From Levyella massiliensis (GTDB taxonomy: Bacteria; Bacillota; Clostridia; Tissierellales; Peptoniphilaceae), in the NCBI RefSeq assembly GCF_000308275.2, contig NZ_HG529490.1:939329-1003328 (forward strand): 64,000 nucleotides of DNA. The letters are read 5' to 3'. Below, one piece after another: positions 1 through 64,000 of the stretch. The position numbers were made by a program, and so were the translations under genes. Numbering within the stretch: the stretch's first letter is position 1; each line of letters opens with the position of its first letter. The notes below the pieces were generated by a model. It was given only the letters and a program-made list of their open reading frames with translations. It was not told where the DNA came from and did no database searches.

Positions 1-1037
1 AGTTGATCTCGATCCACGCCGCGTCCCTTCCACGCCAGATAGGCCAGTTGCTGTACCTGACGATATTGAGCAAGCGTCATGTCCTGTTTTGTAGAAAGAT
101 CTTCAAACGTGGCTAACAATTGAAGGCTTAAATCATCCGGATCTGTTAAGAGACCCGGTTGTTCGTGCAGCATACCGAGTAGGGTCGTAAACAGCCATTC
201 CGTCGCCGTTTCTACCCCTTCACGAGAGCCAAGCAACGGACGCCACAGAGGATCCGAACCATGAAACGCCTTCATAGACAACACCATATCCTCTAAGCGC
301 ACCTTTTGCTCGTAACAACACGCCAATAAGAGCGTTGGATACAGCAGAGTTGCAAAAAATCGCGGTATCTTACTTATATTTTGCAGCGCTTTTTCCAGCG
401 GTCCGATGATAATGTGCAACTCTTGTGCCGACGAAATGCCGGAAAAATCCAAGGTGGCAAAACTGCGTTGCAAGAGTTCCAATCCTTGTAGGACGGAATA
501 AAAATGAACACGCCCTTTGGCATCTTCCACCTGCATGAGCGCTGAGCCATAGCCGCGTTCTCTGCCAAATGGCAACAAAGCGGCTGTTAAAAAATAGCGC
601 GAAAAACGCAGCGGACGGGATCCCATGCGACGATGCATAAATGCCAGCTGGTGCAACGCTTCTGACGAAAGCGGCGGGACGCAGGCATCCCCAAGCACCG
701 TGGAAACACGCGATCCGTCCACCAAGACCAAATCCCAGGCATCCCCGAGCACATGATATTTTTTGGTGTTATTCAGATAACTGCGCACCACACTGCGGCT
801 TTCTCGCACAGCCAGATAAAAAACAAGTCCCTCCGCATCCCGAGAGTGACGAAAATCCAAAACGGTGAGATCCCGTAACAGCTTAAAAAGCCCTACAACC
901 ACCAAGTAGTGGGCATCCGGCGTTTGACAAGCCATGCCGCGGGCATGAACGGCCAAACGAATTTCGACCGGATCGTGCAGAGGCACCTGAAAGGGCTGCC
1001 CCTGCAAAATGGGATCTGCCGTTAAAAGCGTCTTCAT
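1..1037 (-). CDS. Unrecognised protein, C-terminus cut by window edge
   Basis: An open frame runs from the ATG at 1037 leftwards off the window without a stop (345 codons visible). I do not recognise the family. The visible part looks soluble, with mixed alpha/beta character; it has no signal peptide and no clear membrane segment apart from a short hydrophobic stretch around residues 230-245. It starts only four bases after the rlmB stop, so it is probably the last visible gene of the gltX-cysS-rlmB operon. In many Bacillota this place holds a YacP-type NYN nuclease or thyX, but I see neither the NYN aspartates nor the ThyX arginine-histidine motif. The coding call is confident, the function unknown. 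Confidence 0.7.
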   Translation of the reverse strand, partial: MKTLLTADPILQGQPFQVPLHDPVEIRLAVHARGMACQTPDAHYLVVVGLFKLLRDLTVLDFRHSRDAEGLVFYLAVRESRSVVRSYLNNTKKYHVLGDAWDLVLVDGSRVSTVLGDACVPPLSSEALHQLAFMHRRMGSRPLRFSRYFLTAALLPFGRERGYGSALMQVEDAKGRVHFYSVLQGLELLQRSFATLDFSGISSAQELHIIIGPLEKALQNISKIPRFFATLLYPTLLLACCYEQKVRLEDMVLSMKAFHGSDPLWRPLLGSREGVETATEWLFTTLLGMLHEQPGLLTDPDDLSLQLLATFEDLSTKQDMTLAQYRQVQQLAYLAWKGRGVDRDQ

Positions 1038-1041
1038 ACGA

Positions 1042-1809
1042 TTAATCCGCGGTCTTGTCGTTATCCGCCGCAACCGCTGTCAAGCGGCCGCGATACACCT
1101 CCGCCATGAGAACCGTCGCCGCGCAGGAAGCATTCAGACTGTCAATAGGACCGGTCATGGGAATGGACACCAGCACATCGCACTTTTTACGTGTCAGTTC
1201 TGCCAACCCCTTGCCCTCATTGCCGATGACTAAGCACACGCCACCGGAAAAATTGGTTTTCCAAAGCGTCTGTTTCGCCTCTCCGGCCGCGCCATAGACC
1301 CAAATATTTTCTTTCTTCAGGGCATCGATCGTTTGGTTCACATTGTTAATTTTGGCAATTTTTACATAGCTCGTGGCACCGGACGACACCTTTTGCACCA
1401 CCGACGTCACCGTTGCAGCGCGCCGTTTCGGCAGCAATACGCCATCCGCACCAAAGCAAGCGGCGCTGCGGATGATGGCACCCACATTATGCGGATCCGT
1501 CAATTCATCCAAGAGCACCACAAAAGGAGCATGGCCTGCCGCCTTGGCAGAAGCTAAAATATCCTCCACACTGCTATAGGCAAAATCCGTGGCAAGCAAC
1601 GCCACGCCCTGGTGATTGCCACCTTCCGTCATACGGTCCAATTTTGCCTGATCCACTTCAATCACGGGCAGTTTAGCATCGTGTGCCATTCCAACGATGC
1701 GATGCACCACGCCTTGCAATTTGCCCTTTTGGACATAGAGTTTTTCCGCTTCTTTTCCGCTTTTTAGTTGTTCCAACACCGCATTGCGGCCAAAAATATA
1801 GTCCGTCAT
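1042..1809 (-). CDS. rlmB: 23S rRNA (guanosine-2'-O)-methyltransferase, TrmH/SpoU family
   Basis: A 255-residue SpoU-family methyltransferase that uses S-adenosylmethionine to 2'-O-methylate a guanosine of 23S rRNA. The N-terminal substrate-binding domain begins with the typical FGRNAVLEQL (residues 5-14). The catalytic knotted domain shows the three family motifs: DPHNVGAIIRSA near 105, NEGKGL near 197 and the C-terminal IPM...SLNASCA near 216-230. Length fits the RlmB/YacO group. It lies eight bases after cysS, a classical cysS-rlmB linkage; the mrnC gene that usually sits between them is missing. The RlmB name rests on family and context; site specificity was not tested. Confidence 0.93.
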   Translation of the reverse strand: MTDYIFGRNAVLEQLKSGKEAEKLYVQKGKLQGVVHRIVGMAHDAKLPVIEVDQAKLDRMTEGGNHQGVALLATDFAYSSVEDILASAKAAGHAPFVVLLDELTDPHNVGAIIRSAACFGADGVLLPKRRAATVTSVVQKVSSGATSYVKIAKINNVNQTIDALKKENIWVYGAAGEAKQTLWKTNFSGGVCLVIGNEGKGLAELTRKKCDVLVSIPMTGPIDSLNASCAATVLMAEVYRGRLTAVAADNDKTAD

Positions 1810-1817
1810 CTCAGCTC

Positions 1818-3236
1818 CTACTCTCTGCTCCAGGTCACGCCCGTACGTGTATCCTTCAATTGAATGCCCTGCGCTGCCAATTCATCGCGAATGGCATCCG
1901 CTTTGGCAAAGTCCTTGGCCTTGCGCGCGGCTTCGCGTTCCGCAATGAGGGCTTCAATCTTTTCATCCAAATTATCCCGGTTGCTGTGATCCGCAATGCC
2001 GAGCACGTCCAACAGACTCGTCAGATGCTCATACACCGCCTGCACAGCTTCCTTCGCACTGTCCTCGTTTAAGGTGGCATTAGCCAATCGTACGATTTCA
2101 TAGATGGCCGTTAACGCATCTGCGGTGTTGAGATCATCGGCCAAGGCATCAGTGAAGGCCGTTTGCTGCTCTTCCGTAAACGCCACAAGTTTCTTTTCCT
2201 CTTGCGACATATCGCCGGAGGCATTGTGTGCCAGCAATCTCTCCAGATTGTGCTTTCCGTTCATCAGACGTTCATAACCATTTTTTGTAGCTTCCATCAC
2301 TTCACGTGAAAAGTTGATCGGCGAGCGATAGTGCGCTGATAACAGCCACAAACGCACCAAAATCAGATCATAGGAGGCTTCGATATCTTTCAGCATGAAG
2401 AAATTGCCCTTGGATTTGGACATCTTTTCATGCGAGCCGTCCGCAGCTGATACCGTAATCATCTCGTTATGCATCCAATAACGCGCAAAGGGATGGTCCG
2501 TTAAGGTTTCCGTCTGTGCAATTTCGTTTTCGTGATGCGGAAATTCGAGATCGCTGCCGCCGGCATGAATATCAATGGTTTCGCCCAAAAGGGATTTGGA
2601 CATCGTAGAGCATTCAATATGCCATCCCGGTCTGCCCGCCCCCCAAGGGCTCGGCCACGCCGGCTCCGACGCTTCCTTTTGCTTTTTCCACAGGGCAAAA
2701 TCCAGCGGGTTACGTTTGGCTTCATTCACGCGAATGCGTGCTCCCGCTTGCAGGTCGTCGATTTTTTTACCGGACAATTTTCCGTAATCCTTGGCCTTCG
2801 ACACATCAAAGTACACGGCATCTGCCGCATCATAGGCCGCTCCCTTATCGATGAGTCCCTGTACAAACGTGATAATGGGTTCAATCATTTCCGTCGCTCG
2901 CGGGTGAATGGTTTCCGATTCCAAAAGATTGAGCGATGCCGCATTCTTTTCAAACGCAGCAATGTACTTTGCGGTGATGTCCGTAAACGGTACGCCTTCG
3001 ACATTGGCACGGTTGATGATTTTATCATCGATATCGGTAAAATTGACGACATACTGCACATCATAGCCCTGCCAGCGCAGAAAACGGTGCAGCGTATCGA
3101 ACACGACCAACGGACGGGCGTTTCCGATATGGATGAAGTCATATACGGTCGGGCCACACACATACATGCGGACCTTCCCCTCCTCCAATGGCAAAAAATC
3201 TTCTTTACGACGCGTTAATGTATTATAAATTTTCAT
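1818..3236 (-). CDS. cysS: Cysteinyl-tRNA synthetase
   Basis: A 472-residue class I aminoacyl-tRNA synthetase that charges tRNA-Cys. The N-terminal catalytic fold has the HIGH-type signature HIGNAR (about residues 37-42) following the zinc-ligand region CGPTVYD. The second signature KMSKSKGN is near residues 271-278, and ECSTM and GGSDLEFPHHENE give the other zinc ligands. The C-terminal helical anticodon-binding part ends with DTRTGVTW. The length is normal. The ATG is preceded by GGAAAGGA. A perfect-looking stem-loop sits between gltX and this ribosome site, so the gene is probably cotranscribed with gltX but could be separately modulated. Confidence 0.97.
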   Translation of the reverse strand: MKIYNTLTRRKEDFLPLEEGKVRMYVCGPTVYDFIHIGNARPLVVFDTLHRFLRWQGYDVQYVVNFTDIDDKIINRANVEGVPFTDITAKYIAAFEKNAASLNLLESETIHPRATEMIEPIITFVQGLIDKGAAYDAADAVYFDVSKAKDYGKLSGKKIDDLQAGARIRVNEAKRNPLDFALWKKQKEASEPAWPSPWGAGRPGWHIECSTMSKSLLGETIDIHAGGSDLEFPHHENEIAQTETLTDHPFARYWMHNEMITVSAADGSHEKMSKSKGNFFMLKDIEASYDLILVRLWLLSAHYRSPINFSREVMEATKNGYERLMNGKHNLERLLAHNASGDMSQEEKKLVAFTEEQQTAFTDALADDLNTADALTAIYEIVRLANATLNEDSAKEAVQAVYEHLTSLLDVLGIADHSNRDNLDEKIEALIAEREAARKAKDFAKADAIRDELAAQGIQLKDTRTGVTWSRE

Positions 3237-3250
3237 GCTTTATCCTTTCC

Positions 3251-3283
3251 CGAAAGCGCCTTTCATCCCGAAGGCGCCTTTCG
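3251..3283 (-). promoter_or_regulatory. gltX-cysS intercistronic stem-loop
   Basis: Arms at 3251-3262 and 3271-3283 form a 12-bp stem with one bulged base, starting right after the gltX stop codon and ending at the cysS ribosome-binding site. There is no T-run after it on the minus strand, so it is not a standard terminator. An RNA-processing or translation-modulating hairpin is an inference. Confidence 0.45.
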
Positions 3284-3284
3284 G

Positions 3285-4766
3285 TTATTTTGCAAATTTT
3301 TTGGCGACTTCCAAGCGACGCAGCACTTCGTCCTTTCCTAAAATGAGCAGCGTTTTACCAAAATCGGGTCCCGACGTCGAGCCGACCACTGCCGCACGGA
3401 TAGGAAACCACAGCGCCTTTCCCTTAATACCTTTTTCTTTTTGAATTTCCTTTACTACACCGTTCGTAAACTCCGGCGTCAGAGCGTCTTGTGCTTTCAC
3501 CTTTTCTGCCAAACAGCTGGCGAGCTCCTGTGCCTCCGATGTGGCAAGGGCTTCCTTCGCCTCGTCGTCATAGACGACATCCTTGGCCTCTACAAAAAGA
3601 TGGCGCATGATATCCGGTACTTCCGCAAAATATTCGATGCGGTTCTGATAGAGTTCCGCCGCCAAGCGCAGGCGTTCTTCATCTGTGGAGGCATCCACAA
3701 GTCCGGCTCGTTCAAGGAACGGTCGCATTGCTTCCACAACCTTTTCGACCGGTAATTTTTTAATGTATTCCCCGTTCATCCAATTGAGCTTTTTAATATC
3801 AAAAATACCGCCCGTTGAGGATATGCGGTCAAAGTCAAATGCCTTGATAAGTTCCTCGCGCGAGAGAATTTCTTCATTCCCCTTCGGCGACCAGCCTAAG
3901 AGGGCGATATAGTTGATCAAGGCCTCCGGTAAATAGCCCTTTTCAATGTATTGCTCAACGGCGGCATCACCATTGCGCTTGGACAGCTTCTTATGATCTT
4001 CACCGAGAACGGTCGGCAGATGCACATACATCGGTTGCTCCCAGCCGAAGTTTTGGTACAGGAGCACATGCTTCGGTGTGGAAGAAATCCACTCCTCCCC
4101 GCGGACAATGTGCGTCACGCCCATCAAATGGTCATCCACCACAACGGCAAAATGATAGGTCGGATAGCCGTCCGATTTGATCAGTACCTGATCATCCAGT
4201 TCATCCGTATTGAAAGTAATGTCGCCTTTAATGGCGTCATGGAACGTCACATTGGTATCACGAGGCAGCTTCATGCGAATCACGTATTCTTCTCCCGCCT
4301 CCAAATGGCGCTTCACCTCTTCCGGGGATAAGTTGCGGCAATGCCCGTCATAGCGAGGCGTTTCACCGCGGGATTTCATTGCATCGCGCACCTCATCCAA
4401 GCGTTCCTTGGTGCAGAAACAGTAGTATGCCTGTCCCTGATGAATGAGTTGCTCCGCATAGTGACGATAGAGCCCCTGCTCATGGCGATGGGATTGAATG
4501 TAGGGCCCGTTTTCCCCTTTTTCGGTGATGGATGCACCGCCGAGTACCGGGCCTTCATCGTTTTCAAGGCCTGCCCATTGCAAAACGCGCAGCAAGTTTT
4601 CAAGCGCATCCGGCACATAACGTGTTCGGTCGGTATCTTCAATACGCAAAATGAAGTGCCCTCCGTGATGACGTGCATAAAGATAATTGAAAAGCGCTGT
4701 GCGCAGTCCTCCAATATGCAGATAGCCCGTGGGGCTAGGTGCAAAACGTAATTTTACCTGAGTCAT
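3285..4766 (-). CDS. gltX: Glutamyl-tRNA synthetase
   Basis: A 493-residue class I synthetase that attaches glutamate to tRNA-Glu (and possibly tRNA-Gln where an amidotransferase pathway is used; not visible here). The N-terminal FAPSPTGYLHIGGLRTALFN carries the HIGH motif, and the KMSKS equivalent KKLSKRNGD is near residue 261. The alpha-helical C-terminal anticodon-binding domain follows. Length is normal for the non-discriminating/discriminating GluRS group, which cannot be separated by eye. It is the first gene of a minus-strand translation operon with cysS and rlmB. No T-box leader is visible upstream: the AGGGTGG-type core is absent in 4767-4944. Confidence 0.97.
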   Translation of the reverse strand: MTQVKLRFAPSPTGYLHIGGLRTALFNYLYARHHGGHFILRIEDTDRTRYVPDALENLLRVLQWAGLENDEGPVLGGASITEKGENGPYIQSHRHEQGLYRHYAEQLIHQGQAYYCFCTKERLDEVRDAMKSRGETPRYDGHCRNLSPEEVKRHLEAGEEYVIRMKLPRDTNVTFHDAIKGDITFNTDELDDQVLIKSDGYPTYHFAVVVDDHLMGVTHIVRGEEWISSTPKHVLLYQNFGWEQPMYVHLPTVLGEDHKKLSKRNGDAAVEQYIEKGYLPEALINYIALLGWSPKGNEEILSREELIKAFDFDRISSTGGIFDIKKLNWMNGEYIKKLPVEKVVEAMRPFLERAGLVDASTDEERLRLAAELYQNRIEYFAEVPDIMRHLFVEAKDVVYDDEAKEALATSEAQELASCLAEKVKAQDALTPEFTNGVVKEIQKEKGIKGKALWFPIRAAVVGSTSGPDFGKTLLILGKDEVLRRLEVAKKFAK

Positions 4767-4944
4767 GAAGTCCTCCTGGTTTTCATCGTCTGGCGATGCT
4801 TCCTTTAGGGATTTTCCATCCCCTTCACATTCCTTACAAATAAACTTTTTATGCTGAAAATAGCCCTTAAGATTGCAGTTTCTCGGGCTACGCTGTTCCT
4901 TATGGACGAATCCTTTGGATTAGTCTGAACCGGAAAGGATTGTT

Positions 4945-5634
4945 ATGATCATTGGAATTATGCTCCTTGGCATTGGCGTGTGCATCGTGCTAGCACAGCT
5001 ATTCGGCTGGGATTTCATGAATTTGCTCTTTACCTATTGGCCGTGTCTGCTCATTATTTACGGTGGCATTCGCCTTTTTACCAGAAAACATTCCCAAAAC
5101 TTCTCCAGTTTTTTGATTGCCTTGGGCGCACTGGTACAGGCGTCAAAACTCAACTGGATTCGCGGCAGCCTGATCTGGATCCTAATCGGCATTGTCTTGA
5201 TTCTCATAGGGCTGCGTATGATTGTGGAACGCTATCAGAAGAGAAAAGAATGGTCCTCTTCCGCTTCCATTTCAGGCGACGCCGATAATCACGGCGCGCA
5301 GTACTTTGAAGAGCGTGATATGATCAATGACCGTTTCCTCTTTGACAAAACCGTGCGTGTGTATCGCTCGGATTCCTTCTCTGGCGGCGATATTGATGTT
5401 CTGTTTTCTACCGTCACGATCAATCTCAAAAACGTGCTGCCACTTGATAAAGAAGTCCGTATCAGTTGCGGTATTCAATTTGGCGAACTCACCCTTGAGG
5501 TGCCTGCAGATTGGCACGTGATTGTAAACGGCAAACACTACTATTCCTCTGAAGAGGCCCGCCAAACCATTGACGCGGCAACAACGTTGCTTGTTGATAG
5601 CGAGACCTTTGCCGGCACACTGAAAATCATCTGA
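4945..5634 (+). CDS. LiaF-like membrane protein
   Basis: A 229-residue protein with an N-terminal half of about four short membrane segments (residues 2-90) and a soluble C-terminal half that resembles the LiaF/DUF2154 cell-wall-active antibiotic response domain: RSDSFSGGDIDVLFSTVTI and the FGELTLEVPADW beta-strand pattern. Proteins of this type sit beside LiaRS-type sensors and dampen or sense envelope stress, but no histidine kinase or response regulator is nearby, so the role here is inferred. The ATG follows CGGAAAGGAT. It is a single-gene unit convergent with cdaR; the two stop codons are separated by a single base with no terminator between them. Confidence 0.75.
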   Translation: MIIGIMLLGIGVCIVLAQLFGWDFMNLLFTYWPCLLIIYGGIRLFTRKHSQNFSSFLIALGALVQASKLNWIRGSLIWILIGIVLILIGLRMIVERYQKRKEWSSSASISGDADNHGAQYFEERDMINDRFLFDKTVRVYRSDSFSGGDIDVLFSTVTINLKNVLPLDKEVRISCGIQFGELTLEVPADWHVIVNGKHYYSSEEARQTIDAATTLLVDSETFAGTLKII

Positions 5635-5635
5635 G

Positions 5636-6859
5636 TCAGCGATTATCCGCAACGACGTTCATCAACAATTGATTAGGGCTGTATTCCTTCAAGAGAATAT
5701 CCTCGTTGGGAAGCTTCACCTCCAGGGGAAGAACACGCAACCCATTCTCTACGCCCCTTAAATCGGCGCTCACCAGAAAATCCGACGCATGAAGGCCATC
5801 CAGCACCATCTTATAGCCTTCCAATTTCAACTGAATCTCTTTCACATCTCCCGCCGGTTGCGCTTTACGCGCACCGGCGTTTTTTGATTGTATGGCATCT
5901 ACACTGATCTTCATCACACGTTCTTCAAGAACATCCAGCGTGATCTGCGCCTTGTAGGTCAGCTTATCATTGACCGGCGTAACGCCTTCCGGATAACTGA
6001 GCGTCACCGGGTACAGGCCGTCTTTGGTGATGGTTTTCATATCCAGCGGCTGTGTTTTAATCACCGTCACTTTATCGATGTCGGCCGCTTTGCCCATCAC
6101 GAGTACCGTGTTTGGCGTCACGCTCGATTGACTGATCCGTATCTTTCCCGCGTTATCTTTGGACGGTGCCCATTGCAGCTGAACGGGTACTTCTTTTTGC
6201 TTGGCAATGCTTGCCGCCACATTAACGGAGGAAAGTGAAAGCTCCACCCCCTCCACGACATTCCCGCTTTCATCCACGGGATGCACCTGCAGATTGGCCG
6301 AGGTGTCGGCCGTCAATCCACTCAGGTTCAGCGTCACAAGGATGTTTGCCACTTTCTCGACATAGGAACGCGGACCCGTCACCTGTACGGTCTGCGGCGT
6401 TGCTGCCACGCCGCGCAAGACAAAGTTATCTGCCAGCGATCCGCTCTCACGCACCACCACATTGCGGCTCTTGGTCACAACTCTTTCCACATGCACTTGT
6501 ACTTGGCTACTGGACATTTCATTGATAAACACATTGGCGGGTGCATTGTAATGAATAGGAACGGACTGCACGCCTTCTTTCAGCGCCCCGACATCCACCG
6601 TAGCTATGACATAATTGCGGTCCAAACTCCCCAAATCATTACGCTTGCCCATGATGCGCATGGATACCTGTCGGATTTCCATTTCTGTGATTTTCAGTCC
6701 CTTTTCTTCCAACACATCCTGATTGATCGCACGAATTGGAATATCGGACAGTGTTGTGGATTGCGTCGGGTTAACTCCCGCCGTAATGTAGCTCCACATT
6801 AAAATCCCGATGATGAGCGAGGTCACTTTCCACTGCCAATTATGCTTGAGGAGTTTCAT
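5636..6859 (-). CDS. cdaR: YbbR-domain protein, CdaA regulator
   Basis: A 407-residue membrane-anchored extracellular protein. One N-terminal membrane segment (about residues 10-28) is followed by several YbbR repeats of about 80 residues with the repeating VQVHVE / VQVTGP-type strands. CdaR binds and regulates the c-di-AMP synthase CdaA. I chose the ATG at 6859 because AAGGAGG precedes it by five bases; a longer frame starting at 6928 would add 23 residues from within cdaA without a ribosome site. It overlaps the end of cdaA by 20 bases, so the two are translationally coupled. In many Bacillota glmM follows; here it does not. Confidence 0.92.
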   Translation of the reverse strand: MKLLKHNWQWKVTSLIIGILMWSYITAGVNPTQSTTLSDIPIRAINQDVLEEKGLKITEMEIRQVSMRIMGKRNDLGSLDRNYVIATVDVGALKEGVQSVPIHYNAPANVFINEMSSSQVQVHVERVVTKSRNVVVRESGSLADNFVLRGVAATPQTVQVTGPRSYVEKVANILVTLNLSGLTADTSANLQVHPVDESGNVVEGVELSLSSVNVAASIAKQKEVPVQLQWAPSKDNAGKIRISQSSVTPNTVLVMGKAADIDKVTVIKTQPLDMKTITKDGLYPVTLSYPEGVTPVNDKLTYKAQITLDVLEERVMKISVDAIQSKNAGARKAQPAGDVKEIQLKLEGYKMVLDGLHASDFLVSADLRGVENGLRVLPLEVKLPNEDILLKEYSPNQLLMNVVADNR

Positions 6860-7892
6860 GGTGTCCTCCTTCCTGCTCGTTACGCACGTGTCTGTCACTC
6901 TTTTGTTTCGACTTTTCATCTGTTGCAATGTCGTCGTTTACTTCCAAGCGATTCTCACCACTCTCGTTGGTGTCAGTGTCCTCTGCCGCATTCGCTTCGG
7001 TTGATGCATTGTTGCTTTCCGAATCCGCTTGCCCATTCTCATTTTTTGAGCGCGTAAAAAAGGCTACCAAACGATTAATACCGGTCCGATGCGATTCTTC
7101 CAGTTCATCTTCATAAAAGGCTGTCAGACTTTCACGCAACGTCGTCTCATCCATGTGACGCGATATCACGCCGTTGGAACAGATGGAAATAGTGCCTGTC
7201 TCTTCGGAAACTACTACAATCAACGCATCCGAGCGTTCGGATATGCCCAATGCCGCACGATGCCGTGTGCCCAGATCCTTGTCCAGATTGCGATTCTGCG
7301 TTAACGGCAAAAACGCACCCGCTGCTAAGACACGGTCGCCGCGAATCACTACAGCCCCGTCGTGCAACGGTGTATTCGGTATGAAAATATTAATCAATAA
7401 TTCAGCCGTCACCAAGGCATCTACCTCCGTGCCGGATTCTGCAATCTCCTTAAGACCGGTACTGCCCTCCAGTACAATCAAAGCACCAATTTTCTGTCGC
7501 GAAAGGGAGGTCGCCGCGCGTACAATTTCCTCTACGCGTCCGGCACTTTCGGTTTGATTGTTTCCGCTGTTGACCAGACTACTGAGCCAGCCCTGCGACC
7601 GCCCCAAGCGTTCAAATGCACGACGAATCTCCGGTTGAAACACAACGATGGCTAAAATAAAACCGGCTGTCATAATATTCGACAGCAACCAATTGACCGT
7701 ATAGAGTTTTAAACCGTCGCTGAGCTGGGCAAAAACCAATATAACAATGAATCCCTTGATCAGTTGCTCCGCACGGGTTTCACGAACCAAAAGAATCAGA
7801 TAATACACGATGACAGCAATCACTAGAATGTCGATTAGATCCGTGACGGAAAAGGTCACGAGAAGTTCGCGCAGATTTCGAAAATAGTTCAT
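6840..7892 (-). CDS. cdaA: Diadenylate cyclase (c-di-AMP synthase)
   Basis: A 350-residue membrane cyclase that makes cyclic di-AMP from ATP. Three N-terminal membrane segments (about residues 15-85) precede the DisA_N catalytic domain with its diagnostic DGA (in LHDGAVVIRGDRV) and RHR (in GTRHRAALG) motifs. The ATG at 7892 is chosen for the GAGGAGGG ribosome site; an upstream in-frame ATG at 7943 lacks one. The last 70 residues (281-350) are an unusually long, low-complexity, acidic and asparagine-rich tail absent from the usual approximately 270-residue CdaA. Transcribed with cdaR. Confidence 0.95.
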   Translation of the reverse strand: MNYFRNLRELLVTFSVTDLIDILVIAVIVYYLILLVRETRAEQLIKGFIVILVFAQLSDGLKLYTVNWLLSNIMTAGFILAIVVFQPEIRRAFERLGRSQGWLSSLVNSGNNQTESAGRVEEIVRAATSLSRQKIGALIVLEGSTGLKEIAESGTEVDALVTAELLINIFIPNTPLHDGAVVIRGDRVLAAGAFLPLTQNRNLDKDLGTRHRAALGISERSDALIVVVSEETGTISICSNGVISRHMDETTLRESLTAFYEDELEESHRTGINRLVAFFTRSKNENGQADSESNNASTEANAAEDTDTNESGENRLEVNDDIATDEKSKQKSDRHVRNEQEGGHHETPQA

Positions 7893-7971
7893 GATCCCTC
7901 CTCTCTCGTCCTTTATTTTAACACATGCCCCGCCTGCAAACACAGACGACGGACTTTTCCCTGTCGAGACG

Positions 7972-8012
7972 CAAAAAGAAAGCTGCGCCGTTGTTACGGC
8001 AGCAGCCTTCTC
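7972..8012 (-). terminator. Terminator after the HPr-like gene
   Basis: On the minus strand GGCTGC-T-GCCG pairs with CGGCGCAGC around a short loop and is followed by TTTCTTTTT. It separates the HPr-like gene from cdaA. Confidence 0.8.
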
Positions 8013-8053
8013 TTTCTCTTGTTATTCTTTTCCAAAAACGATCCGAACGCTGA

Positions 8054-8320
8054 TTAAAGACGCGTCATACCCTGCTCCAGATACACCAGCAAAGTTTCCA
8101 GGGCTTCTTCCTCATCCGGCCCGTCGGTACGGAGAATGAATTTCGCGCCCTTACCGGCGCCCATGCTGAGTACACTCATAATGGACTTACCGTTATACAC
8201 TTTGTGATCACGCTCCAAATACACATCCGAAACAAACTTCTTTGCTGTCTGAATAAAGTTGGCAGCCGGGCGTCCCATTAGCCCGATTTCGCTATCCAAT
8301 ATTATTTTTTTCTCGACCAT
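8054..8320 (-). CDS. HPr-like protein without the catalytic histidine (Crh-like)
   Basis: An 88-residue HPr-fold protein. HPr normally carries phosphate from enzyme I on His15 and is regulated by phosphorylation at Ser46. Here the sequence around position 15 reads GLMGRPAANF, so His15 is methionine while Arg17-Pro18 are kept; the Ser46 region KSIMSVLSMG is intact with serine exactly at residue 46. That pattern is the same as Crh of Bacillus (Gln15, Ser46), a regulator of carbon catabolite repression that cannot take part in sugar transport. The ribosome site GGGGAG precedes the ATG. It stands alone, with a terminator downstream; neither ptsI nor an HPr kinase is in the window. The fold is sure, the Crh role inferred. 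Confidence 0.85.
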   Translation of the reverse strand: MVEKKIILDSEIGLMGRPAANFIQTAKKFVSDVYLERDHKVYNGKSIMSVLSMGAGKGAKFILRTDGPDEEEALETLLVYLEQGMTRL

Positions 8321-8365
8321 GGGTTCTCCCCGCCTTCATCGTACGTTCTTCATCGGACTCCTGTT

Positions 8366-8911
8366 CTAGTAAGCGATGAACTTAGAAGCGGCACAGCCGC
8401 AAATCGGACAATTTTCTTCGTTGGACAAAGCTACAAAACCGCATATCGGGCACAGATAGACCGAATCTTCGACTGCCAGGTCCTTACCCTGTTCTACGGC
8501 ATCTTTTGCTACGCCGAACATCTTGGCATGTACCTTTTCCGCCTCTACCGCAAAGTGCATCGCACGTACTGCCGCTTTTTCTTCTTGCATTTCAGCAATA
8601 GCGATATACGCAGGATACATCTCGGTAAATTCAAATGTTTCACCATCAATGGCGCCTTGCAAATTCTCTACGGTTTTTCCGATGCCAAAGCCGCCGCGGC
8701 TTGAAACATCAAAGTCCCCGCCAACGTCTTTTAACGCCTTATAATGCAGGCCTGCATGAATCTGCTCTGCATGAGCCGTCGCATCAAACAAACGCTTCAC
8801 ATTGGGGAAGCCCTCTTTTTCGGCCACCTCACCCCAAATATTGTAACGATTGCGTGCCATCGATTCGCCGCCAAACGCGGAACGTAAATTTGCTTGTGTC
8901 ATTTGATGCAT
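8366..8911 (-). CDS. Rubrerythrin
   Basis: A 181-residue rubrerythrin, a non-haem di-iron peroxidase that removes hydrogen peroxide in anaerobes. The N-terminal ferritin-like four-helix domain carries the iron ligands in GESMARNRY, ATAHAEQIHAG and the later EKVHAKMF segment. The C-terminal rubredoxin-like domain has two CPICG knuckles (about residues 152-176). I chose the ATG at 8911 because AGAGGAGG precedes it by seven bases; the in-frame ATGs at 8917 and 8950 are too close to or upstream of this site. It has a long leader with its own -10 element. The ferritin gene lies upstream on the same strand behind a terminator, so iron and oxidative-stress genes cluster here. Confidence 0.95.
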   Translation of the reverse strand: MHQMTQANLRSAFGGESMARNRYNIWGEVAEKEGFPNVKRLFDATAHAEQIHAGLHYKALKDVGGDFDVSSRGGFGIGKTVENLQGAIDGETFEFTEMYPAYIAIAEMQEEKAAVRAMHFAVEAEKVHAKMFGVAKDAVEQGKDLAVEDSVYLCPICGFVALSNEENCPICGCAASKFIAY

Positions 8912-8999
8912 AACCATACCTCCTCTTTGGATCTTCCGGTCCTTCTCCATTTGGAAGATTTTCGTCCGCCGTTACGATACGAGTATGCAAAAGTCTACA

Positions 9000-9099
9000 C
9001 GTTTTCCGTGTAAAACGCTTCCGCATTCTTTCGCGTCGCGCTAGCAGGATAGGTTTTCCACGTAATCCCACATTACGTATTACGGAAACTACTATTATA
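9000..9099 (-). promoter_or_regulatory. Rubrerythrin promoter element and structured leader
   Basis: On the minus strand a TATAAT lies at 9094-9099; I see no good -35. The roughly 180-base leader between it and the gene holds two perfect inverted repeats: 9060-9066/9072-9078 (ACGTAAT) and 9000-9005/9012-9017 (CGTTTT). These could be operator or RNA-control elements; no known riboswitch is recognised. Confidence 0.4.
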
Positions 9100-9184
9100 G
9101 TACGAGAAAAATCTGGAAAAGTAAAGGGAAAGTGCAATCGTTTCCCTTCTCCTCTTCCGATCGATTTTCCTCGTTCCTACCGAT

Positions 9185-9209
9185 AAAAAAGGAGAGCCAA
9201 TGGCTCTCC
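9185..9209 (-). terminator. Ferritin terminator
   Basis: A perfect 8-bp stem (GGAGAGCC/GGCTCTCC, 9191-9198 and 9202-9209) with a three-base loop is followed on the minus strand by six T. It lies 64 bases after the ferritin stop. Confidence 0.88.
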
Positions 9210-9272
9210 TTCTCCGGATTGCCCTTCATTGACGGTCTCCGCCATGAGAGGTATCCCGTCTTTTATCATAAA

Positions 9273-9749
9273 TTAACGCTTGCTCAGATAATGATCGATC
9301 TGATAGAGTGCGCCCCAGTTCGAGCCGGCACGCTCCAGCTGTGTAACCAGAGTGTTGAAGTTATCTTCTTCTTCCACTTGTTCATCCACATACCACTGCA
9401 GCATAGATTCTGCCGGCTTATAGTCTTCTTTTCTGGCCAAATCGACCAACTTATAGATGTTTTCCGTCACTTGCTTCTCATGCGCTAACGCTTTCTTGAA
9501 CACATCCAGCAAACTGTCAAATTTTCCGTCGCCAGGATCCAACGGACGATATTTGACGGCATAACCGACCTCCTGCAGGAATCCGATCATTTTCTCGGCA
9601 TGTTCGATCTCTTCCTTGGCCTGTAGATCCATAAAGTGCTTCATGCCTGCCATGTCCTGATCTGCCATATAGGATGACATGGTAAGATAGACATACGCGG
9701 ATTCCAATTCAAAGTTAGCTTGTTCATTGATCGCATCTAAAATTTTCAT
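9273..9749 (-). CDS. ftnA: Ferritin (bacterial non-haem)
   Basis: A 158-residue bacterial ferritin that oxidises and stores iron as a 24-subunit cage. It shows the expected four-helix pattern with the ferroxidase glutamates in ANFELESAYVYL (early helix), QAKEEIEHAEKM (middle) and WYVDEQVEEEDN (late), matching the FtnA family in order and spacing. The length is typical. The start at 9749 is set by AGGAGG six bases upstream; an ATG five codons earlier would lie inside the ribosome site. It is a single-gene unit with its own terminator. It lies upstream of rubrerythrin, consistent with a joint role in limiting free iron and peroxide. Confidence 0.94.
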   Translation of the reverse strand: MKILDAINEQANFELESAYVYLTMSSYMADQDMAGMKHFMDLQAKEEIEHAEKMIGFLQEVGYAVKYRPLDPGDGKFDSLLDVFKKALAHEKQVTENIYKLVDLARKEDYKPAESMLQWYVDEQVEEEDNFNTLVTQLERAGSNWGALYQIDHYLSKR

Positions 9750-9991
9750 CTGTTTCCTCCTCATTAACTATTATTTGCGACCTTATCCGATCGCCTTATT
9801 TTATGTGTACCCTACCTTGTAATTCGTTAACAGTTTAAAACAAAAGGAAGTCCGCTTACGTAATGCCTTTCCTCCCTGTTGAAATTCTCCTGAGAATACT
9901 CTGCCATGCCTTCCTGAAGCCCCGTTCCAAATCTGATAAAATAATGTATCCGAAGCGATACATTTCGGAGAAAAATTTTGGCGGAGGTAAT

Positions 9992-11413
9992 ATGCGTCGG
10001 AAACATCTCAAAAAATCGCCGTTGGAAAAACGGCTTCATGATAGTCAGCGTCGCCACGATCGTAAGCAGGTGATAAAACGCAATCAAAAGCGCAAGCGTC
10101 GTCGCCATTGCTTGGTATTTGTCGTGCTCTTGCTACTGTTGGCAGCTGCCGGATATGGCATTTGGACCTTCGTGCGCCGTGAATTTTTGGCTGCACAGCT
10201 GGACGCCATTCCGGAAATACGTGAACGTGCCAATCACGCTGTTTTAGGCGATGTGCTGCCTTCAGATACGGAGGGGCGTGCCCTGTCACGCGCAGAAAAA
10301 ACAGCCGATGCCAAACAATTACAGCAATTGCTGCAATATATGCCAAAGCACAGTCAAGTACAGGATAGTACCGCTGTGGAATCCTCGCTGGAAACGATGG
10401 TGAAAAAAGCTGGTGATACCCATTCGGATATGGAGTTTTTCGATGTGTTGCAACAAATGGTACAGATTGCGGCGCCTTCCTCACATATGGCCGACAGCAA
10501 TACCTATGAACGCCTGGCTCGAAATTTGGGAAGTGGCTTTTATGCCACCGATTCTCCCTATGCCAAAGCCGTAGGATCGGAGCGGGTGAAGGATCGCTAT
10601 GAAAAGCTGCGAACGGAAGTTACGCAAAGACAACCGGCAGAAACGAAGCCAAGCACTTCAAGTGCCGAGACATCGCTAGCCTACACGCTACCCAAAATGA
10701 GTGTCGATGCCGCAACAGACACAGCCATTCTTTCCGGCTTTACCTTTGAAGACGGCGCCTATCGCCAGCAAAAGGCCGCCCTGAAAAAGTTGCTGCAAGA
10801 AGCCTGCAGCCATAAAAAGATTCTGTTTGATTTGCGCCATACGGACGGCTTTTCTGTGGAATATTGGACGGAGGGGCTTTTGCCCTATCTGATCACGTCC
10901 ACTTATGGCGTGCAGACCCGTCTCTTTTTCCCGGATGGGTTTGACGATTATGTCGATTATCTATCCGTCAAAGAGCGTATGGAGAGCTTTGATCTGGAGG
11001 ATGCCCGCCAAAAAACGGAGGGGCTGAAGAGTGCCGAGGCGCAAAAGGCGGTGCAGGGCATGGCTTACGCGAAGACACTCATCGTCAGCGCTAAGGGAGC
11101 GTCGGAAACGCTGGCGCCGGCAAAACTCGCCTTACTGGTGGATCAAACCACAGGCGGCGCCGCAGAAACCTTCGCGGACTTTTGTCGCCGCCTTGAAAAT
11201 GTACGTGTCTTCGGCAGTAAAACCGCCGGCACGGCATGGAAGCTGCCGGCTTTTCCTGTTGCGTTGACGCATTCCGGTTATATTGCGCTGTTGGATGCCT
11301 CCATTGCTCTGGTACCGGATAGCGATGCGTTGCAGTCCTCTGCACGGGTCCAACCGGATACACTTCTTGCTTCTGACGATCCCATTGCTGAGGTTCTTCG
11401 CAGATTTCAATAA
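9992..11413 (+). CDS. Membrane-anchored S41-peptidase-like protein, serine lost
   Basis: A 473-residue protein with a very basic N-terminus (residues 1-38), a single membrane segment (40-61) and an extracytoplasmic domain. The last 200 residues look like a C-terminal-processing (S41) peptidase: the DLRHTDG strand near 280, the LLVDQTTGGAAETF segment near 381-394 and the GSKTAG segment with lysine 410. In active members the second motif has the catalytic serine (GSAAE type); here that position is glycine 389, while the lysine is kept. So the fold is plausible but hydrolysis is doubtful. The ATG at 9992 follows GGCGGAGG. A single-gene unit divergent from ferritin and ending in a strong terminator. 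Confidence 0.72.
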   Translation: MRRKHLKKSPLEKRLHDSQRRHDRKQVIKRNQKRKRRRHCLVFVVLLLLLAAAGYGIWTFVRREFLAAQLDAIPEIRERANHAVLGDVLPSDTEGRALSRAEKTADAKQLQQLLQYMPKHSQVQDSTAVESSLETMVKKAGDTHSDMEFFDVLQQMVQIAAPSSHMADSNTYERLARNLGSGFYATDSPYAKAVGSERVKDRYEKLRTEVTQRQPAETKPSTSSAETSLAYTLPKMSVDAATDTAILSGFTFEDGAYRQQKAALKKLLQEACSHKKILFDLRHTDGFSVEYWTEGLLPYLITSTYGVQTRLFFPDGFDDYVDYLSVKERMESFDLEDARQKTEGLKSAEAQKAVQGMAYAKTLIVSAKGASETLAPAKLALLVDQTTGGAAETFADFCRRLENVRVFGSKTAGTAWKLPAFPVALTHSGYIALLDASIALVPDSDALQSSARVQPDTLLASDDPIAEVLRRFQ

Positions 11414-11423
11414 TTTCCCATAA

Positions 11424-11460
11424 AAAATCCGCCGCCCTGTCGGGCGGCGGTTGTGGTTTC
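11424..11460. terminator. Bidirectional terminator
   Basis: A perfect 9-bp GC stem (CCGCCGCCC at 11429-11437, GGGCGGCGG at 11442-11450) with a TGTC loop sits between convergent genes. T-rich tracts follow on both strands (TTGTGGTTT on plus, a six-T run on minus). Confidence 0.92.
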
Positions 11461-11481
11461 CCACGCATAATAACAGATAAA

Positions 11482-12648
11482 TTACTCCGGGATTCGTGTA
11501 AAAATCATTTTTCCGGCTGAGGTTTGTAACACCGAGGTAACGATGGTATCCACGGTTTGTCCAATCGCATCGCGTCCGTTTTCCACGACGATCATGGTGC
11601 CATCTTCCAAATAGCCCAGGCCCTGTGCCGGCTCCTTACCATGCTTAATAACGCTTACCGTCATGTGTTCACCGGGAATCACAATCGGCTTTAACGCATT
11701 CGCCAAATCATTCACATTTAACACAGGAATATTTTGTACCGTGGCTACTTTATTCAAGTTGAAGTCATTCGTTACCAAACGGCCATCGTATTGCTGTGTG
11801 AGCACCAATAACTTGGAATCCACTTCCTTGGGTTTTGAAATCTCACGATTGTCAATGATAATCTCCTGTGCGGAATGGGTTTGCATTTCGTGGATGTGAT
11901 CCAGGCCTTTGCGTCCCCGTTCTCGCCGCAACGGATCCGACGAATCCGAGATGTGCTGTAATTCTTCAAGCACATAGTGCGAAACAACAATCGTTCCTTC
12001 CAAAAAGCCGGCACGCATAACCTCAAAAATACGTCCATCAATGATCACTGACGTATCCAAGATCTTCGGGCACGCGATAGGAGGCTCAAACTCCTCTTCG
12101 TCGCCTTCCAGTTCCGTTGTTTTGGCTAAAAATTTCTTTTTCTTCTTGTTTTCCGCGCGTTTTTCCCGATCTGCCTCGGAGCGCGTCAAGGCGTTGCGTA
12201 GCTGTTGCACAACACTCATGATGTCTTCGTGGTACATCATCTCCAAACGAATGCCCAATAGGCCCATCACTGCATAAATCATCACAGCAATGATCACGCC
12301 GATGGCATTTCCCACTTGGCTGATGCTCAACTGCAGAACCGGTGTGCTGATAATACTGGCAATGATAAGCCCCACAATCAAACCGATGGTGCGAAACAGG
12401 ACCTCACTGAGAGATACTTCGCGAATCTGCTTAATCACCGACTCTACAAAGTTCCTCATAAAGAACGCGAAGCGATCTGCCATAGCGAAAAGCAAGCCGA
12501 ATCCGATGCCTGCCCCAACGATATAGCACATTATGCGCTCTATTTTGCCCAGTCCGCCGATCAAGTCTGATGTGATGAGCATATGTGCCAGCACAGCCCC
12601 TAGCGCGGCGCCGATTAAGCCCAATACGGCCCGCATAAATTGTTTCAA
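11482..12648 (-). CDS. yacL: PIN and TRAM domain membrane protein, YacL family
   Basis: A 388-residue protein with four N-terminal membrane segments (to about residue 130), a charged linker, a PIN-type nuclease domain beginning KILDTSVIIDGRIFEV (aspartates typical of the metal site; further acidic residues in TNDFNLNKVA) and a C-terminal TRAM RNA-binding domain (GYLEDGTMIVVENG). YacL proteins are predicted membrane-bound ribonucleases of unknown target. The start codon is TTG at 12648, three bases after the carD stop and six bases after AGGAG. The next downstream ATG (codon 5) would leave a longer gap. Cotranscribed with carD, a linkage common in Bacillota. Confidence 0.92.
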   Translation of the reverse strand: MKQFMRAVLGLIGAALGAVLAHMLITSDLIGGLGKIERIMCYIVGAGIGFGLLFAMADRFAFFMRNFVESVIKQIREVSLSEVLFRTIGLIVGLIIASIISTPVLQLSISQVGNAIGVIIAVMIYAVMGLLGIRLEMMYHEDIMSVVQQLRNALTRSEADREKRAENKKKKKFLAKTTELEGDEEEFEPPIACPKILDTSVIIDGRIFEVMRAGFLEGTIVVSHYVLEELQHISDSSDPLRRERGRKGLDHIHEMQTHSAQEIIIDNREISKPKEVDSKLLVLTQQYDGRLVTNDFNLNKVATVQNIPVLNVNDLANALKPIVIPGEHMTVSVIKHGKEPAQGLGYLEDGTMIVVENGRDAIGQTVDTIVTSVLQTSAGKMIFTRIPE

Positions 12649-12651
12649 AGG

Positions 12652-13167
12652 CTACTCCTCTTCTCCGCCTTCCGGCGCTTCATTTTCATCCAGAGTAATG
12701 GCTTCATCAATCATATCTCTGGCTTCCTCTACCGATAACGAGCCTACAATAATCAGCTCCGAAATCAGCATCTTCTTCGTCTTGCCCAACATCTTTTTTT
12801 CCGAAGTGGAAAGCCCCTTTTCCATATCTCGAATCTGCAGATTACGCACGATATCCGCCATTTCAAAAGGATCTCCGGTCTTCAGATTTTCCAAATTCTC
12901 ACGGTAACGTTGGCTCCAATTATCCGACATTTTGGTCGAATCTTGGCGTAAAATCTCCATCACTTTTAGTCCGTCTTCCCGGCTCATCACCGGACGGATG
13001 CCGATTTTTTCCATCTGATCTACGGGAATGGAAATACGAATGTTGGAGATAGGCATTTGCAGAATAAAAAATTCCCTTTCCATGCCCAACAACTCTTTCG
13101 TTTCCTTATCGACGATGGTTCCGGCACCCTGCATCGGGTATACGACACGATCTCCGATCTTATACAT
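12652..13167 (-). CDS. carD: CarD/CdnL-family RNA polymerase-binding regulator
   Basis: A 171-residue CarD-family protein. The N-terminal RNA polymerase-interacting domain (YKIGDRVVYPMQGAGTI, residues 2-18) is the Tudor-like RID shared with Mfd; the helical C-terminal domain binds promoter DNA (residues about 70-160). These proteins stabilise open complexes, notably at rRNA promoters. The length matches the family. Its promoter is close to consensus, fitting a housekeeping role. It is the first gene of a two-gene operon with yacL and is separated from radA. Confidence 0.92.
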   Translation of the reverse strand: MYKIGDRVVYPMQGAGTIVDKETKELLGMEREFFILQMPISNIRISIPVDQMEKIGIRPVMSREDGLKVMEILRQDSTKMSDNWSQRYRENLENLKTGDPFEMADIVRNLQIRDMEKGLSTSEKKMLGKTKKMLISELIIVGSLSVEEARDMIDEAITLDENEAPEGGEEE

Positions 13168-13238
13168 GGCTACACCCCCTTATCACAATTATAACTGAAA
13201 ACAAGGCGAAAAGGGACACCATAAGAGAAAAATTTATT

Positions 13239-13267
13239 ATAATATCGAAGTCTATAGAACTTGTCAA
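13239..13267 (-). promoter_or_regulatory. carD promoter
   Basis: On the minus strand TTGACA (13262-13267) and TATTAT (13239-13244) are 17 bases apart; an overlapping TATAAT lies three bases further downstream. The distance to the carD ATG is about 70 bases. Confidence 0.8.
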
Positions 13268-13309
13268 GTGGTTTTCCTGCCGTAAGGACAGGAATTGACG
13301 CGCTCGACG

Positions 13310-14722
13310 TCAGCCTCGCATTTCATGGCGCGAGAGTTTAATGGCACGGATGACGTCGGCTAGTGTTTTCGCACAGCAAATCTGCAGTTTAATCTCCTTC
13401 TTAAGACGTTGTGCGAGTGTGCGATGTTCCTCTGCCACGAAAGCACGTTGAAAGCCCAAGCGATCCAATTCACGCAAGCGTCGTTCCATTTCCGTGGCTC
13501 GTTTTAATTCTCCCGTTAATCCCACTTCTGCGCAAAATGCGTCCTTACCGTCCAAAGGAAAATCCTCCGTGGCTGAAGCAATCGCAGCAAGTATGGCTAA
13601 ATCGCAGATTTTTTCGCGTATTAACAGGCCTCCCGTCGCCTTAAGCACCACGCTCATTTCCTGCAGACGATAACCTGCGCGCTGAGAAAGAATGGACACT
13701 AACGTATTCAAATCATCGCGCCGCAAGGAATCCCCAATGCGTGTCGGATAGGCTTCATGCGACGGTGAAACCAAGGCTTCGATTTCAATAGGAATGAGGC
13801 GCGATCCCTCTTTCTGCAAGGCCACTGCAGAGCCGGCAATCGGCTTGTCTCGCCGTGTCAAAAACAGATCATAGGGATTGGTAACATCTGTCAGCCCTTC
13901 CGCGCCCATTTGAAACAGCCCCACTTCATCCGTATAGCCGAAGCGATTCTTTGTGGAGCGCAACAGACGCAGTGCATCCGAATATCCGCTTTCCAGATAG
14001 AGCACGGTATCCACCTGATGCTCCAGGGTTCGTAAGCCCGCCATGGTCTCGTCCTTCGTGACATGGCCTACGACAAAGGCTGCCATGGGATGTTCTCCCT
14101 GCTTACAGGTTTCCACGATGGCTGCCGTGCATTGGACGGTCTGCGTTGGCGTGCCGGGACGTTGGGGATATTCCGCCAAAGCCATCGTCTGAATGCTGTC
14201 CACGATGAAAATGGCCGGTTGGAGCCTTCGACACTCTTCCAGCACGGCATCCATCGAATTCGTTGACAGGATGAAGATGTCCTCTTCCCCCTTTTGCGCC
14301 GGCTGTAGAATACGTTCCGCCCGCATGCGAATCTGCGAGGCGCTCTCCTCTCCCGACGCATAGAGAATGCGAACGCCACGCGCCGCCAGCTTTCCCGCCA
14401 ACTGTAAGAGCAGTGTGGATTTTCCTGCTCCCGGCTTAGCCGTGAGCATGGTCACCGCATCCGGCACCAAGCCACCTCCGAGCACGCGATTCAGCTCGGG
14501 AATACCCGTGTCCGTACGATCTGCCCGAGACAGAGGCACCTCCGGCAACGGCATTGCCTTCTCTGTTACCGTATGCAGCATCTGGTTGCTTGCCGCACTC
14601 TTTGCCGTATTAACTTGTATTTCCTCCATCGTACCCCAGGAATCACAGGACGGACATTTGCCCGTCCACCCTGTCGCGATGAAGCCGCACGCACTGCATT
14701 GATAGCGAGTTTTTATTGCCAT
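13310..14722 (-). CDS. radA: DNA repair protein RadA
   Basis: A 470-residue RadA/Sms protein that helps process recombination intermediates as a hexameric helicase. It has a four-cysteine zinc finger (C9, C12, C23, C26), a RecA-like ATPase with Walker A AKPGAGKSTLL near 95-105, the RadA-specific KNRFG in TKNRFGYTDEVG near 256, and a Lon-like C-terminal domain. The length is normal. The start overlaps the end of clpC by 10 bases, so it is the last gene of the ctsR-mcsA-clpC-radA operon. The clpC-radA linkage is common in Bacillota and implies that RadA is partly under CtsR control. Confidence 0.96.
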   Translation of the reverse strand: MAIKTRYQCSACGFIATGWTGKCPSCDSWGTMEEIQVNTAKSAASNQMLHTVTEKAMPLPEVPLSRADRTDTGIPELNRVLGGGLVPDAVTMLTAKPGAGKSTLLLQLAGKLAARGVRILYASGEESASQIRMRAERILQPAQKGEEDIFILSTNSMDAVLEECRRLQPAIFIVDSIQTMALAEYPQRPGTPTQTVQCTAAIVETCKQGEHPMAAFVVGHVTKDETMAGLRTLEHQVDTVLYLESGYSDALRLLRSTKNRFGYTDEVGLFQMGAEGLTDVTNPYDLFLTRRDKPIAGSAVALQKEGSRLIPIEIEALVSPSHEAYPTRIGDSLRRDDLNTLVSILSQRAGYRLQEMSVVLKATGGLLIREKICDLAILAAIASATEDFPLDGKDAFCAEVGLTGELKRATEMERRLRELDRLGFQRAFVAEEHRTLAQRLKKEIKLQICCAKTLADVIRAIKLSRHEMRG

Positions 14723-17181
14723 GACACCTCCGACGTTTCCACTTCTGCCTTTGTTTCTACTTTAGCAGGTATTGTGTCTCGCAGTGTCCCATCTTTCGAA
14801 GGTGATACGACAATGGCGTTTTTCTCTAAGTGCAGCACATAGTAGCCGCCCTTTTGGAGTTCGCCGGAGAGCATTTTCTCCGCCAGCGTGTCTTCAATCT
14901 TCGTGCGGATGGAGCGTTCCAACGGACGCGCTCCGAATTCCGGCTGATACGAAATCTGTGTCAAGTGACGCAAGACCGGATCCGTATAGGAGATGTGATA
15001 GCCCAGGCTTTCCACGCGTTCCATCAATGCATCCATCAACAGTGCCGAAATATGCAGAATGCTCTTTTCGCTCAAGCGATGGAACACAATAATGTCATCA
15101 ATGCGATTCAAAAACTCCGGGCGGAAGGTGTGCTTTAATTCTTCATGCACCACGTCCTTCATGCGCTCATACTCGTCCATCTCCACGCTTTCTTCGATGC
15201 CGAATCCAAAACGCTTCTCTGTGGCTATCTGTGAGGCTCCCACGTTGGAGGTCATAATGATCACGGTATTGCGGAAATCCACCAGTCGTCCCTGACTGTC
15301 GGTTAAACGGCCATCATCCAAGATTTGCAAAAGCAAATTGAATACATCCGGATGCGCCTTCTCAATTTCATCAAAGAGCAGCACAGAGTATGGCTTCTTG
15401 CGTACCATTTCTGTCAGCTGGCCGCCTTCTTCGTAGCCCACATAGCCCGGCGCCGCACCAACCAACCGTGAAACGGAATACTTCTCCATATATTCCGACA
15501 TATCAATGCGTATCATATTCTCTTCCGAGCCGAAAAGTTGTGCGGCAATTTCCTTGGCAAGGTATGTTTTCCCGACGCCCGTCGGTCCTACGAAAATAAA
15601 GGAACCGATGGGGCGATTGGCTACTTTCAAACCGACACGGGCGCGTTTCAAAGCGGAGGAAACCGTCTCAACCGCATGGTCTTGCCCGATGACTTTTTCC
15701 TTTAAGTGTTCATCCAAATGCAAGTATTTATCGGCTTCGCGTTCCGTCATACGCGTAACCGGCACGCCGGCCCATTGCGAAACAATCGTCGCTATTTGAT
15801 CAAAGCCGATGATCGGCCATTGCTCTTCGGAATCACTTTTGCTTTTCTGATAGGCTTCGAACTCTTCTTCCATTTTGGCCAAAACGTCCCGTAAGCGCGC
15901 CGCTTCTTCAAAATTCTGCGTCAACGCTGCCTTTTGTTTTTCCTCTTCCAAACGGTCATGTTCGCGGCGATAGTCCAGTTCTTTTTCCGGAATGTGAAAG
16001 GCGTCCACATGCACGCGCGCCAACGCTTCATCGATAACATCAATGGCCTTATCCGGTAAGAAGCGGTCCGTCAGATAGCGATCCGTTAATTCGGTTGCGG
16101 CATCAATGGCTTCATCGGAAATGTGCACACGATGAAATTCTTCATAGCGCGGACGCAAACCGCGAATAATTTCTTTGGACTCCTCGCGGCTCGGTTCTTC
16201 CACCGCCACCGGTTGGAAACGACGCTCCAAGGCCGCATCTTTTTCAATGCGTTTGTGATATTCATCGATAGTCGTTGCCCCAATAATCTGCAACGCTCCC
16301 TTCGAGAGTGCCGGTTTTAAAATATTTGACGCATCCAGCGATCCCTCCGAGCTACCCGCACCGATAATCGTATGCAGTTCATCGATGAATACGATCGCAT
16401 CTTTTCTCTCCATCAGTTCATCGATGGTATCGGAGAGGCGCTGCTCAAAATCGCCGCGATATTTCGTCCCGGCAACGAGCGTTGCCATATCAATGGAATA
16501 GACCACCTTATCGCGCATAATGTCCGGAATATTTCCGGAAACGATGCGCTGTGCCAAGCCTTCCGCAATGGCGGTCTTCCCGACGCCCGGCTCGCCAATT
16601 AAAACCGGATTATTCTTGGTGCGACGCGAAAGAATCTGAATCACACGATTGATTTCGCGATCGCGGCCTATGACCGGGTCAATTTTTCCATCTTTCGCCT
16701 CATCATTGAGATTGGTGCCGTATCGGCTCAAATTGGAATCCGTGTCTTCATTCTGGTTTTCGCGCATGGCGCCCACCAAATTCTGATAGATCGCACGTTT
16801 ATCCACATCGGCAATGGTCAGCATAACCGAAGCCAGACCCGATTTATCGTTGAGAATGGCCAGAAGAACGTATTCCGCAAAGAGTTCCTTCTCGTTATTT
16901 TGATCCGCAATCTGTCTTGCCTGCAAAAGCAAGCGCCGTACGGCAGCACTCGTCTGCATGGTCGGATTTTCATTCGTTCCCGGCTCATTGTTGCTCAACA
17001 CAATCTTTCGAAGCGTGCTGTAGTTCGTCCCAGCGCGCAGTAACGCCTGGGTCTCCACGCCGCCGGTCTTCAGCATCGCCAGCAAGACATGTTCGGTATC
17101 AATTTCTCCATGGCGGAAAGAATAGCTCTCTGCCGCCGCGACTTGTAATAATTGTTGGACGGAGGTCCTTTTAAACTCCAT
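14713..17181 (-). CDS. clpC: ClpC AAA+ unfoldase of the Clp protease
   Basis: An 822-residue HSP100 ATPase that unfolds substrates for ClpP. It has the N-terminal repeat domain (residues 1-145), AAA-1 with Walker [10 protein letters not shown] near 200, a middle domain containing a UVR-like segment ([10 protein letters not shown], about 420), and AAA-2 with [13 protein letters not shown] near 545 and sensor NRIDDIIVF. The C-terminal D2-small domain ([11 protein letters not shown]) closes the protein. It starts 11 bases inside the end of mcsA and is followed by radA. Regulation by CtsR is expected from the upstream operators. Confidence 0.97.
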
Positions 17182-17779
17182 AAGGATCCTTCCTTTCTTC
17201 GTTCAATCGCAGTAGTGCATCGCCGATATCATTGAGTTCGTCCCGATAGGCGGCGCATTTTTCGTAGTCTTCTTCCTGTAAGGCTATTTGCATCTTCTGC
17301 ACCAGCGCATTGCGGCGATTGCGCAGCTGTTTTCTTTGTTTCGCGAAAGCTAAATCACGCGCACTGGTCGCGGTTTTCTCTTCCTTGGTTTCTATAGTTT
17401 CCTTGCTATCCATTGGCATGAATAACTGCCGGAAGGGATTCAACTGACTCGTTCCCTCGCCACTATCCTCGTCATCGGCATCTTCCTCGGATTCCTCTGC
17501 TGCATCGGCAGCGTCCTCCATCGGAGGCACATTCGGCATATCGGATTGCAGAAATGAGACCTCCATGCCCGGCATGAATCCGCCTTCCTGCGCCTTTTCC
17601 AACATGGAACGAATCTGGTCGGTCAATTCTTTGCCGCCCCATTCTTTCGGAAGTTGCCCCATCATCTCGGCCAATTTTTTCTGGTAGCAAGAGGAGCACA
17701 TGCGCACCTTTTGCGCTTTTCCATTAATGAAAACGACAATTTCCACATTGGCGTCGTTATCACAAAAATCACACTTCAT
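17171..17779 (-). CDS. mcsA: McsA-like zinc-finger and UVR-domain protein
   Basis: A 202-residue McsA-type protein. One zinc finger is at the N-terminus (C3, C6, C28, C31) and a UVR domain lies at the C-terminus (LQEEDYEKCAAYRDELND). The middle is an acidic linker (about residues 95-125) where the Bacillus protein has a second two-cysteine-pair finger; that finger is missing. McsA activates the arginine kinase McsB and modulates CtsR and ClpC, but no mcsB follows here: clpC begins within the last 11 bases. So the adaptor may work directly with CtsR or ClpC. Name by homology of layout and position. Confidence 0.82.
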   Translation of the reverse strand: MKCDFCDNDANVEIVVFINGKAQKVRMCSSCYQKKLAEMMGQLPKEWGGKELTDQIRSMLEKAQEGGFMPGMEVSFLQSDMPNVPPMEDAADAAEESEEDADDEDSGEGTSQLNPFRQLFMPMDSKETIETKEEKTATSARDLAFAKQRKQLRNRRNALVQKMQIALQEEDYEKCAAYRDELNDIGDALLRLNEERKDPYGV

Positions 17780-17789
17780 TTCATCCTCC

Positions 17790-18251
17790 TCATCGCAGTA
17801 AGATGATCAACATATTTTTCAAGATACCGGCACGCACTTCATTGCGCTCGGCCAAGGGTACGGCAGACAACGCATGGTCGTCCATGGCTAATAGCATCAT
17901 CTGACATTCCCGAGACGTCAGCCAATTGCGATCCCTGAACGAACGAAGGATATGGCGCGCTTTGTCCAGCGTTATTTCATCCTGTACAACTTCTGAAAGA
18001 ACTTCCGAAACCACATCCTCCGACGAGCGCTCCAGGCGAATGATGCGAATATACCCGGAGCCGCCTCGTTTAGACTCAGTATAATATCCGTTATAAGGGG
18101 TAAAACGGGTCGTTAACACGTAATTGATTTGCGAAGGGGCACAGGCAAAACGCTGCGCCAAGTCATTGCGGCCAATTTCCAGCACGCCTTCCCCCTCTTC
18201 CTCCATCAATTGCAGAAGGAATTGTTCAATACGATTGGTTAAACCAGCCAT
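17790..18251 (-). CDS. ctsR: Transcriptional repressor CtsR
   Basis: A 153-residue CtsR, the heat-shock repressor that binds tandem heptad operators and represses clp genes. The N-terminal winged-helix part includes LAQRFACAPSQINYVLTTRF and the glycine-rich heat-sensing wing RGGSGYIRI near residues 60-70. The C-terminal dimer domain follows. The ATG is four bases after AGAGGGG. It leads the ctsR-mcsA-clpC-radA operon, ten bases before mcsA. Two CtsR-type operators lie upstream, so the operon is most likely autoregulated. Confidence 0.95.
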   Translation of the reverse strand: MAGLTNRIEQFLLQLMEEEGEGVLEIGRNDLAQRFACAPSQINYVLTTRFTPYNGYYTESKRGGSGYIRIIRLERSSEDVVSEVLSEVVQDEITLDKARHILRSFRDRNWLTSRECQMMLLAMDDHALSAVPLAERNEVRAGILKNMLIILLR

Positions 18252-18313
18252 GGTTCCCCTCTCCTTCCTTTTCTCGGTTCTTAGCTATCATACGGCAAAG
18301 ATATGAATTGAAC

Positions 18314-18335
18314 ATGAGGATTAAAAATTCCTCAT
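18314..18335. repeat. Inverted repeat in the ctsR leader
   Basis: A perfect 7-bp inverted repeat (ATGAGGA/TCCTCAT) with an eight-base A/T loop lies about 65 bases before the ctsR start, inside its leader. Function unknown; it could be a hairpin in the transcript. Confidence 0.4.
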
Positions 18336-18448
18336 ACTTCCTTTACATCGTTCCGTGGCGATGGACGGGTAGGCTTCCGACGCGTGAACAACTGTCCCTT
18401 TCGCCGTGACAGAGTATTGTGATGCAACGTCATAGAGGCAATGCGTGG

Positions 18449-18465
18449 GTTGACCTACTTTGACT
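18449..18465 (-). promoter_or_regulatory. CtsR operator, promoter-distal copy
   Basis: On the minus strand the sequence AGTCAAA-GTA-GGTCAAC matches the CtsR heptad-repeat consensus (RGTCAAA NAN RGTCAAA) in 13 of 14 repeat positions. It lies downstream of the promoter in the transcribed leader, about 200 bases before ctsR. Confidence 0.75.
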
Positions 18466-18508
18466 TTTCATAGTAAAAAGAAAGCCATCGCCTAGGATGG
18501 TTGCTCTT

Positions 18509-18537
18509 ACTATACTCTCGCAGCGTGAATTTGTCAA
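18509..18537 (-). promoter_or_regulatory. ctsR operon promoter
   Basis: On the minus strand TTGACA (18532-18537) and TATAGT (18509-18514) have 17-base spacing. The predicted leader is about 250 bases. Confidence 0.82.
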
Positions 18538-18548
18538 TGATGGTCAAA
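18532..18548 (+). promoter_or_regulatory. CtsR operator overlapping the -35
   Basis: Read on the plus strand, TGTCAAT-GAT-GGTCAAA is a CtsR-type tandem heptad with two mismatches in the first half. It covers the -35 hexamer of the ctsR promoter, a position that suits repression. Confidence 0.6.
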
Positions 18549-18580
18549 AAGGAAGGTGGCCTTAAGGCCGCCTTCCTTTT
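18546..18580 (-). terminator. Terminator of the EF-G paralogue gene
   Basis: A 13-bp stem (18549-18561 with 18566-18578, one G-T pair) and TTAA loop is followed on the minus strand by five T. It ends only nine bases before the -35 of the ctsR promoter. Confidence 0.9.
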
Positions 18581-18611
18581 CGTATTTAACGTCGGCCACC
18601 GGGCCAACTTC

Positions 18612-20672
18612 TTATTCTTCCTTATGCGCTTCTTCGATGACCTTTTCGGCAATTTCATGCGGAACCTGCTCATAGCTCTTGAATTCCGATGTGAAGGAGC
18701 CGCGTCCCTGTGTCATACTGCGCAGATCAATGGCGTATTCCTGAACTTCCGCGTAGGGAGCTTCGGCGTTGACGACCTGATTGCCGTCTTCGTCCTGCTC
18801 CATACCGAGGATACGGCCGCGACGTTTGTTCATATCGCCCATGACATCGCCGAGATACTCATCGGGAATGGTAATCTTTAACGTCATGACGGGTTCAAGC
18901 AGTACCGGATCGGCTGCCTCGACACCTTTTTTGAAAGCGATGGAAGCCGCAATCTTAAAAGCCATTTCGTTGGAGTCCACGGGGTGATAGGAACCGTCAT
19001 AGAGGGTGGCTTTAAGGCCGGTTACGGGATAGCCCGCCAACGGTCCCTTGGACAGAGATTCTTCCAGGCCTTTCTCAACGGCCGGGAAGTAGTTCTTCGG
19101 TACCGAACCGCCAAAGACCTCTTCGGCAAATTCAAAGCCGTCCGGAATGGGCTCAAAGCGAATAAAGACATCGCCAAACTGTCCGGCGCCGCCGGACTGC
19201 TTCTTATGGCGACCTTGGACATCGCTCTTGCCGCGGATGGTTTCACGATACGGAATGATCAGCGGGATACGATGCACATTGACGCCATACTTCGTCTTTA
19301 ATTTATTCATCATTGCTTCGAGCTGGACGTTGCCTTGTCCGCGTAGCAACATCTGATTGGTTTCCTTATTGCGCTCTACCTTGAAGCTCGGATCTTCTTC
19401 CTGCAATTTATTAAGCGATGGGGAGAGTTTATCGTCATCGTTTTTGGAATCGGCTTGGATGGCAAAGGTCAGCGTCGGTTCCGGCGTCTTCACGTGCTTG
19501 AACGGAATCGCATCCGCATTCGTAGCAATGGTATCGCCAGTGGACAGCTTCTCCAGCTTCGAGAAAGCACCGATATCGCCCGCCGTAATTTCATCCGTAT
19601 CCAGATGCTCTTTGCCGCGTTCATAGAACATGCCGGCGGGTTTTAAAGATTCGCCGGTACGCAGTGAAATAAGAGCGTCTCCCTTCTTCACCGTGCCGCT
19701 GACGACTTTCACAAGGGAAACCTTACCCACGAACGGGTCAACCACCGTTTTAAAGACCACAGCGCGCAAGGGCTGCGTCGGATCCATGGCTACCGGATCG
19801 CCTTCTTCCGGACGGAAACCGGAATGTGCACGCGAGTCATTCGGAGCCGGCATATACTTTACGATGGCATCCATCAAAAGATCCAAGCCGGCGCCCGTTG
19901 TCGCACAGCCGGCGATCAAAGGCACTGCTGAGCCGTCCAACATGGCTGTGGTCATTCCTTCCGCAATTTCTTCATGCGTAAAGCTTTCGCCCTCGAAGAA
20001 TTTATTCATCAAAGTATCATCCGTCATGGCAATGACTTCGACGATTTCATCGTAGGCCGCATCTACCTCCGCTTTACGGATCTCCGGAATTTCTACTTCC
20101 GTTTTCTTAAAACCGTCGTAGCGGAACGCTTTTTTGTCGATGATATCGATAATGCCTTCAAAGTCTTCGCCGGCGCCCAAGGTCAGCGTCAGCGGAATGA
20201 CTTTTTTACCGAATTGCTGGTGCAAGTTCGATACCTGTACGTTAAAATCGACATTCGGTTTATCCATCTTATTCAGGAAAATAATGCGAGGAAGGTGAAT
20301 TTTTTCGGTGTAATTCCAATAGATTTCAGAACCGACTTCAATGCCAGCCGAGGCATCAATGACCATCAACGCTGCTTCGGCTGCGCGCAACGATACGAGC
20401 ACTTCGCTTGCGAAATCAAAATACCCGGGCGCATCCAAAAGATTAATCTTATAGTCTTTCCATTCTACCGGCAATACGCTCAGGCCAATAGAAATGCGAC
20501 GAGCCTGTTCCTCCGGATCAAAGTCGGAGACGGTATTCTTATCCTCGATACGGCCCATGCGTTCGGTCGCATGCGTTAAATAGAGAAGCGCCTCAGCAAG
20601 AGTGGTCTTGCCGGCGCCGCTGTGGCCGACGAAGGCGAGATTCCGAATCTGCTCTGTATTATACTTTTTCAT
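18612..20672 (-). CDS. Elongation factor G paralogue
   Basis: A 686-residue translational GTPase with all EF-G domains: the G domain with G1 GHSGAGKTT (residues 16-24), G3 DAPGYFDF and G4 NKMD, then the beta-barrel domain, domains III to V and the C-terminal EF-G fold. The canonical ribosomal translocase has GHIDAGKTT in G1 and sits in the str operon with rpsG and tuf. Here G1 is GHSGAGKTT, no str genes are nearby and the unit stands alone, so this is the EF-G-like paralogue family of Bacillota, whose role (recycling, stress or backup translocation) is uncertain. The ribosome site is AGGAGGAAGGA. Confidence 0.88.
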   Translation of the reverse strand: MKKYNTEQIRNLAFVGHSGAGKTTLAEALLYLTHATERMGRIEDKNTVSDFDPEEQARRISIGLSVLPVEWKDYKINLLDAPGYFDFASEVLVSLRAAEAALMVIDASAGIEVGSEIYWNYTEKIHLPRIIFLNKMDKPNVDFNVQVSNLHQQFGKKVIPLTLTLGAGEDFEGIIDIIDKKAFRYDGFKKTEVEIPEIRKAEVDAAYDEIVEVIAMTDDTLMNKFFEGESFTHEEIAEGMTTAMLDGSAVPLIAGCATTGAGLDLLMDAIVKYMPAPNDSRAHSGFRPEEGDPVAMDPTQPLRAVVFKTVVDPFVGKVSLVKVVSGTVKKGDALISLRTGESLKPAGMFYERGKEHLDTDEITAGDIGAFSKLEKLSTGDTIATNADAIPFKHVKTPEPTLTFAIQADSKNDDDKLSPSLNKLQEEDPSFKVERNKETNQMLLRGQGNVQLEAMMNKLKTKYGVNVHRIPLIIPYRETIRGKSDVQGRHKKQSGGAGQFGDVFIRFEPIPDGFEFAEEVFGGSVPKNYFPAVEKGLEESLSKGPLAGYPVTGLKATLYDGSYHPVDSNEMAFKIAASIAFKKGVEAADPVLLEPVMTLKITIPDEYLGDVMGDMNKRRGRILGMEQDEDGNQVVNAEAPYAEVQEYAIDLRSMTQGRGSFTSEFKSYEQVPHEIAEKVIEEAHKEE

Positions 20673-20742
20673 TCCTTCCTCCTTCTTCCCCTTCCGAGAA
20701 CATCTCCTGAAGGGATACCGTTTTCATACTGTACAAATCAAT

Positions 20743-21216
20743 TTAGATGTATTTACGAATTTCTTCCTGTAGTTGTTCCAAGGTGGATACCACGGCGCCA
20801 TGCTCTTTCACCAAACCCACCACGTATAAATTCACATAGGAAAATTGTGATTCAGCGAGCACTTGCAATGCCTTGAGTTTTTCCGGCACGTCGGCTCCTT
20901 GCGTGCGCACATCCGTGTAAAGCGCCAATATGGGGATTTTTTTCGCATAGGCGATGCCGATTTCCGCTGCAACGCCCGGATCGATACTTAGACCGTCCAG
21001 CACAGCAATCATCAGATCGCTCTCCAAGACCTTCTCTGTATCCACTTTTGCAATCATAACGCTGTCGGCATATTTTGATTTATCATTAATGTCCGTTTGT
21101 TCCTGCGGAACGTACAAATCAATCGTTTCGGATACTGCTCGTATCGTTTGCGCTGCGTAGGCATTGTAGCGCTGTTCCGCTTCACTGAAGAGCGGAGCGG
21201 CATAATACACTTTCAT
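20743..21216 (-). CDS. Nucleoside 2-deoxyribosyltransferase-family protein
   Basis: A 157-residue Rossmann-like protein of the nucleoside 2-deoxyribosyltransferase family. The N-terminal KVYYAAPLFSEAEQRYN matches the nucleotide-binding start, AVLDGLSIDPGVAAEIGIAY holds the expected catalytic aspartate and glutamate, and the C-terminus has the ILALYTDVR strand. Enzymes of this family move deoxyribose between bases or hydrolyse the glycosidic bond for nucleoside salvage; the substrate here cannot be told. A single-gene unit upstream of the EF-G paralogue gene, ribosome site AGGGGG. Confidence 0.82.
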   Translation of the reverse strand: MKVYYAAPLFSEAEQRYNAYAAQTIRAVSETIDLYVPQEQTDINDKSKYADSVMIAKVDTEKVLESDLMIAVLDGLSIDPGVAAEIGIAYAKKIPILALYTDVRTQGADVPEKLKALQVLAESQFSYVNLYVVGLVKEHGAVVSTLEQLQEEIRKYI

Positions 21217-21364
21217 ACGGGGTCCCCCTTTTCCAATCGCTTTCCCCCATTATAGCAAAGATTTTTCCTCGGATACAACCTTCTGAATCGCTCGGCGGAA
21301 AACTCTTGTCAAAAGTCGATATTGCGATATATGCGTCATTGCATGCTTCCAAACAGAAAGATTA

Positions 21365-21373
21365 TGCTACAAT
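21365..21373 (+). promoter_or_regulatory. tRNA-Arg(CCT) extended -10
   Basis: TGC immediately before TACAAT (21368-21373) forms an extended -10 element 18 bases before the tRNA 5' end. No clear -35 is visible. Confidence 0.5.
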
Positions 21374-21390
21374 AATACCGTGAATTGTGT

Positions 21391-21464
21391 GCAGTATTAG
21401 CTCAGTTGGATAGAGCGTCCCCCTCCTAAGGGGAAGGCCGAGGGTTCGAATCCTTCATACTGCG
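21391..21464 (+). tRNA. tRNA-Arg (anticodon CCT)
   Basis: A full cloverleaf folds: acceptor GCAGTAT/ATACTGC, D stem GCTC/GAGC, anticodon stem TCCCC/GGGGA with loop CTCCTAA, and a T arm with GGTTCGAAT. Anticodon CCT reads AGG. The discriminator is G; the CCA end is not encoded. Confidence 0.96.
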
Positions 21465-21470
21465 ATAAAA

Positions 21471-21497
21471 AAAAGCCGACCCGAGGGTCGGCTTTTT
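21471..21497. terminator. Terminator after tRNA-Arg(CCT)
   Basis: GCCGACCC (21475-21482) and GGGTCGGC (21485-21492) form a GC stem flanked by eight A and five T. It can act for the tRNA on plus and for the convergent carboxypeptidase gene on minus. Confidence 0.9.
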
Positions 21498-21546
21498 ACG
21501 TGAGACGCTTGACTCTTCTAATTCGATGAGGACACAAGTGTTTGCA

Positions 21547-22806
21547 TTAAAAGAGATTGGACAGGAAACGGACAAAATCGGAAGTAGCCCGTGTTAAGCG
21601 CGTCCATAAACCCGCCTTTCTGGTGGGTTTATGGGAAACAATGTCAATGATCTTGATGAGCTTTCCGTCCCGATAGACGGAAATTTCTCCGAATTTTGCT
21701 TCGGCCGCAGTGGGGGCTTTGATCGTTTCGTCAATCTTGTAGCGCACATCAAAGTTTTGATTCGTATAGGTGAACACCGAGAAAGATTTGGCCGGATAGA
21801 GCACTATCGATTCTTCTTCGGCAGAAGGAATGGCATAGCGTTTGACCGGTTTTGCTGCATCCACGAGAGGAACATGCGAAAAAGTTCCTGCGGCCAGATC
21901 CACCAGTTCTTTCGTTGTACGCCAGCGCGCATCGTTGCTCTTTGTCCCCATGACCACGGTGACGGCTTCGAAAGCGCCGCCATCCACGCTGGACTTCAGC
22001 GCAAAGGAACCGGTGAAACAATATCCCGCTTCATCCGTAACGCCAGTCTTAAGACCCGTCATCCCGGGAATGGCAACCGTGGCTTCGGTGAGCGTTGATT
22101 TTCCTTTGTACTTGCGTTCCGGCTCATCCACGGTTTTGATTTTTGCCCAATCCTGCACTTCCGGAAACTCACGGATCAGTGTGGACGCCAATAAAAACAT
22201 ATCGCGTGCCGTGGACGTATTGTATTTCCCGTTAACGGTAAATCCGCTGGCATTGACAAAATGTGTCTTCTTCATGCCCAGCGCTTGTGCTTCTGCGTTC
22301 ATGCGCTTGGCAAAATTTACTTCATTGCCTCCAACCACTTGCCCAAGCATCGTGGCCGCATCGTTTCCCGAAACGACCATCATGCCCATCAGCAAACGCT
22401 CCACGGTCAACTTTTCACCCACTTGTAAACCGTAATTGGACGAAGATTGTGCATTAAAAGCGGCCGCTTCCGGCGTAACCGTCACCACTTTTTTCGCATC
22501 CAGCTTTCCATCCCGAATATCTTTTTTGACGATGTAGCAAGTCATCAGCTTTGTCATCGAGGCAATGCCCAGGGGCTCATCGCTATTCTTTTCAATCAGG
22601 ATTTTCCCCGTCGTTGGTTCCCCGATGAGCATCGCGCGAATTTCGTTATAATACGTGAACGAGGATTGAAAATGCTTTGACGTATCACCCTGATAGGGCG
22701 ATAAAGTGATCGCATTGTCTGCCGAATCAGCAGCGGCGGGTATACTCGGCAGCGTCACAAGCAGCGCCAATACCAGCCAAAGGACGCGAAGTTTTCCCTT
22801 TTTCAT
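21547..22806 (-). CDS. dacF: D-alanyl-D-alanine carboxypeptidase (class C low-mass PBP)
   Basis: A 419-residue S11 serine peptidase that trims the terminal D-Ala of peptidoglycan stem peptides outside the cell. It has a signal peptide (residues 1-27), the three active-site motifs SMTK (near 81), SGN (near 146) and KTG (GLKTGVTDEAGY near 250), the PBP5 C-terminal beta domain, and a C-terminal amphipathic anchor (VRFLSNLF). I chose the ATG at 22806, five bases after AGGAG. Its start overlaps the stop of the ANT(6)-like gene (ATGA), so the two are translationally coupled. dacF is assigned by family resemblance. Confidence 0.92.
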   Translation of the reverse strand: MKKGKLRVLWLVLALLVTLPSIPAAADSADNAITLSPYQGDTSKHFQSSFTYYNEIRAMLIGEPTTGKILIEKNSDEPLGIASMTKLMTCYIVKKDIRDGKLDAKKVVTVTPEAAAFNAQSSSNYGLQVGEKLTVERLLMGMMVVSGNDAATMLGQVVGGNEVNFAKRMNAEAQALGMKKTHFVNASGFTVNGKYNTSTARDMFLLASTLIREFPEVQDWAKIKTVDEPERKYKGKSTLTEATVAIPGMTGLKTGVTDEAGYCFTGSFALKSSVDGGAFEAVTVVMGTKSNDARWRTTKELVDLAAGTFSHVPLVDAAKPVKRYAIPSAEEESIVLYPAKSFSVFTYTNQNFDVRYKIDETIKAPTAAEAKFGEISVYRDGKLIKIIDIVSHKPTRKAGLWTRLTRATSDFVRFLSNLF

Positions 22807-23627
22807 CTTGTCTCCTCCCACGTTTTACGCAAATAACGCATCATATCCACATCCAGTTTTTTCGGATAGGAAAATCCTTCCAATGCATTGAGCTTGAGTC
22901 CCGCCTTACGAAACAACATGCAGGCTTGGAATACCGCATCCCAAATGCGTGCACGCTCCGTTTGCGCATAGGAGCGCGCCAAATGGTCGTATTCCACTTC
23001 GTTCATATAGGCCTTAAGATTTTCTCCATCGCTGCCCAAATTGATGTGGAAGGAGGAGTCCGATGCTACCGCCGCACGATTGATTGCCAACAGTGCTTCG
23101 CGCGCGCGACTGAGTTTCGCCTGGGCTACCACCAAGTCCTCTTCGGCCAAGGCTATAACGACATCCGTAATATCGCTGAAAAAACGCTGGCACCAGAGTG
23201 CATACTCTTTTGGCGTAGGCTTTTTTGTACGTAGCGTAAGATCATTCGGATTTTCCAGTGTTTGATATTTTTCCTGCGGATCATACAGAACCGTCGCTAA
23301 GCTGTCTTTTTTCAAGAACGCTTCCATCCCCTCTTCCGACACCACGGTAATATTGATGCGCGAGGCATCTTCCAAAAAAATACGATAGCGAGGATAAGGC
23401 TCGTTTTCCACACAGCCGATTTGAAGTATTGAGGAAGAAAATTGTTCTCCCCAGTCCATCTCTGTCACCTGCACGTCTTTCGGATTTCCGACCAACACAA
23501 AATCATACGGATCCGACTCTTTTTTAACCGCTGCGGGGTTCATGCGACTTCCCGTCATGAAGACTGCCGCAACCGTTGGCGTGACAGATGCCCAGGACAA
23601 CATAGCATGTTGGATAAATGTCTCCAT
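22803..23627 (-). CDS. ANT(6)-like aminoglycoside adenylyltransferase-family protein
   Basis: A 274-residue protein resembling the streptomycin 6-adenylyltransferase family (AadK/AadE). The nucleotidyltransferase signature GSRMNP (about residues 26-31) is followed by DPYDFVLV, matching the GSR...D-D metal site of ANT(6). The long helical C-terminal half ending in FSYPKKLDVDMMRYL fits the family's C-terminal domain. Overall similarity is distant, so aminoglycoside modification is not assured; it could act on another substrate. It shares an ATGA overlap with the DD-carboxypeptidase gene, a pairing without an obvious biochemical link. Confidence 0.75.
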   Translation of the reverse strand: METFIQHAMLSWASVTPTVAAVFMTGSRMNPAAVKKESDPYDFVLVGNPKDVQVTEMDWGEQFSSSILQIGCVENEPYPRYRIFLEDASRINITVVSEEGMEAFLKKDSLATVLYDPQEKYQTLENPNDLTLRTKKPTPKEYALWCQRFFSDITDVVIALAEEDLVVAQAKLSRAREALLAINRAAVASDSSFHINLGSDGENLKAYMNEVEYDHLARSYAQTERARIWDAVFQACMLFRKAGLKLNALEGFSYPKKLDVDMMRYLRKTWEETR

Positions 23628-23707
23628 AGGCTCCTCTTTCTTGATTTCTGTAAGATATTTGATTGTATCTTATCAGAAATCGCTTAAAAAGTAAGCCCTG
23701 TTGCGGT

Positions 23708-25543
23708 TCAGCTGCGATGACGACGCAGGTACAGGTGCATGACCAGTAAGCCGCCGGAAGAAGCCAATAAAACGACGCTCCAAAGAACCAGACGGATGGA
23801 ATCGCCGGTGATGGGCGGCGCATCAATGGAATAGCCATCTTCCGACGTTTGGGCGATGCGATACGGATCGGCAGAGGCGTTTGGTGATTGCGCCATCCTG
23901 TTTTGCTTCGGCGCAGTCGCAAGCGTTTTTTTCGTGCCTATCTTGTCATCCAAAGCGCTCAAAACCGCTTCGCCGGGAACCGCCCCCGCCTTGCTCTCGT
24001 CCTTCACGCTGGTTGCGTCTGCCTTAGGGGTGACCTTCTCGTCCAACCACTGTGACACAGTACGCAGCGCATTTTGAAGTGGATTCGGTTTTACCGTCAA
24101 TGTGTTGGTCTGTTGCGGATTGACCTGAGTGGTAGTGTGTACCTCCACCTTGGTCGGTGCAGAGCAGCCGTTTCCATCCGAAGAACAGGTCGGCTTGTTT
24201 TCTTTGGGTGGCTCTTTGGGTTTTTCTTCCTTGCGCGCTATAACCGGCGTCTCCTTTTCCGAAGCATGCGACGTCTCCTCCGGCGGTTCCTCGGAAGAGA
24301 TGCTCTCTGCAGGCGTTAGCGGCGTGAGCGGAATGTCTTTTGAAGACGTCGTTGTCTGGGAGCCGGAATCCGGCGCAACGGAGGCTTCTAAAGAACTTTC
24401 AGAAGACGAAAGCGACTCATGAGAAGCTTCAGAGGATACCGATTCGCTCGAGACAGGTTCCGGTTCCAGTTGCACCTCGACCGTCAGCGTCGTTTTTTGC
24501 AGTGGCAACGCATCGGATACATAGCCCAACCACTGTCCCGATTTTTGCAGATCTGTATTGCTGGAATAGCCGAGCCACTCGGGCGTTTCCGAATAATCCG
24601 GGCGATTCACGGCAATGGTATAGTTGCCGTTCTTAGCGCCTTTGGGTACGGTAAAGGTGAGAGCATATCCGTCGTCTTTATGGAGTAGCGCGTCACGCTT
24701 CATGGGTTCCTTCATTTCCTTTGGCAAAACGACAGCATCGCCCGAAGAGACGGCAAACATTCCCGGCATAGCAAAGCCGGCCACAGAGGCAAAGGTATAG
24801 GTGCCAGGCTTTGTCACCTTCAACGATTGGGATTTTGTCGGCCACATAACGGCAGAACGCAACTCCATCAAACGCGACTCGGGAAGCGTGTCCGCGACGA
24901 TATTCCAATCTTTATGCGTGTTATGTGCCGCCTTGTTTTTTTCGCTGAGCGAGCCTAAGCTCTCACTTGCGCTTTTGGGAAGGTAGACTTTACGTGAATA
25001 TACGGTTTGATTCAGGCCTAAATAGATAACTGCCTGATTGTATCGTGTGTTCATCTTCGCATAGCGATTGTAAGCCAGGGCGTGCGCGGTCAACCTCCAG
25101 TCATCCTTCGTAACCTCAAATGTTTTTTCCACTTCGGGAAGCACGCCTTTATGGGCACGATACACATCACTGGGGACGTTTTCAAATCCGCCGTCTACAA
25201 TAAAATTCGGAGTGCCGGTACCTTCAATGCAGTAGATGCGATACTCCGGTTTCCAATACGGTTTACTGCCGTTATAACTGTTAATCGATTTCGGCACCGT
25301 ATAGAGGAAAAACGGCTGCTTCATCTCTGTTTCTTGCTCTATTACTTTGGAAGAGCGCCCCATCTTGCGTAATTTATACACAATATCCAGTTCTTCTTTT
25401 GGCTGCATGATGACACAGACAAAGGGTTGATCTCGAATATCCTTGGCGGCTGCCGACGGGCGCAAAACACCCGCCAAAATCATGATGGCAACAACTAGCC
25501 ACAGGATTCGGAACCTTACATTCGATACAATACGCTTACACAT
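23708..25543 (-). CDS. Cell-surface protein with PPITG sorting signal
   Basis: A 611-residue exported protein. Residues 1-33 are a signal peptide ending at SAAA. The N-terminal domain (about 35-340) is unfamiliar overall but contains YCIEGTG (Cys105) and YNQAVIY (Gln170), faintly like the two halves of a thioester adhesin domain. Residues 355-470 are rich in Ser, Glu, Pro and Thr, a wall-spanning linker. Residues 576-580 are PPITG, followed by a hydrophobic segment and RRHRS, matching the (S/P)PxTG motif used by some class B sortases of clostridia rather than LPxTG. A single gene with no sortase in the window. Probably a surface adhesin; the ligand is unknown. Confidence 0.72.
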   Translation of the reverse strand: MCKRIVSNVRFRILWLVVAIMILAGVLRPSAAAKDIRDQPFVCVIMQPKEELDIVYKLRKMGRSSKVIEQETEMKQPFFLYTVPKSINSYNGSKPYWKPEYRIYCIEGTGTPNFIVDGGFENVPSDVYRAHKGVLPEVEKTFEVTKDDWRLTAHALAYNRYAKMNTRYNQAVIYLGLNQTVYSRKVYLPKSASESLGSLSEKNKAAHNTHKDWNIVADTLPESRLMELRSAVMWPTKSQSLKVTKPGTYTFASVAGFAMPGMFAVSSGDAVVLPKEMKEPMKRDALLHKDDGYALTFTVPKGAKNGNYTIAVNRPDYSETPEWLGYSSNTDLQKSGQWLGYVSDALPLQKTTLTVEVQLEPEPVSSESVSSEASHESLSSSESSLEASVAPDSGSQTTTSSKDIPLTPLTPAESISSEEPPEETSHASEKETPVIARKEEKPKEPPKENKPTCSSDGNGCSAPTKVEVHTTTQVNPQQTNTLTVKPNPLQNALRTVSQWLDEKVTPKADATSVKDESKAGAVPGEAVLSALDDKIGTKKTLATAPKQNRMAQSPNASADPYRIAQTSEDGYSIDAPPITGDSIRLVLWSVVLLASSGGLLVMHLYLRRHRS

Positions 25544-25659
25544 AGAACCTCACTTTCTTTTTCTAATCGGCGAAGCCTTTCTTCGCTACTGTTATTATGC
25601 AAGGTTCTTTTTCTCACCGTATCCCAACATTCGGTTATTTGTCGCACAGTGTTTCATAT

Positions 25660-25694
25660 GGACACAGACACTCCTAAAAGGACTCGCCGTGTCC
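25660..25694. repeat. Inverted repeat upstream of the surface-protein gene
   Basis: GGACAC (25660-25665) and GTGTCC (25689-25694) form an outer arm around an inner TCCT/AGGA pair. It lies about 120 bases before the surface-protein start and could be an operator. The rest of 25544-25757 holds only a weak CATAAT -10 candidate near the gene. Confidence 0.35.
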
Positions 25695-25757
25695 CAATTC
25701 ATTCTTTTCCGTTCTATGCATATCGTATTTTGGTCATAAATGTCCCCCGCAGGGCAC

Positions 25758-25785
25758 AAAAAAAAGAAGCGTGATAAACGCTTCT
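25758..25785 (-). terminator. tRNA-Leu terminator
   Basis: A perfect 7-bp stem GAAGCGT/ACGCTTC (25766-25772, 25778-25784) is followed on the minus strand by eight T. It ends the tRNA-His-tRNA-Leu unit. Confidence 0.9.
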
Positions 25786-25793
25786 CTCCTTCA

Positions 25794-25874
25794 TGCGGGA
25801 AAAGGGACTCGAACCCCCACGTCTAGGACACCAGATCCTAAGTCTGGCGCGTCTGCCAATTCCGCCATTCCCGC
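25794..25874 (-). tRNA. tRNA-Leu (anticodon TAG)
   Basis: A class II tRNA folds on the minus strand: acceptor GCGGGAA/TTCCCGC, anticodon loop CTTAGGA (TAG reads CUA), a variable arm and a GGTTCGAGT T loop. Discriminator A; CCA not encoded. Second gene of a tRNA-His-tRNA-Leu unit. Confidence 0.96.
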
Positions 25875-25905
25875 AAAGCCCGACGAAATTCGGGCACAAA
25901 AAAAG

Positions 25906-25980
25906 GGTGGGTAAAGGGATTCGAACCCTTGGTCTCCAGAGCCACAATCTGGCGCCCTAACCAGCTAGGCCATACCCACC
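25906..25980 (-). tRNA. tRNA-His (anticodon GTG)
   Basis: Cloverleaf on the minus strand with acceptor GTGGGTA/TACCCAC, anticodon stem CCAGA/TCTGG and loop TTGTGGC (anticodon GTG). The extra 5' G pairs with discriminator C, the histidine identity pair. CCA is not encoded. Confidence 0.96.
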
Positions 25981-25997
25981 ACAGCTTTGATTGTTCC

Positions 25998-26026
25998 ATT
26001 ATACAGGACGAAAATTTTTCTGTCAA
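25998..26026 (-). promoter_or_regulatory. tRNA-His/tRNA-Leu promoter
   Basis: On the minus strand TTGACA (26021-26026) and TATAAT (25998-26003) are exactly 17 bases apart, a perfect consensus 18 bases before tRNA-His. Confidence 0.93.
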
Positions 26027-26105
26027 TTTTAAAAAGAGCTTTACCCGCCGTTTTACCAAAGAGATTACCCCGGTGCTTTCTGCTCTGTCGCTACAGGGCT
26101 TGCGC

Positions 26106-26111
26106 TATAAT
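26106..26111 (+). promoter_or_regulatory. Possible -10 of the threonine aldolase gene
   Basis: A TATAAT lies 53 bases before the aldolase ATG. No convincing -35 is seen at the right distance, so this is tentative. Confidence 0.4.
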
Positions 26112-26163
26112 GGTCATAACTACATTCATTTAACAATGACACATACGGCAAAAGGAGGATTCC

Positions 26164-27201
26164 ATGCGATTTGATACGGATTATATTGAAGGATGCCATC
26201 CGGCTATTTTGAAGCGATTGGAAGAGACCAATTTGGTGAAACAGCAAGGCTACGGCTTAGATGAATACTGCGCATCGGCGCGCAAGCGCATTATGGAGGC
26301 TTGTCAGGCACCGCATGCCGACATTCACTTTGTGACGGGCGGTACACAAGCCAATGTAACCGTCATTTCGCATTCTTTGCGTCCTTGGGAAGGCGTATTG
26401 TGTGCCGTGACCGGGCATATCAATGGCCACGAGACCGGTGCGACAGAAGCGCGCGGCCACAAAGTGCTGCCCCTGCCAGAAAAAGATGCCAAAATCACGG
26501 CCGAGCAGGTCGAAGCGTATATGAAAAAGTATCGTGCCATGGACTATCCGGAGCATGAAATTGCGCCGAAAATGGTCTATCTCTCCCAGCCGACAGAGCA
26601 GGGCACGCTCTATTCCAAGGCGGAGCTTGAGGCATTTCGCCGCGTCTGCGATGCCTATGACCTTTTTCTCTTCATCGATGGGGCACGTCTGGGCTATGCG
26701 CTGGCCACCCCGGAAAACGATGTAACTCTGCCCGATTTAGCTCGCTTAACCGATGTGTTTTACATTGGTGGAACGAAAGTCGGTGCGATGTTCGGCGAAG
26801 CCATCGTCATCACCAACGACACGATTAAGCCGCAATTCCGCTATTCCATTAAGCAAAATGAGGGCATGCTGGCCAAGGGGCGCTTCCTGGGATTGCAATT
26901 TGACACGCTCTTTACCGATCACCTTTACACAACCATCGCCAAGCACGCCATCGCTCTGGCCAAGAAAATGCACGATGAAATGACTTCCTATGGCATCTCT
27001 TTTTTCTCTTCGTCGCCGACCAATCAAATTTTCCCGATTTTTACAAAGGAGCAGGTGGAAGCATTGGAGAAAAATTACGTATTCGAGCGATGGGCAACGC
27101 TCGAGGATGGACGCATTGCGATCCGTTTCTGCACGAGCTGGGCTACCGAAGAAAGCGACGTGGCTACTCTCCTGGCGGATATTAAAGCGCTTGTGAAGTG
27201 A
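26164..27201 (+). CDS. Low-specificity threonine aldolase-type PLP enzyme
   Basis: A 345-residue fold-type I pyridoxal-phosphate enzyme of the threonine aldolase / beta-eliminating lyase family, which splits threonine to glycine and acetaldehyde. The PLP-binding aspartate is in FIDGARLGYAL (near 178) and the Schiff-base lysine is in FYIGGTKVGAMFGEA (near 202). GGTQANVT near 57 binds the cofactor phosphate. Length is typical. AAAGGAGG precedes the ATG. A single-gene unit between tRNA genes. Substrate preference (L- or allo-threonine) cannot be read from sequence. Confidence 0.9.
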   Translation: MRFDTDYIEGCHPAILKRLEETNLVKQQGYGLDEYCASARKRIMEACQAPHADIHFVTGGTQANVTVISHSLRPWEGVLCAVTGHINGHETGATEARGHKVLPLPEKDAKITAEQVEAYMKKYRAMDYPEHEIAPKMVYLSQPTEQGTLYSKAELEAFRRVCDAYDLFLFIDGARLGYALATPENDVTLPDLARLTDVFYIGGTKVGAMFGEAIVITNDTIKPQFRYSIKQNEGMLAKGRFLGLQFDTLFTDHLYTTIAKHAIALAKKMHDEMTSYGISFFSSSPTNQIFPIFTKEQVEALEKNYVFERWATLEDGRIAIRFCTSWATEESDVATLLADIKALVK

Positions 27202-27233
27202 GAAAGATCTCACTCCCCCCCCATAAGCTAACG

Positions 27234-27266
27234 AAGCCGTTGAAATCTAATGATTCCAACGGCTTT
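27234..27266 (+). terminator. Terminator of the aldolase gene
   Basis: AAGCCGTTG and CAACGGCTT form a 9-bp stem with an inner A/T-rich loop followed by a weak T-tract (TTTAAAGTTT). It lies between the aldolase and the convergent tRNA-Arg(CCG). Confidence 0.6.
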
Positions 27267-27273
27267 AAAGTTT

Positions 27274-27345
27274 CGTGCCATCGGGGATTCGAACCCCGGG
27301 CCTCCACTTCCGGAGAGTGGCGCGCTTCCACTGCGCTAATGGCAC
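27274..27345 (-). tRNA. tRNA-Arg (anticodon CCG)
   Basis: Cloverleaf on the minus strand: acceptor GTGCCAT/ATGGCAC, D stem GCGC, anticodon stem CCACT/AGTGG with loop CTCCGGA (anticodon CCG reads CGG), T arm CCGGGGTTCGAATCCCCG. Discriminator G; CCA not encoded. Confidence 0.96.
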
Positions 27346-27358
27346 ACACTGTCGTTCT

Positions 27359-27387
27359 ATTTTATAGGATAGCCTGTGGTTTTGCAA
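27359..27387 (-). promoter_or_regulatory. tRNA-Arg(CCG) promoter
   Basis: On the minus strand TTGCAA (27382-27387) and TAAAAT (27359-27364) are 17 bases apart, 14 bases before the tRNA. Confidence 0.7.
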
Positions 27388-27457
27388 TGCTGCACCGCAG
27401 ACCATGTGGCCCTTCCGTCTAATCTGATAAGACATAGATGACACAGGCCACCTGCCG

Positions 27458-27487
27458 CAAAAGGCAGCGCTTTGTGACCGCTGCCTA
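27458..27487 (-). terminator. Terminator of the tsaE-to-yfcE gene run
   Basis: AGGCAGCG/CGCTGCCT (27462-27469 and 27479-27486) form an 8-bp stem followed by TTTTG on the minus strand. The stem includes part of the phosphodiesterase stop codon. Confidence 0.8.
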
Positions 27488-27973
27488 AAAGTTTTCCAGA
27501 TTCACGCGTTCCACGATGGGGTCTTCGCCCTTGGTGAGTGTCAGAATGGCGCAACTGGCCATGCCGTCGCGAGGTAAACTCGCAGAGCCGGGATTGATAG
27601 CGCGAACTTTGCCAAATCGTTCGTCAGCAAACACATGCGTGTGGCCATAGACAACGATATCGCAAAGCTTATCGTAGGCATAGTCTGCCAATTGTTGGCG
27701 GCCGAAATGTACTCCTTGGCGATGCCCGTGCAGGAGGAGAATGGAAAATCCCTCTATGAGAACCTGATGTTCCCATGGCGCAGGGGAACCCCAGTCGTTA
27801 TTGCCGCGAACGCTCAGTACCACGCGGCCGAGCATCTCCTGCATCTCTTCGCCATCCCAGGCATGATCGCCCAAATGAAAGATGCGATCGATCCCCTTCA
27901 TCTCTTGGGCATAGTGCATGATACGGGATATGTCGCCATGGGTATCTGCCACTAATAAAATACGTTCCGTCAT
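27485..27973 (-). CDS. YfcE/MJ0936-family metallophosphoesterase
   Basis: A 162-residue calcineurin-like phosphodiesterase. The metal-binding motifs are all present: DTHGD (residues 10-14), GDHAWD (near 36), GNND (near 60), LLHGH (near 80) and GHTH (near 113). Such enzymes hydrolyse phosphodiesters in vitro; the natural substrate is unknown. Its start overlaps the rdgB stop (ATGA), and the rdgB-yfcE pair is conserved in Bacillota. Last gene of the long run that begins with tsaE. Confidence 0.9.
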   Translation of the reverse strand: MTERILLVADTHGDISRIMHYAQEMKGIDRIFHLGDHAWDGEEMQEMLGRVVLSVRGNNDWGSPAPWEHQVLIEGFSILLLHGHRQGVHFGRQQLADYAYDKLCDIVVYGHTHVFADERFGKVRAINPGSASLPRDGMASCAILTLTKGEDPIVERVNLENF

Positions 27974-28635
27974 TCTTCGTTATCGTCGTCCTTCACAAGG
28001 GCGCCTTCCTCTTCTAATTTCTTTAATAAAGCGCGATAGGCACGGGAGCGATGGGAAATATGATTTTTCTCGACATCGCTCATCTCCGCTAATGTGCGCC
28101 CCTCTTCTGCCACGTAGAACAGCGGATCATAGCCGAAGCCATTTGTGCCGCGCTCTTGTTCCAAGATACGGCCTTCCAATATGCCTTCCACGGTCTCGGT
28201 TTCACCATTGCGGCAAAGAGCTATGACAGTGCGGAAGTGGGCACCGCGATTTTGCCAGGGTGTGGCCTCCATCTCTTTTTGTAATTTATGGACATTATCG
28301 GCGTAGGTAGCGCCCGGACCGGCATAGCGAGCGGAATAAACGCCCGGACGTCCGTCGAGCGCATCCACAAAGAGGCCGGTGTCGTCGGCTAAAATCCAAA
28401 GGGCATTGGGGTCTTTTCCCTCTTCGAGCAGCGCGCGGTACAAGCCGACGACCTTTAAACGCGCATTTTCTTCGAGCGTGCTTCCCGTTTCATCAATGAT
28501 CAAATCGCTAAAGCCGGCTTCATTTTTTGTTTGTACGACAAAGCGATCCCCCAAGAGCGCACGCAATTCGTGGGCTTTATCAGGATTGCCCGTGGAGATG
28601 AGAACGTGAATCGGTTCGGTATGGGATTCGGACAT
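27970..28635 (-). CDS. rdgB: XTP/dITP diphosphatase (RdgB/HAM1)
   Basis: A 221-residue house-cleaning pyrophosphatase that removes deaminated purine nucleotides (XTP, ITP, dITP). STGNPDKAHELRALL (residues 14-28) is the nucleotide-binding start, ADDTGLFVDALDGRPGVYSARYAG is the central signature and TNGFGYDPLFY the C-terminal one. About 15 residues longer than usual at the N-terminus, but GGAGAAAA precedes this ATG. It overlaps the phosphoesterase gene by four bases; 36 bases after ligA. Confidence 0.95.
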   Translation of the reverse strand: MSESHTEPIHVLISTGNPDKAHELRALLGDRFVVQTKNEAGFSDLIIDETGSTLEENARLKVVGLYRALLEEGKDPNALWILADDTGLFVDALDGRPGVYSARYAGPGATYADNVHKLQKEMEATPWQNRGAHFRTVIALCRNGETETVEGILEGRILEQERGTNGFGYDPLFYVAEEGRTLAEMSDVEKNHISHRSRAYRALLKKLEEEGALVKDDDNEE

Positions 28636-28671
28636 GGGTTTTCTCCTTTCTGGCGCTATATTTGCCTTTGC

Positions 28672-30750
<2,079 letters not shown>

Positions 30751-32976
30751 CTAAAGTTTTTTCATCGGCGCCAAGGTAGCATTCAATCGTTTGATGCCAC
30801 GACCTTCAAACGCCACCGTTACTTCATCGCCATTTTCCTGCGGCACCACGGCAATCACCGTGCCGTGACCAAACTTCTTATGTTGTACCTTATCCCCGAC
30901 TCTAAGCGATGTCGACAGTTCGGCATCGCGTTGTTTTTGTTTTTCGCGAATCATAGTACGAAATGCCTCGCGCTTGCGATCGTATTCGGCGCGTAACCGA
31001 GGATCGGCGGCATTGCTGCGCGGCGCATAGTTGCGATCATAGACATTGGAACGCGTCAACACCGACGGCATATCTTCCGTCTCAATGGAACCCTCCAGCT
31101 CTTCCAAAAAGGAAGATGGCAGGGCAGCCATGGGAGTACCGAATACGCGACGGCTTTGCGCTTGAGAAAGATAGAGGTGCTTCATCGCACGTGTCATAGC
31201 CACATAAAGCAACCGTCTCTCTTCCTCGAGATTGCCTTCTTCCATCGAGCGACGGCTCGGAAACAGGCCTTCCTCAAGTCCGACGACAAAAACAACTTCG
31301 AATTCGAGACCCTTTGCCGAATGGATGGTCAACAGGTTGACGCCATTTTCCTTGTTTTCCGTCTTATCTAAGTCAGATAACAAGGACAGACTCTGCAAGT
31401 AGTTGACGAGTGACGGTTCCTCCTCCTCTTCTTCGTACACGGAAACCGCATCCAAAAAGGAACCCACGTTCTCTATGCGCGACTGATCCTCAATGGCATG
31501 GCTGGATTCGAGCATGTCCCGATAGCCGCTACGTTCATACACATGCTCCACCCACTGCGTGATCTTCATATCTTCACGTTCACGATTGAGCTCTTGGATC
31601 AAATCGCCAAATTGCATCAATTTGTTGCGCTGTGTCACGGTCAGATTGCTGAGGATCTCTTCCTCTTCCACTGCTTGCAACAGGGACATGCCGGCCGAGG
31701 CCGCTTCCTCCCGCAGGCGTGCAAGAGTTGTCTCGCCGATGCCTCGCTTTGGTTGATTCACGATGCGCGTAAAGGAAACATCGTCCAGCGGATTCAAGAT
31801 CAGGTTCATATAGGCCACAAGATCTTTGATTTCAGCGCGATCATAGAACTTTAAGCCGCCGATGACGCGGTACGGCAGCCCCTCGCGCAAAAACGCTTCT
31901 TCAAACGGTCGCGATTGCGCATTTGTACGATACAGCACCGCCATATGCGCTAGCGCCACGCCATTCTTTTCTTCCTGGCGAATCTGCGAAGCAACAAGGG
32001 CCGCTTCTTCGTGTTCACTTTGTACCCGACGAAAATGTACCGCCTCACCCTCCCCGTTGGCCGTCCATAAATTTTTATCCTTACGCTCGCGATTGTGCGC
32101 AATCAATTGATTGGCGGCATTCAAAATATGCGATGTAGAACGATAATTTTGCTCCAAAAGAATCGTGCGCGCGCCGGGGAAATCCCGTTCAAACGAGAGA
32201 ATGTTATGAATATCTGCCCCGCGCCAGCCATAGATGGATTGATCGGCATCGCCAACCACACAGATGGAGGCTTGCTTTCCGGTCAATAAACGAATTAATT
32301 CATATTGCGGATGGTTCGTATCCTGATATTCATCGACAAAGATGTATTGGAATTTTTCTTGGTAGTGTGCGCGTACCTCGTCCTGTTTCAAAACTTCGAT
32401 GGCTTTGAGAATGAGGTCATCAAAATCCAGTGCATTATTCTTTTTCTTTGTCTCTTCATAGCGACGATACGCATGGGCGATGATCTTTTCGCGCTCCATT
32501 TGTGCACTCTGTAGCACGGCATCTACCGACACACTGCGATTTTTATAATCCGAAATGCGAGCCAGCACTGTCTGTGGACGCATATCGCGCGTTCCCTGCA
32601 TATCCTTCAGAATTTGTTTGACCAAAGTGCGTTGATCTTGTGTGTCGTAGATGGTGAAATCCGAGCTGTAGCCAAGACAGGCAATGTCCCGCCGCAAAAG
32701 ACGTGCGCACATGGAATGGAAGGTGCCAATCCACATACCCCGCGGCTCCTCACCGAGCGCCTTCTCCACGCGCTCTCGCATTTCCGCCGCCGCCTTATTG
32801 GTAAAGGTGAACGCCAGAATATGACGGGGATCCGTGCCTTTTTCCTCCACCAAACGCACGATTTTTGTCGTCAGAACCCGTGTCTTCCCAGAGCCGGCGC
32901 CTGCCAAAACCAACAGCGCCGGATCGTCCGACAACACCACTTCCTGTTGGGCACGGTTCAGATTCTCGTATTGCAT
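30751..32976 (-). CDS. pcrA: ATP-dependent DNA helicase PcrA
   Basis: A 741-residue UvrD/PcrA helicase that unwinds DNA in repair and plasmid replication. Walker A is AGAGSGKTR (residues 25-33); other motifs are VDEYQDTN (motif II), GDADQSIYGWRGA (III), LEQNYRS (IV) and VALTRAMKHLYLS-like motif VI. The C-terminus carries the RNA-polymerase-interacting Tudor-like segment (VGDKVQHKKFGHGTV). Length typical. Start follows GGAGAGAG; eight bases after the PHP gene stop. Confidence 0.96.
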   Translation of the reverse strand: MQYENLNRAQQEVVLSDDPALLVLAGAGSGKTRVLTTKIVRLVEEKGTDPRHILAFTFTNKAAAEMRERVEKALGEEPRGMWIGTFHSMCARLLRRDIACLGYSSDFTIYDTQDQRTLVKQILKDMQGTRDMRPQTVLARISDYKNRSVSVDAVLQSAQMEREKIIAHAYRRYEETKKKNNALDFDDLILKAIEVLKQDEVRAHYQEKFQYIFVDEYQDTNHPQYELIRLLTGKQASICVVGDADQSIYGWRGADIHNILSFERDFPGARTILLEQNYRSTSHILNAANQLIAHNRERKDKNLWTANGEGEAVHFRRVQSEHEEAALVASQIRQEEKNGVALAHMAVLYRTNAQSRPFEEAFLREGLPYRVIGGLKFYDRAEIKDLVAYMNLILNPLDDVSFTRIVNQPKRGIGETTLARLREEAASAGMSLLQAVEEEEILSNLTVTQRNKLMQFGDLIQELNREREDMKITQWVEHVYERSGYRDMLESSHAIEDQSRIENVGSFLDAVSVYEEEEEEPSLVNYLQSLSLLSDLDKTENKENGVNLLTIHSAKGLEFEVVFVVGLEEGLFPSRRSMEEGNLEEERRLLYVAMTRAMKHLYLSQAQSRRVFGTPMAALPSSFLEELEGSIETEDMPSVLTRSNVYDRNYAPRSNAADPRLRAEYDRKREAFRTMIREKQKQRDAELSTSLRVGDKVQHKKFGHGTVIAVVPQENGDEVTVAFEGRGIKRLNATLAPMKKL

Positions 32977-32984
32977 ACTCTCTC

Positions 32985-33707
32985 CTATAATGCGTAGCCC
33001 AGAAGGCTTTCCAATTTATCCCAAGAGGCGTTGATGATCAGCTCCTCCGGAAACTCTAGTTCCTGCAGCAGCTGCTCTGCCACATCAAACACGCCTACAT
33101 GCACCGACATATGGGCATCGCTATCGATAATGATGGGGACTTGATATTTTTTGCACAATTCCAAATACACCCGCTGATTGGCTTCCGCATCCAGGCGAAA
33201 GCCGGATCCGTTCAGCGATGAACAATTCACTTCGACCGCCACATGGTGTTCCTTGCAAGCGGGAATGAATTCTTCATAGTCGATCGGATAGCGTCCGTCA
33301 TCCGGATGCCCGATGATGTTGATCTCCGGATAGCGCTCCAGTGCTTTCAAATATACCGGTGTATAGTCCTTGTGCTTCTTATTGCCAAAATCAAAAGTAT
33401 TGCCATGCAATGAAGCAATAATATAGTCCGTTTTGCCGATCAGGTCGTCCTCGTACAGTTTGCCGTCAAAATTGTATAAATTCATTTCAATGCCGCGCAA
33501 AATGCGTACGCCCTCCAGATAGGCAGGAATCACATCCAGATTCATCCAGTATTCCGGAAATGTCGTATGCTTCATGCCATAACCGTGATCCGAAACGCCC
33601 AGAATTTCCAAGCCGTTTTTCTTTGCTTCCCGCGCATTTTCTGTCAACGTCGAATAGGCATGCACACTGGCAAGCGTATGCGTGTGTAAATCCATTAATG
33701 CCTGCAT
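32985..33707 (-). CDS. PHP-domain phosphatase, YcdX-like
   Basis: A 240-residue PHP-family metal hydrolase. Metal ligands are visible in DLHTHTLASVHA (residues 5-16), GVSDHGYGM, SLHG, GHPDDGRYP and the C-terminal IIDSDAH (near 196). The set matches YcdX-type phosphatases with a trinuclear site. The ATG at 33707 is chosen because AGGAGG stands five bases before it; a longer frame to 33761 would run into tsaD without a site. It lies between pcrA and tsaD in the long run; the substrate is unknown. Confidence 0.88.
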   Translation of the reverse strand: MQALMDLHTHTLASVHAYSTLTENAREAKKNGLEILGVSDHGYGMKHTTFPEYWMNLDVIPAYLEGVRILRGIEMNLYNFDGKLYEDDLIGKTDYIIASLHGNTFDFGNKKHKDYTPVYLKALERYPEINIIGHPDDGRYPIDYEEFIPACKEHHVAVEVNCSSLNGSGFRLDAEANQRVYLELCKKYQVPIIIDSDAHMSVHVGVFDVAEQLLQELEFPEELIINASWDKLESLLGYAL

Positions 33708-33732
33708 TCCATCCTCCTGTTTGTTGCTGTTA

Positions 33733-34740
33733 TTACAAGCCCAAATCCGGGTCTGCTGCAAAATCCAATGACGACGCTCCGCGTTCTTGATATTGATAGT
33801 AACCGGCGCAGCCGATCATGGCTGCATTGTCGGTACAAAGAATCGCAGGCGGCACAAAAAATTGCACGCCGCGTTTTGTGCATGCCGCTTTAAGGGCCTG
33901 CTGCAAAGGCTTGTTCGCTGCCACGCCGCCGGATAAGCAAAAGCGTTTCATCTGGGGCATGGCGTCCATTAAGCGCGACGCTTTTTCCGTCAACACATCC
34001 ACCACCGCTTGCTGGAACGATGCCGCCATATCCGCCGTCGGCAGGGGCTTACCCATTTGTTCATAGTGGTGGGCTTCATTGATAACCGCCGTCTTTAAGC
34101 CGCTGAAACTGAAGGTATAACCATCCTCCTTTGCCATCATGGCACGCGGAAAAGAGAACGCCTGCGGATTGCCCTCTTCTGCTGCTTTTTGGATTTTTGG
34201 ACCACCCGGATAGCCGAAACCCAGCACTCTTGAAATTTTATCAAAACTTTCGCCAGCGGCATCATCCACTGTGGAACCTACGACTTCATAATGCGCATAG
34301 TCTTTTACCACACAGAGATACGTATGCCCGCCGGAGACGACCAGGCTTAAAAACGGTGGTTCCAGTTCCGGATGCGCCAGATAGTTCGCGCATACGTGGC
34401 CCTCCATGTGATTGACCCCCACAATAGGAATATCCCGCACGTAGGAAATCGCCTTGGCTGCCGAAATGCCCACCAGCAGGGCCCCCACCAATCCGGGACC
34501 GCGTGTCACCGCAATCAAATCCAAGTCCTCGGCTCGAACGCCTGCTTCGCGCAGCCCGGCTTCCAGCAGATGATTGATCACTTCCAAATGCTTGCGCGAG
34601 GCGATTTCCGGCACGACGCCGCCAAATACGGCGTGATCTTTAATTTGCGACGAAATGAGTTGGCCAAGCACTTCGCGTCCGTTGCGCAAAACCGCAACAC
34701 TTGTTTCATCACAGGAAGACTCAATGGCTAAGGTCAGCAT
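33733..34740 (-). CDS. tsaD: tRNA N6-threonylcarbamoyladenosine transferase subunit TsaD
   Basis: A 335-residue ASKHA-fold protein that transfers the threonylcarbamoyl group to A37 of ANN-decoding tRNAs with TsaB and TsaE. It begins LTLAIESSCDETSVAVL, has the iron-ligand motif HMEGH (near 106) and the GGxAAN-type SGGVAANKPLQ motif (near 265). The ATG at 34740 follows AAAGGAG, and an in-frame ATG at 34779 lacks a site. The start overlaps rimI by 20 bases. Together with tsaB and tsaE in this operon it forms the full complex apart from TsaC/Sua5. Confidence 0.97.
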   Translation of the reverse strand: MLTLAIESSCDETSVAVLRNGREVLGQLISSQIKDHAVFGGVVPEIASRKHLEVINHLLEAGLREAGVRAEDLDLIAVTRGPGLVGALLVGISAAKAISYVRDIPIVGVNHMEGHVCANYLAHPELEPPFLSLVVSGGHTYLCVVKDYAHYEVVGSTVDDAAGESFDKISRVLGFGYPGGPKIQKAAEEGNPQAFSFPRAMMAKEDGYTFSFSGLKTAVINEAHHYEQMGKPLPTADMAASFQQAVVDVLTEKASRLMDAMPQMKRFCLSGGVAANKPLQQALKAACTKRGVQFFVPPAILCTDNAAMIGCAGYYQYQERGASSLDFAADPDLGL

Positions 34741-35224
34741 GGGCACTCCTTTCCGTTTCTTTCTCTTTCCATAGCGCAAGGCGCATAATCAGCGCATCCG
34801 CCATTTCCTCTGCATAATAATGACGGCGTCTTCCGACGGTACGAAAGCCTGCCTGTTCGTAGAGCGCCATTGCTTTCTGATTGGAGGCATTGACTTCCAA
34901 GAAGGCCTCTTGGGAGCCATTGTATTGCGCTTGCACCAAAAAGCTGTCCAATAGCGCTTTTCCGATGCCTCGGTGGCGCTTATCCTTCGTCACGGCAATG
35001 CGATTCAAACTTGCTTCCCCGGCAACATCCGAAGAAAAATAATAGCCGACCACCTCACCTGCTTCTTCTGCGACCATTGCTGTCGTAAAAGGCTGCCGTT
35101 GCTCCGAACGCAGCTGATCGATCGTCCAGGCTTTACGAAAGGCTTCCCGTTCCAACCGGTGCACCACTGTCAGATCGCCTTCTTGCATCACGCGTATGCA
35201 CAGCGTCGGCACAGCTTGACTCAT
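34721..35224 (-). CDS. rimI: Ribosomal protein S18-alanine N-acetyltransferase-type GNAT
   Basis: A 167-residue GNAT acetyltransferase. The acetyl-CoA-binding motif is VTKDKRHRGIGKALLDSFL (near 75-93), and LEVNASNQKAMALYEQAGFRTVGRRRHYY is the typical RimI C-terminal signature. RimI acetylates the N-terminal alanine of ribosomal protein S18. It lies between tsaB and tsaD as in most Bacillota, with ATGA overlap with tsaB and a 20-base overlap with tsaD. Confidence 0.92.
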   Translation of the reverse strand: MSQAVPTLCIRVMQEGDLTVVHRLEREAFRKAWTIDQLRSEQRQPFTTAMVAEEAGEVVGYYFSSDVAGEASLNRIAVTKDKRHRGIGKALLDSFLVQAQYNGSQEAFLEVNASNQKAMALYEQAGFRTVGRRRHYYAEEMADALIMRLALWKEKETERSAHADLSH

Positions 35225-35961
35225 GACGGCCTCCCCTCATGCTTGGCACGCAAGCGATCCAGTTCGGCCTGCGATTTTCGAAGATAGTGCGGCGCCAAAT
35301 CCAGTACATCGTCACTGTCACCGCGTTCCCATCGCTTGGCGGCCAGGCGCATCACGGCAGCAATCGGTGAAAGTGCCGCATCTCCTGTCAGTTTTCTCTG
35401 CACCACGCTCGGAAATGCGGCAGACAATGCCGGATGGCGATCCAAGCCAATGCCTGCCCAGCAAAAAGCCGGCTTATCCTTTTCGATCGGTAAAGCGTTT
35501 AACCGCTCCAGTAACGCTTCTTCCGTATACAGACCTTCCTCTATGATGCATTCCATCGCTCCGCCCTTTTGGCAATAGGCTGCCGCAAAAATGCGGTTGG
35601 CGCGGGCATCAATGATGGGCACATAATACTGCGCTTCCTGCTGCGCGCATCCCTCTTCTGCTAAGGCCAATAAGGTGGAAATGCCTATAATAGGGCGATG
35701 CGTAAATTGTGCCATGGTCTTGAGCATCGTCACGCCGATGCGCAACCCCGTAAAAGAGCCGGGGCCTATCGCTACGACATAGGCATCCGCCTCTGCTGCA
35801 CGGCATCCGCTTTTTTTACACAGGTCATCCATGACGGACAATAATTCTTCTGCCCGCAGGCGATCCTGTTCCACAATGGCGCAGTGGAGGGGGCGCTCCG
35901 TTGCGTAAATTGCCACCCCGGTTGCTTTTGTGGAGGTGTCTGCTCCGATCAGTCTTGCCAT
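35221..35961 (-). CDS. tsaB: tRNA threonylcarbamoyladenosine biosynthesis protein TsaB
   Basis: A 246-residue ASKHA-fold partner of TsaD that scaffolds the t6A complex. It begins LIGADTSTKATGVAIY and has the family motif VAIGPGSFTGLRIGV (near 67-81). The C-terminal half is less conserved, as usual. The ATG follows AGAGGTGG. It starts 13 bases inside the end of tsaE and shares an ATGA with rimI, so the three genes are translated in series. Confidence 0.94.
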   Translation of the reverse strand: MARLIGADTSTKATGVAIYATERPLHCAIVEQDRLRAEELLSVMDDLCKKSGCRAAEADAYVVAIGPGSFTGLRIGVTMLKTMAQFTHRPIIGISTLLALAEEGCAQQEAQYYVPIIDARANRIFAAAYCQKGGAMECIIEEGLYTEEALLERLNALPIEKDKPAFCWAGIGLDRHPALSAAFPSVVQRKLTGDAALSPIAAVMRLAAKRWERGDSDDVLDLAPHYLRKSQAELDRLRAKHEGRPS

Positions 35962-36362
35962 ACTTCCACCTCTCTTGCTTCCCCGCCCAGCGGCGTTAAG
36001 CGCACATGGCGCAGCCCGTGCGGAAGATAGTCTCCCGCCTTATCTGCCCATTCCACAAACGTCATCGCCTCTTCGGGATAAAAATACGTTTCATAATCGA
36101 TCGCTTCAATGTCCTCCGGCTTTTCCAGCCGGTATAAGTCCAAATGGAAAATATCTCCCTTGGGGGTCGGATAGTGATTGACCAGAGAGAATGTCGGAGA
36201 ACCGGCAGGTCTATCGGCTCCCAGGTATGCGGCAATCCACGTCACAATCTGTGTTTTTCCTGCACCGAGCGTGCCCTCAAGGCTCACAACGTCGCCAAGC
36301 TGTAAGGAATCGGCAAAAGTTTCTGCCCATTTCCGCATGGCTTCTTTCGTTTCAATGCGCAT
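35949..36362 (-). CDS. tsaE: tRNA threonylcarbamoyladenosine biosynthesis ATPase TsaE
   Basis: A 137-residue P-loop ATPase needed for turnover of the TsaBD complex. Walker A is EGTLGAGKTQIV (near 38), and the family motif FVEWADKAGDYLP is near 108. The start at 36362 follows GGGAGG by four bases; an upstream ATG at 36386 lacks one. It leads the nine-gene minus-strand run tsaE-tsaB-rimI-tsaD-PHP-pcrA-ligA-rdgB-yfcE. A hairpin with a T-run lies in the region immediately upstream. Confidence 0.95.
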   Translation of the reverse strand: MRIETKEAMRKWAETFADSLQLGDVVSLEGTLGAGKTQIVTWIAAYLGADRPAGSPTFSLVNHYPTPKGDIFHLDLYRLEKPEDIEAIDYETYFYPEEAMTFVEWADKAGDYLPHGLRHVRLTPLGGEAREVEVWQD

Positions 36363-36395
36363 CAGTCCTCCCTTCGTCCCGACCATTCGGGCAAT

Positions 36396-36428
36396 AAAAA
36401 GAAGGCGCCCCGAAGGGCCACCTCTTCT
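36396..36428 (-). terminator. Terminator or attenuator upstream of tsaE
   Basis: On the minus strand a GC stem capped by a TTCG tetraloop (an internal mismatch in the middle) is followed by TTTTTATT, 34 bases before the tsaE start. It may end the ribU transcript. A possible TACAAT -10 at 36442-36447 would place it inside the tsaE leader. Confidence 0.65.
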
Positions 36429-36459
36429 TCTGTTCTCTCTTATTGTAATGCACTTCCCC

Positions 36460-36477
36460 CGGAAGGTCTATCTTCCG
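36460..36477. repeat. Inverted repeat between ribU and tsaE
   Basis: CGGAAG and CTTCCG with a six-base loop, extended by flanking C and G runs, lie upstream of tsaE. A second imperfect stem sits at 36504-36530, just after ribU. Neither is followed by a T-run. Confidence 0.3.
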
Positions 36478-36549
36478 AGGGAATTTCCTGTCTAGCGATG
36501 TGTGCCGCAGGCGTCCCTATGACCTGTGGCAATTTCTTCTGCCCGGGGA

Positions 36550-37215
36550 TCAGGACCAGCTGTGCAGAATGGGAGAAATACGTTTATAGAGAAGGAATGT
36601 CACAACACTCTCCAAAAGGGTCTTCACCAAGTTAAACGGGAAAACGGAGAAAAGCATCAGGGTCATATAGTTACTGACCAAGCCGTTTGCCGCACCGATT
36701 TGTGTTGCCAATACATCCAAATCCAATTTAATGGCCGCCGCATATGCGGGGAAAATGAAGAACGTGTTGGATAAAACGGCAATACAGCTCATGGCCAAAG
36801 AACCGACAATCAAACCGACGATGGCGCCTTTTTTATTGTGCGAGCGACGATAAATAATAGAAGAGACCAACACAAAGGTCGAACCGACGATAAGGTTGGA
36901 CAATTCGCCGACACCCACAGTTTCCGAGGTAAATAATTTCAGAATATTTTTGACCAATTGAATTAAAAAGCCGGCGACGGGTCCCATGGCAAAACCGCCA
37001 ATCAAACCGGGAACATCACCAAAATCCACTTTCATAAAAGCAGGAGCAAAGGGCATGGGGATTTGAAATAATTCCATGAGCAAAAAGCCCAAGGCGCCCA
37101 ACGCACCAATCTTCACAATACTACGGATACGCGTCACGTCCTTCAGCTGTTGCGTGAAGGTTTTCGGTTCCGCCCATCCTCTAACTTTTTTTGTTGCACT
37201 ATTATTTGATTCCAT
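36550..37215 (-). CDS. ribU: ECF transporter S component, riboflavin (RibU) type
   Basis: A 221-residue membrane protein with about six membrane segments, the vitamin-binding subunit of an energy-coupling factor transporter. The N-terminal third has VDFGDVPGLIGGFAMGPVAG and the NILKLFTSETVGVGELSN segment, the RibU pattern for riboflavin. No EcfA or EcfT is nearby, as expected for group II S components. I use the second ATG (37215) because GAAAGGA directly abuts the first. No FMN riboswitch is visible in the short leader, so control by riboflavin is not evident. Confidence 0.85.
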   Translation of the reverse strand: MESNNSATKKVRGWAEPKTFTQQLKDVTRIRSIVKIGALGALGFLLMELFQIPMPFAPAFMKVDFGDVPGLIGGFAMGPVAGFLIQLVKNILKLFTSETVGVGELSNLIVGSTFVLVSSIIYRRSHNKKGAIVGLIVGSLAMSCIAVLSNTFFIFPAYAAAIKLDLDVLATQIGAANGLVSNYMTLMLFSVFPFNLVKTLLESVVTFLLYKRISPILHSWS

Positions 37216-37298
37216 ATCCATTCCTTTCTATAATTAGGGACTATGTAAGATGTTTCTTGTCCGAAGAAAAGAATGATAGAGGTTTAACAACCTTTTCT

Positions 37299-37327
37299 AT
37301 TATAGTCGATTACGCTGCTCTTGTATA
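37299..37327 (-). promoter_or_regulatory. ribU promoter
   Basis: On the minus strand TATAAT (37299-37304) and TATACA (37322-37327) are 17 bases apart, about 84 bases before the ribU start. Confidence 0.6.
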
Positions 37328-37383
37328 GGTGCAGAACAATTTTTTTGTGATAGACTAAAGGAGATTAACACAAAGGAGTATCC

Positions 37384-38931
37384 ATGGGATCTGTAACCTT
37401 TCAATTAATGATCGTCACCATCATCTCCAAAATGACCGGATTGATTCGTGAAGTCAGTTTGGCCAAGTTTTTTGGCACTGGTACGATTACCGATATCTAC
37501 GTTGTTTCGGAAAGCGTCGCTGCCATGGCGTTCAGCTTTCTTTTTCTCTCGATTCAGACAACCTTTATACCAATGTACAATAAGGTTTTGGCGCGGCGCG
37601 GTCGCAAGCAGGCGGATCGCTTCACGGCCAATCTTACAAATACCGTTGTCGTGTTAGCGTTAGCCATTGTTGCCATTGGTTTTGTCTTTATGCCGCAAAT
37701 CATGCATTTCGTTGCGGCGGGCTTTGAAGGAGAAAAATTAGACCAGGCCGTACTCTTTACCCGCATTGTCCTGTTTCGCATTCTCTTCTCAGCCTTAAAC
37801 GGCGGCTTCATCGGCTACCTCAACAATTACAATAACTTCCTTACCCCCGCCACCACCGGTATCATTATGAACGTCGTTATGATTTTCTTTTCGTATCTGA
37901 CGGCACGTACCGGCAGCCTCTATCTTCTGGCATTTGGCGGCATCGTGTCCATGGGCGTACAGTACATTTTCTTCCCCGGGGCACTACGGCGCGTCGGCTA
38001 TCGCCATCAATTCATTCTGAAGCCCAAAGATCCGGCCATTTTGGAATCTCTGGAAATTGCGGTGCCGGCCATGTTCTCCATCCTGGTCAACGATATTTCC
38101 ATCATTGTAGACAAAGCCCTGGCAACGACCCTCGTGCCAAACGGCGGCGCTTCCGCCTTAAACTATGCCAATATGATGTTCATGCTCGTGCAGGGCGTCG
38201 TCATCGTATCCATAACCACCGCATGTTATCCGGGGATGAGTCGTGCAGCGCAGAAGAAGGATCTGACCCCCTTTAAGCATGTGATCAATCGCTCCCTGAC
38301 GCAGGGCATGCTTCTCATCATCCCGGCCACCGTCGGTATGATGCTTTTTGCAGAGCCTCTGGTACGGTTGTTCTACCAACGTGACCAATTCACGGCAGCT
38401 TCGACGATGATGACAGCAGGCGCCTTGTTCTGGTATACCCCCGGTCTTATCGGACTCTTATGTTCTCAAGTTTTTGTACGTGCGTTTTACGCTTTAAACG
38501 ACACTAAAACGCCGCTGATCCTTTCCACCATTCAGGTAGGTGTGGATATCACGTTTAACTTCATCTTGTCGTATTTGTTCGGATTAAACGGTCTGGCCGC
38601 TTCCACGATGATCGGCAATGCCGTGGGCGCTATTCTCATGGGCATCGCACTACGCAAAAAATGCGGTAATCTGCAATTCCGATCGCTTTTGATTTCTACG
38701 GCAAAAATCGTAGCCGCTTCAACCGTAATGGCGTTGGTGGCCTATCCGCTCTTTTATGGTATGGGACGGCACATGGAATTGTTGCGCATGGGCGTCACCG
38801 TGCTCGTTGCCGCCGCCGTTTATGGCATATTGATCCTCTTCGCACAAATTCCGGAAGTGCGCCGCTTGGTCAATCACATCTACCACAACCGCATGCGTCG
38901 CAAGCATCGCCAAAACGGGACGCGCGCATAA
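37384..38931 (+). CDS. murJ: Lipid II flippase MurJ
   Basis: A 515-residue MATE-like protein with 14 predicted membrane segments that flips lipid II across the membrane for peptidoglycan synthesis. The N-terminal MTGLIREVSLAKFFGTG segment holds the conserved arginine and the GALNGGFIG-type motif of the family. AAAGGAG precedes the ATG. It stands alone between ribU and galE and ends with a strong terminator. Other wall genes (ddl, murF, DD-carboxypeptidase) are elsewhere in the window. Confidence 0.93.
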   Translation: MGSVTFQLMIVTIISKMTGLIREVSLAKFFGTGTITDIYVVSESVAAMAFSFLFLSIQTTFIPMYNKVLARRGRKQADRFTANLTNTVVVLALAIVAIGFVFMPQIMHFVAAGFEGEKLDQAVLFTRIVLFRILFSALNGGFIGYLNNYNNFLTPATTGIIMNVVMIFFSYLTARTGSLYLLAFGGIVSMGVQYIFFPGALRRVGYRHQFILKPKDPAILESLEIAVPAMFSILVNDISIIVDKALATTLVPNGGASALNYANMMFMLVQGVVIVSITTACYPGMSRAAQKKDLTPFKHVINRSLTQGMLLIIPATVGMMLFAEPLVRLFYQRDQFTAASTMMTAGALFWYTPGLIGLLCSQVFVRAFYALNDTKTPLILSTIQVGVDITFNFILSYLFGLNGLAASTMIGNAVGAILMGIALRKKCGNLQFRSLLISTAKIVAASTVMALVAYPLFYGMGRHMELLRMGVTVLVAAAVYGILILFAQIPEVRRLVNHIYHNRMRRKHRQNGTRA

Positions 38932-38958
38932 GAAAGTATGGATATATTTATCGACGTA

Positions 38959-39000
38959 AAAACGGGAGCCGAAGGCATTGCCTTTGGCTCCCGTTTTTTT
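38959..39000. terminator. murJ terminator
   Basis: A 14-bp stem (38963-38976 with 38980-38993, one G-T pair) and a three-base loop is followed by seven T; an A-run precedes it, so it may also serve galE on the minus strand. Confidence 0.93.
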
Positions 39001-39051
39001 ATGCTATCGTAATGCGCCCTCGCCGACTGTCTTTCACCACGGCGACGGTCC

Positions 39052-40059
39052 TTATTTCTCGTCTTGCAGCCCCTTCTGGAATCTCCACGAGCTGGCGCAA
39101 GCCTCTTCAATGGAATGCGTTGCTTTCCAATCCAACTGCTTTTCCGCCAGCGACGGATCCGCCACGACGGTAGCAAGGTCTCCCGGGCGTCTCGATTGTA
39201 CTTCATAGGGGACCGTAACGCCGGAGGCTTTTTCAAAAGCATGGACTAGCTCCATTACGCTGGTGCCCCGGCCTGTCCCTAAATTAAACGCATGGGCACC
39301 GGGTTTCTTCGCCATTGTTTCCAGCGCAGCCACATGACCGAGGGCCAAGTCCACAACATGGATATAGTCACGCACGCCCGTGCCGTCCGGCGTATCGTAA
39401 TCATCGCCAAAAATACGAAGTTTTTCCTGCGTGCCATCTGCAACCTGGCAGATGTAAGGCAAAAGGTTATTCGGTGTTCCGACCGGTCGTTCGCCGAGCA
39501 AACCGGATTCGTGAGCACCGATGGGATTAAAGTAGCGCAGCAATACCGCACAAAAGCTGTCATCTGCGGTGCACAGATCCTGCAAGATGCGCTCGATCAT
39601 GACCTTCGTCCAGCCGTAGGGATTGCTTGAGCCGATGATCATATCTTCAGAAAACGGCGGCGTATTCTCTGCCGCATAGACGGTAGCAGAAGAACTGAAG
39701 ACCATGGTGTGAACATCATGTGCTTGCATCTGCTCGAGGATCACAAGGGTACTCAGCAAGTTATTGCGATAATACATCAGCGGTTTTGCCACCGATTCGC
39801 CAACTGCCTTATAGCCGGCAAAATGGATCACACAATCAAAGGCATGGTTGTCGAAGAGCTTCTGCATGGCTTCCGCATCCGTGCAGTCCGCAATCACTAC
39901 CTCCAGCGGTTTGCCCGTAATCTTTTCGATGCGTCCCTGTACCTCTGCTTCCGCATTATACAAGTTGTCAACGACAACGACGTCGTGACCACGTTGCACT
40001 AAGGCAACGACGGTATGAGAGCCGATATAACCCAGGCCTCCTGTGACCAATACTTTCAT
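39052..40059 (-). CDS. galE: UDP-glucose 4-epimerase
   Basis: A 335-residue short-chain-dehydrogenase-type epimerase that interconverts UDP-glucose and UDP-galactose. The NAD-binding motif GGLGYIGSH is at residues 7-15, the catalytic pair is Ser in SSSATVY and YxxxK in YGWTK (near 148). VPYEVQSRRPGDLA is a GalE C-terminal signature. AGGAGG stands six bases before the ATG at 40059; an upstream in-frame ATG at 40152 is unsupported. It supplies activated galactose for surface glycans or galactose use. A single-gene unit after the VanY-like gene. Confidence 0.93.
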   Translation of the reverse strand: MKVLVTGGLGYIGSHTVVALVQRGHDVVVVDNLYNAEAEVQGRIEKITGKPLEVVIADCTDAEAMQKLFDNHAFDCVIHFAGYKAVGESVAKPLMYYRNNLLSTLVILEQMQAHDVHTMVFSSSATVYAAENTPPFSEDMIIGSSNPYGWTKVMIERILQDLCTADDSFCAVLLRYFNPIGAHESGLLGERPVGTPNNLLPYICQVADGTQEKLRIFGDDYDTPDGTGVRDYIHVVDLALGHVAALETMAKKPGAHAFNLGTGRGTSVMELVHAFEKASGVTVPYEVQSRRPGDLATVVADPSLAEKQLDWKATHSIEEACASSWRFQKGLQDEK

Positions 40060-40133
40060 ATTTCCTCCTACTCTTGCTCCTGTTGAGTTGTCCTTTGGAG
40101 CGATACCTGCGCAGGCATACCATCTAAGCAGAC

Positions 40134-40162
40134 AAAAGCCCACAGGTAACACCCATGGGCTT
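40134..40162 (-). terminator. Terminator of the VanY-like gene
   Basis: On the minus strand AAGCCCA pairs with TGGGCTT, with an inner GGGT/ACC, and is followed by TTTTGTC. Confidence 0.75.
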
Positions 40163-40177
40163 AATAACTCTCAATCA

Positions 40178-41215
40178 CTAATGTACACCGTAGAAGACTT
40201 CCATTGTCAGCCCTTCATTGCTGATAATGGAGGCATCCTCAACACCCACGTAGTAGAAAATCGTGGGATCGGCACGATAGCCGGTAATGGTTTCGCTACC
40301 TTTCGGATAACGCAGTACAAATCCGTATTCTTGTGCGTGTTTTTTCAACCAACGGAACTGCGGCGTGTTTTCAAAATGATTTTCCAAGCGCGGATCCGTA
40401 TTCGGCGCGTAGAACTGTACGCCATAGCCCGTTTGGAAAACGGCATGTCCCGGATCCGGTACATGGCCGGGATTGCCGCGCAAAACCAATTCTTTCTTTT
40501 CTTCCTCTGCGCTGCGATACGTGGCGGCCACTTCAACTTGCAACCCGTCACGCTGCATGGCTTCAAGCATGACCTTCAGTCCTGCCTGGGCATCCGGATG
40601 AAAAACCGTTTCATACGATTCCGGTAAACGATACGTCGCATTGACAATCACATGACCGTCCACCGTCTTGAATAGCGATGCATCACTCACGACGGCCAGA
40701 TCATTGTTGCGCACATAACCGGTACGCCCTTTGGTCACGACCTTCGTCCAATCGCCCTTCTTGCCGTAGGTTTCAACATAGGTATCCTTAGCAATGGGTG
40801 CCACAACATGAGACTTCGTGGAATCCCTTGTAAACAGCGTTGTATCGCGGGAAACCTGCAGATAGGTGTCCAACGTATCCGTATAACCGTCGTGTTGCAT
40901 TTTTTCTTGACGGGGTTCCGCCTTTTGTTGTTCCATCTCGGCACGCGTCTTGTAATCAATCGATACCGAGGCAGGTTCTTTCGATGAAGTTTTTGATTCC
41001 TGTATCAGTTCCAGCGATGTCGCCGATGCAATATGGGTGTCCACGGCGCTGGAGCTGGTCATGAAATGGCGAATAACAAAACTACCGGCCAGCAGAAGGA
41101 ATACGCCCGCACATACACCGAGCATGACATTTCTTTTGTGGCGGCGACGATGAAGCATCTCGCGACGCACTTTGCGCTCTCTGAAGCGTCTTTCAATTTG
41201 CCTATCTTTTTTCAT
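40178..41215 (-). CDS. SH3-VanY-like membrane protein lacking zinc ligands
   Basis: A 345-residue bitopic protein: very basic N-terminus, one membrane segment (about 29-48), a bacterial SH3 domain (about 117-176) that would bind wall glycan, and a C-terminal M15 DD-carboxypeptidase (VanY) fold. The fold is recognisable from TYRSAEEEKKE, FQTGYGVQF, WLKKHAQEYGFVLRYPKG and DPTIFYYVG. However, the histidine and aspartate of SxHxTGLAxD are phenylalanine and glutamine, and EPWH is DPTI, so no zinc ligand remains. It is probably a non-enzymatic wall-binding or regulatory protein. The start is chosen at 41215, since AGAGG directly abuts an ATG six bases upstream. Confidence 0.8.
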   Translation of the reverse strand: MKKDRQIERRFRERKVRREMLHRRRHKRNVMLGVCAGVFLLLAGSFVIRHFMTSSSAVDTHIASATSLELIQESKTSSKEPASVSIDYKTRAEMEQQKAEPRQEKMQHDGYTDTLDTYLQVSRDTTLFTRDSTKSHVVAPIAKDTYVETYGKKGDWTKVVTKGRTGYVRNNDLAVVSDASLFKTVDGHVIVNATYRLPESYETVFHPDAQAGLKVMLEAMQRDGLQVEVAATYRSAEEEKKELVLRGNPGHVPDPGHAVFQTGYGVQFYAPNTDPRLENHFENTPQFRWLKKHAQEYGFVLRYPKGSETITGYRADPTIFYYVGVEDASIISNEGLTMEVFYGVH

Positions 41216-41281
41216 CGACATACCTCTATGCTTTCCGTTCGTGAAAACGGTATCCCGTGCAATTTATCTTACACTAGTAGT

Positions 41282-41310
41282 ATTATAACGAACACCGAAG
41301 GGATGTTCAA
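41282..41310 (-). promoter_or_regulatory. Promoter of the VanY-like gene
   Basis: On the minus strand TTGAAC (41305-41310) and TATAAT (41282-41287) are 17 bases apart. In 41311-41564 I see nothing else but A-rich GGCAAAA repeats. Confidence 0.8.
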
Positions 41311-41564
41311 GCCAAAAATGAAAAAAAATGGGGCAAAATGAGGCAAAAGCTTCTAATGAATGTGTTCAATTTTTCCTCGAGCCCAACATGTTGTACGAGT
41401 CGAAAGAACGGCAAAACGATGGATTACTCATGACGAATGTATGAACTATGTAAGGAAAACATTTTCTCTTTCTCATTCCGAATAACTATGCGAAAAGTTT
41501 CCGACTCCGGTCGCGGCTTCCGTGCATCTGCCCCCTCTGCGGGTTCGAACAATGTCTTTTTGTC

Positions 41565-42398
41565 CTACACCGTCCGCGTCAGTACCACAAACGGATATTT
41601 TCCGTACAGAGAGGAATACGCTGTCTCCGCCTGTTCCATGGTTTCGTATAACCCGAACATCGTGGGGCCGCTTCCGCTCATCAATGCGGCAAGTGCGCCG
41701 GTAGCCAGTAATTCCTTTTTGATTTCTGCCAACTGCGGAATGGAATCGAAAGTAACGCTCTCCATCTGATTTTTCATGAGGCCGTATGCCTTTAAATTAT
41801 CGTACTGTAAGAGATCGATCATCTTGGAAATCGGAATGCGTCCGTTGCTTTCAACACGATCGTACACATAGCGGGAACTAATCGTATCGCCGGTATTGAT
41901 CAAAATCACAGGCTTCTGCGAGAACGGGGGCAATTTGGTCAAAACTGTTCCGCGTCCCTGCGCACGTTGCGTGCCGCCGCGAATAAAAAATGCCGTGTCG
42001 GAATCGATCGTCGCTGCGATCTCCATTAAATCCTCTTCGGTGAGCCCCAGATTCCACAGTCGATTCAGCCCGACCAACGTGGCCGCCGCATCGGCACTGC
42101 CTCCCCCGAGTCCTGCCGACAGCGGAATTTCCTTTTTCAATTCGATAATGACGGAATCATCCTCCACGCGATCGCGAAGTGCACTCCACGCACGATAGAT
42201 CAAATTGTTCTCATCCAATTTTAAATTCGGATGATTGCAAAAGAGGACAAATCCTCCCCGCCCATTTTCAATGTCCAATGTGTCATGCAAGGCAATCTCC
42301 TGCATCACGCCATCCAAATCATGATAGCCGTCGTCTCGCATGCCGATCACATCCAACGACAAATTAATTTTCGCGTTTGCCTGCAGCTCCAATTCCAT
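41565..42398 (-). CDS. ispE: 4-diphosphocytidyl-2-C-methyl-D-erythritol kinase
   Basis: A 277-residue GHMP kinase of the non-mevalonate isoprenoid pathway. The GHMP ATP-binding loop PLSAGLGGGSADAAATL is near residues 90-106, the N-terminal LQANAKINLSLDVIG is typical of IspE, and LMSGSGPTMFGLY is the C-terminal motif. GAGGAG precedes the ATG. The product makes the phosphorylated intermediate for IspF. It is followed by the repeat-rich gap to veg upstream and a long gap to the VanY-like gene downstream. Confidence 0.95.
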   Translation of the reverse strand: MELELQANAKINLSLDVIGMRDDGYHDLDGVMQEIALHDTLDIENGRGGFVLFCNHPNLKLDENNLIYRAWSALRDRVEDDSVIIELKKEIPLSAGLGGGSADAAATLVGLNRLWNLGLTEEDLMEIAATIDSDTAFFIRGGTQRAQGRGTVLTKLPPFSQKPVILINTGDTISSRYVYDRVESNGRIPISKMIDLLQYDNLKAYGLMKNQMESVTFDSIPQLAEIKKELLATGALAALMSGSGPTMFGLYETMEQAETAYSSLYGKYPFVVLTRTV

Positions 42399-42454
42399 TT
42401 TTCGCTCCTCTGCCTAATTTCATTCCTTCGCCCTACGAAGGGGGATTTTCCTAA

Positions 42455-42570
42455 ATGCGGTATGCCCCGGCTGCGGGGTGACTTCCTGTTGCGGAGTGCA
42501 ACCCCCGGCTGCGGGATAGCTCCGTGGCTGCGGGATGTCCCCTCCGGCGCATCTTCCCCGCTGCGGCGCA
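42455..42570. repeat. Degenerate GGCTGCGGG minisatellite
   Basis: Six copies of a TGCGG-centred unit start at 42456, 42472, 42490, 42510, 42529 and 42562, mostly 16-20 bases apart. The best copies read GGCTGCGGGATG followed by CC. It lies between the veg terminator and ispE. Confidence 0.55.
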
Positions 42571-42577
42571 TACGAAG

Positions 42578-42602
42578 AAAAGGAGCTCAGCGAGCTCCTT
42601 TT
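42578..42602. terminator. veg terminator
   Basis: A perfect 11-bp inverted repeat (AAAAGGAGCTC / GAGCTCCTTTT) with AGC loop. T4 follows on either strand. Confidence 0.9.
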
Positions 42603-42615
42603 CCTTACATCGGTT

Positions 42616-42855
42616 TTAATACACGGTCAGTTTTACAGTGGACGTCAAAACATCCGTGTAAGTGTACGATACTGTACGTTCCATATCAAAAGAATTAGAG
42701 ATGCGCACCGTGAAAACATCATCAAACGCATTTTCAATGACGCCCTCTTTGGTGACGATGCGCTTTCGCCCCTTATCGGCGCGGACAACCACAGTGCGGC
42801 CGATGTTCTGCTCTACCTCACTGCGAATCGCCTGAATCAAATTGTTTTCCTGCAA
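42616..42855 (-). CDS. veg: Veg family protein
   Basis: A small Veg-family protein (79 residues from the TTG at 42855). The conserved parts align with Bacillus Veg: NIGRTVVVRADKGRKR, the EGVIENAFDDVFTV segment and SYTYTDVLTSTVKL. Veg stimulates biofilm matrix genes in Bacillus and is strongly transcribed. Start choice: AAGGTGG lies eight bases before this TTG; a GTG at 42867 would abut the ribosome site and add four residues. The strong promoter upstream fits the high expression of veg. Confidence 0.82.
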   Translation of the reverse strand: MQENNLIQAIRSEVEQNIGRTVVVRADKGRKRIVTKEGVIENAFDDVFTVRISNSFDMERTVSYTYTDVLTSTVKLTVY

Positions 42856-42898
42856 GATAACACCCACCTTCTGGTTTAAAGTATGGATAGACTTTTAA

Positions 42899-42927
42899 AT
42901 TATACACTAAAATAGTGAATTATACAA
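42899..42927 (-). promoter_or_regulatory. veg promoter
   Basis: On the minus strand TTGTAT (42922-42927) and TATAAT (42899-42904) are 17 bases apart. The spacer contains the small palindrome CACTA/TAGTG. Confidence 0.72.
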
Positions 42928-43033
42928 TCTCGGAGTGGGAGACCCGCACGGGAGCCGTATACTCGGTAGGTTATGCAGAAGAAAAAATGAGCAATCCTCA
43001 TGCGGCGCAGTTTGAAGCTTCCGATGCTCTTCC

Positions 43034-43101
43034 TTTACGGGGGTAAATGGCGAAATGACTGATAGCCGCCGTAAAGTTCTGCGTCAATTTACGGGGGTAA
43101 A
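43034..43101. repeat. Paired TTTACGGGGGTAAA elements
   Basis: An identical 14-base element TTTACGGGGGTAAA occurs at 43034-43047 and 43088-43101, 54 bases apart. Each is an inverted repeat (TTTAC/GTAAA). The 310-base gap between veg and the aminopeptidase has no convincing gene and looks like a noncoding or mobile-element remnant. Confidence 0.5.
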
Positions 43102-43191
43102 ACCGCAAAGTAGAGAATTGACCCGTAATACCGCTTACGCTACACCCCCCCAACCGTCGCGCAACCCCTAGACATCGCTGACTGATCATAC

Positions 43192-43218
43192 AAAAAAGGC
43201 GGCCCGTTGGGCCGCCTT
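43192..43218 (-). terminator. Terminator of the M18 aminopeptidase gene
   Basis: Perfect 10-bp stem AAGGCGGCCC/GGGCCGCCTT with a GTT loop and six T on the minus strand. Confidence 0.94.
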
Positions 43219-43240
43219 CCCTATCACTCAATGTTAAGTT

Positions 43241-44626
43241 TTATTCCAGGAACGCCTTATACGCGCGATAGGTTTCGTAGGCGTCAACCTTAGAGGCCAG
43301 TTCAATCGGGGCATGCATGGAGAGCATGGCTGTGCCGCAGTCGACGACATCGGCGCCGTATTCGGCCAGAATGTAGGCGATGGTACCGCCGCCGCCGGCG
43401 TCCACAGCGCCCAGTTCGGCTGTCTGATAGACCACATCGTGGCTGCGGAAAATCTGACGTACTTCGTTCAGGAATTCGGCATGAGCATCGTTGGAACCGC
43501 TCTTGCCACCTGAACCGGTGTACTTGGCGATGGCAACGCCGCAGCCCATATAGGCGGCGTTTTGCTTTTCATACTTTTGCGTGCCGTCAAATTGTGCATC
43601 GTAGGCTGCCGTGACATCGGCAGAGAGCACGCGTGAATTGGCCATGGCGCGCTTCATATAGAGTTCGCTGTAGGTATCACGGCTGGCGGCAATCAGTTCC
43701 GCGACGGTATCCACAAAGAAATGAGATTTCATGCCCGTATTGCCGATGGAGCCGACCTCTTCCTTATCAACAAAGAGACCGACAGCAGTGCGTTCCGGAT
43801 GCTCGATTTCCAAGATGGCTTTCAGATTAGCAAAAGAGCAGATACGGTCGTCGTGACCATGACCGGCAATGAGGGAGCGATCAAAGCCCACTTCGCGAGC
43901 AGGGCCGGCGGGAACAGCTTCCAGTTCAGCTACTTGGAAATCTTCCTCCTCGATACCGTATTTATCATGGAGCAATTTCAAAATATTCGTCGTGATGGGA
44001 TCTTTGTCATCATCGGCTTTGCCTTCGCTGCTGTGACCGATCACGATCTGGAGGCGTTCGCCGGTCAGGTTTTCGGCCGAAGTCTTCTGATTCGGATTGC
44101 GGGAAAGATGAATCAGAAGATCATTGATGTAGAAAACCGGATCGGACGGATCTTCACCGATATGAATATCCACGCGCTTGCCCTCTTTCGTGAACATCAC
44201 GCCATGCAAAGCCAGTGGCAGGGTGACCCAATGGTATTTCTTTACACCGCCGTAATAGTGCGTGCGCAAATACGCTAGGTTTCCCTCTTCATGCAGCGGA
44301 TTGGCTTTAATATCCAGGCGCGGGCAATCGATGTGCGAGCCCACAATGTCCATTCCTTCCGCGATATCCTTGCCCATAACAAAGAGTGCCGCACTCTTGC
44401 CGCGATTTGAGGCAAAAATTTTATCGCCGGCTTTAACACCTTTTTTTAACGCCTCTTCCAAAGGCATGAAGCCTGCCTTCTCGGCGGCTTTCTGAATAAA
44501 ATCATGCGCCAGACGTTCCGTCTTCGCTTCGGATAAAAATGCCATGTACTCTTTGCAATAGGCTTCCATTTCCTCCCGCTGCTGCGGCGTCAGGACCTCC
44601 CAAGCATTGGTTCTCTCGTATTTCAT
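43241..44626 (-). CDS. M18-family aminopeptidase
   Basis: A 461-residue zinc aminopeptidase of the M18 (aspartyl aminopeptidase/ApeB) family. SHIDCPRLDIKANPLHE (near 95-111) holds a zinc ligand; AGHGHDDRI and VDKEEVGSIGNTGM (near 290) hold the catalytic residues, and SNDAHAEF the C-terminal ligand. Length is typical. I chose the ATG at 44626 since AAGGAG lies four bases before it; a longer frame to 44689 lacks one. It cleaves N-terminal residues from peptides. Upstream (44683-44701) an inverted repeat GGCACA/TGTGCC lies in the leader. Confidence 0.92.
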   Translation of the reverse strand: MKYERTNAWEVLTPQQREEMEAYCKEYMAFLSEAKTERLAHDFIQKAAEKAGFMPLEEALKKGVKAGDKIFASNRGKSAALFVMGKDIAEGMDIVGSHIDCPRLDIKANPLHEEGNLAYLRTHYYGGVKKYHWVTLPLALHGVMFTKEGKRVDIHIGEDPSDPVFYINDLLIHLSRNPNQKTSAENLTGERLQIVIGHSSEGKADDDKDPITTNILKLLHDKYGIEEEDFQVAELEAVPAGPAREVGFDRSLIAGHGHDDRICSFANLKAILEIEHPERTAVGLFVDKEEVGSIGNTGMKSHFFVDTVAELIAASRDTYSELYMKRAMANSRVLSADVTAAYDAQFDGTQKYEKQNAAYMGCGVAIAKYTGSGGKSGSNDAHAEFLNEVRQIFRSHDVVYQTAELGAVDAGGGGTIAYILAEYGADVVDCGTAMLSMHAPIELASKVDAYETYRAYKAFLE

Positions 44627-44682
44627 AGTTCTCCTTTCCGGGCGCTCGTATGCATGAGCCTCCCCCGTGATTGGCTGCGACC

Positions 44683-44701
44683 GGCACAAAATAGCTGTGC
44701 C
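44683..44701. repeat. Inverted repeat in the aminopeptidase leader
   Basis: GGCACA/TGTGCC with a seven-base loop, about 55 bases before the aminopeptidase ATG. Otherwise the 340-base gap 44627-44969 shows no gene; see the separate entry at 44924. Confidence 0.3.
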
Positions 44702-44923
44702 CTTAAACGTCTCTTAATCCTACCATATTTCTTGCGTCTCTCGTTTGCTTCTTCGCAAACATTTTGCTACACTGCATGGGTCAAAGCGATACGAGGAAGA
44801 AGTATTCGTCATCGATGAAGCCAAGTGTTGCCCTTTCGTCAGCCGATGTTTTGATTGGTTAACTTTTTGGGTATAGAACAGCAGAACATATCGATTTATG
44901 ACATCGATACTAAGGACAAGCCG

Positions 44924-44941
44924 AACACAGTCCGCTGTGTT
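44924..44941. promoter_or_regulatory. Inverted repeat upstream of the DUF1858 gene
   Basis: AACACAG-TCCG-CTGTGTT is a perfect 7-bp inverted repeat 28 bases before the DUF1858 start, in a position where an operator or leader hairpin could act. No known site is matched. Confidence 0.4.
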
Positions 44942-44969
44942 GTGATACAGAGCGCAATAAGGAGGCACT

Positions 44970-45272
44970 ATGAATCTGTTTCAATCGTTACAAGACACCA
45001 AAGAACCGGAGCAGAAGCCGGTACAGGACAATACATCCGTAGAGAAGGCGAATGTGGAACCATCCGCTGGAAAAAAAGAGGAAGTGATCATCACGAAAGA
45101 GATGATGCTCTCCGAAGTGATCCAGCGTAAGCCGCGCACGATTCAGACATTGCTATTGATCGGCATGGGCTGCATCGGTTGCCCGAGTTCTCTGATGGAA
45201 ACCGTGGAACAGGCCGCCTGGGTGCATGGCATTGATCCCGATATGCTGGTCGAAAAGCTGAACGAATGCTAA
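44970..45272 (+). CDS. DUF1858-domain protein
   Basis: A 100-residue protein. Residues 41-100 form the DUF1858 domain, with IITKEMMLSEVIQRKPRT and the GMGCIGCPSSLMETVEQAAWVHGID motif that carries a CxxC pair. This domain occurs in anaerobes, alone or joined to ScdA/hybrid-cluster-type proteins, and has been linked to iron-sulfur or disulfide chemistry. The first 40 residues are an extra charged, disordered-looking extension. AAGGAGG precedes the ATG. A single-gene unit with a strong terminator. Confidence 0.88.
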   Translation: MNLFQSLQDTKEPEQKPVQDNTSVEKANVEPSAGKKEEVIITKEMMLSEVIQRKPRTIQTLLLIGMGCIGCPSSLMETVEQAAWVHGIDPDMLVEKLNEC

Positions 45273-45287
45273 TGATAAACGGCAAAT

Positions 45288-45334
45288 AAAAAGCGGCCAA
45301 TGGGCAGATATGAAGCCCCTTGGCCGCTTTTTTA
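45288..45334. terminator. DUF1858 gene terminator
   Basis: AAAAGCGGCCAA and TTGGCCGCTTTT form a 12-bp stem around a loop with an inner GGGC/GCCC pair, followed by TTTTTTATT. It also faces the convergent GNAT gene. Confidence 0.93.
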
Positions 45335-45353
45335 TTGTTTCTTTAAGATATCT

Positions 45354-45614
45354 CTATAGGCTGAGTTTTTTTCGAACTCTCTTTTCGCGAAGGTGCACAG
45401 GGGAAGAATTTTTTATATCCTTTTCGCGAGCCTTTTCCACAAGTTTAGCAACTAGCTTTCCCGCTATTCCCTTACCGCCATACGTCGCATCTACCAGCGT
45501 ATGGTCTATGATCCACATGTCTTCCGATGGAGAATAGGTGGATTCTCCGATTTCGGTTTCTCCATCATAGGCTGCTGCCCGATTCTTATCTTCCTCGTAC
45601 TGAATTTTGATCAT
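45354..45614 (-). pseudogene. Small GNAT acetyltransferase with C-terminal frameshift
   Basis: An 86-residue open frame of the short (about 93-residue) GNAT-like family. Residues 1-68 look intact, including DHTLVDATYGGKGIAGKLV, the acetyl-CoA loop. After IK the frame switches to unrelated residues (NSSPVHLRE...) and stops early. Reading the other frame from the A6 tract (45409-45414 as T on plus) gives ILPLCTFAKREFE and an end DILKKQ, stopping at 45332, exactly the expected family ending and length of 93. One extra A explains it. So this is a pseudogene, a phase-variable tract or a sequencing error. The restored stop would overlap the neighbouring terminator. Confidence 0.85.
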
Positions 45615-45651
45615 GCTTTTCCTTCCTGCCCCATTAATCGTCTTTTTTTAG

Positions 45652-45678
45652 TAAAAAAGGCGGCCATAAGGCCGCCTT
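45652..45678 (-). terminator. Terminator of the metG operon
   Basis: Perfect 9-bp stem AAGGCGGCC/GGCCGCCTT with ATAA loop and a T-run on the minus strand, directly after the glutaredoxin gene. Confidence 0.93.
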
Positions 45679-45681
45679 CTC

Positions 45682-45912
45682 TTACTTCTTCAACAATTCG
45701 CTGAGCTTCTTCTGATCGAAGCCGATGATTTCTTCACCATCCACAACAATAACCGGAACGCCGCGATAGCCGCGATCTAACATCCACTTGCGTGCCTCAG
45801 TGTCTGCCATCACATCCTTTTCGGTATAATCAATGCCATTTTCCTGCATAAAAGTCTTCGCTGCCTTGCAATGGACGCAGCTCGGCGAAGTATAAATGGT
45901 TACATCTGCCAT
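45682..45912 (-). CDS. Glutaredoxin-family protein (NrdH-like)
   Basis: A 76-residue thioredoxin-fold protein with the redox pair CVHC at residues 12-15, the cis-proline region RGVPVIVVDGEEIIGFD and a normal length for NrdH/small glutaredoxin. Such proteins reduce ribonucleotide reductase or other disulfides using thioredoxin reductase or glutathione. AAGGAGG precedes the ATG. It starts 20 bases after rsmA and is the last gene of the metG-tatD-rnmV-rsmA run. Confidence 0.92.
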   Translation of the reverse strand: MADVTIYTSPSCVHCKAAKTFMQENGIDYTEKDVMADTEARKWMLDRGYRGVPVIVVDGEEIIGFDQKKLSELLKK

Positions 45913-45932
45913 CGTGTCCTCCTTAGAGACTA

Positions 45933-46835
45933 TTAAGATTCTCGGGGCCTGTCGGCTCCGCTGTCTTCCTGTTTCTTATACCCAAATTCTTTATAAATAG
46001 CAATAAAATCCGTGATGGAGAGATTTTCAGCGCGTGCTGTGGCGGGAAGGCCGCGAGCAATCAGCGCATCGCGCAGCGCTTGCAAAGAGGCACCGGTCGA
46101 TTTCGAAAGCGCTTTTACCACCATTTTGCGTCGCTGCAAAAAAGCATCGCGTACCAACAAATTGATAGCCGCGCACGCCTCCGGGCTGACGTTATCGGGC
46201 CATTGCTTTTTGATATGCACCACCGCCGAATCCACCTTGGGCGGCGGTAAAAATGCCGTACGCGGCACGATGAAAGCGGCTTGCGCCTGACCGTAGAGTG
46301 CGATCATAAGCGTCAGCGCCCCATAGACTTTATTGCCGGGGGTTGCCGTCATGCGCTCTGCCACCTCTTTTTGCACTAAGACCGTGACGGTATCAACAGG
46401 CAGGGTATCGTCCAGAAAGCGGCGAAGCAGCGGTGTCGTAATATAATACGGCACATTGGCCACGACCTTAACAGGCGTGCCAACGGGCGCAATGTGCGAT
46501 AAAGCGTCGCCTAAGTCAAGTTTCAATGCATCGCCCTCGAGCAGATGAAAGCGCTCGTTTTGTCCGAATGTGGCGCGCAACACCGGAAAAAATGTGCGGT
46601 CCAGTTCGACCGACAAGACGATGGCTCCCGCTTCCAGCAATGCCTGGGTCAGTGTCCCGATGCCGGGACCCACTTCGAGCACCACGTCCCCCGGCTGTAC
46701 CTCCGCTGTCTCAATAATTTTATGCACCAGATTCCCATCGATGAGAAAGTTTTGACCCAAGGCCTTCGTGAAGCGCAGGTGATGACGTTCCATCACGGCA
46801 CGAATGACCGCTGGCGAGTATAAACGTTCGCTCAT
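45933..46835 (-). CDS. rsmA: 16S rRNA dimethyladenosine transferase RsmA
   Basis: A 300-residue KsgA-type methyltransferase that dimethylates the two adenosines at the 3' end of 16S rRNA. It has the AdoMet loop EVGPGIGTLTQ (near 54), VVANVPYYITTPLL (NPPY-type motif, near 120) and the C-terminal domain with FLPPPKVDSAV. It overlaps rnmV by four bases (ATGA), the usual rnmV-rsmA coupling in Bacillota. Confidence 0.96.
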   Translation of the reverse strand: MSERLYSPAVIRAVMERHHLRFTKALGQNFLIDGNLVHKIIETAEVQPGDVVLEVGPGIGTLTQALLEAGAIVLSVELDRTFFPVLRATFGQNERFHLLEGDALKLDLGDALSHIAPVGTPVKVVANVPYYITTPLLRRFLDDTLPVDTVTVLVQKEVAERMTATPGNKVYGALTLMIALYGQAQAAFIVPRTAFLPPPKVDSAVVHIKKQWPDNVSPEACAAINLLVRDAFLQRRKMVVKALSKSTGASLQALRDALIARGLPATARAENLSITDFIAIYKEFGYKKQEDSGADRPRES

Positions 46836-47491
46836 ACTTCCTCCTCTCCACGCTCGGCGTGAACCTGTTGCATGGCCGTTTCAAATTCTTCCCGCGCAAT
46901 GCCGAAGGCGTTTAGCCGTGACAACAGCTGTTTCGCATTGCCATAGCTTAAACCCAATAAAGATGTGAGGGCGATGCGTCTATCCTTCGCCCCTTCGGCC
47001 GCATCCAAGCCGTGCGCCAACAGATCCTGCTTGGAAAAAGTCTCGCATCGTTCCCTAAGGGTCGGACGCGCCTTGGCGAGTGCCCGACGAATGGCCTCCG
47101 GTGCAGCATTCTCCACACCGATATCATCGCCACGCAGCGCCTCATTACGCGGAAGATACGCCTGTTTGGCATCGGGCACAAGATCGGTGACAAGACGGCG
47201 AATGCGTTTCCCCGCATAATCCGGGTCAGTCAGAATAATGATGCCGCAACGCGCGGCGGCTTCCTGAATATCCGCTGCAATGGTCGGATTTAAGCCATTG
47301 CCATGGGTCATGATGCATTCGGCTTGCACGGCCGCCTTCACGGCGGCAATATCGTCCTTTCCTTCGACGACGATCACTTCGTGAATCATCATGCTATCAC
47401 CGGGAAGCGGCGTACGCGAAAAGGCGGCATCGCTATAATTCGGTTGCGATGCCGCTGTCTCTTTTTTTGAGGGACGCTGCGCGTCAGACAT
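46832..47491 (-). CDS. rnmV: Ribonuclease M5
   Basis: A 219-residue TOPRIM nuclease that matures 5S rRNA. The TOPRIM core reads EVIVVEGKDDIAAVKAA with the catalytic glutamate (near 38-54) and LTDPDYAGKRIR with the acidic DPD motif. The protein is about 35 residues longer at the N-terminus than usual; the family normally starts close to the EVIVVEGKDD segment. The longer start is favoured because AAGGAGG lies just upstream of 47491 and no site precedes the internal ATG. It overlaps tatD by eight bases. Confidence 0.93.
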   Translation of the reverse strand: MSDAQRPSKKETAASQPNYSDAAFSRTPLPGDSMMIHEVIVVEGKDDIAAVKAAVQAECIMTHGNGLNPTIAADIQEAAARCGIIILTDPDYAGKRIRRLVTDLVPDAKQAYLPRNEALRGDDIGVENAAPEAIRRALAKARPTLRERCETFSKQDLLAHGLDAAEGAKDRRIALTSLLGLSYGNAKQLLSRLNAFGIAREEFETAMQQVHAERGEEEV

Positions 47492-48299
47492 GCGTGCCTC
47501 CTTCTGCGTCGGGCATTTCTTTTAAGGTTGCCGGCAGGTTGAAAAAGTCCAAGGTGTTTTGGAAAACCTGTCGACGGAGTGCTTCTTCGTCATCGCCACG
47601 TAGCGATGCCATATAGGCAAGGGTATCGTGCGCATACCAAGGCATATTGGTGCGCCCGCGATGCGGCACCGGTGCCAGATAGGGGCCGTCCGTCTCCAAG
47701 AGCAGGCGCTCGCAAGGCACACGGCGCGCCAATTCCTTGGCCATGGCGGCGTTTTTAAACGTTACCATGCCACCCAGAGAGATAAAATAGCCGAATTCAG
47801 CCAATTCTTCCCAGGTCTCCCACGTTTCATTATAGGAGTGCAGCAATGCGCGTATGGAAGAACCGAAATTTTTCAAAATGGCCGAATTATCTGCCGCCGC
47901 TTCGCGACTGTGAATGACAACCGGCATTTGAAGCGATCGCGCTAATTCCAGCTGTCGTTCAAAGACGGCCCACTGCGTTTTTCGCGGAGAAAGATCATAG
48001 TGATAATCCAAGCCGATTTCACCAATGGCAACCACCTTCTCCTCCTTCGCCAAGACACGCATCCGCGCTTCCCAGGCATCGGTATAGCCTGAGGCTTCAT
48101 GCGGGTGGGTGCCCACGCAGGCATAGAGGCGTTCATGCGTTTTGGCCAGTGCCACCGCCTTCTCCGAGCTTTTCGCATCGCAACCCGGATCGATGACAGC
48201 CGCTACTCCTTCAGACACCAGGCGAGAGATGATCTCTTCACGCGTGTCGTCATAAGCGTCGTCGTCTAAATGGCAATGCGCGTCAATGAGCCATTTCAT
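47484..48299 (-). CDS. tatD: TatD-family metal-dependent DNase
   Basis: A 271-residue TIM-barrel metallo-hydrolase. Metal ligands are visible in DAHCHLDDDAY (residues 6-16), GEIGLDYHYD (near 95), VIHSREA (near 125), LLHSYNE (near 150) and the late TDGPYLAP. TatD enzymes act as 3'-5' DNases in DNA repair. Sits between metG and rnmV (four- and eight-base overlaps), a common grouping. Confidence 0.93.
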   Translation of the reverse strand: MKWLIDAHCHLDDDAYDDTREEIISRLVSEGVAAVIDPGCDAKSSEKAVALAKTHERLYACVGTHPHEASGYTDAWEARMRVLAKEEKVVAIGEIGLDYHYDLSPRKTQWAVFERQLELARSLQMPVVIHSREAAADNSAILKNFGSSIRALLHSYNETWETWEELAEFGYFISLGGMVTFKNAAMAKELARRVPCERLLLETDGPYLAPVPHRGRTNMPWYAHDTLAYMASLRGDDEEALRRQVFQNTLDFFNLPATLKEMPDAEGGTHV

Positions 48300-50344
48300 G
48301 CGAGATACGTTCCCTTTTCCACGTCGGCAATCGGCGAAAGCGGCGCAACCATATCTTTGCCCTCTGCGGTTAAAATCATGCCGTTGCTTTCGATACCGCG
48401 AATTTTACGCGGCTTCAGGTTGACCACAAAAGCCAGCTTCTTGCCGATGAGATCCTCGGGTTTCCACCACTCACGAATCCCTGAAACGATCGTGCGCACT
48501 TCATCACCAAAATCGACAGTTTCTACTAAGAGCGAATCTGCATTGGGATGGTATTCGCAGGCAATGATTTCTCCCACGCGAATCTTCACCTTCTCAAAAT
48601 CTTCAAAGGCAATAAGCGCCGTCGATGCGGCATCGCTCTTCTCCACCTTCGGATTCTCTTTCTCCTGGTTCTTTTTCATATCCGCTTTTTCCATTTCTTG
48701 CTGTTTCTCCTGCTGACGCGCTACCAGTTCCTCAATGCTGATTCCCAGACGTTTCGCCATCAGCGCATTGTTCGCGTCATAAATTTTCTGCACCTCGTCG
48801 TCGATCTTGAGGCGTGGGAAGAGGGCTTCTCCCTTGGATACCTTCGTACCGGCGGGAATCTGATTCACTTCGCCCGCCTGCAGGAAGCCCTTGCCGGCAA
48901 ATCCCAATTGCTCAAACATTTTCGGTGCGGTTTCCGGCATGAACGGGACTAGCAGGGACGCAATGGTGGTCAGGCTGTCCAGCAAACGATAGAGTACCGT
49001 GTTCAAGCGCTCTTTCTTTGTCGGATCCTTAGCCAGCGCCCACGGTTCCGTTTCATCAATGTATTTATTGGTGCGACGGATGAGCGTCCATATGGCTTCC
49101 AGTCCGTTTTGGAAATCGTACTGCTCCATGGCCGCTTCCAACGCCTTCGGGGTTTGCTGCTGCAATTGTGTAAGGGCATCATCCGGATCAGCAGGAGCCG
49201 TCGGCGCCGGCACTATGCCGTCGTTATATTTTTCCACCATTGCTACACTACGGGATAAGAGATTGCCAAGGTCGTTTGCCAAATCAGCATTCAGGCGCGT
49301 CAGGAATTTGCGCGTTGAGAAATTGCCGTCTGCACCGAAATTGAATTCGCGCAGGACAAAATACTTCAACGCATCGCGTCCGTAAAGCGCGATGAGCGGT
49401 TCCGGATAGATGACATTGCCCTTTGATTTGGACATTTTATCATCATCAAAGAGGATCCAACCGTGGCCGAAGATGGTCTTTGGCAGCGGCATATCCAGCG
49501 CCATTAAAACGGCGGGCCAGATGATGGAATGGAAACGCATAATATCGCGTCCGACAAAGTGCACCGAAGCCGGCCAATATTTGTCAAATTTTTCGGGGTC
49601 ATCGCCAAAACCGATGCCGGTCAAATAGCAAATCAACGCGTCAATCCAGACATAGATCACATGCTCCGTGTCAAACGGCACAGGCACGCCCCATTTCAGA
49701 CGTTTACGCGTTACCGACAGATCTTCCAATCCGTCCTTAAAGAAGGAGCCGATCATTTCCTTTTGGCGATTGGCGGGTTGCATAAATTCCGGATGATCTT
49801 TGTAGTACTGCAGCAAGCGATCCTGATACTCCGAAAGACGGAAGAAGTAGCTTTCCTCTTCACGATGTTCGACCGGACGACCGCAGTTCGGGCATTTGCC
49901 GTCAACAAGCTGTGCTTCTGTCCAGAATTCCTCGCACGGTGTGCAGTAATAACCGGAGTAGTTGCCTTTATAAATCGCACCCTTGTCATAAAGGCGCTGA
50001 AAGAGCTTCTGAACATCTTTTTCATGCTGCTCCGAGGAGGAGCGCACGAAGGTATCCGGCTCCACATCCAAGGTTTTCCACAGCTCTCGAATGGACTCTA
50101 CAATGGGATCAATGTAGTCCAACGGTTCCACGTTATTCTTTGCCGCAATGCGGGCCAGCTTTTCGCCGTGTTCATCCGAACCGGTCACGTAATAGGCATC
50201 ATAGCCCTGTTCTTGCTTATAGCGTTTGACCGCATCGGCAATGATAGAAGTATACGTATTGCCCAAGTGCAGGTTCGCACTGGGATAATAAATGGGTGCA
50301 GTAATATAGAACGGTTTCTTGCCGTTCTCATGGTGTTGACACAT
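48296..50344 (-). CDS. metG: Methionyl-tRNA synthetase
   Basis: A 682-residue class I synthetase that charges tRNA-Met for initiation and elongation. The HIGH motif is in SANLHLGNTY (near 22), one zinc knuckle CTPCEEF...CPNCGRP is near 134-152, KMSKSKGN is near 306. The C-terminal tRNA-binding OB domain (about 575-682) begins FEDFEKVKIRVGEI. AAAGGAG precedes the ATG. First gene of the operon metG-tatD-rnmV-rsmA-grx. An extended -10 lies upstream at 50377-50382 on the minus strand. Confidence 0.97.
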   Translation of the reverse strand: MCQHHENGKKPFYITAPIYYPSANLHLGNTYTSIIADAVKRYKQEQGYDAYYVTGSDEHGEKLARIAAKNNVEPLDYIDPIVESIRELWKTLDVEPDTFVRSSSEQHEKDVQKLFQRLYDKGAIYKGNYSGYYCTPCEEFWTEAQLVDGKCPNCGRPVEHREEESYFFRLSEYQDRLLQYYKDHPEFMQPANRQKEMIGSFFKDGLEDLSVTRKRLKWGVPVPFDTEHVIYVWIDALICYLTGIGFGDDPEKFDKYWPASVHFVGRDIMRFHSIIWPAVLMALDMPLPKTIFGHGWILFDDDKMSKSKGNVIYPEPLIALYGRDALKYFVLREFNFGADGNFSTRKFLTRLNADLANDLGNLLSRSVAMVEKYNDGIVPAPTAPADPDDALTQLQQQTPKALEAAMEQYDFQNGLEAIWTLIRRTNKYIDETEPWALAKDPTKKERLNTVLYRLLDSLTTIASLLVPFMPETAPKMFEQLGFAGKGFLQAGEVNQIPAGTKVSKGEALFPRLKIDDEVQKIYDANNALMAKRLGISIEELVARQQEKQQEMEKADMKKNQEKENPKVEKSDAASTALIAFEDFEKVKIRVGEIIACEYHPNADSLLVETVDFGDEVRTIVSGIREWWKPEDLIGKKLAFVVNLKPRKIRGIESNGMILTAEGKDMVAPLSPIADVEKGTYLA

Positions 50345-50376
50345 AGTGGCTCCTTTCGTCCCAAATCGATGGAATT

Positions 50377-50433
50377 ATTATAGCATAGTCCGTGCTGCAG
50401 CCGAGGGGCACCTTTTGGCATTCGTGTTATAAT
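50377..50433. promoter_or_regulatory. Divergent extended -10 elements for metG and the MFS gene
   Basis: Minus strand: TGC-TATAAT with the hexamer at 50377-50382 (metG). Plus strand: TGT-TATAAT with the hexamer at 50428-50433 (MFS gene). Neither has a clear -35. Confidence 0.6.
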
Positions 50434-50502
50434 GAAGCGATCAAAATAGGGGTGGTTTTCCTTTTTCGATACCTCCCCATATCGGGCGAAAAAGGGGGGC
50501 TT

Positions 50503-51717
50503 ATGGGGCGACGATCTTTGTTCTTTCGAAATGCACTGTTGCAATTCAGCTTTTTTATCAGCTTTTGTGTGCTGACCGTATTTACGGTGCTCTATCTGCA
50601 ATCGGTCGGATTTTCCACGCTGGATACCGGCATCATCTTCGGTTTGGGAAATCTCTGCGGTGCTTTGTTGCAGCTGGTGACCGGACAACTGGCTGACGCC
50701 TCGAAAGTGATTTCCCTACGGATGGTAATTTTCGGACACGCTCTGTTGGCGCTTGTCTTCATGATTCCCGTCGTCTTTTTTCAGGCGACCGGCTTTATCA
50801 TTCCTGTCGCATTTTTTGTATTTGTGCTTATTTCACAAGCCATCCAAGGTCCTATCAATTCCGTCTCCGTCGCATTTGAACAGGCCGGCTATCCGATTTC
50901 TTTCAGCGTGATCCGTGGCATCGGCTCGGCAAGCTATGGCCTGACCTCTCTGGCTGCAGGCTTCTATTTTGAAAGCCGTCCGATCACTGATGTGCCACTA
51001 GTCCTGTTTTGCGGCATGCTTCTCTTTATGCTTTGTATTTTTCTGGTACCGCCCGTTCCGGCGGGCGTAAATACCCTTCGCGATGCGCGCGTGGAGCCAA
51101 CCAGCCAACCGACCAAGCATTTTTATCGCAAATACCCCTTCTTTGTGCCTCTTTTGATTGGCTTCACCCTGCTATTTGCCGGGCATATGATCATCAATAA
51201 TTTTTTGGCGCTCTTAGTGGAAAATGTCGGCGGTTCGTCCGGCCAAGTAGGTGTGGCCGTAAGTTGTGCCATCGTTATGGAAACCACTTCTCTCATGCTT
51301 TACGGACGTTTTCGACGCATGCTCTCCGATCGTGCCCTTATGGCCATTGCTGCCTGTTTCTTTACGGTCAAAGCTTTTATACTGAGTCAGGCAGCGGATG
51401 TCGGGCTGGTCTATGTTTCACAGTTTTTCCAGTTTGCCACCTTCCCCTTCCTCACCGGTGGCATCAGCTATTTTTCCGCTGATGTGGTCGAGGTGCAGGA
51501 TCTTGTCAAGGGGCAAAACGTCGTGACCATCATTATGGCGCTCGGTGGCGCCATCGGTTCCACGAGCGGCGGCTTCCTGTTAAACTATACGAATGCTGCT
51601 ACAGCTCTAATGGTCACCGTCGCCATCAGTCTCGTCGGTACGCTCATTGCTCTCTATGGCATTTGGAGCGCCGGTAAAGCTGTTACGAAAAAGAACACTG
51701 CCGAAAAGGCGCTCTGA
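50503..51717 (+). CDS. Major facilitator superfamily transporter
   Basis: A 404-residue membrane protein with about 12 membrane segments, of the MFS_1-like/LacY-type fold (GNLCGALLQLVTGQLAD near 45, and the repeat loop near 250). The substrate is not evident; candidates are sugars, nucleosides or drugs. I chose the ATG at 50503, six bases after AAAGGGGGG; the longer frame from 50392 is unsupported. A single-gene unit divergent from metG. Confidence 0.82.
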   Translation: MGRRSLFFRNALLQFSFFISFCVLTVFTVLYLQSVGFSTLDTGIIFGLGNLCGALLQLVTGQLADASKVISLRMVIFGHALLALVFMIPVVFFQATGFIIPVAFFVFVLISQAIQGPINSVSVAFEQAGYPISFSVIRGIGSASYGLTSLAAGFYFESRPITDVPLVLFCGMLLFMLCIFLVPPVPAGVNTLRDARVEPTSQPTKHFYRKYPFFVPLLIGFTLLFAGHMIINNFLALLVENVGGSSGQVGVAVSCAIVMETTSLMLYGRFRRMLSDRALMAIAACFFTVKAFILSQAADVGLVYVSQFFQFATFPFLTGGISYFSADVVEVQDLVKGQNVVTIIMALGGAIGSTSGGFLLNYTNAATALMVTVAISLVGTLIALYGIWSAGKAVTKKNTAEKAL

Positions 51718-51737
51718 CGATTTTTCCCTGCCATGGC

Positions 51738-51780
51738 AGAAGCCGTTTCGATGGAAAGCATGACAAAGCGGACGGCTTCT
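51738..51780. repeat. Inverted repeat around the tyrS promoter
   Basis: A perfect 9-bp inverted repeat (AGAAGCCGT at 51738-51746, ACGGCTTCT at 51772-51780) with a 25-base loop. Its right arm lies in the spacer of the tyrS promoter, and no T-run follows, so an operator is more likely than a terminator. A second repeat, CTTTCGA/TCGAAAG (51802-51808, 51830-51836), follows in the leader. Confidence 0.5.
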
Positions 51781-51788
51781 CGTATGAT
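51760..51788 (+). promoter_or_regulatory. tyrS promoter
   Basis: ATGACA (51760-51765) and TATGAT (51783-51788) have 17-base spacing, 75 bases before tyrS. No T-box leader is seen. Confidence 0.6.
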
Positions 51789-51862
51789 AGAAGCAGTTCC
51801 CCTTTCGAAAGTCGGCATAGGCCTACCTGTCGAAAGCAGAAAACAATGATAAGGAGACAACG

Positions 51863-53104
51863 ATGATCGAATACAAAAAAGAGTATGACAATGTATTGGA
51901 TGAATTGAAGGATCGCGGCTATTTTGATAACGCAACGGATGAGGCCGCCCTGCGTGACTTGTTAGGCAAAGGTCCTGTCAAATTTTATATCGGCTTTGAT
52001 GCGACAGCAGATTCGCTGACAATCGGTCACTTCATTCAGATTATGGTTTTGATGCGCATGCAAGCCTACGGTCATGTGCCCATTGCTCTGTTGGGCGGCG
52101 GCACCACGATGATCGGTGATCCTTCGGGTCGTAGCGATATGCGCACGGTCATGACCAATGAAAGAATCAACCACAATGCAGACTGCTTCTACAAGCAGCT
52201 CTGCCGCTTCATCGACTTTAATGATGAAAATGCGATTCTGATGAACAACAAAGACTGGCTGCTGGATCTGAACTTTTTAAATTTCATGCGTGATGTGGGA
52301 GTCCACTTCAACGTCGGGGAAATGATTAAAAAGGACGCTTATAAAAATCGTCTGGCCGCAGGTGGTCTTACCTTCTTCGAATTCGCCTACATGCTTCTGC
52401 AAAGCTATGACTTTCTCGAGCTCTATCGCCGTCTGGAATGCCGCTTGGAATTCGGCGGGTCGGATCAGTGGGCGAATATCATCGGTGGCGTCGATCTGGT
52501 GCGAAAAGCGGAGAATGTCGATGTGTATGGCATGACCTTCAAGCTGTTAACCACCGCAGATGGCGTCAAAATGGGCAAATCCATGAAGGGTGCCGTTTGG
52601 CTGGATGAGAACAAAACTTCTCCTTACGATCTGTTTCAATACATGCGTAATGTGGATGATCGCGATGTGACCAAGTTCCTGTTACAGCTGACCTTCTTGC
52701 CGAAGGAGGAGTGCGTTGAACTCGGCAGTTATCAAGATGCCCGCATCAACGAAGGCAAGGAGCGCTTAGCTTATGAAGTCACCCGTATTATCCACGGCAA
52801 AGAAAAAGCGGATCAGGCGCTGGCCGCTTCGAAGGCACTGTTCAGTGCCGGCGAAGATCACGCCAATATGCCGGAAAAAGCCATTTCTTTTGACGGTGAC
52901 ACCATCGGTATCCTGAATCTCTTGACCGAAAGCGGTCTCACTAAATCCAATGGCGAAGCTCGCCGTCTTGTACAGCAGGGTGGTATCACCGTGGACGATG
53001 AAAAAATCACGGATATTGCCCTCGAGCTGTCGCGCGCTGCCCTGGCAAAAGGCATTACGGTGAAAAAAGGCAAAAAAATCTATCTGCGTATCGTAACGAA
53101 ATAA
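51863..53104 (+). CDS. tyrS: Tyrosyl-tRNA synthetase
   Basis: A 413-residue class I synthetase that charges tRNA-Tyr. The signature DSLTIGHFIQ (near 45-54) is the HIGH motif, and KMGKSMKG (near 232) is the KMSKS equivalent. The C-terminal S4-like RNA-binding domain (about 350-410) has GEARRLVQQGGITVDDEKI. AAGGAG precedes the ATG. It is followed 9 bases later by the TDT-type membrane protein gene. Unlike most Bacillota tyrS, no T-box is recognisable. Confidence 0.97.
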   Translation: MIEYKKEYDNVLDELKDRGYFDNATDEAALRDLLGKGPVKFYIGFDATADSLTIGHFIQIMVLMRMQAYGHVPIALLGGGTTMIGDPSGRSDMRTVMTNERINHNADCFYKQLCRFIDFNDENAILMNNKDWLLDLNFLNFMRDVGVHFNVGEMIKKDAYKNRLAAGGLTFFEFAYMLLQSYDFLELYRRLECRLEFGGSDQWANIIGGVDLVRKAENVDVYGMTFKLLTTADGVKMGKSMKGAVWLDENKTSPYDLFQYMRNVDDRDVTKFLLQLTFLPKEECVELGSYQDARINEGKERLAYEVTRIIHGKEKADQALAASKALFSAGEDHANMPEKAISFDGDTIGILNLLTESGLTKSNGEARRLVQQGGITVDDEKITDIALELSRAALAKGITVKKGKKIYLRIVTK

Positions 53105-53113
53105 GGTGCCGTG

Positions 53114-54055
53114 ATGAAAAAGCGACTCCCTCTGTCCGTTCTTTCCTTAGTAGCAGCCTTTGCGGCATTAGGCACCGCCCTGATGCCCTATCAGGCTGCG
53201 CTGCGCGCCCTCTGCGGCGTCATTGCCATGGCGCTTGGCATTGCTTTCATCGTCCAGTCCTTCTCCGATACGAAACATATCGCACAATCGATGGGACGCC
53301 CCTTCGGCATTGCCATATTTGCCTACTTTCCGCTGGCTGTTGAATTTCTGGCGCCCTACGCGAAAGACTATTTCATCGGCGATGCCGCCGCAAAAATGCT
53401 CTTGCTCGGTCTGGCTTTGCAAGGCGTTCTGCTGCTCGTCTCGGTTGTACGTCTCTTTCGTGCGCATAAGGCAGAAAATTTCAGTCCCTTGCTCTATGTA
53501 CCCTTTGTAGGCATGGCGAGTTTTTCCTGGGCGGCCGATGAAATTGGCTCCGCAGCCACCGGTAAACCGATATTTTTAGTCACCGTCTTCTTCTTTGCGG
53601 TGCTGAGTCTCCTGTTGCTCGTGTTTTTGCGAAGGGGAACTCGCCGGAATGCCGCTTTGGCGCCCGGTTTTCGTTCGCCTGCGCTCGTAACCCAGGCAAT
53701 GCCACTGCCGCTTCTTTTTCTGGCGTATACAGCTTCCGCAAACACATTGGCGTTGCCTATCTTGGCTGTACTGACACTTGGTACAGCGATGACTTGGGTC
53801 ATTGCTCTCGTTTTACTGGCACGCATCCTGCGCGCTCCCTATGAAGAGGACTTGGCTCTCATCGCTTTTCCAATGACCGTCAGTGCCCTTGCCTTACAAC
53901 GCGCTCCCTTAGCAATGCAAGCCGCCGGCGGCACTTTGGCATCCTTGGCTCCGCTCCTGCAACAGGTATCCATCGTACCCGTGCTTGTTGCTGCCGTTAT
54001 TTGCTACTATGTATTGCTGCGCGTGCTACTCGCGCTTTTTGCGAAAAGTAAATAA
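53114..54055 (+). CDS. TDT/SLAC1-type membrane protein
   Basis: A 313-residue membrane protein with about ten hydrophobic segments, resembling the tellurite-resistance/dicarboxylate transporter (TDT, TehA/SLAC1) family: one segment GLALQGVLLLVS, the loop PFVGMASFSWAADEIG, and the late LALIAFPMTVSALALQ. Family members carry anions (malate, nitrate) or give tellurite efflux; the substrate here is unknown. Start: the ATG at 53114, preceded by AAGG; a GTG three bases earlier is less likely. It follows tyrS by nine bases, so cotranscription is likely. Confidence 0.65.
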   Translation: MKKRLPLSVLSLVAAFAALGTALMPYQAALRALCGVIAMALGIAFIVQSFSDTKHIAQSMGRPFGIAIFAYFPLAVEFLAPYAKDYFIGDAAAKMLLLGLALQGVLLLVSVVRLFRAHKAENFSPLLYVPFVGMASFSWAADEIGSAATGKPIFLVTVFFFAVLSLLLLVFLRRGTRRNAALAPGFRSPALVTQAMPLPLLFLAYTASANTLALPILAVLTLGTAMTWVIALVLLARILRAPYEEDLALIAFPMTVSALALQRAPLAMQAAGGTLASLAPLLQQVSIVPVLVAAVICYYVLLRVLLALFAKSK

Positions 54056-54078
54056 AGAAGCCCGCCGATGGCGGGCAA
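54056..54078. terminator. Terminator between convergent genes
   Basis: GCCCGCC-GAT-GGCGGGC is a perfect 7-bp stem. TTCTTTATTT follows on the minus strand, ending the five-gene operon; on plus it ends the tyrS unit. Confidence 0.8.
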
Positions 54079-54114
54079 CAATAGAAAAAGCAGAATACCC
54101 CACTTGGCTTTGAT

Positions 54115-55857
54115 TTAATGCCGCATCGCTTTCGGACCGAGGCGCACGACCAGCCAGTAGGCGACGGGAATGAAGATCAAGAAGAAGGCGATGGAGACCA
54201 AGGCGAAGGGCATCGGGGTCATAATGTTGGAAAAGCGTGTGGCGCCGAAGAAGCAGAAGCCGTAGACTAGACCGTTTAACAGCGTTGGGGCGAAGCTATG
54301 GCTTCCTTCTTCGTCATAGGGTTGAAAGACATAGTAGATGAAGAGCGGAAAGATAGTGAAGAAAGCGCCATAGGTCAGTACCAGAAGAAGCGTGGCCATG
54401 AGATGCCATGGCGACATGTGCACACGCAAGCCGTTTACGGCAAAAAACAGAATCACCAGCAGCGTGGAACGCTGCATGAGCTTCCAAAGGCTGGCCATAC
54501 GGCACTTAAACATCGTAAGCAAGGCCTCCTGTTCTTTATAAAAGCTGTAGTGAAGCAGGCTCTGATCGCAATTGATATACATTGCTTTGGTGAGGTTTTC
54601 ATTGCTGCATAAGAGATACATCATAAGCGGAATGATATAAATCAAATCCGTTATCACTTTTGCATCGTTTAAAAGGATAAAAGCAAAGGTAGCAATAAAG
54701 CCGAGAAGTGCACCGATGATGGTGCGCGTAAGAATAGGGCGTTCCAACAGGCGCGCATGACGCTTGAAAAAGAGATCGTTCAAATAGGCGTAGCCCTTCT
54801 TATCGGATTGATGATGGAGCACCTCCTCGGACAAATAAGCGTCCGGCACATTCTGCCCACCCGATGCGGAAGCATCGTCGCCGCGCGCAGGATCCTCCTT
54901 CTCCGCAGAGGATTTTTTGCGAAAGAGGGATGCAAAGATACCGGCATTCGTCTGCTGCAAATCGGAATCGTTGAGTTTCAAATTGTCCTTCGAAACCTCT
55001 GACAGACTTTCGATCGAATAGTACATTTCCGTACTGACCTGGATCAGACGCGAATATTCCTTTTGCTGCAGGAAAAAGCGCATGGATTGCCAAGCGGGCA
55101 CAAGGAGCGCCAGGCTCAATAGCCAGCCGAAAAGACCAATATTCATATGAAAATACGCAAATATCGCTATGATGGCAATATTGACGAATAGGCGCAGAAA
55201 TGCGCTTGCCCACTGGCTTGCGGTATTATTTTCTTTTTCTTTTAATTTCTTCTGATAATTGTGGCGCGCAAAGGCCTGGTCTAAGAGATAGACGGCAAGG
55301 CTCCAGCCGATGACTTCAAGAACGTTCCACGCCGGCCACACCATAGTAAATAGCACGCTCCAGACAATGCAGCGCGAAACAAAATGTTGGGCCGGACGAA
55401 ACAGGGCCATTACCATCACGCTGCGATGAATGTCCAAATGAAAATAGCGCAACCACTCGTAAAGCGTATTGCCATTATCGACCACTTGTGAACTGCCCCA
55501 GGTGAAAAACAGATAAACAATCAGAAAAATCCCTGTGCGTATGCAGAGGCGAAAAGGATCCATCCCCGCAAGCGGCGCAAAAATAGCGATATTATCCTGC
55601 AAAATGGTGAGCATTAAATAGGAGAGCACCACGCAAATGCAGGACGATAGGAGCACCTTGACCAGATCCATGACGAGAATCACGAGCGGCGTCACCAGAC
55701 GGCTCAGCTTCTTAAACGGACGTAAAGCATAGGAGTCGCCTAATGCACGGCCCAGGATCGGGATGCGACGCACCATATACACCACGCCGTTCACGAAGGA
55801 ATACCAATTGATGAGGGAAATCAGTTTGAAATCCTGCCAAGTTCTTTTCAAATTCAT
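54115..55857 (-). CDS. ABC transporter permease (large, single-chain)
   Basis: A 580-residue polytopic protein with about 12 membrane segments in two bundles separated by a charged, disordered linker (about residues 295-365). It has no ATPase domain, and its start overlaps the ABC ATPase gene by four bases (ATGA), so it is the membrane partner of that ATPase. The fold suggests an ABC-2 type exporter, but I cannot name the substrate. Last gene of the five-gene operon with the defence-like helicase genes. Confidence 0.72.
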   Translation of the reverse strand: MNLKRTWQDFKLISLINWYSFVNGVVYMVRRIPILGRALGDSYALRPFKKLSRLVTPLVILVMDLVKVLLSSCICVVLSYLMLTILQDNIAIFAPLAGMDPFRLCIRTGIFLIVYLFFTWGSSQVVDNGNTLYEWLRYFHLDIHRSVMVMALFRPAQHFVSRCIVWSVLFTMVWPAWNVLEVIGWSLAVYLLDQAFARHNYQKKLKEKENNTASQWASAFLRLFVNIAIIAIFAYFHMNIGLFGWLLSLALLVPAWQSMRFFLQQKEYSRLIQVSTEMYYSIESLSEVSKDNLKLNDSDLQQTNAGIFASLFRKKSSAEKEDPARGDDASASGGQNVPDAYLSEEVLHHQSDKKGYAYLNDLFFKRHARLLERPILTRTIIGALLGFIATFAFILLNDAKVITDLIYIIPLMMYLLCSNENLTKAMYINCDQSLLHYSFYKEQEALLTMFKCRMASLWKLMQRSTLLVILFFAVNGLRVHMSPWHLMATLLLVLTYGAFFTIFPLFIYYVFQPYDEEGSHSFAPTLLNGLVYGFCFFGATRFSNIMTPMPFALVSIAFFLIFIPVAYWLVVRLGPKAMRH

Positions 55858-56558
55858 TGGGCATCCTCTTCCGTTAACAGACGAATGACCTGCTCTTCGA
55901 TATCGGGATTCGACAGGTCCTCGTCCACTGAGAGCAATTTACCATTTTTGAGTAATACCACGCTGTCACACAGATCGCGCGCCAGTTGCAGAATATGCGT
56001 CGAAAAAAGAATGATGTGTTCGCCGCGAATGGAGCGAATGAGCTCCTTCATCTCGTGCTGAACCACCACATCCAATGATGTCAGCGGCTCATCCATCAGA
56101 ATCACGGGCGGACGCAAAATCATGAACATCAGCATCTGAATTTTATTTTTCATACCGGTCGAGTAGCTTTGCAAGAGACGGTCGCGATCTTCCACAGCAA
56201 AATCAATTTGGTCAAAATATTGATCCAAGTTCACATCCTTATGAATTTTCTCGCGATTCGCTTCGACAAAGAACGCCAGCATTTCGCGCCCGGTTAAAAA
56301 ATTCGGCAGTGTCGGCTCAGAAACCATAAAAAAGACATCCTCCGCTTCCAGCGGACGCTTATGGCCATCCTGTTCGATCCATACCGAACCGGCATCCTTG
56401 CTGCGCTCCCCCGCAATCAGCGTAAACAGGGTTGTCTTACCGGCACCATTTCGACCGAGTAAAGCATAGACCGTCCCCTGTTCAAAGGTGCCGGTCACAT
56501 CTTGCAGCACCTCTTTTTTAGCAAATGATTTTTTCAGATTTTCGAGTATGAGTTGCAT
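55854..56558 (-). CDS. ABC transporter ATP-binding protein
   Basis: A 234-residue ABC ATPase. Walker A is GRNGAGKTTLF (near 37-47), the signature is atypical YSTGMKNK (usual LSGGQ), and Walker B with its glutamate is VILMDEP (near 155). D-loop TSLDVV and the switch histidine (FSTHILQ) are kept. Start ATG at 56558 follows GGAGG; the longer frame from 56594 is unsupported. It overlaps the end of the helicase gene by 25 bases and the permease by four, so the operon is tightly coupled. Confidence 0.9.
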   Translation of the reverse strand: MQLILENLKKSFAKKEVLQDVTGTFEQGTVYALLGRNGAGKTTLFTLIAGERSKDAGSVWIEQDGHKRPLEAEDVFFMVSEPTLPNFLTGREMLAFFVEANREKIHKDVNLDQYFDQIDFAVEDRDRLLQSYSTGMKNKIQMLMFMILRPPVILMDEPLTSLDVVVQHEMKELIRSIRGEHIILFSTHILQLARDLCDSVVLLKNGKLLSVDEDLSNPDIEEQVIRLLTEEDAQ

Positions 56559-58735
56559 ATTTCCTCCATCACTTCTTTTAGCGACGTTAAACACAGATTT
56601 TTTAAGATATAGCGAATTTTGTATTCTTTTGACAGCAGAATAGCGTATTTTGCAGAGCCAAGCAAACGCGTAAGCATGGCTGCGTCTTCCTCCAAGTAAG
56701 CGCGAATGCGAGAGATAACGTCATCGCCCTCCTCGGTATACAGATAGCGCAACCGCAAGATAGCCGCACGCAAGTGCTCGCCAAAAAGTCTGCCGCGTCG
56801 GCTGTCCCAGAAAATGCGCGGGGACGGGCTCTCCGTAAGCGCACGCAGCAATAGAAAAAGCGTACGCTCCGCGCGACTGCCGAGAAACAGCGTGAGTTCA
56901 GCCTCATCCCCTTCCTTTGTCCATTGGACGTGGCGCTTGGGCGCATAAACCGTGCGCAGGCGCTTGAAAGCATCTCGCGCTACGGCATCTTTTTCAACGA
57001 GTGCAGGCGGCGCGTAGAGCACCTCCGGCATCAAACGGCGCAAGGGTGCAGACACATCATCGTAGGATCCTGCAAAAAGTGGCGCCTTCCCCTTTTTTGC
57101 ACTCTTGACGAAAATTTTCTGTGCTTTTTCATCAACAGAATCCACTGACCACACGCGTGCGGACAAGAGAATATGCGCGCCCGGCACCACCTCCGGGGTT
57201 AAGGGCAGGGTACCGATGCGCTCCTTGCCAAACAGCACGGTAAAATCGCGCTCCGTTTGAAACATCGCATAAAAATCATGGCGCGTTGCAATCCGTTCGC
57301 CGGCAAGGCCCAAAAACATCTCCGTGCCCTCTTCCGACATCTCCAGGTACTCCTGTTCCAAAAGATAGTGCAGAATTTTCTCTTGGTCTTGACGAGTCAG
57401 AAACGAGAACACCGGCCAATCAGAAAGGGCGTAATAGTCCGACAACGGAAGGCCGCTTGTTTCCAATGCCAGCGCCAACACCTGGTGCGCAAAAACATCA
57501 TAGGGTGCCGCTAACGGCTCCAAGCGTTCCAATTGCCCTGTTTTTACCATTTCCAACGCCGTAACGGCCTGCCAAAACGCATCCTCGCGCGTCGCAAAAA
57601 GATGCAACCGCGGCGGTTCCGCTATTTTTTTGCCCGTTTCCGGATCCGTCATCTCCCCACGCCCGCTGCGCCCCAATCGCTGTGCAAGCGATGTGGCCGA
57701 AAAAGGAGCATCTACCTGGCACACCGCATCCACCGTTCCAATATCAATACCCAGTTCAAGCGTCGAGGTGGCACAGAGGGCAAAGCGTGAAAAGCCGGAT
57801 TTTACCCACTCCTCCGCTTCAAGGCGCAGGCCTTTCTCCATGGAAGAATGATGGGCCATCACGCGAATAAAGAGATTCTCGTGCTTCACGCGCTCCTGCA
57901 ACGCGTGGGCAATTTCTTCCACGCGCCGCCGCGAATTGGGGAAAATCAGCAAGTTTTCCTTTTTCAGCACAGCAAACAGCGCATCGTAGAGCGCTGCCGT
58001 ATCGGAAGGATCCTCCGGGCGGTCTCCTTGCTGCGCGGGTAAGCATAAATGCAGGTTTGTGATCGGAATGCGCTTCGCATGATCCACGACAATGCGCGTG
58101 TCGCGGCCGTGCGGGAAAAAGTAGCGCAGGTCGTCATAATTTTCTTCTACCACCGTTGCGCTCATACCCACATAGCGCGGATGTGCTTCGCTTCGCTTTT
58201 CCAATCGCTGCAACAAGGAGCGCAATTGCACGCCGCGTTGTCCCGATAGAAAACTATGGCATTCATCCACCAGAACCCACGAAAGGCAAGAAAATAAGCG
58301 AGAAACGCGTTCCGGATGCGTGTCCAGCATGGCTTCGAGGGATTCCGGCGTGATAAGGACAATACCTTCCGGATGCGCTACAAGCTTCCGCTTGGCGGAG
58401 GTTTTGGCTTCGCCATGCCATGCCGTCACCGGGATATCCAGCGCACGACAGAGCCCCCAAAGTCGCTGAAACTGGTCATTAATTAAGGCCACCAGAGGAG
58501 AAATCATCAGAATTTGCACCCCGTTATGCCAGTCTGACGAAGGCACAGAAGAAATGGCGGGTAAAAATGCCGCTTCCGTTTTTCCTGCTGCCGTTGGCGC
58601 GGACAGAATAAAGTTATCGTCTGTTTCCGTCGCGACACGGATGGCGGCATGCTGGATCGGGCGCAGAGCTTCCCATCCCTGCTCATAAATATATTTTCGT
58701 ATGGGTGCGATAAGACGCATAAACGCATCAGCCAT
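56534..58735 (-). CDS. Lhr-like DEAD/DEAH box helicase
   Basis: A 733-residue superfamily II helicase. Motifs: SAPTAAGKTEAAF (Walker A, near 45), LVDECHSFLSGQRGVQL (motif II, near 155), GMSATVVEE (motif III), and the C-terminal core with SLAQRLGRSGRGE (motif VI). The sequence around motif II (HSFLSGQRGVQLR) is Lhr-like. Helicases of this group occur in BREX types 2/5/6 as BrxHI and with DUF2791 ATPases. Start ATG at 58735 follows AAGGAAG. The ATPase gene lies 72 bases upstream; the ABC ATPase gene starts 25 bases before this gene's end. Confidence 0.88.
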   Translation of the reverse strand: MADAFMRLIAPIRKYIYEQGWEALRPIQHAAIRVATETDDNFILSAPTAAGKTEAAFLPAISSVPSSDWHNGVQILMISPLVALINDQFQRLWGLCRALDIPVTAWHGEAKTSAKRKLVAHPEGIVLITPESLEAMLDTHPERVSRLFSCLSWVLVDECHSFLSGQRGVQLRSLLQRLEKRSEAHPRYVGMSATVVEENYDDLRYFFPHGRDTRIVVDHAKRIPITNLHLCLPAQQGDRPEDPSDTAALYDALFAVLKKENLLIFPNSRRRVEEIAHALQERVKHENLFIRVMAHHSSMEKGLRLEAEEWVKSGFSRFALCATSTLELGIDIGTVDAVCQVDAPFSATSLAQRLGRSGRGEMTDPETGKKIAEPPRLHLFATREDAFWQAVTALEMVKTGQLERLEPLAAPYDVFAHQVLALALETSGLPLSDYYALSDWPVFSFLTRQDQEKILHYLLEQEYLEMSEEGTEMFLGLAGERIATRHDFYAMFQTERDFTVLFGKERIGTLPLTPEVVPGAHILLSARVWSVDSVDEKAQKIFVKSAKKGKAPLFAGSYDDVSAPLRRLMPEVLYAPPALVEKDAVARDAFKRLRTVYAPKRHVQWTKEGDEAELTLFLGSRAERTLFLLLRALTESPSPRIFWDSRRGRLFGEHLRAAILRLRYLYTEEGDDVISRIRAYLEEDAAMLTRLLGSAKYAILLSKEYKIRYILKNLCLTSLKEVMEEICNSYSKI

Positions 58736-58807
58736 GCTTGCTTCCTTCCGACAATACGCTTTGCCTGTTCGCGGTGCCGACGGATTTCTCCAACTCAACG
58801 CTCCGCA

Positions 58808-60103
58808 TTACAGAATGGATATTTCGGCGTCGTCCAAATTATCCGGATCCTTTTCCACGCGTCCGAGCGTACCGAAACGCCTTGTTAGCAGTTCTTCGGT
58901 CGAAACCTCCGGATTCTGACGCGCTAACTGCAAGAGTTGCAGAAAGTCCTTAATCACCGCTCGCGGCGTTAGAAATTCCGCGGCGCCCGGACGATTGAGC
59001 TGTGCCTGCATGTACTGCGCAATCTGTTCTTCCGAATACGCAGCTTTTCCTAAGCCGTAATGGGTGGTAAACACCGTTTGGATTTTTTCCAGCAACGTAT
59101 AGATTTCTTCCGGCGTCAACGGTTTTAAGAGCTGCACAGTCGCCGTCGTATCCACCAAATCGCTTAAGCCTTCGCGAGCAATGCCAAAACGCCCCTTGAG
59201 GGCGCCGTAACTGGCCATGCCACGCCGTTCGTCAAAGATGGTTTTGCGTGTGGCCGCCAAATTGATCCACAGCCCCGGCGCGCGGCCGCCCTTCGTCTCA
59301 TTGTATAAATTCAAAATGCGCTCGTAGTTTTGTTCACGGGTCATGCTGCGCGGTAATTTATACAGATTCACGCATTCGTCAAAATTCACGACAAGCCCGC
59401 TGTAACCCAGGATACGGAAAAATTCACTCCAGTTGAACAGGACATCAGTCCAGTTGTCATCCGTAATGATTTCCCCTACGCCAATCGATCGTTTGGCTTC
59501 CGTTTTGGTCGGCATATGGCCGTTCATCCAGCGCAGCGCCTGCGCTTTTTGCAAGGCATCGCCCTTGGCCGCTGCCTCCATATAGGCGGCCACCACCGCT
59601 GCCAATTCAAAGCGCAAGCCGCCGCTCGAAAAGCGATTGAAACCGTCATACACAAAGGCTGCCGGATCCTTTTTCTTTTGCACGACATTGTCATACCAAC
59701 GATCCAGCATCGCTCCCAAGGCCTCCCCCGGTGCTGCAGCACGCGTTTGAAGACGCTTCATGATTTCCTGATAGAGGGCAACTCCTTTACCATCCGAAGC
59801 GTGGAAACGACGTGTGGGCGTCAGGTCCACGGTGGCGGCAGCCATATTTATCTGCAGCGCTAGCTGTTCAATGGTGTGAAGCATAAAGCTCTTGCCGGAC
59901 CCGAAGTCACCGACCCAAACGCGAAAATCGGAGTCACCTTCCGCCACGCGTGCCAGCGTAGCGGCAACTTCCTCGACCTCCGCTTGGCGACCGACAAGCA
60001 GGTGCTGAATGCCCATTGTTGGCACAACACCAGCTTCCAAAGCCTGTAAAATTTGTTGTGCTTCGCGACGACGCAAAGGACGTTTGTTCTCATTTTCCTG
60101 CAT
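58808..60103 (-). CDS. BrxC/BrxD-type (DUF2791) ATP-binding protein
   Basis: A 431-residue P-loop ATPase of the DUF2791 type. GIQHLLVGRQAEVEEV (near 31-46) is the family start, Walker A is GDFGSGKS (65-72), Walker B SGLVVNFDECVNLY (235-248), and LAATRKTIFDERRG follows. This family is called BrxD in some BREX systems and also occurs with TerB-like proteins and helicases outside BREX. It most likely acts on DNA with the helicase. The start at 60103 follows AGAGGG by six bases. It starts 14 bases inside the end of the upstream 653-residue gene. No BREX methylase or PglZ is nearby. Confidence 0.85.
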   Translation of the reverse strand: MQENENKRPLRRREAQQILQALEAGVVPTMGIQHLLVGRQAEVEEVAATLARVAEGDSDFRVWVGDFGSGKSFMLHTIEQLALQINMAAATVDLTPTRRFHASDGKGVALYQEIMKRLQTRAAAPGEALGAMLDRWYDNVVQKKKDPAAFVYDGFNRFSSGGLRFELAAVVAAYMEAAAKGDALQKAQALRWMNGHMPTKTEAKRSIGVGEIITDDNWTDVLFNWSEFFRILGYSGLVVNFDECVNLYKLPRSMTREQNYERILNLYNETKGGRAPGLWINLAATRKTIFDERRGMASYGALKGRFGIAREGLSDLVDTTATVQLLKPLTPEEIYTLLEKIQTVFTTHYGLGKAAYSEEQIAQYMQAQLNRPGAAEFLTPRAVIKDFLQLLQLARQNPEVSTEELLTRRFGTLGRVEKDPDNLDDAEISIL

Positions 60104-62051
60104 GCTCATCCCTCTTTTCTTGCCACCAAGCGGCATCCGCCGGGTCCATCCACAATCGTTTCTCTTCTTCAAATAGGAGTTGCGCTCCGATTTCATCAAA
60201 ATAGGCATCGTTGACCGCAGCAATAAGCCCTGCAGCACTTCTGCCCTCCTCTTGCGCGATTTGCTCCACCTCTGCCATCGTAAGGCCTTCCGAAGCAGCT
60301 GCCACGCGATCGACCAATCGCTCTTCCGGCGATGCATCGGCTAAGGCAGCCTCTTCCACGATGCTTTCCGACGCGGTGGGTTTCTCTTTCTCCGTCGTGT
60401 TCTCTTTGTCGTTCATTTCTTCGTCTATGGCCGTCGACGCATTCTCTGCGTGAGCTACAATAGCAGAGCCGTTTTCTACTAGGCGGTCCACTAAGGCCAC
60501 CGTATCCGCCAACGCTCGTCTCGAATGGCGAATCGCCTGCCGATCCAGATTTAGCGTCCGCACCTTGGGCACGGACCACGCTTTCACTTGGTCTTCTAGT
60601 GCCTCGTACCACATTCTGTCTGCCGTCTGTAACGGGGTCTTCATCCAGGCGGCAAGCTCTTGTTTATGGGTGGCATCCACAAGCCGTTCCACTTTTTTAG
60701 GCATTTGCGGCTGTGCAGCACGCTTCCATCGCCGTCGTTCCTGCAAAAGAATGCGTATCTTTTGCTGCAAAGGGCTTTCTGTTTTTTTGACTTCCGCATG
60801 TTGTAAGAATATACACGCCTCATCCTCATCCATCGCATTCAAAACAGAAGCACGGCCGCTGCTTTTTGAAAGCTGATGCAGCCACTTGACGCGCAAGCGT
60901 TTGGCTAAGCGGGAAGCTTTCGGCAGTGCCTCGATATCATCGATGGTTATCGGAGAAATAGGATGCGTTTCCAATACACGGATCACTTTTTCCCGTAAAG
61001 CAAGCGGCAGCCGTCTCTCCATTTCTTCCCATGCGGAGGACGTGGAGAGCTTCGGCATCTCGGCTACTTCATTTCGAACGCGCTCTTCCGCTAGGCGCAA
61101 AAAGGCTGGCAAAATAGCATAATGAAAGGGATTTCGCGGTTTTTCGCCACGCGCCGCCTGCGCCAGATAACGGCGCATATTACGGTTTTTCCAGGGAATT
61201 TCGGCATCCTCGGCATGCTTCTCCACAATGTCCAGCATGGCATGATACAGTTCAAGAATGCGCTGTACCAGGGACGGGATTTCCCAGAGGCGCGTCGGAT
61301 GAGAGATCGGCTCGCACAGTCGGGCAATCTGTTTAGGGGTATAGCTGATTTTTTCCCGCAATACGCTTTGCGGATCCCACCAGAGGATCTTCCTCCCTTT
61401 TTCGTCATACCCGAAATATTGCAGCGTTTCGGGGGTTGCCGGTGGAAGTTTTTCAACAGCCTGTCCCAAAAATGTGGAAAGGGAACGAACCCCATCGCTA
61501 CCCAGCGTAAAGACAAAATAGGGGTCGGTCACAGTGGTCCCCTTGCGCTCGGGATCATAGTGACGTACCACTGCCTGATAGGTCACGCGATAGATTTGCT
61601 CTAAAAAATAGCTAGGCAGTCGATCACGGGTTGCGACATTGCCGGTCTCTTCCGTTAATGCCGCATCGCGACGCAATCGCAGAGCATAGGCTTCATCGGC
61701 CGTCTTTTCAAACAGGGCGTCCGTTTCTGTGATGATTTGTGTTTCGTGCTCGCGCGCCCGAAAACGCCAGGTAGACTGTTTAAGCTGTTCCTTCCAATAT
61801 CCCTCACGATGCGGATGCGCAAATTGCAAAAAGGAGCGCGGCGTGTCTCGTTGTACCGAAGCAGGAGATTCTCTCTTGTTTTCCGGCGCAGCAATTTCTT
61901 GTGGTGGAAGGCGCAGCGCCCCGAAGCGCGCGACATCCGTGATTTTGGGATCCTCTTGGGCGCCGCTATCTTTCATGCGACGTTCCGCTTTTTCTTTGAG
62001 CTTGGGATCTTGCAATTGCGATAGCACCCAGGACTTAAAATCTTGCGACAT
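60090..62051 (-). CDS. Large protein of unclear fold, possible TerB-C-like C-terminus
   Basis: A 653-residue soluble protein, basic and helix-rich, that I cannot assign with confidence. It has no membrane segment or signal peptide. Residues about 90-260 are charged and contain WWDPQS; 400-520 are basic and could bind nucleic acid. An acidic disordered region (about 540-580) precedes a C-terminal domain with GLIAAVNDAYFDEIGAQLL (about 608-626), which resembles the TerB-C segment that accompanies DUF2791 ATPases in other bacteria. ATG at 62051 follows AAGGAGG; the longer frame to 62171 is unsupported. First gene of the five-gene operon. Confidence 0.75.
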   Translation of the reverse strand: MSQDFKSWVLSQLQDPKLKEKAERRMKDSGAQEDPKITDVARFGALRLPPQEIAAPENKRESPASVQRDTPRSFLQFAHPHREGYWKEQLKQSTWRFRAREHETQIITETDALFEKTADEAYALRLRRDAALTEETGNVATRDRLPSYFLEQIYRVTYQAVVRHYDPERKGTTVTDPYFVFTLGSDGVRSLSTFLGQAVEKLPPATPETLQYFGYDEKGRKILWWDPQSVLREKISYTPKQIARLCEPISHPTRLWEIPSLVQRILELYHAMLDIVEKHAEDAEIPWKNRNMRRYLAQAARGEKPRNPFHYAILPAFLRLAEERVRNEVAEMPKLSTSSAWEEMERRLPLALREKVIRVLETHPISPITIDDIEALPKASRLAKRLRVKWLHQLSKSSGRASVLNAMDEDEACIFLQHAEVKKTESPLQQKIRILLQERRRWKRAAQPQMPKKVERLVDATHKQELAAWMKTPLQTADRMWYEALEDQVKAWSVPKVRTLNLDRQAIRHSRRALADTVALVDRLVENGSAIVAHAENASTAIDEEMNDKENTTEKEKPTASESIVEEAALADASPEERLVDRVAAASEGLTMAEVEQIAQEEGRSAAGLIAAVNDAYFDEIGAQLLFEEEKRLWMDPADAAWWQEKRDEHAGK

Positions 62052-62082
62052 CACCCGCCTCCTTTCTTCATCCGTATCCTTT

Positions 62083-62112
62083 ATTGTACCGCATTCCTCA
62101 TTGCGTTGTGAA
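62083..62112 (-). promoter_or_regulatory. Promoter of the helicase-ABC operon
   Basis: On the minus strand TTCACA (62107-62112) and TACAAT (62083-62088) are 18 bases apart, 32 bases before the 653-residue gene. Confidence 0.65.
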
Positions 62113-62153
62113 AACCAAGCTTTTCCGCAGAATGGCATGTTTTCCCGTTTCTT

Positions 62154-62183
62154 TTGTGCAAGTTTTAGCAAGTAGATTATAAT
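62154..62183 (+). promoter_or_regulatory. ddl promoter
   Basis: TTGTGC (62154-62159) and TATAAT (62178-62183) are 18 bases apart, 30 bases before ddl. Confidence 0.65.
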
Positions 62184-62213
62184 AAGACAATCAGGACATT
62201 AAAGGAGTTGCCG

Positions 62214-63305
62214 TTGAAGACTATATTAATTCTCTGTGGAGGTCGATCCACGGAGCACGAAATTGCGCTACGCAGCGCCAAATCGGTGATCAATACGTTG
62301 GACCGCCAAAAATACCATGTTGAAGTTTGTTACATCGATAAATCCGGACGTTTTATACCCATCGGGCCATTGGAGCATGTCGACAAACCGGAAGATCTCA
62401 TGCGTGAAACGCAGGTTTCTCGTTTGGAATCCCTGCGGGCATTTTGCGCCTATGCGGAAAAATTGACCGCTGCATCCGAAAAAGTGATCGTCTTCCCTGT
62501 GATACACGGGCAAACAGGTGAAGATGGTGAAATCCAAGGCTTTCTGCAAACATTGGGCTTGAGCTATGTCGGCAATCGCCTCACCTCCAGTGCATTGTGC
62601 ATGGATAAGGGCTTTGCCAATGATGTGTTTCAAGCCTGTGGTATTCCGGAGGCAGAGTATCTCGTCTACAATCTGTCCGAATGGAAAGCTGACGGGGAGA
62701 ACATAGGCCCTCTTTGCGATGCGATTCGCGCACGTTTCGGTTTCCCCTGCTTTGTGAAGCCGGCCAACAACGGTTCTTCGGTCGGGGTGAATCGTGCTAC
62801 GGAAGAATCGCTGGAAGCCGCCGTTCGCGAAGCGTTTCGTTTTGATCGACGCATTGTGATTGAAGAAGAAATTCAGGGCCATGAGTTGGAAGTTTCCATC
62901 TTAGGCAATGCGATGCCCAAGGCATCGCTACCCGGCAGTTACACCTCCACGCATGAAATTTTAGATTACGAAGCCAAATATAACGACACGTCCACAAAAG
63001 AAAACGTGCCCCATCCCCTTTCGCCGGAGCAAACAAAGGCGGTACAAGCGATTGCGCTTCGCGCCTATGAAGCAGCGGGCTGTGAAGGCTTTGCGCGCGT
63101 GGATCTTTTTCTGGGCAAAAACGACAAGCTCTATATCAATGAAATCAATACTTTTCCGGGCATGACCCCTTCATCTTTGGCACCGAAGCTGTGGACGGCG
63201 TTGACGGACATGACGTTTTCCGCCTATTTGGATGAAATCATAAACTACGCGATGGAATCCGAGGCATCACAGGCCACGGTGGAAACTTCTTGGGAGGAAG
63301 CATGA
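62214..63305 (+). CDS. ddl: D-alanine--D-alanine ligase
   Basis: A 363-residue ATP-grasp ligase that makes D-Ala-D-Ala for peptidoglycan. LCGGRSTEHEIALRSA (near 7-22) is the start signature, HGQTGEDGEIQGFLQTLG the N-terminal substrate site, FVKPANNGSSVGV the ATP-grasp loop, and INEINTFPGMTPSS the C-terminal ATP and metal motif. I chose the TTG at 62214, six bases after AAAGGAG; an upstream TTG at 62208 would abut the site. Overlaps murF (ATGA), so the two are coupled. Confidence 0.96.
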   Translation: MKTILILCGGRSTEHEIALRSAKSVINTLDRQKYHVEVCYIDKSGRFIPIGPLEHVDKPEDLMRETQVSRLESLRAFCAYAEKLTAASEKVIVFPVIHGQTGEDGEIQGFLQTLGLSYVGNRLTSSALCMDKGFANDVFQACGIPEAEYLVYNLSEWKADGENIGPLCDAIRARFGFPCFVKPANNGSSVGVNRATEESLEAAVREAFRFDRRIVIEEEIQGHELEVSILGNAMPKASLPGSYTSTHEILDYEAKYNDTSTKENVPHPLSPEQTKAVQAIALRAYEAAGCEGFARVDLFLGKNDKLYINEINTFPGMTPSSLAPKLWTALTDMTFSAYLDEIINYAMESEASQATVETSWEEA

Positions 63306-64000
63306 AGCATCAGACATTGGGACAAATCGCTAAATACGCTAAGGCGGAGCTGCATCCCGCCATTGAAGAAAGTCGCATCGTACGCGCCGTTTCCATTGAT
63401 ACGCGTACTTTGAACGAGGGAGATGTCTACGTCCCCATCATCGGAGAACGGTTAGACGGCCATCGTTTCATTGATACGGCTTTTGACAAAGGAGCGATTG
63501 CTTCGTTCCATGATGCTTCGCATATCCCTTCGCATGATGACAGCCGGACCTATCTTGCCGTGGACGATACGACAGAGGCATTTACCCGTTTAGCGGCGAA
63601 TTATCGGGCATCGCTTGATCTGCACATGATCGGCATCACCGGCTCCAACGGTAAGACGACGACGAAAGATATTATTCATTCGGTGATGCAGCAGAAATTT
63701 CGCACCATCAAAACGACGGGCAATTTGAACAATGCCATCGGCGTGCCACGTACGCTTCTGCAGATTAATGAGGATTCCGAAGCGGCTGTGGTGGAAATGG
63801 GCATGAGCGGCTTGGGTGAAATTTCGCACCTGACGCGCCTAGTGCGTCCGCACATTGCGATCATTACCAATGTGGGCGAAGCACATTTGGAGCAGCTCGG
63901 GACACGCGAAAACATCGCCAAAGCTAAGCTGGAAATTCTGGAGGGATTGGATGCGGACGGCATCTTCCTTTATAACTACGATAACGAGATTCTGCGCAAC
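63302..64000 (+). CDS. murF: UDP-MurNAc-tripeptide D-Ala-D-Ala ligase, C-terminus cut
   Basis: The first 233 residues of a Mur ligase that adds D-Ala-D-Ala to the UDP-muramyl tripeptide. The ATP loop GITGSNGKTTTKDI is near 110-123, preceded by the N-terminal VSIDTRTLNEGDVYV domain, and followed by TTGNLNNAIGVPRTLL and AHLEQLGT, typical of MurF. The frame is open at the right edge. It shares an ATGA overlap with ddl. Confidence 0.95.
   Translation, partial: MKHQTLGQIAKYAKAELHPAIEESRIVRAVSIDTRTLNEGDVYVPIIGERLDGHRFIDTAFDKGAIASFHDASHIPSHDDSRTYLAVDDTTEAFTRLAANYRASLDLHMIGITGSNGKTTTKDIIHSVMQQKFRTIKTTGNLNNAIGVPRTLLQINEDSEAAVVEMGMSGLGEISHLTRLVRPHIAIITNVGEAHLEQLGTRENIAKAKLEILEGLDADGIFLYNYDNEILRN

Follow-up and report, generated by a model that had tools for sequence, protein, structure and literature searches.

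Background

Shango is an anti-phage system of three genes, which encode a TerB-like protein, an ATPase and a DEAD/DEAH helicase (PMC10250203). In the available part of that report Shango was tested in Pseudomonas aeruginosa PA14, with E. coli also mentioned, and it reduced the plating of many, though not all, of the phages tried by 10- to 100-fold in P. aeruginosa. The accessible parts of other papers enter TerB under Shango (PMC10952713), report SngABC in E. coli genomic islands (PMC11096173) and group SngC together with BrxHI, DruE and DpdJ in a single clade (PMC12278908). BrxD may load or activate BrxHI according to a paper whose main text, as available, does not use the word Shango (PMC12839542), and the available text of another paper makes no mention of it (PMC12458937). 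Within the available parts of the open-licence literature on Shango we found no mechanism for the system. We also found no report of a Shango-ABC operon in the available portion of the open-licence PMC literature, where the combination of Shango with an ABC transporter was judged by the titles listed. By title, the matches listed for TerB-N/TerB-C, the TM2 domain and Murdochiella contained nothing on a five-gene operon.

A five-gene locus in Levyella massiliensis

We analysed a 64,000-nucleotide stretch of the L. massiliensis genome (the window). An ORF check placed five genes on its minus strand, at 54115-62051, with these features:

62083..62112, minus strand: promoter-like site upstream of sngA (TTCACA-18-TACAAT, 10/12, consensus scan only)
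60090..62051, minus strand: sngA, 653 aa; SngA, the TerB-type protein of Shango (PADLOC, Pfam, profile comparison)
58808..60103, minus strand: sngB; SngB, the BrxC/BrxD-type AAA+ ATPase of Shango (PADLOC, Pfam, Walker motifs)
56534..58735, minus strand: sngC, 733 aa; SngC, the SF2 (BrxHI/Lhr-like) helicase of Shango (PADLOC, Pfam, motifs)
55854..56558, minus strand: ABC transporter ATPase, 234 aa (ABC_tran, motifs)
54115..55857, minus strand: ABC permease of no named family, 580 aa (hydropathy, ABC ATPase neighbour)
54060..54076, minus strand: terminator-like hairpin after the permease gene (GC-rich, 7 GC pairs and a T-rich tail, consensus scan only)

The ORF coordinates confirmed the original prediction of five minus-strand genes with overlaps of 14 bases (sngA/sngB), 25 bases (sngC/ABC ATPase) and 4 bases (ABC ATPase/permease); a gap of 72 bases lies between sngB and sngC. 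The sngB start is the ATG at 60103, with a second in-frame ATG at 60109, and a GGAGGA lies shortly 5' of the ABC ATPase ATG. The gene order and tight junctions are not a sequencing accident, because they are repeated in three other genomes at 38-77% protein identity. We infer that the five genes probably form one transcription unit under one promoter, chiefly because of the gene overlaps. The promoter scan adds little, with 6 promoter-like sites observed against 6.7 +/- 2.7 in shuffles, which is no excess; terminator-like sites numbered 19 against 11.7 +/- 3.9.

The ORFs flanking the operon look by sequence like housekeeping and membrane-protein genes. From their protein sequences we take them to be tyrS and a membrane-protein gene on one side, pointing toward the operon, and ddl-murF on the other (sngA) side, pointing away from it. 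Several Peptoniphilaceae carry Shango on the chromosome next to housekeeping genes, with a SngA lineage that has no recognisable TerB_N. In one MAG and two genomes of Kallipyga (L062-L064) Shango lies approximately 0.5-1.3 kb before tyrS; tyrS is also close in the window, on the permease side, and was not seen in the regions examined of the sister genomes described below.

The front three genes encode a predicted Shango system

PADLOC models, judged by E value and not by the PADLOC per-model cut-offs, matched three consecutive genes as SngA (E 1.1e-12), SngB (1.3e-128) and SngC (4.1e-171). The order of TerB-type protein, ATPase and helicase is the Shango order given in the available part of the published description, with 3/3 models matched. 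SngB also matched Pfam BrxC_BrxD (E 8.9e-111), and SngC matched DEAD and Helicase_C, with a sub-threshold match to WH_Lhr. Walker A/B are intact in SngB, as are Walker A, DECH, SAT and QRxGRxGR in SngC. The ATPase-helicase dyad is homologous to BrxD-BrxHI of BREX type 2, but the corresponding PADLOC models scored worse (BrxD 6.6e-39 for the sngB product, BrxHI 4e-111 for the sngC product), and a profile search of the whole genome for PglZ (PF08665) gave 0 matches, where a control search with the same profile gave matches in 2/14 genomes.

Since SngB and SngC score far better on Shango models and the genome has no PglZ, the locus is assigned to Shango and not to BREX. On sequence grounds, the three leading genes constitute a chromosomal copy of the already described Shango system, neither BREX nor an unassigned module. 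The original prediction had proposed a DUF2791/BrxD-type ATPase and an Lhr-like helicase, in a BREX- or Ter-like defence module that is not a known BREX type, and the results above support a BrxD/TerB/helicase defence module that is not BREX. It had missed Shango and left the module unassigned, which did not hold once profile HMMs named SngA, SngB and SngC.

The locus resembles Shango of PA14 and E. coli in having a TerB-type protein, a BrxC/D-type ATPase and a DEAD/DEAH helicase in the same order in one operon. It differs in that its SngA lacks a recognisable TerB_N and in having an ABC ATPase and a permease attached at the sngC 3' end; Shango on Paenibacillus and Pantoea plasmids has the same trio without the ABC pair. 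From the protein families, SngB, an ORC/Cdc6-like AAA+ ATPase, would load SngC, the SF2 helicase, onto invading DNA or activate it there, with TerB-type SngA as a possible sensor, adaptor or regulator, and phage replication would then be impaired.

In a PDB check of SngB relatives, a single SngB sequence gave two matches (E 0.0027 and 0.33), which we judged to be chance; the SngB profile gave no match to PDB sequences at E 0.1.

The five-gene block is present or absent as a unit within Murdochiella

The best named relatives of the locus are Murdochiella, with 73% identity in SngB, and the genus of the window genome is treated here as Murdochiella. We compared the Murdochiella Shango genomes, namely the window genome and its sisters G001, G003 and G004, with a fifth genome, G002. 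The sisters carry the same five genes in the same order as the window. Their ABC ATG follows directly after the sngC stop, compared with the 25-base overlap in the window; in 4/4 Murdochiella Shango genomes the ABC start thus meets or overlaps the stop of sngC, which upholds the original claim that the pair is tightly joined to the helicase gene. The sisters retain ddl-murF on the sngA flank, with an extra 740-codon ORF between in G001, and the genes flanking the permease are not those of the window. In G002 (87% complete) ddl-murF lies on an unbroken contig, and the site has no Shango and no such ABC pair but does hold a different kind of ABC ATPase; elsewhere this genome carries a distantly related member of the ABC-pair family. 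Within the genus, in these five genomes, the five-gene block is present or absent as a unit.

The ABC pair belongs to a family that is common without Shango

The ABC ATPase matched Pfam ABC_tran (7.3e-22) and has intact Walker A/B, YSTGM signature and H-loop motifs. A simple hydropathy scan gave about 8 hydrophobic segments for the permease. Among 16 members of its family no Pfam family was over the cut-off (scan at E 0.01), the permease gave no match to the PDB at E 1, and a structure prediction from three sequences had a mean pLDDT of 43 and was unusable. The family adjoins an ABC ATPase in 16/16 relatives' loci examined. Stand-alone pairs of the same two genes in the same order (permease about 530-590 aa) occur in Peptoniphilaceae and other Clostridia, with ABC ATPases 50-65% and permeases 23-32% identical to the window pair. 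They are not beside Shango, unlike the four Murdochiella pairs, which form one supported clade within the pair family in trees of the ATPase and the permease (98/96, 100/100).

Among the 101 nearest relatives, SngB was found in 8 and the permease in 25. A profile search of 130 genomes of the family found SngB in 26, the permease family in at least 59 and both in at least 25. The two are side by side in 4/25 of these, all Murdochiella; in the other 21/25 they lie on different contigs or at least 400 kb apart (coordinates by eye). In a draw of 291 genomes of the class, SngB-like proteins were found in 35 (some weak or partial), the permease in at least 30 and both in at least 6, one of these six having a weak SngB match; the genes are adjacent only in G000 and G001. 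The permease counts are lower bounds, since they come from the best first-look candidates, up to 4 per genome for the class and up to 11 for the family.

Named genomes gave the same picture. From 155 stretches matched, 133 of which encoded a relative, 80 were kept. The permease family was present in 2 of the 80, both Murdochiella and one probably the same genome as G004, by a BLAST search with four permease queries that may miss very divergent members. A script found full Shango, with three sng genes on one strand, at 38 of the 80 loci; the other 42 were left out, mostly for an unrecognised SngA or a contig end. Two of the 38 were too short, and the ABC pair was present at 2/36 assessable loci (both Murdochiella) and absent from 34/36. 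It is absent from the visible Shango flanks in Kallipyga, Anaerococcus, Tissierella, Trichococcus, Peptostreptococcus and others. The pair stands without adjoining Shango at 13 relatives' loci (L047-L059), and three of those genomes have Shango elsewhere. Outside one genus, homologues therefore occur without the ABC pair in nearly all genomes of this many-genome co-occurrence test. This does not support the original proposal that nucleic-acid sensing is tied to membrane export as one system, since the pair adjoins Shango in Murdochiella only.

Across the family the permease was present in 25/26 Shango genomes compared with 34/104 others (Fisher p 1.4e-9). We rejected this association as a lineage effect, because all but one of the Anaerococcus listed have the permease, with or without Shango (18/19 Shango and 12/12 Shango-free genomes among those listed).

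Relationship of the exporter to Shango

The operon is real but mostly ordinary Shango. We consider it very probable that an ordinary Shango system is joined here by a genus-specific two-gene exporter that rides on the Shango transcript and is not a step of Shango. A separate, widespread ABC exporter would have been joined to the end of sngC in the ancestor of the Shango-bearing Murdochiella. The ABC pair would probably be made from the same message as Shango by translational coupling, which alone does not show shared function, and the exporter would have a separate function, such as exporting a small molecule or peptide or conferring resistance to one.

Overlapping with this explanation is the possible, though rather unlikely, case of a passenger that is nevertheless useful beside Shango, with which it would be raised together through the shared transcript, for instance in bacteriocin or lantibiotic resistance. 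In NCBIfam the ABC ATPase scored highest on a lantibiotic-protection ATPase, but its 110.7 bits fall well short of the cut-off of 309.75. In Anaerococcus, 11/19 of the Shango genomes listed have a different module directly behind sngC and 8 have none. This module (L045 11255-16310; L142-L151) consists of a small protein, an ABC ATPase, an FtsX permease, a response regulator and a kinase, with families named on one locus. An FtsX permease with a response regulator and a kinase is the layout of peptide-resistance modules. However, the Anaerococcus permease is of a different family, and the window permease has no named family from which a substrate could be assigned.

The Anaerococcus module may itself be associated with Shango. 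In the family, 11/12 matches to its FtsX permease (E 1e-20) adjoin Shango, and the position behind sngC is kept in permeases down to 26% identical to the query. Among the Anaerococcus genomes listed the module is present in 11/19 with Shango and 1/12 without (p 0.008, uncorrected for descent). We treat this association as a lead, as the test was post hoc, run after the association had been noticed. Flanking genes shared between the loci suggest vertical inheritance.

We regard it as very unlikely that all five genes form one functional system, in which the exporter would serve a Shango variant as its membrane component, for instance by exporting a signal or protecting the membrane when SngABC senses foreign DNA. 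The contact between sngC stop and ABC start conserved in four genomes, and the presence or absence of the block as a unit within the genus, would fit such a system. The block has been kept in four Murdochiella despite diverged sngA and permease genes and a differing permease-side flank, which would also be expected if the five cooperate. The unrelated ABC module behind sngC in Anaerococcus points in the same direction, as does the TM2 domain of SngA in other lineages: an N-terminal TM2 is over the Pfam cut-off in SngA of Peptostreptococcus russellii, Tissierella pigra and Vagococcus silagei, and below it in one Aerococcaceae SngA (the four TM2-type SngA are L078 6720-9008, L079 6900-9008, L096 6927-9008 and L082 457-2298). 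Against a five-gene system are the absence of the pair from nearly all assessable named Shango loci, the frequency of the permease family without Shango, and the lack of a Shango-permease association inside Anaerococcus. In addition, ABC_tran has 77 matches in the 1.71 Mb window genome, including some twin domains or fragments, and with that number some ABC neighbours are expected and this one is unremarkable.

TM2 suggests that Shango may be membrane-anchored in some Firmicutes, and together with the Anaerococcus module it makes a membrane-linked Shango conceivable. It is similarly improbable, in our estimate, that some members of the Shango family act at the membrane, through TM2-anchored SngA and unrelated ABC modules behind sngC in at least two genera, with the Murdochiella transporter driven or guarded by DNA sensing. 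Such a link, if true, would offer a way into the mode of action of Shango.

SngA is a fast-changing component

SngA changes fast, with about 38% identity in the sister genomes compared with 73% for SngB. The window SngA matched Pfam TerB_C below its cut-off (E 6.8e-4, 20.3 bits against 26.3) and did not match TerB_N. We aligned it with SngA from 22 of 40 named loci that had a SngA match; at E 0.01, TerB_C was found in 21/23 of the SngA scanned and TerB_N in 0/23. Two canonical SngA, from a Paenibacillus and a Pantoea plasmid, have both TerB_N and TerB_C over the Pfam cut-off. Profile-profile comparison of the window lineage with canonical SngA gave one match, of 200 C-terminal columns at a probability of 96%.

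The missing TerB_N, the sub-threshold TerB_C and the divergence of SngA are what would favour a new BREX-like or Ter-type system separate from Shango, the window SngA being just 14-38% identical to the 22 aligned relatives, but that reading is already largely refuted and hardly credible, as 23/23 SngA scanned match the SngA model of PADLOC with E values of 1e-3 or lower and the SngB, SngC and PglZ results given above speak for Shango.

A structural model of SngA from 23 sequences (mean pLDDT 77) was mainly helical, with weak indications of a winged-helix-like end. Foldseek comparison of this fold with the PDB gave 88 matches at E 10 and 0 at E 0.001, and the SngA profile had no match to PDB sequences at E 0.1. 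A second fold comparison, of residues ~563-653, gave Z scores up to 8, mostly to winged-helix proteins, a resemblance that may be just a common arrangement. The sister Murdochiella SngA end ~100 residues early and so lack the winged-helix-like end, which is kept in the window copy (60090-62051). The short SngA (L060 7437-9005, L061 7437-9005, L040 11059-12579 and L042 5206-6774) look like one clean shortening, because sngB follows at once.

A tblastn search of SngA against plasmids gave no match at 1e-5. Among 72,556 plasmid records, 685 contained SngB relatives, of which 449 come from Klebsiella and 541 are predicted to be conjugative; ATPases of the SngB kind, whether of Shango or BREX, are common on transmissible plasmids. 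In an archaeal MAG, Candidatus Hodarchaeum mangrovi (L134 10305-14740), two tandem SngC-like helicase genes lie behind a SngB relative.
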